From the NCBI RefSeq assembly GCF_023035815.1, contig NZ_CP073166.1, forward strand, positions 1-24,401: a DNA stretch of 24,401 nucleotides. The letters run 5' to 3'. Made by a program: the position numbers and the translations under genes. Below, piece by piece: positions 1-24,401 of this stretch. Under the pieces are notes generated by a model. That model was not told the origin of the DNA, did no database searches, and was given only the letters and a program-made list of their open reading frames with translations. The stretch comes from Borrelia parkeri. Its GTDB lineage: Bacteria > Spirochaetota > Spirochaetia > Borreliales > Borreliaceae. The stretch's first letter is position 1; each line of letters starts with the position of its first letter.

Positions 1-26
1 ATTATAATTTGTTAATAGTATAGAAT
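1..26. other. Hairpin telomere core, ResT-type boxes
   Basis: The end carries TATAAT at 3-8 (box 1-like) and TTAATAGTATA at 12-22 (box 3-like). Known Borrelia telomeres have this arrangement, and the telomere resolvase ResT recognises it. The first eight bases, ATTATAAT, are self-complementary, as expected where the two strands join at a hairpin tip. Whether a few terminal bases are missing cannot be judged. Confidence 0.75.
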
Positions 27-40
27 GTTTATCCATTTAT

Positions 41-197
41 ATAACTCATAAGTTTCCACATATAACTCATAAGTTTGCTACTAAAAATTAATAGTTTACA
101 CAAAAAACTCATAAGTTTAATTTACCTTTTTATACAAAATTAATAGTTTGCATAAAAAACTCAATAGTTGCTTTAAAAAAATATATAGTTACCTCCT
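41..197. repeat. 21-bp phased repeat array, left telomere
   Basis: Seven degenerate 21-bp units start at 41, 62, 83, 104, 135, 156 and 177. Each contains an AGTT core (at 51, 72, 93, 114, 145, 166, 187). Units 1, 2, 4 and 6 have the dyad AACTNNNNAGTT; units 3 and 5 have AATTAATAGTTT; unit 7 is the weakest. Spacing is exactly 21 within each group, and the groups of four and three are separated by 31. All cores therefore fall on one face of the helix. Function is unknown; binding sites for a telomere protein or a regulator of the adjacent gene are possible. Confidence 0.85.
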
Positions 198-234
198 CTC
201 TTTGCTAGATTAATAGTATTATATTTATATATAT

Positions 235-996
235 ATGTTCTCTCTAAAAAATTTATTTACTAATAATATACCTTATATCCCTATTCATAAAATTAATCCT
301 GATGAATTTATTCTCATTAGTAATTATCTTATTCTCTCTTCTAGCACTATTCACAATTTACTCGGCATTATTATGGCTTCCGGCATACCTTTAACACATC
401 TAAAAGATCCTTTTATCAAAATATTTTATACTTTTAATAACAATATTATTACTTATACATTAAGTAATGGTCTACAGTTTCAACAATATTCTTTACTCGA
501 ACCCAATGTTATTGCTACTTCCATTATTAAAAATTTAAATAAAAATATTTTATCTTCTATTCATGCATACAAAATTAACTACATCGCTAAAAATATATTC
601 AACTTCTCTATCACTACAAAACATATAATTTCTATCTACTCTTTGATTGCTAAGTCTAAAATTACCTTCAATAATATCTATTACAATAATACTCATCTCA
701 ATATCCTATTAGATAATCAACCTTGTATACTAGACTTATACGAAAAAATAAACTATATTAAGTCTTTTAACAGACTAAAACTTAATAAAAATAACCTAGA
801 TCCATTTAAAAACCATACTAATAAAACTCTCTCTACTATTGCTTCTCTGGTTGAATCTTTCTTCCTTGATCAAACATCAAACAAAAACCTACATACCCTC
901 AAATCTTATATTAATCTACACCTCAAACAACTTGGTATACCTTATAAATCTACTAATAGATTGCAAAAACTACTATTATCTCATATATTTTTGTAA
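235..996 (+). CDS. Unrecognised telomere-proximal protein, left copy (253 aa)
   Basis: I do not recognise this family. It is a 253-residue protein rich in Asn, Ile, Leu, Lys, Ser and Tyr, with no signal peptide, lipobox or clear membrane segment. The middle alternates hydrophobic and Asn/Lys-rich stretches. It starts about 40 bases after the 21-bp array and reads inward. No ribosome site is visible before the ATG; the preceding bases are an AT run, so the mRNA may be leaderless or the true start may differ. A near-identical copy sits inverted at 23410-24168 with five residue differences, including one missing Ile. The coding strand is clearly poorer in G than in C, the reverse of the plus-strand maintenance genes. 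The frame being kept open in both copies argues for a real gene, although recent copying between ends would also explain it. Confidence 0.7.
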   Translation: MFSLKNLFTNNIPYIPIHKINPDEFILISNYLILSSSTIHNLLGIIMASGIPLTHLKDPFIKIFYTFNNNIITYTLSNGLQFQQYSLLEPNVIATSIIKNLNKNILSSIHAYKINYIAKNIFNFSITTKHIISIYSLIAKSKITFNNIYYNNTHLNILLDNQPCILDLYEKINYIKSFNRLKLNKNNLDPFKNHTNKTLSTIASLVESFFLDQTSNKNLHTLKSYINLHLKQLGIPYKSTNRLQKLLLSHIFL

Positions 997-1179
997 TTAT
1001 ACATTGTACATTTTTGTGACATCTCTTTAAAAAAAATACATAAAAGAAAATAAATTTGTTCACTCAGCAGCAACTATGTACAAATTGATAATAATATATT
1101 GCTTGTACTATTGTAATGAAAACCTAAAAAAATTTTTTTCGACCCCCTAGCTTAATATCAATTAGTAAAAACTAACTTC

Positions 1180-1209
1180 ATACTCAGTATCACTAAAGAT
1201 ACTGAGTAT
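1180..1209. other. Hairpin between telomeric gene and first vlp
   Basis: A 12-bp perfect inverted repeat, ATACTCAGTATC and its complement, encloses a 6-base loop. It lies between the converging telomeric gene and first vlp gene. No strong T run follows on either strand, so it may be a weak bidirectional terminator or a protein site. Confidence 0.6.
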
Positions 1210-1219
1210 TTAGATAAAA

Positions 1220-1237
1220 AAGCAGGAATTCCTGCTT
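1220..1237 (-). terminator. Terminator of the first vlp gene
   Basis: AAGCAGGAATTCCTGCTT is perfectly self-complementary. Read on the minus strand it lies about 35 bases after the vlp stop and runs into a stretch of T residues, as expected of an intrinsic terminator with a short AATT loop. Its sequence differs from the hairpin used after most other vlp genes. Confidence 0.7.
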
Positions 1238-1271
1238 GTAAAAACTTATTCCAATGAATAACCACACTATA

Positions 1272-2309
1272 TTACTTAGCTTTCACTACACTACTGGAAT
1301 CTTCTTTTATGCAATCATCAACATCTTTTAAACATTTATCAACTGTTCTTCTTACAATAGATACTATCTCATTTACAGTTTTACCAACTACTCCTATTAA
1401 TACTGCATTTATTCCTTCTTTTGGTGCATCATTAGCCTTGGTTGCCAATTTACCATCTTTAGCCATTGCTCTCAATGCTAAACCTGCTGCTATTGCTGAT
1501 GCATTTGTTTGAACATGAGTAGCATTCCCGTTACTCTTATTAGCAATTGCAATTTCAAAAGCATTTGTTGCAGCAGTAATTTGGCCAGCAGGTTTACTTG
1601 TATCCTTAACTGCTTCAATTGCTGCTAATATATCTGCACCACTAGCTGCAATTACTGCTTTACTAGCTCCGCTTAGTGCCTTGGCATCAGTAACATTAGC
1701 AGTAGCATTAAATAAATTTCCAACTTCTTTAGAATCCTCAATCTGCTTATTAGCATTTCCTTTTAGATCAACACCAACTTCCTTTGCTGCCTCATAGATC
1801 ATACTAATCCCTTCAACAAGACCCTTAACGCTTGCTGCATCTGCTTTCTCTGCATCCTCAGTATCACCAACATTACCACCAACTTTACCATTAGCACTAC
1901 CAGTAGCATCCTTAATTTTACTTGCTCCTTCAACTATCTTTCTTAAAGTATCAATTGCCTTATTAATTGTACTTTCAGCTTTATCTTTTATTAAATTAAA
2001 CTGCTCATTTCCCTTTAGCTCTTCTAACTTATCTTTAGCTATTTTCACTGCTTCTCCAACCTTACCCAATCGTTCTCCTACTGCTTTTTTAGTTGTATCT
2101 GCAGTAAGACCAAATGCTTCTTTTAGTAAATTTCCAAAAGAAACAAAAGCATCCAAAAATAATTGTCTTGAGCTTGCAATTACTTCACTTAAACTTCCAG
2201 TCCCTTTCTCTGAACCAGTCTTCCCAGCATCAGCAGCCTGTTGTCCACTGCCACAGCTAAGAAGTAAAAATAAAGTCATTAATAACGCACAAAAAGTAAT
2301 TCTTTTCAT
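1272..2309 (-). CDS. vlp: Variable large protein (Vlp) lipoprotein, telomere-facing copy
   Basis: This is a 345-residue Vlp surface lipoprotein, the family that covers relapsing-fever spirochaetes and changes to evade antibodies. The start chosen is MKRITF, preceded by GAGG nine bases upstream. An in-frame ATG five codons earlier overlaps that site and is less likely. The signal peptide ends in LLLSC, giving acylated Cys19. ASGADILAAI (~222-231) and the [20 protein letters not shown] block (~272-291) match the conserved parts of VlsE/Vlp, the latter being the IR6 counterpart. Unusually, the C-terminus has two extra cysteines in CLKDVDDC. The N-terminal type (LFLDAFVSFGNLLKEAFGLTAD) occurs nowhere else in the window. 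It is the vlp closest to a telomere, is transcribed toward it, and has its own terminator. The upstream ~200 bases resemble those of the next vlp. Confidence 0.93.
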   Translation of the reverse strand: MKRITFCALLMTLFLLLSCGSGQQAADAGKTGSEKGTGSLSEVIASSRQLFLDAFVSFGNLLKEAFGLTADTTKKAVGERLGKVGEAVKIAKDKLEELKGNEQFNLIKDKAESTINKAIDTLRKIVEGASKIKDATGSANGKVGGNVGDTEDAEKADAASVKGLVEGISMIYEAAKEVGVDLKGNANKQIEDSKEVGNLFNATANVTDAKALSGASKAVIAASGADILAAIEAVKDTSKPAGQITAATNAFEIAIANKSNGNATHVQTNASAIAAGLALRAMAKDGKLATKANDAPKEGINAVLIGVVGKTVNEIVSIVRRTVDKCLKDVDDCIKEDSSSVVKAK

Positions 2310-2424
2310 TATCACGTGCCTCATTTTTTACTCAAAGGGGCAAGATGGTTAACAAACTTTGAATAAGCATAAAAACAAAAACTAAAAGTATAGGCACTAT
2401 AATCTTACAGAGATTGAGCATAAT

Positions 2425-2451
2425 ATAACAATTAATATTGATAATTGTTAT
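2425..2451. other. Inverted repeat upstream of first vlp
   Basis: ATAACAATTA and TAATTGTTAT form a 10-bp inverted repeat around a 7-base loop. It lies between the end of the bdr gene and the vlp start, about 115 bases before the vlp ATG. It could be a terminator for bdr or an operator in the vlp leader. The equivalent position before the second vlp does not keep it. Confidence 0.5.
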
Positions 2452-2527
2452 TAATGAATAATTAAATGATTTTGTAAAAAAACAATTGATATGTAATCAA
2501 TTAAATAAGGGAGATAATCAAATAAAT

Positions 2528-3190
2528 TTACTTATTCAACAATGAATAGACTATGGACATTAATGTTAAAAATATTCCTATATTAAGGGTAATAAGGGTT
2601 CCAAACATCCAATTATGTAGTCTTGATGTACTTTTAAATTCAGATGCGGTTTTATCAAGTTTACTATCAAGCTCCACCCTATTAATTTCCATATCTTTTC
2701 TAACAAGAGAAACCTCATTTCTAACGTTATCAATCTTGGTATCAAGTTCATTGAATTTAGTATCAATCTTAGTATCAAGTTCATTGAATTTAGTATCTAT
2801 CTTAGTATTAAGATTATTCTCAACAGTATCAATCTTATTATCCAGATCTTTAATATCAGATTTTAATTCACCTCTGACTGTATCTATTTTGTTATCTAGG
2901 TCTTTAATGTCTGATTTTAATTCACTTCTGACTGTATCTATTTTGTTATCTAGGTCCCTAATATCAGATTTTAAGGTTGCCTCAACCCTTTGAATCTCAG
3001 TTTGTAAGGTTGCTTCTACCTTTTCAAGCTTAAGGTTAAAAGTAGTCTCTAAATACTCAATATCCTTGTAAGTCAGTTCATTTTTATAATATCTGTAAGA
3101 TAAATCAATAGCAATATCTCTATTTATACCAGCTCTAGTAAGTTCTGCTATAACCATTTGTTGAGTAATAACAGGTTGTGCAAGTCCCAT
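2528..3190 (-). CDS. bdr: Bdr repeat-motif membrane protein
   Basis: This is a 220-residue Bdr (Borrelia direct repeat) protein. The conserved N-terminus MGLAQPVITQQMVIAEL and the AGINRDIAIDLSYRYYKNEL segment are diagnostic. The middle (about 55-185) is made of KIDTVRSEL- and KFNELDTKID-type repeats, predicted coiled coil. The last ~30 residues (LHNWMFGT, then a hydrophobic run, ending SLLNK) look like a membrane anchor with little outside it. Bdr function is not established; family members are inner-membrane proteins with phosphorylation-like KID motifs. An AAGGAG ribosome site precedes the start. The C-terminus matches the 4786-5439 copy, not the two right-hand bdr genes, so this pair arose by local duplication. 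Confidence 0.93.
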   Translation of the reverse strand: MGLAQPVITQQMVIAELTRAGINRDIAIDLSYRYYKNELTYKDIEYLETTFNLKLEKVEATLQTEIQRVEATLKSDIRDLDNKIDTVRSELKSDIKDLDNKIDTVRGELKSDIKDLDNKIDTVENNLNTKIDTKFNELDTKIDTKFNELDTKIDNVRNEVSLVRKDMEINRVELDSKLDKTASEFKSTSRLHNWMFGTLITLNIGIFLTLMSIVYSLLNK

Positions 3191-3210
3191 AAGAATCTCC
3201 TTATATGATT

Positions 3211-3239
3211 ATTATATAATATTTTAACTGTTATAGGAA
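3211..3239 (-). promoter_or_regulatory. Candidate promoter of bdr (copy A)
   Basis: On the minus strand, TATAAT (3211-3216) lies 17 bases from a weak -35, TTCCTA (3234-3239). The same pair with the same spacing is present upstream of the second bdr despite divergence around it, which supports function. Confidence 0.55.
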
Positions 3240-3408
3240 CCTTACTTTAGTAAAATGTGACCTAAGAAGGTCCCTAACTATAACATAAAGTATTTAGTCT
3301 GTTTTTTTTATCTTACCAAAATCTCAAATGCAGTCTTACAATCAATCTGTTGTTGAATGATTTCTATTAATACTATTTAGACCTGAGTATTATTATGAAT
3401 AGTAAAAA

Positions 3409-3443
3409 AGGAAAACAATTCTCATGAAGAGAAGAGTTTCCCT
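3409..3443 (-). terminator. Intergenic vlp hairpin 1
   Basis: AGGAAAAC pairs with GTTTCCCT (one mismatch) around an inner TTCTC/GAGAA stem. On the minus strand it follows the 3479 vlp stop by about 36 bases and runs into six T residues, a good intrinsic terminator. It is one of nine related hairpins, each after a vlp coding end. Confidence 0.7.
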
Positions 3444-3478
3444 CAAATGACTTTATTTAGATTATTTAATTAGATAAT

Positions 3479-4570
3479 TTATTTAGTAACAGTAGGTTGA
3501 GTAGTCGTACTAGCTTCAGTTGATTCAGTAGTAGTCTCAGAGTACTGTATTCCTTTAACTGCTTCTCTTACTTTATCTAGATTGATTGATACTGTTTTCC
3601 TAATTATCACGTCGATGACTCCTAATACCTTATTTACAGCACTTACAGCTGCCGCCTTAACAATATCTTTATCAGCAGCATTAGCACTAAATTTACCATC
3701 TTTAATCATAGCTTTAAGAGCAACAGCAGCTGCTAAGTCTGCATTAGTAGCCGCCTTAGCACCATTATTGCCATTAGCATTACCACCAGTAGCTAATGCC
3801 CCAGCATCATTATTAGCATCTGCGGTCAGAACAGCAGATGTGATCTTAGCATTTTTAACCTTGTCAATCATTGCCCATGGGTCTGCCTTAGTTATCTCAT
3901 CAGCTAGTTTAGAACCAGCACCAGCACCAGCACCAGCACCATTATTACCACCAAGTGCGGCAGTGGCAGTAGCATCAGCAGCTGCTGCTCCAGTACCACC
4001 GTCATTCCCTTTTTCAATCTTTACACCAGACTTTTCGGCAGTCTCAATTATAGCTTTAACTTCTTTAATAATAGTTTCAACGCTATCTTTATCGGCAGCT
4101 ACTGCAGCACCAGCTGCATTATCACCAATATCAGTAGCACTATCATTAGTTACCCCAGCAAGTTTAGTTAGAGCGGCAACTAGTTTTTCAAAAACTCCAT
4201 TTGCACCTTTAATTGCACCCTTAACAGCTTCAATTGTACTGCCATTAGCATTTTTTGCTTCAGATATTTTACTTGATAGCTCATTTAATTTATTCTTAGT
4301 AGTTGTAAGTCCATCTCCTATAGTCTTAAAGTGTTCACCAACTTTACTTCTCTTATCACCCGATTTAACTGCTGTAAATCCAAAAGCATCCCCAATAGCA
4401 TTACCAAAAAAGCCAAAAATCTCGTAAAACCCATGACCTATTTTGATAAGTGAATCAAAGAAAGAAATTTTAGATTCAGCAGCCAATTTCTCAGCCTGAA
4501 GTTGTCCACTTCCACAGCTAAGAAGTAAAAATAAAGTCATTAATAACGCACAAAAAGTAATTCTTTTCAT
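3479..4570 (-). CDS. vlp: Variable large protein (Vlp), GHGFYEIFG type
   Basis: This is a 363-residue Vlp lipoprotein. The frame is open 32 codons further upstream, but the start is placed at MKRITF because of the GGAGG nine bases before it and the conserved 5' block. Signal peptide with lipobox LLLSC, Cys19. The mature N-terminus contains [19 protein letters not shown], shared only with the truncated cassette at 14048-15058. A Gly-Ala repeat (GAGAGAGAG) in the middle comes from a hexanucleotide tract. The IR6-like block [20 protein letters not shown] lies at ~278-297. The C-terminus is a Thr/Ser-rich tail. It is followed by an intergenic hairpin. The leader of ~215 bases to the upstream bdr resembles that of the first vlp. 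Confidence 0.92.
   Translation of the reverse strand: MKRITFCALLMTLFLLLSCGSGQLQAEKLAAESKISFFDSLIKIGHGFYEIFGFFGNAIGDAFGFTAVKSGDKRSKVGEHFKTIGDGLTTTKNKLNELSSKISEAKNANGSTIEAVKGAIKGANGVFEKLVAALTKLAGVTNDSATDIGDNAAGAAVAADKDSVETIIKEVKAIIETAEKSGVKIEKGNDGGTGAAAADATATAALGGNNGAGAGAGAGSKLADEITKADPWAMIDKVKNAKITSAVLTADANNDAGALATGGNANGNNGAKAATNADLAAAVALKAMIKDGKFSANAADKDIVKAAAVSAVNKVLGVIDVIIRKTVSINLDKVREAVKGIQYSETTTESTEASTTTQPTVTK
3914..3940. repeat. Hexanucleotide microsatellite in vlp
   Basis: About 4.5 perfect copies of ACCAGC run in frame through the vlp, encoding alternating Gly and Ala. Unit number can change without breaking the frame, so it may add length variation to this exposed part of the protein. 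Confidence 0.85.
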
Positions 4571-4785
4571 TATCACGTGCCTCCTTATTACCTCAAGTAG
4601 CAAAATGGTTAACAACCTTTGAACAAAATAAAAAAAGCTAAAAGCATAGATACTGTAACCTTGCAAAAACTAAATACAATGAGAAAATTAGCAGATATTA
4701 ATTGTCTCTAACAAAAAATTAAATAATTTTCTAAAAAAATAACTGATATGTAGTCAAAAAAAGAAAAGGTTTAATTAATTTAAAT

Positions 4786-5439
4786 TCATTTATTCAACAA
4801 TGAATAAACTATGGACATTAATGTTAAAAATATTCCTATATTTAGGGTAATAATGGTACCAAACATCCAACCATGAAGTCTTAATGTACTTTTAAGTTCC
4901 ATTTTGTTAACATCAATCTTATTATCAAGTTCATTGAATTTAGTATCAATCTTATTATCAAGGTCTTTAATGTCAGATTTTAATTCACTTCTAACTGTAT
5001 CAATCTTAGTATTAAGATTATTCTCAACAGAATCGATTTTGGTATCCAAGTCTTTAATGTCAGATTTTAATTCACTTCTAACTGTATCAATCTTAGTATT
5101 AAGATTATTCTCAACAGAATCAATTTTGGTATCAAGGTCTTTAATGTCAGATTTTAATTCACTTCTAACTGTATCAATCTTGTTATCAAGTTCATTGAAT
5201 TTAGTATCAATTTTAGTATCCAGATCAGTTTTGCTTGATTTAATCTCAGCTTGTAAGAGTGCTTCAACTTTTTCAAGCTTAAGGTTAAAAGTAGTCTCTA
5301 AATACTCAATATCCTTGTGTGTAAGCTCATTTTTATAATATCTGTAAGAGAGATCAATAGCAATATCTCTATTTATACCAGCTTTAGTAAGTTCTGCTAT
5401 AACCATTTGTTGAGTAATAACTGGTTGAGCAAGTCCCAT
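4786..5439 (-). CDS. bdr: Bdr repeat-motif membrane protein
   Basis: A 217-residue Bdr protein with the family N-terminus (MGLAQPVITQQ...AGINRDIAIDLSYRYYKNEL). The central region contains two tandem copies of a 29-residue unit (KSDIKDLDTKIDSVENNL followed by NTKIDTVRSEL), visible as 87-bp direct repeats. This equals one 18-residue plus one 11-residue element. The C-terminal hydrophobic anchor (LHGWMFGTIITLNIGIFL...) is nearly that of the 2528-3190 copy. AAGGAG precedes the ATG. Likely an inner-membrane coiled-coil protein; the specific role of Bdr is unknown. Confidence 0.93.
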   Translation of the reverse strand: MGLAQPVITQQMVIAELTKAGINRDIAIDLSYRYYKNELTHKDIEYLETTFNLKLEKVEALLQAEIKSSKTDLDTKIDTKFNELDNKIDTVRSELKSDIKDLDTKIDSVENNLNTKIDTVRSELKSDIKDLDTKIDSVENNLNTKIDTVRSELKSDIKDLDNKIDTKFNELDNKIDVNKMELKSTLRLHGWMFGTIITLNIGIFLTLMSIVYSLLNK

Positions 5440-5459
5440 AAAAATCTCCTTATATAATT

Positions 5460-5488
5460 ATTATATAATATCTTAAGTGTTATAGGAA
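5460..5488 (-). promoter_or_regulatory. Candidate promoter of bdr (copy B)
   Basis: TATAAT (5460-5465, minus strand) and TTCCTA (5483-5488) are separated by 17 bases, exactly as upstream of the first bdr. Confidence 0.55.
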
Positions 5489-5658
5489 CCTTATTTTAGT
5501 AAAATGTGATTTAAAAGGGTCCCTAAATCTAAAATAAAGTATTTAGTCTATTTTTTTTAGTTTATCAAAAAGCTGAAATGAAATCTTACCATCAATCCGT
5601 TGTTAAAGGATAGCTATCAATACTATTTAGACCTGAGTATTATTACAGATAGTAAAAA

Positions 5659-5694
5659 AGGAAAACGAATCTCATGAAGAGAAATAGTTTTCCT
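5659..5694 (-). terminator. Intergenic vlp hairpin 2
   Basis: AGGAAAAC and GTTTTCCT form a perfect outer stem around a shorter TCTC/GAGA stem. It lies downstream of the 5738 vlp and continues into a run of T on the minus strand. Confidence 0.7.
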
Positions 5695-5737
5695 CAAATG
5701 ACTTTATTTAGTTATGTTTATTGTTATTAATTTTTAA

Positions 5738-6787
5738 CTAGTCCTTCTTAGTTTCAGAGGTTGTATTATCAGTAGTTGCAGGAGCAGCAGTAGAATTAAT
5801 ATTCATAGCATCCTTAACAGTCTTAAGCCCTGTATTAATAGTATTTCTTATTGCTATTGTGAGAGTATCCAACGCCTTAGTAACAGCACTTACAGCTGCC
5901 CCCTTAATTTCAGCCGCATAATCATCATGACCACCAGCTTCACCACCAGGAAATTTACCATTTTTAGCCATTGCTCTCAGTGCTATACCTCCCGCTACAA
6001 CTGCATCCTTAGCATTAGTAGCATCAGCTGCATTAGCAGCATTATTTTTAGCCAACTTGGCAGCTTTGCCTGCATCACCTTTAGAAATGGCTTGTAGTAT
6101 ATCAGCGCCAGTTACAGCACCAACAGCCTTAGCAGCATCGGTACCTGATTTTTTTGAATCAGCAGCAATAGCAGTATTACCAAACAACTTAGCTGCACCA
6201 TCATTATTCCCTCTTGCGCTACCATCTTCAGCTTTTTTATCAGTACCAGCATCAACACTTCCTATATTTTTAAGCACTACATTTACAATCGTTCCAACCC
6301 CCTCACTAAGCAACTTAACCGAAGCTTCTTCAGCAAAAGCACCAACAACTGTTTGAGCAGCAACATTAGCAATTGGGTTATTATCAGAACCAATAGCCTC
6401 ACTAGCAGTCTTAGCCCCCTGGATTATCTTATCAAGAGTATTAGTAATTAGAGCTTTTACAGCGGTATCAGTAGCCTCTGAATTAGGATTATTTTCAGAT
6501 TTCATATCAGCAACAATTTTTTCAAGTTTATTCTTAGTTCCTTGTACAGTATCATGAATGGTCTGAAAGTAGTTTCCAACATCAGACTTCTTAGTATTAG
6601 TATTAAACCCTAAAACCCCTCCAAGCATATCAGCAAAGGAAGTAAAAACATTTAAGAAGTCATTACTTAAACTAATAATAGATTTTAAGAATCTACTCTG
6701 AGGATCCTCAGTCTTAGTACTGCCACTCCCACAACTAAGAAGTAAAAATAAAGTCATTAATAATGCACAAAAAGTAATTCTTTTCAT
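5738..6787 (-). CDS. vlp: Variable large protein (Vlp), [11 protein letters not shown] type
   Basis: A 349-residue Vlp lipoprotein with Cys19 after LLLS. As in the first vlp, an in-frame ATG five codons upstream is disfavoured because it overlaps the GAGG site. Mature N-terminus: [20 protein letters not shown], then [16 protein letters not shown]. Central [14 protein letters not shown] and the IR6-like [19 protein letters not shown] (~261-279) match VlsE invariant parts. The C-terminal tail is Thr-rich and ends SETKKD. Its closest relatives here are the 11666-12751 gene and the decayed cassette at 16389-16893. From the middle onward it is also very like the 6909 and 10464 genes, which have a different N-terminus; this indicates mosaic exchange. 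Confidence 0.93.
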
Positions 6788-6832
6788 TATCACGTGCCTC
6801 ATTTTTTACTCAAGGGAAAAGACATAAATAAA

Positions 6833-6869
6833 AGGAAAACGAATCTCAGGAAGAGAGAAGAGTTTCCCT
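6833..6869 (-). terminator. Intergenic vlp hairpin 3
   Basis: AGGAAAAC and GTTTCCCT (one mismatch) flank an inner TCTC/GAGAG pairing. It follows the 6909 vlp and precedes the 5738 gene's 5' block, with a short T run on the minus strand. Confidence 0.6.
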
Positions 6870-6908
6870 TAAATGACTTTATTTAGTTATGTTTTATTAA
6901 TAATTTTT

Positions 6909-7961
6909 TTATTGTTGCTGTCCACTATATGTTGCGTCTACAGGTGTAGCAGAATCTGCAGACTTATCTTCTTGTGTCACTGTAGCAAGAGCTGCACTAA
7001 TTGACTTTAAGCCACTATCAACAGTATTCCTTATAGCAATAGTTAAAGTACCCAATGCTTTAGTTACTGCGCTTATTGCTACTCCTTTAACTGTGGTAGC
7101 AATAACCCCTTGAGCATCAGCAGCACTACTGTTAGCGAATTTACCACTCTTAGCCATAGCTCTCAATGCTATACCTCCTGCTACTTCTGCATCTTTAGGC
7201 GCAGCAACACCAGCAACTTGAGCAGCATTATTCTTAGCTAACTTAGAGGCATTACCATCATTTTTAACCATAGCTTTTAAGATATCAGCACCAGTTACAG
7301 CACCAACAGCTTTAGCCGCATCAGCAGCTGATTTTTTTGCAGCATCAGCTGCTCCGGCGTTATCGTTAGCAAATAGTTTTCCTGCACCATCATTATTTCT
7401 TGCAGTATCACCATCTTCAGCTTTCTTATCATCACCAGCATCAGCATTTCCTTTGCCTTTAAGTACTACATCTACAATCTTTCCAATCCCTTCACTAAGA
7501 GACTTAACTGCATCAGAACCAGCAGCAACACCTGCACCGCCATTAGGTTCAGCAACATTAGCAATTTGGTCATTACCCTCAGCCCCTTTAGCAGCTTCCT
7601 TTGCACCTTCTGCTATTTTGTCTAATGTATTAGTGATAAACTTATCAACAACTGATTTAAGTTTTGAGTAATTACCATTCTTAGCAACTTCCTCTTGTAA
7701 TTTCTTTTTAACTGTGTTCATAGTGTTTTCAATATCAGTGAAATACTTACCAATGTCAGACTTTTTAGTATTAGTATTAAACCCTAAAACACCTCCAACC
7801 ATATCAGAAAGAGAAGTAAAAACATCTAAGAACCCTTTACCTAAATTAGCAATAGAAGATAAGAATGTGGTTTTAGGATCTTCCACCTTAGCACTACCAC
7901 TACCACAACTAAGAAGTAAAAATAAAGTCATTAATAACGCACAAAAAGTAATTCTTTTCAT
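6909..7961 (-). CDS. vlp: Variable large protein (Vlp), GKGFLDVFTS (VlsE-like) type
   Basis: A 350-residue Vlp lipoprotein; start at MKRITF with GGAGG upstream, Cys19. [18 protein letters not shown] closely resembles the N-terminus of B. burgdorferi VlsE (LGNGFLDVFTSF), suggesting the delta-type subfamily (my inference). It then carries [14 protein letters not shown], the version typical of the [11 protein letters not shown] genes, instead of AGAFGIKADTKKSD seen in its own relatives, so this gene looks mosaic. [14 protein letters not shown] and [19 protein letters not shown] (~257-275) are the conserved internal blocks. It ends in a Gln run (SGQQQ). No individual promoter is apparent; it is probably a silent donor. 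Confidence 0.93.
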   Translation of the reverse strand: MKRITFCALLMTLFLLLSCGSGSAKVEDPKTTFLSSIANLGKGFLDVFTSLSDMVGGVLGFNTNTKKSDIGKYFTDIENTMNTVKKKLQEEVAKNGNYSKLKSVVDKFITNTLDKIAEGAKEAAKGAEGNDQIANVAEPNGGAGVAAGSDAVKSLSEGIGKIVDVVLKGKGNADAGDDKKAEDGDTARNNDGAGKLFANDNAGAADAAKKSAADAAKAVGAVTGADILKAMVKNDGNASKLAKNNAAQVAGVAAPKDAEVAGGIALRAMAKSGKFANSSAADAQGVIATTVKGVAISAVTKALGTLTIAIRNTVDSGLKSISAALATVTQEDKSADSATPVDATYSGQQQ

Positions 7962-8006
7962 TATCACGTGCCTCCTTATTACCTCAGGGGGCAAGATACA
8001 GATAAA

Positions 8007-8041
8007 AGGAAAACAATTCTTATGAAAAGAAGGGTTTTCCT
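8007..8041 (-). terminator. Intergenic vlp hairpin 4
   Basis: AGGAAAAC and GTTTTCCT pair perfectly. The inner stem is weaker than in other copies (TTCT/AGAA). It follows the 8090 vlp. Confidence 0.6.
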
Positions 8042-8089
8042 CAAATGACTTTATTTAGTTATGTATGTTTTATTAATAATTATTTATTG

Positions 8090-9142
8090 TTACTGTCCAC
8101 TAGTTGCTGTTTCTGCGGGTGTAGTAGCTTCTACAGATTTATCTTCTTGTTTAACTGTAGCAAGAGCATCACTTATTGTCTTTAAACCACTATCAACAGT
8201 ATTCCTAATAGCAATAATAAGGGTACTTAAAGTCTTACCAACAGCACTAGCAGCTGCACCATTAACTGCATGAGCTGATTTCTCTTCATTATTCTTAGCA
8301 GCAAATTTACCACCCTTAGCCATTGCTCGCAGTGCTATACCCGCAGCAATAACTGCATCTTTCTTTGCTGATTCTATTGTAATCTCTTTAGCGGCTTCTG
8401 CCTTAGCAGCAGCAATCTCAGCAGCATTCTTTGCTGTCTCAACTTTAATCTCACCAGTACCAGCCTCAGCAGAGCTAGCAATAGCTTTTAAGATGTCAGC
8501 ACCACTTACTGCTCCAATTGAAGCACTAGCAGCTGCTCCATGTGCTTCTGTCCCATCAGCAGCGTTAGTACCAAATAACTTACCAATTGATTTTTGCTGT
8601 TCTTCAGCAGTTTTAGTAGCCCCTGAATTACCCTCATCCTTTTTTAGCACCACTTCAACCATTGTTTTAATTCCTTTAACAAGAGCATTTACACTTGCAA
8701 CTTCTGCAGGTGACGCATCTTGACCCGCAGTAGGAGCACCACCAATAGCAGCATCAGTTGTAGCCCCACTAGCTGCTGTTTTAGCTCCTTCAGCAATTTT
8801 ATCTAATGTGTTAGTGATAAACGTATTAACAACTGTCTTAAGTTTCAAGTAATTTCCATTATTAGCAACTTCCTCTTGTAATTTCTTTTTAACAGATGTC
8901 ATAGTCTCTGCAATTTTAGTGAAATAAGCTCCAATATCTTCCTTTTTAGTGTCAGCCTTAATACCAAAAGCCCCAGTGATCATATCAGAAAGGGAAGTAA
9001 AAACATCTAAGAACCCTTTACCCAAATTAGCAATAGAAGTTAAGAAAGTGGTTTTAGGATCTTCCGTCTTAGTACTGCCACTGCCACAACCAAGAAGTAA
9101 AAATAAAGTCATTAATAACGCACAAAAAGTAATTCTTTTCAT
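8090..9142 (-). CDS. vlp: Variable large protein (Vlp), GKGFLDVFTS (VlsE-like) type
   Basis: A 350-residue Vlp lipoprotein. The lipobox here is LLLGC rather than LLLSC, Cys19. N-terminus [35 protein letters not shown]. The middle region (~100-255) is strongly diverged from its neighbours and includes an Ala/Glu/Lys-rich stretch (EIAAAKAEAAKEI). [11 protein letters not shown] and [19 protein letters not shown] (~262-280) are conserved. The last ~65 residues are nearly identical to the 12875-13927 gene, a likely recombination tract. The 5' block GGAGGCACGTGATA-ATG is intact. Confidence 0.93.
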   Translation of the reverse strand: MKRITFCALLMTLFLLLGCGSGSTKTEDPKTTFLTSIANLGKGFLDVFTSLSDMITGAFGIKADTKKEDIGAYFTKIAETMTSVKKKLQEEVANNGNYLKLKTVVNTFITNTLDKIAEGAKTAASGATTDAAIGGAPTAGQDASPAEVASVNALVKGIKTMVEVVLKKDEGNSGATKTAEEQQKSIGKLFGTNAADGTEAHGAAASASIGAVSGADILKAIASSAEAGTGEIKVETAKNAAEIAAAKAEAAKEITIESAKKDAVIAAGIALRAMAKGGKFAAKNNEEKSAHAVNGAAASAVGKTLSTLIIAIRNTVDSGLKTISDALATVKQEDKSVEATTPAETATSGQ

Positions 9143-9190
9143 TATCACGTGCCTCCTTATTACCTCAACAAGGGACAAGATATAGCTAAA

Positions 9191-9225
9191 AGGAAAACAA
9201 ATCTCATGAAGAGAAGAGTTTTCCT
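9191..9225 (-). terminator. Intergenic vlp hairpin 5
   Basis: A perfect AGGAAAAC/GTTTTCCT outer stem with an inner TCTC/GAGA stem, downstream of the 9268 vlp. A short T run follows on the minus strand. Confidence 0.65.
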
Positions 9226-9267
9226 TATATGACTTTATTTAGTTATGTATTTGTTATTAATAATTTT

Positions 9268-10344
9268 TTATTGTTGCTGTACACTAGTTGCTGCTTCTGC
9301 AGGTGTAGTAGAATCTACAGACTTATCTTCTTGTGTAACTGTAGCAAGAGTATCACTAATTGTCTTTAAACCACTATCAACAGTATTTCTTATTGCTATT
9401 ATTAAAGTACTTAAAGTTTTGTTTACAGCATTAGCAGCAACCCCTTTAGCTGCCTCAGCCTCAGTTTTATTTGCAGCAGTATCCTTAACAATAAATTTAC
9501 CATCCTTAGCCATAGACCTTAGGACTATACCAGCAGCAATAACTGCATCTTTCTTTGCTGCTGCATTTAAGTCAGTAGTTTCAGTTGAATCACCATTAGC
9601 CATTGCAAGCCCTGCTGAATCTTTTGCCTCACTTGCCTTACCAGAAACTGATTGATCACTAGACTTAGCAATAGCTTTTAGTATATCAGACCCAGTCACT
9701 GCACCAATTGAAGCACTAGCAGCAGCTATATGTTTCTCTTCTGCTCCATTACCGGTTTTATCACCAAATAGTTTTCCTATTTTTTTCTTATCGTCATCAA
9801 GAGGATTAGTTACATCTTTTACCCCATCACCTTCATTTGGTTTTAAAACCACATTTACTATAGTTTTTATTCCTTTAACTAGATTTCCTACACTAATTGC
9901 ATTTGCTCCTTTACTATTATCATCAGCTTTTTCTATAGCTCCCAAATTACTATTAGCATCTTTAAGACCACTAGCAGCTGTTTCAGCCCCTTCTGCGATC
10001 TTGTCTAATGTGCCTGTAATAAACGTATCAACAACTGATTTAAGTTTTGAGTAATTGCCATTCTTAGCAACTTCTGTCTGTAATTTCTTTTTAACTGTGT
10101 TCATAGTGTTTGCAATATCAGTGAAATACTGACCAATATCAGATTTTTTAGTATCTGCTTTAATACCAAAAGCACCAGCAACCATATCAGAAAGGGAAGT
10201 AAAAACATCTAAGAACCCTTTACCTAAATTAGCAATAGAATTTAAGAAAGTGGTTTTAGGATCCTCCACCTTAGCACTACCACTACCACAACTCATAAGT
10301 AAAAATAAAGTCATTAATAACGCACAAAAAGTAATTCTTTTCAT
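9268..10344 (-). CDS. vlp: Variable large protein (Vlp), GKGFLDVFTS (VlsE-like) type
   Basis: A 358-residue Vlp lipoprotein; lipobox LLMSC, Cys19. The bases before the start read CATGTAATA instead of the usual CACGTGATA, so this cassette's 5' block has drifted slightly while GGAGG is kept. N-terminus [35 protein letters not shown]. The central region is unique in the window. AVTGSDILKAI and DAVIAAGIVLRSMAKDGKF (~266-284) are conserved, followed by the shared [20 protein letters not shown] segment. Probably a silent archive copy. Confidence 0.93.
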   Translation of the reverse strand: MKRITFCALLMTLFLLMSCGSGSAKVEDPKTTFLNSIANLGKGFLDVFTSLSDMVAGAFGIKADTKKSDIGQYFTDIANTMNTVKKKLQTEVAKNGNYSKLKSVVDTFITGTLDKIAEGAETAASGLKDANSNLGAIEKADDNSKGANAISVGNLVKGIKTIVNVVLKPNEGDGVKDVTNPLDDDKKKIGKLFGDKTGNGAEEKHIAAASASIGAVTGSDILKAIAKSSDQSVSGKASEAKDSAGLAMANGDSTETTDLNAAAKKDAVIAAGIVLRSMAKDGKFIVKDTAANKTEAEAAKGVAANAVNKTLSTLIIAIRNTVDSGLKTISDTLATVTQEDKSVDSTTPAEAATSVQQQ

Positions 10345-10389
10345 TATTACATGCCTCCCTTTCACTCAAAGAGGCTAGATATAGATAAA

Positions 10390-10425
10390 AGGAAAACAAT
10401 CCTCATGAAGAGAAATAGTTTTCCT
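10390..10425 (-). terminator. Intergenic vlp hairpin 6
   Basis: A perfect AGGAAAAC/GTTTTCCT outer stem, inner CTC/GAG pairing, downstream of the 10464 vlp. Confidence 0.65.
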
Positions 10426-10463
10426 CAAATGACTTTATTTAGTTATGTTTTATTGATAATTAT

Positions 10464-11528
10464 TTATTGTTGTTGTCCACTAGCTGCTGCGTCTGTAGGT
10501 GTAGTAGAATCTAAAGACTTATCTTCTTGTTTAACGGCTGCTAATGCTTCACTGATTGTCTTTAATCCACTATCAACAGTATTTCTTATTGCAATAGTTA
10601 ATGCATTTAATGCTTTAGTTACTGCACTTACTACTGCATCCTCTACTGCTTTCTTTGCATCAGCATTAGCATTATCACTAGCATTAGCGAACTTACCATC
10701 CTTAGCCATTGCTCTTAACGCTATCCCTCCTGCAATAACAGCATCTTTAGGTGTAGCAGCATTGCCGGTTGTTTCTCTAGCTAACTTAGCAGCATCACCA
10801 TTATCTTTAACAATAGCTTGTAAAATGTCAGCACCAGTTACAGCACCAACAGCCTTAGCAACATCAGCAGCTGATTTCTTTGCATTAGCAGCATCACCAG
10901 CATTAGCAGCAGCAAATAATTTACCTGCTTCACCATCACCAGCTGCAGCTGCAGCGGTTCTTGCAGTAAGACCATCGGATTTTTTATCAGTACCAGCATT
11001 AGCACTTCCTTTGCCTTTAAGTACTACATCTACAATCTTTCCAATCCCTTCACTAAGAGATTTAACTGCATTTGCCTCACTCGCCGCACCAGCACCAGCA
11101 GCAGCTGCACCACCAACAGCAACATTACCAATTGGGTCATTACCCTCAGCCCCTTTAGCAGCTTCCTTTGCACCTTCTGCTATTTTGTCTAATGTATTAG
11201 TGATAAACGTATCAACGACTGTTTTAAGTTTTGAGTAATTCCCATTCTTAGTAACTTCATCTTGTAATTTCTTTTTAACTGTGTTCATAGTAGTTTCAAT
11301 AGAAGTGAAATACTTACCAATATCAGATTTTTTAGTATCTGCTTTAATACCAAAAGCACCAGCAACCATATCAGAAAGGGAAGTAAAAACATCTAAGAAC
11401 CCTTTACCTAAATTAGCAATAGAATTTAAGAATGTGGTTTTAGGATCTTCCACCTTAGCACTACCACTGCCACAGCTCATAAGTAAAAATAAAGTCATCA
11501 ATAACGCACTTAAAGTAATTCTTTTCAT
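10464..11528 (-). CDS. vlp: Variable large protein (Vlp), GKGFLDVFTS (VlsE-like) type
   Basis: A 354-residue Vlp lipoprotein. The signal peptide is a variant ([19 protein letters not shown]), lacking the usual Cys7; Cys19 is the lipidation site. N-terminus [35 protein letters not shown]. The middle shares the LSEGIGKIVDVVLKGKG segment with the 6909 gene and is very rich in Ala. [14 protein letters not shown] and [19 protein letters not shown] (~262-280) are conserved. Ends SGQQQ. GGAGGCACGTGATA precedes the ATG. Confidence 0.93.
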   Translation of the reverse strand: MKRITLSALLMTLFLLMSCGSGSAKVEDPKTTFLNSIANLGKGFLDVFTSLSDMVAGAFGIKADTKKSDIGKYFTSIETTMNTVKKKLQDEVTKNGNYSKLKTVVDTFITNTLDKIAEGAKEAAKGAEGNDPIGNVAVGGAAAAGAGAASEANAVKSLSEGIGKIVDVVLKGKGSANAGTDKKSDGLTARTAAAAAGDGEAGKLFAAANAGDAANAKKSAADVAKAVGAVTGADILQAIVKDNGDAAKLARETTGNAATPKDAVIAGGIALRAMAKDGKFANASDNANADAKKAVEDAVVSAVTKALNALTIAIRNTVDSGLKTISEALAAVKQEDKSLDSTTPTDAAASGQQQ

Positions 11529-11574
11529 TATCACGTGCCTCCTTTTTTACTCAAGGGGATAAGACATAAATAAA

Positions 11575-11609
11575 AGGAAAACGGTTCTCATGAAGAGAAA
11601 AGTTTTCCT
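11575..11609 (-). terminator. Intergenic vlp hairpin 7
   Basis: A perfect AGGAAAAC/GTTTTCCT outer stem with a TTCTC/GAGAA inner stem, downstream of the 11666 vlp. One of the best-formed members. Confidence 0.68.
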
Positions 11610-11665
11610 CAAATGACTTTATTTAGTTATGTTTATTGTTATTAAATACTCTTTAGTACTGACTA

Positions 11666-12751
11666 TTAGTTCTTCTTAGTTTCAGGAGTCTGATTATCAG
11701 TAGTTACAGTAGTATCAGTAGTATTAAATTTAATAGCATCTTTAACTGTTTTAAGACCCAAATCAATAGTATTTCTTATAGCAATAATAAGAGTACCCAA
11801 AGCCTTAGTTACTGCACTTGATGCTGTTCCTTTAATTTCAGAAGAAACAGCCCCTTGATCATCAGCACTTGCATTAGCAAATTTACCATCTTTAGCCATT
11901 GCTCGCAGTACAATACCTCCTGCTATAACCGCATCTTTAGGTCTGCCAGTAGCGTTAACAGCTGCAACATTATTCTTAGCTAATTTAGCAGCATCACCAT
12001 CATCTTTAACAATAGCTTTTAGAATATCAGCCCCAGTCACAGCCCCAACAGCTTTAGCAGCATCAGCTGCTGACTTCTTAGTTTGACCGACATCCCCAGC
12101 ATTACCAGTACCAACAAATAATTTAGTTGCTTCACCATCACCAGCATTGCCCTCAGACCTTTGCCCCCCATCTTCAGCTTTTTTATCAGTACCAGCCTCA
12201 GCATTTCCTTTGTCTTTAAGTACCACGTCTACAATTGATTTGACGCCCCTAATTAAATTTTCAACACTATCAGACTTCGCACCAGAACCATGAGAAGTAT
12301 TATCACCAGCACCCTTATCAGAAATATTACCAAGCAACTCATCACCTATAGTACCAATAGCCTCACTAGCAGTTTTAGCTCCATCAATTATTTTATCAAG
12401 AGTGGTTGTAACTAAATTAGTTACAGCAGTTTCAACTGCAGAAGAATTAGGATTATTTTCAGATTTCATATCAGCAACAATTTTCTCAAGGGCTGTCTTA
12501 GTAGATGAAAGAGTATCATGTACTTTCTTAAAGTAAACTCCAACATCAGACTTTTTAGTATTAGTATCAAAACCTAAAACCCCTCCAACCATATCAGAAA
12601 GGGAAGTGAAAACATTTAAGAAGTCATTACTTAAACTAATAACTGACTTTAAGAATCTACTCTGAGGATCCTCAGCCTTAGTACCCCCACTGCCACAACT
12701 AAGAAGTAAAAATAAAGTCATTAATAATGCACAAAAAGTAATTCTTTTCAT
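11666..12751 (-). CDS. vlp: Variable large protein (Vlp), [11 protein letters not shown] type
   Basis: A 361-residue Vlp lipoprotein. The frame is open 28 codons upstream through intergenic DNA, but the start is MKRITF after GGAGG; Cys19. N-terminus [20 protein letters not shown], then [17 protein letters not shown] Gly/Ser/Asp-rich variable stretch follows. [14 protein letters not shown] and [19 protein letters not shown] (~273-291) are conserved. The tail is Thr-rich and ends PETKKN, like the 5738 gene. It is the closest intact relative of the decayed cassette at 16389-16893. Confidence 0.93.
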
Positions 12752-12796
12752 TATCACGTGCCTCCTTATTACTAAAGGGGATAAGATATAGATAAA

Positions 12797-12832
12797 AGGA
12801 AAACAAATCTCATGAAGAGAAATAGTTTTCCT
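12797..12832 (-). terminator. Intergenic vlp hairpin 8
   Basis: A perfect AGGAAAAC/GTTTTCCT outer stem and inner TCTC/GAGA pairing, downstream of the 12875 vlp. Confidence 0.65.
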
Positions 12833-12874
12833 CAAATGACTTTATTTAGTTATGTATGTTTTATTAATAATTAT

Positions 12875-13927
12875 TTATTGTTTTTGTCCACCAGTTGCTG
12901 CTTCTGCAGGTGTAGTAGAATCTAAAGATTTATCTTCTTGTGTAACTGTAGCAAGAGCATCACTTATTGTCTTTAATCCACTATCAACAGTATTTCTAAT
13001 AGCAATAATAAGAGTACTTAAAGTCTTACCAACAACACTTGCCGCTGCACCATTAACTGCATGAGCAGACTTCTCTTCATCCTTAGCAGCAAGTTTACCA
13101 CCCTTAGCCATAGCTCTTAAAGCAATACCCGCAGCAATAACTGCGTCCTTTTGTGCTGCTGCATCTTTAATTTCTTTCTTGTTGTTAACAGCCGGAGCAA
13201 TAGCAATCTCTGCTGCATCTGTAGCTTTTTCAATGCCCTCAGTACTATTCGCAGTAGGATCTTCTTTAGATTTAGCAATAGCTTTTAGGATGTCAGCACC
13301 AGTTACGGCACCAATACTAGCTGATGCTTTTGCAATATTTTCTTCTTTAGCATCATCTTTTTTTCCATCAAACAACTTCCCAATGTCCTTTTTATCATCT
13401 TCTGCAGTCTTAGTAGCCTCTGCATTTCCCTCATTGTCTTTTAAAACCACATCAACAATAGTCTTAATCCCTTTAACCAGTGAAACAACTGACTCCTTGC
13501 TAGCAGGAGTAGCCCCATGTCCAGCTGAAATAATAACATCACCAGTAGCCCCAGTAGCAGCTGTTTTAGCCCCATCAGCGATCTTGTCTAATGTGCCTGT
13601 GATAAACTTATCAACAACTGATTTAAGTTTTGAGTAATTTCCATTAGTAGCAACTTCATCTTGTAACTTTTTTTTAACTGTGTTCATAGTAGTTTCAATA
13701 GAAGTGAAATACTGACCAATGTCAGATTTCTTAGTCTCAGCCTTAATGCCAAAGGCACCAGCAACCATATCAGAAAGAGAAGTAAAAACATCTAAGAACC
13801 CTTTACCTAAATTAGCAATAGAGTTTAAGAAAGTGGTTTTAGGATCTTCCACCTTAGTACTACCACTCCCACAACTAAGAAGTAAAAATAAAGTCATCAA
13901 TAACGCACAAAAAGTAATTCTTTTCAT
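12875..13927 (-). CDS. vlp: Variable large protein (Vlp), GKGFLDVFTS (VlsE-like) type
   Basis: A 350-residue Vlp lipoprotein, Cys19 after LLLS. The bases before the ATG are GGAGGCAGGTAATA, a variant of the usual CACGTG-containing block. N-terminus [35 protein letters not shown]. The variable centre is Lys/Glu/Asp-rich (KKDDAKEEN). [11 protein letters not shown] and [19 protein letters not shown] (~261-279) are conserved. Its last ~65 residues nearly equal those of the 8090-9142 gene although the centres differ, a sign of segmental exchange. Confidence 0.93.
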   Translation of the reverse strand: MKRITFCALLMTLFLLLSCGSGSTKVEDPKTTFLNSIANLGKGFLDVFTSLSDMVAGAFGIKAETKKSDIGQYFTSIETTMNTVKKKLQDEVATNGNYSKLKSVVDKFITGTLDKIADGAKTAATGATGDVIISAGHGATPASKESVVSLVKGIKTIVDVVLKDNEGNAEATKTAEDDKKDIGKLFDGKKDDAKEENIAKASASIGAVTGADILKAIAKSKEDPTANSTEGIEKATDAAEIAIAPAVNNKKEIKDAAAQKDAVIAAGIALRAMAKGGKLAAKDEEKSAHAVNGAAASVVGKTLSTLIIAIRNTVDSGLKTISDALATVTQEDKSLDSTTPAEAATGGQKQ

Positions 13928-13974
13928 TATTACCTGCCTCCTTATTTATTCAGAAGGACTAGATAAAAAACAAA

Positions 13975-14009
13975 AGGAAAACGAATCTTATGAAGAGAAA
14001 TGTTTTCCT
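13975..14009 (-). terminator. Intergenic vlp hairpin 9
   Basis: A perfect AGGAAAAC/GTTTTCCT outer stem, weaker inner pairing (TCTT/GAGA), downstream of the 14048 cassette. Confidence 0.6.
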
Positions 14010-14047
14010 CAAATGACTTTATTATTTAGATTATTTAATTAGATAAT

Positions 14048-15058
14048 TTATTTAGTAGCAGCAGATTGAGTAGTACTAGCTTCGGTTGTTTCTGTAGTAA
14101 TCTCAGAGTACTGTATCCCCTTAACAGCTTTTCCTACTTTATCTAGTTCTCTTGATACTGTTTTCTTAATTATCAAATCAAGTATTCCTAATACCTTATT
14201 TACAGCAATTACAGCAGCAGCTTTAACTGCATCAGCTTCATTATTAGCAGCATTAGCACTAAGTTTACCACTTTTAGTCATTGCCTTAAGGGCAACTGCT
14301 GCTGCTAGGTCGGCATTAGTAGCAGCTTTAGCACCATTAGCATCAGCAGCATTAGCACCAGTAGCTAATTCTCCTGCATTATTATCAGCACCAGCAGTAA
14401 GTTGTTCAGTTTTAGTCTTAGCATCCTTTATCTTTGCAATCATCGCCCATGGATCTGCTTTAGCTACTTCTTCAGCTAGCTTAGGACCAGCTCCAGCACC
14501 TGCAGCAGCATTAGCATTAATAGTAGCAGTTGCAGTTCCCGCACCATTGGCTACCGGACTACCGGCATTCCCAGCATCAATCTTTATTCCAGACTTATCT
14601 GCTACATCAATAATTTCTTTAACTCCTACAATTATAGCTTCAACACTATCTTTATTAGCTGGTGCTGAAGCACCAGCACTAGCGGTATCACCAATCAGAG
14701 AATCGTCCTTAGTTACACCAGCAAGCTTAGTTACAGAAGTAATTAATTTATCAAAGACATCATTTACACCTTTAATTGCACCCTTAACAGCTTCAATTGT
14801 ACTACCATCAGCATTTTTTGCTTCAGATATTTTATTTGATAGCTCATTTAACTTATTCTTAGTAGTTGTAAGTCCATCACCTATAGTCTTAAAGTGTTCA
14901 TCAACTTTACTTCTCTTGTCATCAGATTTAACTGCTGTAAGCCCTAAAGCATCACCAATAGCATTACCAAAGACGCCAAAAATCTCGTAAAACCCATGAC
15001 CTATCTTAACTAATGAATCTAAGAAAGTATTCTTACTCTCAGTAGCCAATTTAACTTC
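14048..15058 (-). pseudogene. vlp: 5'-truncated vlp cassette lacking its signal peptide
   Basis: This frame encodes about 333 residues of a Vlp closely related to the 3479-4570 protein ([20 protein letters not shown] at the start, [19 protein letters not shown], Thr/Ser tail). It has no lipoprotein signal. The frame is closed by TAA at 15059-15061, only a few codons before the mature-protein homology. There is no ATG and no ribosome site; a TTG at 15049 is the only nominal start. The conserved 5' block found at ten other cassettes is missing and replaced by ~20 bases leading to a hairpin. It cannot be secreted as it stands, but its intact body could still donate sequence by gene conversion. 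The rest of the frame has no stops, so the loss is clean rather than gradual decay. Confidence 0.88.
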
Positions 15059-15080
15059 TTAAGTTTTATTACAACAATAT

Positions 15081-15118
15081 AGAAGGCAATTTTAGATATA
15101 AATCTAAAATTGCCTTCT
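15081..15118 (-). terminator. Perfect 17-bp hairpin after the 15156 vlp
   Basis: AGAAGGCAATTTTAGAT and its exact complement enclose the loop ATAA. It lies 37 bases after the 15156 stop, where the other cassettes have the AGGAAAAC hairpin. The T run beyond it is poor. It also marks the breakpoint where the next cassette lost its 5' end. Confidence 0.7.
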
Positions 15119-15155
15119 AATCTTACTTTTAAGTAATCTAATCTAACTATCTAAT

Positions 15156-16235
15156 TTACTGCTGAGCTGTTGATTTTGGAGCTCTTGCTTGATCTATTTT
15201 TTGTTTAGTTTTCTCAAGAACATTCTTTACTGTTTTTTTAATTATATCTTCTACTGCTACTAATAACTTATTTACAGCACTTACTCCTACTTTTTGCACC
15301 TCTTCTTTTCCTCCTCCTTGTCCATCTGCTGCACCTGATGCTAATTTACCATCTTTAACTAAGGAACGTAAAGCTATTCCTCCTGCTACAGCTGCTGCTT
15401 TAGCTGTATCTTTTGCTAAATTAGCTCCATTACCTCCTTTAGCAAATTCCAGTGGGGTTGTATTTTCAGTTGCTGCGGCTGCTACTACTTTAACATCTCC
15501 TTCTGTTGAATTAACTATTGATGCTAACATTTCATTTCCACTTACTGTTGCTAGTATTGCTGCTGCTTTACCTGCATCTGTTGCTGCTGCAGCACTATCT
15601 GTAGCCAATATCTTAGCCCCATCCTTATTATCTGTCCCATTAGCACCAACCTTTACTGCTGTGTCTCCTGCTTCTGGCTCTTTCACACCTTTTTCCTTTG
15701 CTGATTTTACTATCTCCTGCAAAGCCTTAAGGGCTTTCTTTAATTCAACATCAGCTGGTGTTGTCCCTTGAGTATTGGTTGCTGCATCGCCTACCACATT
15801 GTCATCACCTATTGTTCCTAAGGAATCTAAATGTGTTTTTAATGTACTTAAAGTAGCCTTAGCAGCATCAACTGCACTTCTAATAGCCTTGCTTAGATCA
15901 CCTTTATCAAGCTCTGTTTCTGACTTTTTTGCTACTTGTTCTAACTCTGCTGATGCTTTTCCAAGCTTAGCACCTAAGCTGTTAAAATAATCTCCTACAT
16001 CCTCTTTCTTTGTAGTTGATTTAGCAGTAAAGCCTAATGTATCTGAGAGTAACTCTAAAAAAGAATAAAAAGCATTCTCAGCACTTCTACCTACATTCAT
16101 TAGAACTGCACTTAAACTGCTCCCTCCTGTAGCTGCCCCGCCACCATTAGCAGCATCAACTGATTGTTGTCCACTGCCACAGCCAAGAAGTAAAAATAAA
16201 GTCATTAATAATGCACAAAAAGTAATTCTTTTCAT
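15156..16235 (-). CDS. vlp: Variable large protein (Vlp), GRSAENAFYSF type
   Basis: A 359-residue Vlp lipoprotein of a subfamily otherwise absent from the window. Start MKRITF with GGAGG upstream; lipobox LLLGC, Cys19. The mature N-terminus is Gly-rich, then VLMNVGRSAENAFYSFLELL and LGFTAKSTTKKEDVGDYFNSLG, which I associate with the beta/gamma Vlp groups (inference). The IR6-like block is [20 protein letters not shown] (~284-303). The C-terminus is a basic amphipathic segment (VEDIIKKTVKNVLEKTKQKI) ending without the Thr-rich tail. Its wobble positions appear richer in C and T on the plus strand than its neighbours. Upstream DNA resembles the leader of the first vlp (GATTAACAACCTTTGATAAGCAT). 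Confidence 0.92.
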   Translation of the reverse strand: MKRITFCALLMTLFLLLGCGSGQQSVDAANGGGAATGGSSLSAVLMNVGRSAENAFYSFLELLSDTLGFTAKSTTKKEDVGDYFNSLGAKLGKASAELEQVAKKSETELDKGDLSKAIRSAVDAAKATLSTLKTHLDSLGTIGDDNVVGDAATNTQGTTPADVELKKALKALQEIVKSAKEKGVKEPEAGDTAVKVGANGTDNKDGAKILATDSAAAATDAGKAAAILATVSGNEMLASIVNSTEGDVKVVAAAATENTTPLEFAKGGNGANLAKDTAKAAAVAGGIALRSLVKDGKLASGAADGQGGGKEEVQKVGVSAVNKLLVAVEDIIKKTVKNVLEKTKQKIDQARAPKSTAQQ

Positions 16236-16309
16236 TATCACGTGCCTCCTTTTTTACTCAACTCAGGAGGACAAGACGATTAACAACCTTTGATAAGCAT
16301 AAAAACAAA

Positions 16310-16345
16310 AGGAAAACAATTCTTATGAAGAGAAATAGTTTTCCT
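16310..16345 (-). terminator. Intergenic vlp hairpin after the decayed cassette
   Basis: A perfect AGGAAAAC/GTTTTCCT outer stem, downstream of the pseudogene at 16389. It is still intact although the gene before it has decayed, which fits a role beyond ending that transcript, such as recombination homology. Confidence 0.62.
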
Positions 16346-16388
16346 CAAATGACTTTATTTAGTTATATTTATTGTTATTAAATCTTAA

Positions 16389-16893
16389 CTAGTTTTTCTT
16401 AGTTTGAAGGATCTACTTATCAGTAGCTAAAGAAGTATCACTAAAATTAATTTTCATAAAAATTAATTTTCATAGCATCTTTAACGGTTTTAAGACCTAT
16501 GTCAATTGTTTTTCTTATTGCTATAGTTAAAATACCCATTGCTTTAGTGACTATACTTAATGCCACATCTTTAACTGCAAGAGCATAATCATTATCAGCA
16601 ATATCAGAACCATCAAATTTACCACCTTTAATCATGGATCTTAAATCTATAACAACTGTTATAGTAATATCTTCAGCATTACATTGACAGCATCAATAAC
16701 AGAACTATCACCACGTTTAAACCCTATAACCTGTAATATGTCAGCACCAGTTACTGCTACGACAGTTTTAGCGACATTAACTACTGATTTCTTAGGATCA
16801 GAATTCATAGCAACACTACCAAGTAGGTTTTTACCTATAATACCAATAGTCTAATTAACAGTCTTAATACCTTAGATTATTTTATTAAGTAGA
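16389..16893 (-). pseudogene. vlp: Decayed vlp cassette, [11 protein letters not shown] type
   Basis: Only the second half of a vlp remains, most like the 11666 and 5738 genes. Translated pieces match in order: LNKII / TIGIIGKNLLG (~16890-16820), [20 protein letters not shown] (~16800-16735), and the C-terminal [11 protein letters not shown]...[26 protein letters not shown] (~16635-16470), ending LQTKKN-TAG at 16389. In-frame stops, a missing segment between the first two pieces, a deletion in the IR6-like region and a 16-base tandem duplication near the 3' end break the frame. The 5' part, including the signal peptide, is absent. The longest open piece is 62 codons (16447-16635). It could still serve as a short sequence donor. 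Confidence 0.85.
16443..16474. repeat. 16-bp tandem duplication in vlp pseudogene
   Basis: AAAATTAATTTTCATA occurs twice back to back without mismatch. The extra 16 bases shift the frame just before the Thr-rich tail. Being perfect, it is probably a recent slippage event in an already broken gene. Confidence 0.9.
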
Positions 16894-17072
16894 CACCAAG
16901 ATATTAAATCTCAACCACTACTTTTTTCGCATTTATTTTTGGGAATATTTGTATTCATTTGATACTCCTATAATATATTTACTAAAAATATTTTTATTAT
17001 AAACAGGTTTACTTTTTAATAGGTATTGCATTATCATAGTTAGTAGTAAATTCACAAATTAGGAGATTAAAT
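16894..17072 (+). promoter_or_regulatory. AT-rich leader of the maintenance cluster, possible origin
   Basis: This 180-base gap separates the vlp archive from the divergent maintenance genes. It contains TATAAT at 16969-16974 with a poor -35 (TTGTAT, spacer 14). A second possibility is TTTACT with TTATCA 17 bases later. AGGAG at 17061-17065 is the ribosome site of the next gene. ATTCACAAATTAGG (17050-17063) recurs inverted beyond the cluster at 20410-20423. In other Borrelia plasmids the replication region lies at these genes, so an origin here is plausible but unproven. Confidence 0.45.
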
Positions 17073-18170
17073 ATGAAAAGTACAAAAAAGACTACCAACA
17101 AATACCAACACAAGTTAATCGTTTTAATATCTACACTAAATTATATGAACTTAAATCTTAAGCAATACACTCAAAGCAACATACTTTATTACTTTAATAA
17201 CAATATGAAAAAAAATGACCAAAAACCTGTTAAACTTAAAACTCTACAAAGTTATCTATATAAATTAGAAAAAGAATTTAAAGTGACAATTAATTATCAC
17301 AGACATTTGGGTGTTAACATGGGAACTGAAGTTCATTACAAACTTAAATACAACAAAAAAGAATGTTACCGCATAATCAATAAACACTTCAGAGAAAAAA
17401 AAGAAGAGAGACACAAAAATCGTATTAATGCGTATTTTAAAAAAACTTGCACTAAAAATAGCAGTGTAGAAAAATGGGAGTGTTTTAATAATTCTTATAA
17501 TAATAAAGAAGAAGATAAAAACAACACAAAATCTATAGAAAAATTACAAGTAGAAAAATACGCTAAGAAATGCAATTTTAAATCAAATGCTTTCCTCTCT
17601 ATTTTGAATTTAGAAGCGGACAAAGATTTTAAAATTCAATCATTTAAAGCCATTAAAATAGCTGAAAATAGTGGGTATAAAGGAATAAATGAAATTAAAC
17701 CAAATAACATTAAACTTGCAATTAAACAAAAAGAATTAAGTAAAATACTAGATGAGATAAAAGATAATCTAAAGGATGAGGGATATGACAGCAAACAATT
17801 AGAGAGCCAAATACAAAATGTGTATGCACAATATAAAAACAAACCACACTTTATCATAGAAAAAGATAAATACAGTGATTTAAAAAAGATAATAGAAAAA
17901 CTTAAAAAAACAGTTGAATATACTAATAAAAACACACAAAAAAATGAGGGAGACATTAGAAATAATATATTTAGCATACTTCTTGATCAGTTAAGACATA
18001 AAGTGGACACATCGGTTTTGGTACCAATATTAAAGAATTATTTAAGTAGACAGAACACATTAGAATATAATAAGGTATTTAGCAACCATTACTACTGTGA
18101 ACTTTTAGAATTAATGGAAAATAATAAAGATTATTTACAATTAGGAGAATCTAAAAAAGTTACAAGTTAA
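17073..18170 (+). CDS. PF57/62-family plasmid replication protein (Borrelia ORF-A)
   Basis: A 365-residue, Lys/Asn-rich, highly basic cytoplasmic protein of the Borrelia PF57/62 family. The N-terminal ~115 residues are the conserved part (NKYQHKLIVLISTLNYMNLN; LKTLQSYLYKLEKEFKV; NMGTEVHYKLKY; YRIINKHFREKK). The rest is charged, largely helical and variable. Members of this family are needed for autonomous replication of several B. burgdorferi plasmids and are the best candidates for the initiator. ATG is preceded by AGGAG at seven bases. It opens the four-gene set and ends ten bases before the next gene. Length is typical. Confidence 0.9.
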   Translation: MKSTKKTTNKYQHKLIVLISTLNYMNLNLKQYTQSNILYYFNNNMKKNDQKPVKLKTLQSYLYKLEKEFKVTINYHRHLGVNMGTEVHYKLKYNKKECYRIINKHFREKKEERHKNRINAYFKKTCTKNSSVEKWECFNNSYNNKEEDKNNTKSIEKLQVEKYAKKCNFKSNAFLSILNLEADKDFKIQSFKAIKIAENSGYKGINEIKPNNIKLAIKQKELSKILDEIKDNLKDEGYDSKQLESQIQNVYAQYKNKPHFIIEKDKYSDLKKIIEKLKKTVEYTNKNTQKNEGDIRNNIFSILLDQLRHKVDTSVLVPILKNYLSRQNTLEYNKVFSNHYYCELLELMENNKDYLQLGESKKVTS

Positions 18171-18179
18171 GGATTAGTT

Positions 18180-18740
18180 ATGAAGAATGTATTAGAACGC
18201 CTTAAAGAGAAAAAGTTAGAAATTAAGGATAAAAGGGATACCTCTATCTTTTTACAGATAGAGAACAATAACAACAAAACATTGTACCATACAAAAGTTA
18301 TGACGGACTTTTATACATTTGCCATTAATAAAAAACAGCAATACAAATTCTTTATTGCATTTAGAGGTTTATTCAATAGGAAAAGAATAAGCAATTTTCA
18401 TCTATTTTCTTTAAGAGATGATGATAAATTCTTAGGTATTTATTATGGTTATAGAAAACCAATAAAAAATGTGATTAGAAAATATGAAGATAATGGGGTT
18501 ATGAAGGCATCTATGCTTTCAAAAGTTTATTACATAGAATTTAGATTTAAGAAGGGTAGCGTGTTTTGTTATCTTGTAGGAATTGCTTATTTGCTTAAAA
18601 AAGAAAAAGCTAATAAGAAATATTACGATTCTTTAATTAAGACATTTTTGAGGCTGGAGAAACAAGTATATGAATTTTACAATAAAAAATTCCCAGAAGG
18701 AGGTCTTATAACTAAATGGATAGAAAAAAACCTAAAATAA
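18180..18740 (+). CDS. PF50-family plasmid maintenance protein (DUF226)
   Basis: A 186-residue protein of the Borrelia PF50 family (DUF226), always found with PF57/62, PF32 and PF49 genes. Recognisable segments are the N-terminal VLERLKEKKLEIK, FYTFAINKKQQYKFFIAFRGLFN, and the C-terminal LIKTFLRLEKQVYEFYNKKFPEGG. Its exact role is unknown; it contributes to replication or copy control of some plasmids. It begins nine bases after the previous stop with AAGGA as ribosome site, and its last 25 bases overlap the start of parA, suggesting translational coupling. Confidence 0.9.
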   Translation: MKNVLERLKEKKLEIKDKRDTSIFLQIENNNNKTLYHTKVMTDFYTFAINKKQQYKFFIAFRGLFNRKRISNFHLFSLRDDDKFLGIYYGYRKPIKNVIRKYEDNGVMKASMLSKVYYIEFRFKKGSVFCYLVGIAYLLKKEKANKKYYDSLIKTFLRLEKQVYEFYNKKFPEGGLITKWIEKNLK

Positions 18741-19477
18741 TTACTATTGCATCAATTAAAGGTGGTGTTGGAAAAAGTACAAGTGCTATAATATTTGCAA
18801 CTCTTTTGGCAAGAGATCATAAAGTGCTTTTAATCGATATGGATACCCAAGCCTCAGTTACTAGTTATTTTTACGATAATCTAGAAGATCAAAATTTGAA
18901 TCTTATAGTTCAAAATATTTATGAAGTATTAATTGATAAAATAAATATAAATTCGCCAATTATTAAAATAAATGACAATTTGAGTTTATTGCCGAGTTAT
19001 TTAAATTTACATTTCTTTCATAATGATAATATTGCTTTTAAAGAATTAAGATTTAAACAAAGTTTGAAGTTATTGCATCACGTATATGATTATATAATAA
19101 TTGATACAAGTCCTAGTTTAGATATTATTTTAACAAATGCTTTAGTTTGTAGTAACTATATAATAGTTCCAATGACAGCTGAGAGATGGTCATTTGAAAG
19201 TTTAGAGATATTAGAATTTTTTTTAAGAAAATTGAAATTTAATATACCTATTTTTGTTTTGGTAACTCGTTTTAAAAAAAATAATACCCGTAAGAATTTA
19301 TTAGTTATGATAAAAGAAAAGGTTGATTTTTTAGGTATTGTATCTGAAAGAGAAGATTTAAACAAAAGAATTGCACAAAATGATGCATTTGATCTTAACA
19401 AAGATTATATAAAAGAATATCAGACCGCTATTTACGAGTTTTTCCGTACTACGGAAAAAAGTAATGTAGGAGGTTAA
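18716..19477 (+). CDS. parA: ParA-family partition ATPase (PF32)
   Basis: A 253-residue ParA/MinD-type ATPase that segregates plasmid copies. The deviant Walker A motif KGGVGKST is at 15-22, Walker A' LLIDMDTQAS at 38-47, and Walker B YIIIDTSPSLD at 126-136. The start is fixed by AAGGAGGT (18697-18704) eleven bases upstream, inside the PF50 gene. In Borrelia the PF32 type determines plasmid compatibility, so its sequence would identify this plasmid's class. A 10-bp inverted repeat lies in its last codons, next to the PF49 start. Confidence 0.95.
   Translation: MDRKKPKIITIASIKGGVGKSTSAIIFATLLARDHKVLLIDMDTQASVTSYFYDNLEDQNLNLIVQNIYEVLIDKININSPIIKINDNLSLLPSYLNLHFFHNDNIAFKELRFKQSLKLLHHVYDYIIIDTSPSLDIILTNALVCSNYIIVPMTAERWSFESLEILEFFLRKLKFNIPIFVLVTRFKKNNTRKNLLVMIKEKVDFLGIVSEREDLNKRIAQNDAFDLNKDYIKEYQTAIYEFFRTTEKSNVGG
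19439..19459. promoter_or_regulatory. Near-perfect palindrome at the parA/PF49 junction
   Basis: TTTTTCCGTA and TACGGAAAAA flank a single C, giving 10-bp arms in the 3' end of parA, 20 bases before the PF49 start. It stands out in an AT-rich gene. It could be a partition site, an autoregulatory operator, or an RNA hairpin that limits translation of PF49. Confidence 0.6.
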
Positions 19478-19479
19478 TT

Positions 19480-20034
19480 GTGAATATCAAAATAACTAAG
19501 CGTGTTATTGAAAATGAAAATCAAGATTTAACTAATTTAGATGATAAAAATAAAACAGTAAAATATTATCTTTCTTTGAAAGAAAGATTAGTATTCAATT
19601 TTCAAAAGGAAATACTTAATAAAATAGAAAATATGAAAATTTTAAAAGAGATTAAAGATAATGAATATTATAAGTTGGATGGTTATAAAAGTTTTGAAGA
19701 ATTTACTAAAAATTATAAAATTGCTAAGACCCAGGCTTATGAATATTTAAAAATAGCAAATGCCATGGAGGAAGGTCTGGTTGAAGAGCAAGATATTATT
19801 GAAAATGGTATTCATGATGTTATTCTTTCTTTAAGAAATAAAAAAAGAATTAATGCTCGACAATTAAGACAAAATTTAATAAAGCCATTAAAATTTCAAC
19901 TAAAAAAACAAGAGAGTTATGATTTTTATAAAAAAAATGCAAAATTGACGGCATTCATTTTAGATGAGATTTTTTCAAGTAAAAAAGATTTACTCGAAGA
20001 GTTTGTAAAAAAATTTCAAAATTTAAAAGAATAA
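19480..20034 (+). CDS. PF49-family plasmid partition protein (Borrelia ORF-D)
   Basis: A 184-residue protein of the Borrelia PF49 family, which fills the ParB-like place beside PF32 ParA though it lacks classic ParB sequence. It starts at GTG with GTAGGAGGT just upstream, two bases after the parA stop. KLDGYKSFEEFTKNYKIAKTQAYEYLKIANAMEEGL (~65-100) looks like a helix-turn-helix-bearing segment, and it is followed by RQLRQNLIKPLKF and a basic C-terminus. It probably binds DNA or ParA in segregation. It ends the four-gene operon. Confidence 0.9.
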   Translation: MNIKITKRVIENENQDLTNLDDKNKTVKYYLSLKERLVFNFQKEILNKIENMKILKEIKDNEYYKLDGYKSFEEFTKNYKIAKTQAYEYLKIANAMEEGLVEEQDIIENGIHDVILSLRNKKRINARQLRQNLIKPLKFQLKKQESYDFYKKNAKLTAFILDEIFSSKKDLLEEFVKKFQNLKE

Positions 20035-20188
20035 GTGAGAAAAGTGTTCGTAAATAATTTTAACCTATCGAACGTATAAAACAGAAGATTTTAAGGATGG
20101 AATTTTTGAATAAAAGGTTTATTTAATAAGCAGTAGATTTCATTTTACTTCATAAGTAAATTGTATTTTTTAAGTTTTAGGAGAAAAA

Positions 20189-20342
20189 ATAAATTCATTA
20201 GAACAACAAATCATTAATATAAAAGAGTTTTTAAAAGAACATATCTGATCTAGAAAAAATTTTACTTAAAGAAATACAAAATAATTATGCAATATTATTA
20301 AAAATAATGATGAAAAAGGATAATGATTTTAAAAAACAGTAA
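20189..20342 (+). pseudogene. Small decayed ORF after the partition cluster
   Basis: An AGGAG (20179-20183) is followed by ATA where a start codon would be expected. The reading frame SLEQQIINIKEFLKEHI then stops; shifting one frame continues as SDLEKILLKEIQNNYAILLK to a stop at 20340-20342. Together these give ~50 codons of Lys/Leu/Glu-rich helical sequence. It looks like a small gene that lost its start and took one frameshift. Family unknown; the reading is tentative. Confidence 0.4.
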
Positions 20343-20409
20343 TAGTTGATTTTGATTTAGATTTATTGTAAGATAACTATCGTTAGTAGTGCTATTCATT
20401 TTAGGACTA

Positions 20410-20423
20410 CCTAATTTGTGAAT
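20410..20423. repeat. 14-bp inverted repeat flanking the maintenance cluster
   Basis: CCTAATTTGTGAAT is the exact inverse of 17050-17063, on the other side of the four maintenance genes. Similarity does not extend further. Longer inverted repeats flank such clusters in other Borrelia plasmids; this may be a remnant or a chance AT-rich match. Confidence 0.5.
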
Positions 20424-20436
20424 GACATTATTAGGC

Positions 20437-20488
20437 TTTTAGAGCTTGATTAAGCATTTTAAAAAGAATACTTAATTAAGCTCTAAAA
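20437..20488 (+). terminator. Long hairpin after the maintenance cluster
   Basis: TTTTAGAGCTTGATTAAG (20437-20454) pairs with CTTAATTAAGCTCTAAAA (20471-20488), 18 bp with a single G-T pair. Flanking A and T runs make it usable in both directions. It is ~400 bases after the PF49 stop, so it is the first strong candidate terminator for that operon. Confidence 0.65.
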
Positions 20489-20669
20489 TTTTATATTCCT
20501 ATATTTTGATTTTTATAAATCAGTATTTGTAAAAAGTTTAATGAGTCTATTGTTTTTATGCATTAGAGGTTAGTGGTGTTAAGTGAAATACAAATATAGC
20601 AAAAAAAATAAAATGAAAATATAAGTTTTAATTTTGAATTAAGATTTTGAAATGTGTAGTCACATAATA
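20489..20669. other. AT-rich non-coding gap
   Basis: I see no open frame, clear promoter or repeat here. Its last bases (CACATAATA before ATG) resemble the vlp 5' block and belong to the next pseudogene. Confidence 0.6.
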
Positions 20670-21160
20670 ATGAAAAAGATTACTTTAAGTGTGTTATTGA
20701 TGAATTTTATTTTTAGCTGTGGTGGATATGGCAGTAAAGACGTTGAGGATCCTAAAACTGTATTTTTTAACCTTTATTGCTAATTTGAAAAAATGTCTTT
20801 TATCTATTTTTATTTCTTTTAGCGACATGTTTATAGATGTACTTGATATTAATTATGACAGTAAGAAGGAATATATAGGTAAGTATTTCACAAAAATTGC
20901 TTAATTATAACATTTGTTAAGACTAAAAAAATACATAAGTTGTTAATGGTGGTAATTGTATTAAGCAAGAGTTAACTCAGTAATTGATAAGTTGATCAAT
21001 GGGGCATTAGGCAAGATTACAGAAAGTGCTAAAGAGGCAAAAATTGTTGATGTTAAGACTAAGATTTAGGAGTTGGTAATTACGTTAAGAATAGAATCTG
21101 AGGCATCTAAAAACATTTGTTTAATGCTAATTTGAGCTTGATTGTAACTTTTGATAAAGA
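20670..21160 (+). pseudogene. vlp: Decayed vlp on the plus strand (VlsE-like type)
   Basis: A vlp relic in opposite orientation to all others. It begins MKKITLSVLLMNFIFSC, a degraded lipoprotein signal, followed by GGYGSKDVEDPKTVFF, matching the SGSAKVEDPKTTFL start of the GKGFLDVFTS genes. After a frameshift, FIANLKKCLLSIFISFSDMF and KKEYIGKYFTKIA (20750-20904) continue the homology to [18 protein letters not shown] and KKSDIGKYFTKIA. A further piece, SVIDKLINGALGKITESAKEAK (~20980-21050), matches [19 protein letters not shown]. Several stops and shifts interrupt it, and nothing resembling the vlp second half follows. Confidence 0.82.
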
Positions 21161-21294
21161 AATTGAGCTAACACATTTGAATAAATTTTTTGTATTAGTC
21201 TTCAAATCTAATCTTGTAGATTTCCTAAGTCTTGCAGAGACTAAAAATAATAATAAATTAATTGAATAGAAATAAGTTTAAATAAATTAAACAA
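21161..21294 (+). other. Gap with short unassigned frame
   Basis: A closed fragment reading VLVFKSNLVDFLSLAETK to a stop near 21269 is visible, but it has no start and I cannot assign it. The gap otherwise only joins the vlp relic to the end of the next bdr. Confidence 0.3.
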
Positions 21295-22200
21295 TTACTT
21301 AAAGATAAGAGTTAATAAAATACCTATAGAGATGGTAATAATAGTACCAAACATCCAATTATGTAATCTTGATGTACTTTTGAATTCCATCTTATTAATT
21401 TCCATATCTTTTCTAACAAGAGAAATCTCATAGCTCATAGATGCAATATCAGATTTTAATTCAGTTCTAACGTTATCAATCTTGATGTTAAGATTATTTT
21501 CAACATTATCTATTTTGGTATCGAGTGCATTAAATTTGGTATCTATCTTAGTGTTAAGATTATTCTCAACAGTATCTATCTTGGTGTTAAGATTATTCTC
21601 AACGTTGTCAATTTTGTTATCAAGTTCATTGAATTTAGTATCAATCTTGATGTTAAGATTATTCTCAACAGTATCAATCTTGGTGTTAAGATTATTTTCA
21701 ACATTATCTATTTTGTTATCAAGTTCATTGAATTTGGTATCTATCTTGATGTTAAGATTATTCTCAACAGTGTCTATCTTGGTGTTAAGATTATTCTCAA
21801 CAGTGTTAATTTTGTTATCAAGATCCTTAATGTCTGATTTTAATTCACTTCTAACAGTGTCAATCTTATTATCAAGATCCTTAATGTCAGATTTTAATTC
21901 ACTTCTAACAGTGTCAATCTTATTATCAAGATCCTTAATGTCTGATTTTAAGGTTGTCTCAACCCTTTGAATTTCAGCTTGTAAGGTTGCCTCTACAGAT
22001 TTAATTTCAGCTTGTAGAAGAGCCTCAACCTTTTCAAGCTTTATATCAAAGTTTTCTTTTAAGAATTCAATATCTTTGAAAGTGAGTTCATTACGATAGT
22101 ATCTGAAAGACAGATCAATAGCGATATCTTTATTTATACCGGCTTTAGTAAGTTCATTGATGACCATTTGTTGAGTAATAACAGGTTGGGCAAGCCCCAT
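21295..22200 (-). CDS. bdr: Bdr repeat-motif membrane protein, long form
   Basis: At 301 residues this is the longest of the four Bdr proteins. N-terminus MGLAQPVITQQMVINEL and AGINKDIAIDLSFRYYRNEL. The centre begins with three 18-residue KSDIKDLDNKIDTVRSEL-type units and continues with about ten 11-residue units (NTKIDTVENNL, IKIDTKFNELD and variants) to ~250. Both lengths suit a long coiled coil. The C-terminus, NWMFGTIITISIGILLTLIFK, is a hydrophobic anchor ending at the membrane, and matches the 22530-23186 copy but not the left-hand pair. AAGGAG lies before the start. Repeat number is probably unstable in evolution. Confidence 0.93.
   Translation of the reverse strand: MGLAQPVITQQMVINELTKAGINKDIAIDLSFRYYRNELTFKDIEFLKENFDIKLEKVEALLQAEIKSVEATLQAEIQRVETTLKSDIKDLDNKIDTVRSELKSDIKDLDNKIDTVRSELKSDIKDLDNKINTVENNLNTKIDTVENNLNIKIDTKFNELDNKIDNVENNLNTKIDTVENNLNIKIDTKFNELDNKIDNVENNLNTKIDTVENNLNTKIDTKFNALDTKIDNVENNLNIKIDNVRTELKSDIASMSYEISLVRKDMEINKMEFKSTSRLHNWMFGTIITISIGILLTLIFK
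21440..21970 (-). repeat. In-frame 33-bp and 54-bp repeats within bdr
   Basis: Three consecutive 54-bp units (about 21805-21965) and a run of 33-bp units (about 21470-21800) are visible. Some 33-bp units recur in higher-order pairs or triples, giving a repeated 66- to 99-bp pattern. All keep the frame. Confidence 0.85.
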
Positions 22201-22218
22201 AAAAATCTCCTTATAGTA

Positions 22219-22247
22219 AGTATAAAGTAAAAAAAGCTTTAAAGCAA
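22219..22247 (-). promoter_or_regulatory. Candidate promoter of long bdr
   Basis: On the minus strand TTGCTT (22242-22247) and TATACT (22219-22224) are 17 bases apart, a fair sigma-70-type match about 20 bases before the start codon. It differs from the promoter of the left-hand bdr pair. Confidence 0.55.
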
Positions 22248-22261
22248 TAGGAAAAAAGAGA

Positions 22262-22480
22262 GGCTTTACTAATTGATATTAAGCTAGGGGGTTAAAAAAT
22301 TTTTTTAGGATTTCACTATAATAGTACAAGCAATATTATTATCAATTTGTACATAATTGCTGCTGAGTGAACAAATTTATTTTCTTTTATGTATTTTTTT
22401 AAGAGATGTCACAAAAATATATGAGAAAATAGTTGTTTTTGCAATCTATTAGTAGATTTATAAGGTATACCAAGTTCTTA
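22262..22480 (-). repeat. Internal, truncated copy of the terminal repeat
   Basis: This matches the inner end of the terminal repeat (left 1171-950 read inverted; right ~23295-23480): the CCCCCTAGCTTAATATCAATTAG tract in part, the ATAGTACAAGCAAT tract and the TGCTGCTGAGTGAACAAATT tract. It ends in the last ~21 codons of the telomeric gene (LGIPYKSTNRLQKQ..SHIFL, stop retained). The rest of the gene and the telomere are missing. It lies between two bdr genes. Confidence 0.85.
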
Positions 22481-22529
22481 GAGTAGTATCAATTTATGTG
22501 ATTTATTGCTTTTTAATTAAATTAAACAA

Positions 22530-23186
22530 TTACTTAAAGATAAGAGTTAATAAAATACCTATAGAGATGGTAATAATAGTCCCAAACATCCAATTATGAA
22601 GTCTTAATGTACTCTTAAGTTCCATTTTGTTAACATCAATCTTAGTATCGAGTTCATTGAATTTGGTATCTATTTTGTTATCGAGTTCATTGAATTTGGT
22701 ATCTATTTTGTTATTAAGATTATTCTCAACAGAATCTATTTTGTTATCAAGTTCATTAAATTTGTTATCAATCTTATTATTAAGTTCTACTCTAACATTC
22801 TCAATCTTGGTATCGAGTTCATTAAATTTGTTATCAATCTTGTTATCAAGTTCGGTTTTGACAGATTTAATCTCAGATTGTAAAAGAGCTTCAACTTTTT
22901 CAAGCTTAAGGTTAAAATTATTCTCAACAGAGTCTATTTTTTTATCGAGTTCATTAAATTTAGTATCGATTTTGGTATTAAGTTCATCCTTAATACTACT
23001 AATCCCATTTTCTAAGTGTTTCAATTTTATATCAAAGTTTTCTTTTAAGAACTCAATATCCTTGTAAGTGAGTTCATTTTTATAATATCTGAAAGACAGA
23101 TCAATAGCGATATCTTTATTTATACCGGCTTTAGTAAGTTCAGCGATGACCATTTGCTGTGTGATAACTGGTTGGGCAAGTCCCAT
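22530..23186 (-). CDS. bdr: Bdr repeat-motif membrane protein
   Basis: A 218-residue Bdr protein. The frame is open nine codons upstream, but MGLAQPV is the family start and has AAGGAG eight bases before it. N-terminus AGINKDIAIDLSFRYYKNEL and FLKENFDIKLKHLENG; the centre is 11-residue units (NNKIDNKFNELDTKIENVRVEL; TKFNELDNKID) of coiled-coil type; C-terminus NWMFGTIITISIGILLTLIFK as in the long bdr next to it. TATAAT at 23205-23210 (minus strand) could be its -10. The bdr pair and the telomere fragments after each form a duplicated unit. Confidence 0.93.
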   Translation of the reverse strand: MGLAQPVITQQMVIAELTKAGINKDIAIDLSFRYYKNELTYKDIEFLKENFDIKLKHLENGISSIKDELNTKIDTKFNELDKKIDSVENNFNLKLEKVEALLQSEIKSVKTELDNKIDNKFNELDTKIENVRVELNNKIDNKFNELDNKIDSVENNLNNKIDTKFNELDNKIDTKFNELDTKIDVNKMELKSTLRLHNWMFGTIITISIGILLTLIFK

Positions 23187-23221
23187 AGAAGTCTCCTTAT
23201 AAGTATTATACAATGTTTTAT

Positions 23222-23250
23222 TACAAAAATATATGAGAGAATAGTTTTTT
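23222..23250 (-). repeat. Short fragment of the telomeric gene's 3' end
   Basis: ACAAAAATATATGAGAGAAT and the following T run match the stop-codon region of the telomeric gene (compare 23410-23440). It is a third, 29-base copy, immediately upstream of a bdr gene and only ~50 bases from where the intact terminal repeat begins. Confidence 0.65.
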
Positions 23251-23409
23251 TGAATTGAGAGAAAAAGTAATTTTTCCAGGAAGGAATAGGGTAAGAAATT
23301 TTTAGGGTTTCATTACAATAGTACAAGCAATATATTATTATCAATTTGTACATAATTGCTGCTGAGTGAACAAATTTATTTTCTTTTATGTATTTTTTTT
23401 AAAGAGATG

Positions 23410-24168
23410 TCACAAAAATATATGAGATAATAGTTGTTTTTGCAATCTATTAGTAGATTTATAAGGTATACCAAGTTGTTTGAGGTGTAGATTAATATAA
23501 GATTTGAGGGTATGTAGGTTTTTGTTTGATGTTTGATCAAGGAAGAAGGATTCAACCAGAGAAGCAATAGTAGAGAGATTTTTATTAGTATGGTTTTTAA
23601 ATAGATCTAGGTTATTTTTATTAAGTTTTAGTCTGTTAAAAGACTTAATATAGTTTATTTTTTCGTATAAGTCTAGTATACAAGGTTGATTATCTAATAG
23701 GATATTGAGATGAGTATTATTGTAATAGATATTATTGAAGGTATTTTTAGACTTAGCAATCAAAGAGTATATAGAAATTATATGTTTTGTAGTGATAGAG
23801 AAGTTGAATATATTTTTAGCGATGTAGTTAATTTTGTATGCATGAATAGAAGATAAAATATTTTTATTTAAATTTTTAATGGAAGTAGCAATAACATTGG
23901 GTTCGAGTAAAGAATATTGTTGAAACTGTAGACCATTACTTAATGTATAAGTAATAATATTGTTATTAAAAGTATAAAATATTTTGATAAAAGGATCTTT
24001 TAGATGTGTTAAAGGTATGCCGGAAGCCATAATAATGCCGAGTAAATTGTGAATAGTGCTAGAAGAGAGAATAAGATAATTACTAATGAGAATAAATTCA
24101 TCAGGATTAATTTTATGAATAGGGATATAAGGTATATTATTAGTAAATAAATTTTTTAGAGAGAACAT
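23410..24168 (-). CDS. Unrecognised telomere-proximal protein, right copy (252 aa)
   Basis: Inverted twin of the gene at 235-996, one residue shorter (SIKNLNK instead of SIIKNLNK). The four substitutions relative to the left copy are I to N in AKSKITF, P to L in NNLDPFKNH, T to N in HTNKTLSTI and L to Q in RLQKLLLSH. The frame is intact and reads inward from the telomere. No ribosome site is evident. The coding strand is G-poor, as on the left. No known domain is recognised. Near-identity of both copies fits telomere exchange or gene conversion between ends. Confidence 0.7.
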   Translation of the reverse strand: MFSLKNLFTNNIPYIPIHKINPDEFILISNYLILSSSTIHNLLGIIMASGIPLTHLKDPFIKIFYTFNNNIITYTLSNGLQFQQYSLLEPNVIATSIKNLNKNILSSIHAYKINYIAKNIFNFSITTKHIISIYSLIAKSKNTFNNIYYNNTHLNILLDNQPCILDLYEKINYIKSFNRLKLNKNNLDLFKNHTNKNLSTIASLVESFFLDQTSNKNLHTLKSYINLHLKQLGIPYKSTNRLQKQLLSHIFL

Positions 24169-24204
24169 ATATATATAAATATAATACTATTAATCTAGCA
24201 AAGA

Positions 24205-24361
24205 GGGAGGTAACTATATATTTTTTTAAAGCAACTATTGAGTTTTTTATGCAAACTATTAATTTTGTATAAAAAGGTAAATTAAACTTATGAGTTTTTT
24301 GTGTAAACTATTAATTTTTAGTAGCAAACTTATGAGTTATATGTGGAAACTTATGAGTTAT
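24205..24361. repeat. 21-bp phased repeat array, right telomere
   Basis: Mirror image of the left array and identical to it over this stretch. The AACT cores (AGTT on the other strand) keep the 21-base spacing and the single 31-base step. It ends about 37 bases before the start of the telomeric gene. Confidence 0.85.
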
Positions 24362-24375
24362 ATAAATGGATAAAC

Positions 24376-24401
24376 ATTCTATACTATTAACAAATTATAA
24401 T
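24376..24401. other. Hairpin telomere core, right end
   Basis: Inverse of 1-26: TATACTATTAA at 24380-24390 (box 3-like) and ATTATA at 24394-24399 (box 1-like), ending in self-complementary ATTATAAT. Confidence 0.75.

Follow-up and report, generated by a model that had tools for sequence, protein, structure and literature searches.

The window, by which we mean the whole 24,401-nucleotide stretch of Borrelia parkeri DNA analysed here, carries at both ends a hairpin telomere sequence, an array of AGTT cores and a gene for a protein of 252 or 253 amino acids (aa). The features are as follows:

1..22, plus strand: left hairpin telomere (read directly), resolvase motif TTAATAGTATA at 12-22
43..54, plus strand: array unit 1, full dyad AACTCATAAGTT, core AGTT at 51
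64..75, plus strand: array unit 2, full dyad, core at 72
85..96, plus strand: array unit 3, half site, core at 93, holding the telomere octamer TTAATAGT at 88-95
106..117, plus strand: array unit 4, full dyad, core at 114
118..144, plus strand: stretch within the 31-bp core-to-core step (114 to 145) that divides the array 4+3
137..148, plus strand: array unit 5, half site, core at 145, with TTAATAGT at 140-147
158..169, plus strand: array unit 6, dyad AACTCAATAGTT, core at 166
179..190, plus strand: array unit 7, half site, core at 187
210..217, plus strand: fourth copy of the telomere octamer TTAATAGT, in the interval between array and start codon
235..996, plus strand: gene for a 253-aa protein with a predicted telomere-resolvase fold, lacking the catalytic set
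23410..24168, minus strand: second copy of the gene (252 aa), at the right end
24205..24361, minus strand: right array, mirrored cores at 24348, 24327, 24306, 24285, 24254, 24233 and 24212 (low coordinate)
24380..24401, minus strand: right hairpin telomere sequence

Within the first 300 bases from either end, the AGTT cores lie at exactly 51, 72, 93, 114, 145, 166 and 187, where the original prediction had placed them. The dyad AACTNNNNAGTT is found at 43, 64, 106 and 158 and at the mirrored positions, and these eight copies are all that the window contains. Region 37-196 matches itself at lag 21 with a value of 0.568 (0.335 expected, z 6.3), which none of 2000 dinucleotide shuffles reached at any lag from 5 to 59. 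The two arrays had been described as identical; they are so from 41 to 196, after which the left copy has an additional T at 197 as the first difference. Also repeated is the telomere octamer TTAATAGT (88-95, 140-147, 210-217 and mirrored), with eight of its ten copies in the window located in the terminal 220 bases. TAGTATA appears as a Borrelia telomere motif in published work (PMC10353223, PMC12958805). Around the stop codon of the left gene, 23 bases (987-1009) of the left terminal repeat are absent from the right copy. A promoter scan of window positions 1-400 gave a single match, on the minus strand. Shuffled sequences gave more, and we thus make no claim for the leaderless -10 boxes that relatives seem by eye to have.

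The genome of this strain includes 14 linear contigs; C2-C4 are presumably circular, because the telomere motif is absent from their ends. Arrays are present at 12 of the 28 linear contig ends and lacking at 16 (both chromosome ends and 14 plasmid ends). Eleven of the arrays are of the window type (type A), contigs C9-C15 carrying one at a single end each, and the twelfth, at C9R, is composed of another unit, based on CATAGTT. The genome contains 33 exact copies of AACTCATAAGTTT, all within type-A arrays (three in each), and eight further places at one-base difference. The gene accompanies all 11 type-A ends (one copy is interrupted by a stop), and no open reading frame of at least 70 aa was found in the terminal 3 kb of C9R. 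The placement of the array between resolvase motif and gene, linked to the telomere, is thus borne out. Its occurrence beside both telomeres describes this plasmid and does not extend to the linear ends in general. The system is optional or end-specific, since 16 of 28 ends of the genome do without it.

For comparison of the arrays, regions upstream of homologous genes were fetched from other genomes. Telomeres of both relapsing-fever and Lyme Borrelia show the 21-bp beat again, with a single step of 30 or 31 bp, and the sequence of the unit varies (AGTT or ACTTTA cores). The common series of steps is 21, 21, 21, 30 or 31, 21, 21-22. The Lyme core ACTTTA has steps of 21, 30, 21 in G026, G023 and G022, and of 21, 21, 21, 30, 21 at the left end of contig C16 of G021 (B31-like). 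Exceptions are a 41-bp step in G017, a 28-bp step in G002 C8L and steps of 20 bp in G004 and G006; in several relatives no clear core series is seen. Still other units occur at Lyme-group telomeres of K78 lp28-1 (L137), PBes lp25 (L138), G031 C13 and G035 C8 and C11; a peak at lag 21 or 41 is distinct in K78, G031 C13 and G035 C11 and less clear in PBes and G035 C8.

The original prediction proposed looking for the 21-base period across relapsing-fever plasmid ends. De novo autocorrelation, which excluded two further ends as too short, found lag 21 best in 18 of 30 ends scored, and in 12 of 24 when the six originally found through the AGTT pattern are left out (trimming of one sequence, G035C8, is probably wrong). 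The same lag was best in none of 12 array-less controls, which include three near-duplicate pairs and one member, C6L, that peaks at lag 22. A family-wide search for four AGTT at the array spacing matched 10 of 36 genomes and its reversed control matched 16 of 36, so that the count of 10 says little. By our count, 59 of its 74 rows fall at contig ends and 15 elsewhere. The latter look like coding or simple repeats, except for one in G003 C13. There, an internal run of array-like AGTT sites (G003:C13:13337-13404) is possibly a former telomere.

The arrays are also held at a constant distance from the telomere. Of 26 ends with a recognised box, 21 place the first core exactly 34 bp from the telomere AGTA (many of the 26 are near-copies; three of 29 ends, having no such box, were left out), and the exceptions measure 32, 35, 19, 33 and 30 bp. 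Cores at +34, +55, +76 and +97 are all present at 19 of the 26. The sequence between telomere and first core is not shared to the same extent: among six representative 30-base spacers, 11 of 15 pairs are no closer than shuffles. Spacers of different main types, of which there are three, agree at 6-13 of 30 positions, the top value being reached by 16 of 2000 shuffles, and three within-type pairs are related. The other side of the array is looser, with 19 to 63 bp separating the last core from the start codon in the five copies measured. Most examined ends keep the layout of four sites at 21 bp, a 30/31-bp step and two to four more sites about 21-22 bp apart, together with the 34-bp distance. 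On spacing, the original prediction thus withstood the refutation that it had set for itself. What is maintained in related telomeres is therefore the spacing; the full AACTNNNNAGTT dyad is a consensus solely in the window's type. For this reason a dimer on each dyad, which the original prediction read from the symmetry, is not indicated, other lineages holding one half (AGTT) or another unit (ACTTTA).

The adjacent gene belongs to a family present in 27 of the 36 Borreliaceae genomes searched. BB_G34 is its member in strain B31, and hypothetical proteins of the "PF-88 family" are members too, for which no function or array was found in the literature searched. Scans of the 253-aa protein against Pfam, NCBIfam and PHROGs gave nothing credible (and no Pfam match), and the best E value in sequence searches of the PDB was 0.014; its kinship emerged from fold and profile comparison alone. 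When two models were compared with known structures, the telomere resolvases ResT, TelA and TelK occupied the top eight VIA rows, and the protein is accordingly modelled as a telomere-resolvase catalytic-domain fold. Profile comparison points to homology with ResT-like proteins (E 2.9e-9 against profile A4, with 14 controls at 0.006-0.8), the match of the family to ResT itself being weak.

Lacking is the active site. The catalytic Arg/Lys/Arg/His/Tyr set is complete in none of the 27 aligned sequences: the first arginines are missing in all 27, the second arginine is present in three and the tyrosine in three others, never together. Because the catalytic residues are lost, the protein is predicted not to resolve replicated telomeres. 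Also lacking is an N-terminal domain with the hairpin-binding module, as nothing precedes the aligned part (model residue 17 corresponds to ResT residue 163, and model residue 1 to TelK 206; in the profile alignment, residue 17 pairs with about residue 116 of a 521-aa ResT-like protein). The protein thus resembles ResT (PDB 8vs5) in catalytic-domain fold, organism group and use of the same hairpin ends, and differs from it in having neither catalytic set nor N-terminal domain, in being telomere-encoded and in the array in front of its gene. The single PF16684 protein of the same genome is 72-92% identical to ResT of nine other Borrelia genomes. SbcD is encoded in this genome as well.

Five other genomes (G010, G013, G014, G015 and G016) encode ResT-like proteins of 353-681 aa with PF16684 matches besides ResT (loci L196-L205). 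They are the closest relatives by sequence profile, and five of the ten loci begin 266-388 bp from a contig end, pointing inward. Unlike the 253-aa family, they have intact catalytic columns (invariant in six aligned), and no lag-21 signal precedes the four copies tested.

Array and gene can separate. In the B. coriaceae-like genome G002, 15 ends carry an AGTT array and three of these (C11R, C13R and C22R) an intact gene. Gene remnants were detectable by tblastn at six of the remaining 12, several of these ends being near-copies. Arrays can thus outlive the gene. Counted in an alignment of eight G002 ends, seven of them without an intact gene, 62 of 64 cores are intact; identity is 0.936 in cores and 0.844 between them, and 11 of 166 circular shifts, counting the real one, give as high a value. 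Contrary to G002, the array beside a fragmented gene on lp73 of B. nietonii has lost two of its seven cores. At most two units accompany the four examined gene copies that are over 1 kb away from a contig end (G005 C5, G003 C11, G013 C6 and G014 C3). At G002 C22R and C11R, the array is upstream of a two-gene unit. The first gene of C22R (L019:2253-2990), between the array and the dead-resolvase gene, encodes a 245-aa protein with no family match and, by eye, a signal-peptide-like start; its stop overlaps the start codon of the dead-resolvase gene. In G021, ACTTTA arrays with 21/30-bp steps are present at three gene-less ends (L177, L178 and L179, on contigs of 52971, 16821 and 28601 bp), each followed by nearly the same 155-157-aa open reading frame.

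From the computed spacing and fold we infer binding and function. On balance we lean towards the array being a binding platform, set at a fixed distance from the hairpin, for the dead resolvase relative encoded next to it, in an end complex that also controls the protein's own gene. One protomer may clamp each 21-bp unit, all units sharing one helix face, and protomers side by side, starting 34 bp inside the resolvase motif, would form a nucleoprotein complex at the plasmid end. By shielding or marking the hairpin, such a complex may guard it from a nuclease (SbcCD, for example) or from unwanted action of ResT, including the reverse, telomere-fusing reaction. ResT is reported to be able to fuse telomeres (PMC2525819). 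Because the innermost site is 19-63 bp before the start codon in the five measured copies, the complex could repress the gene through its inner sites, so that the supply of protein would track telomere number. Ends with a decayed gene would be served in trans by intact copies.

A close parallel is TelN of phage N15 and its telomere (PMC12624138), where a resolvase-fold protein works at a hairpin end with degenerate repeat motifs alongside. As reported there, TelN protects N15 hairpins from Mre11-Rad50 without need of catalysis, and its authors speculate on a repeat-bound protective assembly. TelN, as described in that work, is an active full-length resolvase of one phage, whereas the Borrelia protein is a separate dead relative, with a phased array, on many co-resident plasmids. 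Possible, and more tentative, is a dedicated capping system comparable to eukaryotic shelterin, in which dead resolvase relatives, each coevolving with its own phased subtelomeric array set a constant distance from the hairpin, would protect or mark certain ends and compete with ResT.

We consider it rather unlikely that the array is an operator only, through which the protein or another regulator switches its own gene, the telomere being merely where the gene is located. The short distance to the start codon suits an operator, as does the two-gene unit of the B. coriaceae-like plasmids, where the same geometry precedes a pair in which this gene is second. By model and alignment, the protein has a recombinase fold without an active site, which recalls phage repressors with a tyrosine-recombinase fold: MrpR of SPbeta, which lacks the recombinase residues and binds a repeated DNA element, is presented as a recombinase fold turned repressor (PMC10516654), and SroF of phi3T is titled as such a repressor in the PDB, those titles being our source for it. 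An operator does not readily account for the rigidity on the telomere side and looseness on the gene side, for arrays that persist without an intact gene (12 of 15 in G002) or without a detectable one (three ends in G021), or for the scarcity of units at the four copies away from contig ends. Since the rigid side is that of the telomere and not the start codon, and the protein is structurally akin to hairpin-end proteins, we favour the platform acting in cis on the end.

It is less probable still that ResT or an abundant nucleoid protein binds the array and the adjacent gene is a bystander. Units of the array contain the telomere octamer again at 88 and 140, and another lies at 210, as binding by ResT might lead one to expect. 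However, ResT is similar across genomes (72-92%), yet even within one cell array units diverge outside the AGTT core from telomere to telomere (type A against C9R), which suggests diversified binders, and the array-less telomeres of the same genome are presumably also processed by ResT.

A non-functional repeat, homogenised by recombination between telomeres, appears quite improbable. Copies within a genome are nearly identical, and the sharing of telomere sequences between chromosome and plasmids is documented (PMC9158201), but the same spacing occurs where the sequences are unrelated, and this is not explained by recombination of like sequences. Two known repeats are set apart by their descriptions: the vmp DHS element (214 bp, including an inverted repeat of 31 bp, and situated downstream of vmp; PMC6011951) and a tandem 21-bp repeat of lp17, described as within the d20 gene (PMC3303823).

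Iterons have a similar spacing of about 21 bp, but a replication or partition element (iterons or a centromere), including the segregation role offered in the original prediction, is very improbable, because near-identical arrays occupy nine contigs of one genome, where a parS-like site would be plasmid-specific and incompatibility would be expected, and in addition the adjacent protein has a predicted resolvase fold and partition-type genes are located at 17-20 kb of the window.

The original interpretation as a whole is thus partly supported, and the picture it drew is changed by the resolvase fold, without catalytic set, of the adjacent gene product. In the open-access literature searched, a set that does not cover key subscription papers, neither the array nor this family's resolvase fold was found described. 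The means by which bacterial linear replicons protect their hairpin ends are mostly still an open question, the protection of N15 ends by TelN having been reported in 2025 (PMC12624138). Evenly phased sites and a dead-resolvase gene beside many hairpin ends suggest a dedicated end-binding system, and provide a candidate protein and candidate sites for end protection in Lyme and relapsing-fever spirochetes, as well as a likely identity for the hypothetical proteins of this family, which 27 of the 36 genomes searched encode. The subtelomeric regions of these spirochetes also house antigenic-variation genes. With these candidates, telomere capping, control of ResT and control of subtelomeric genes become directly testable.
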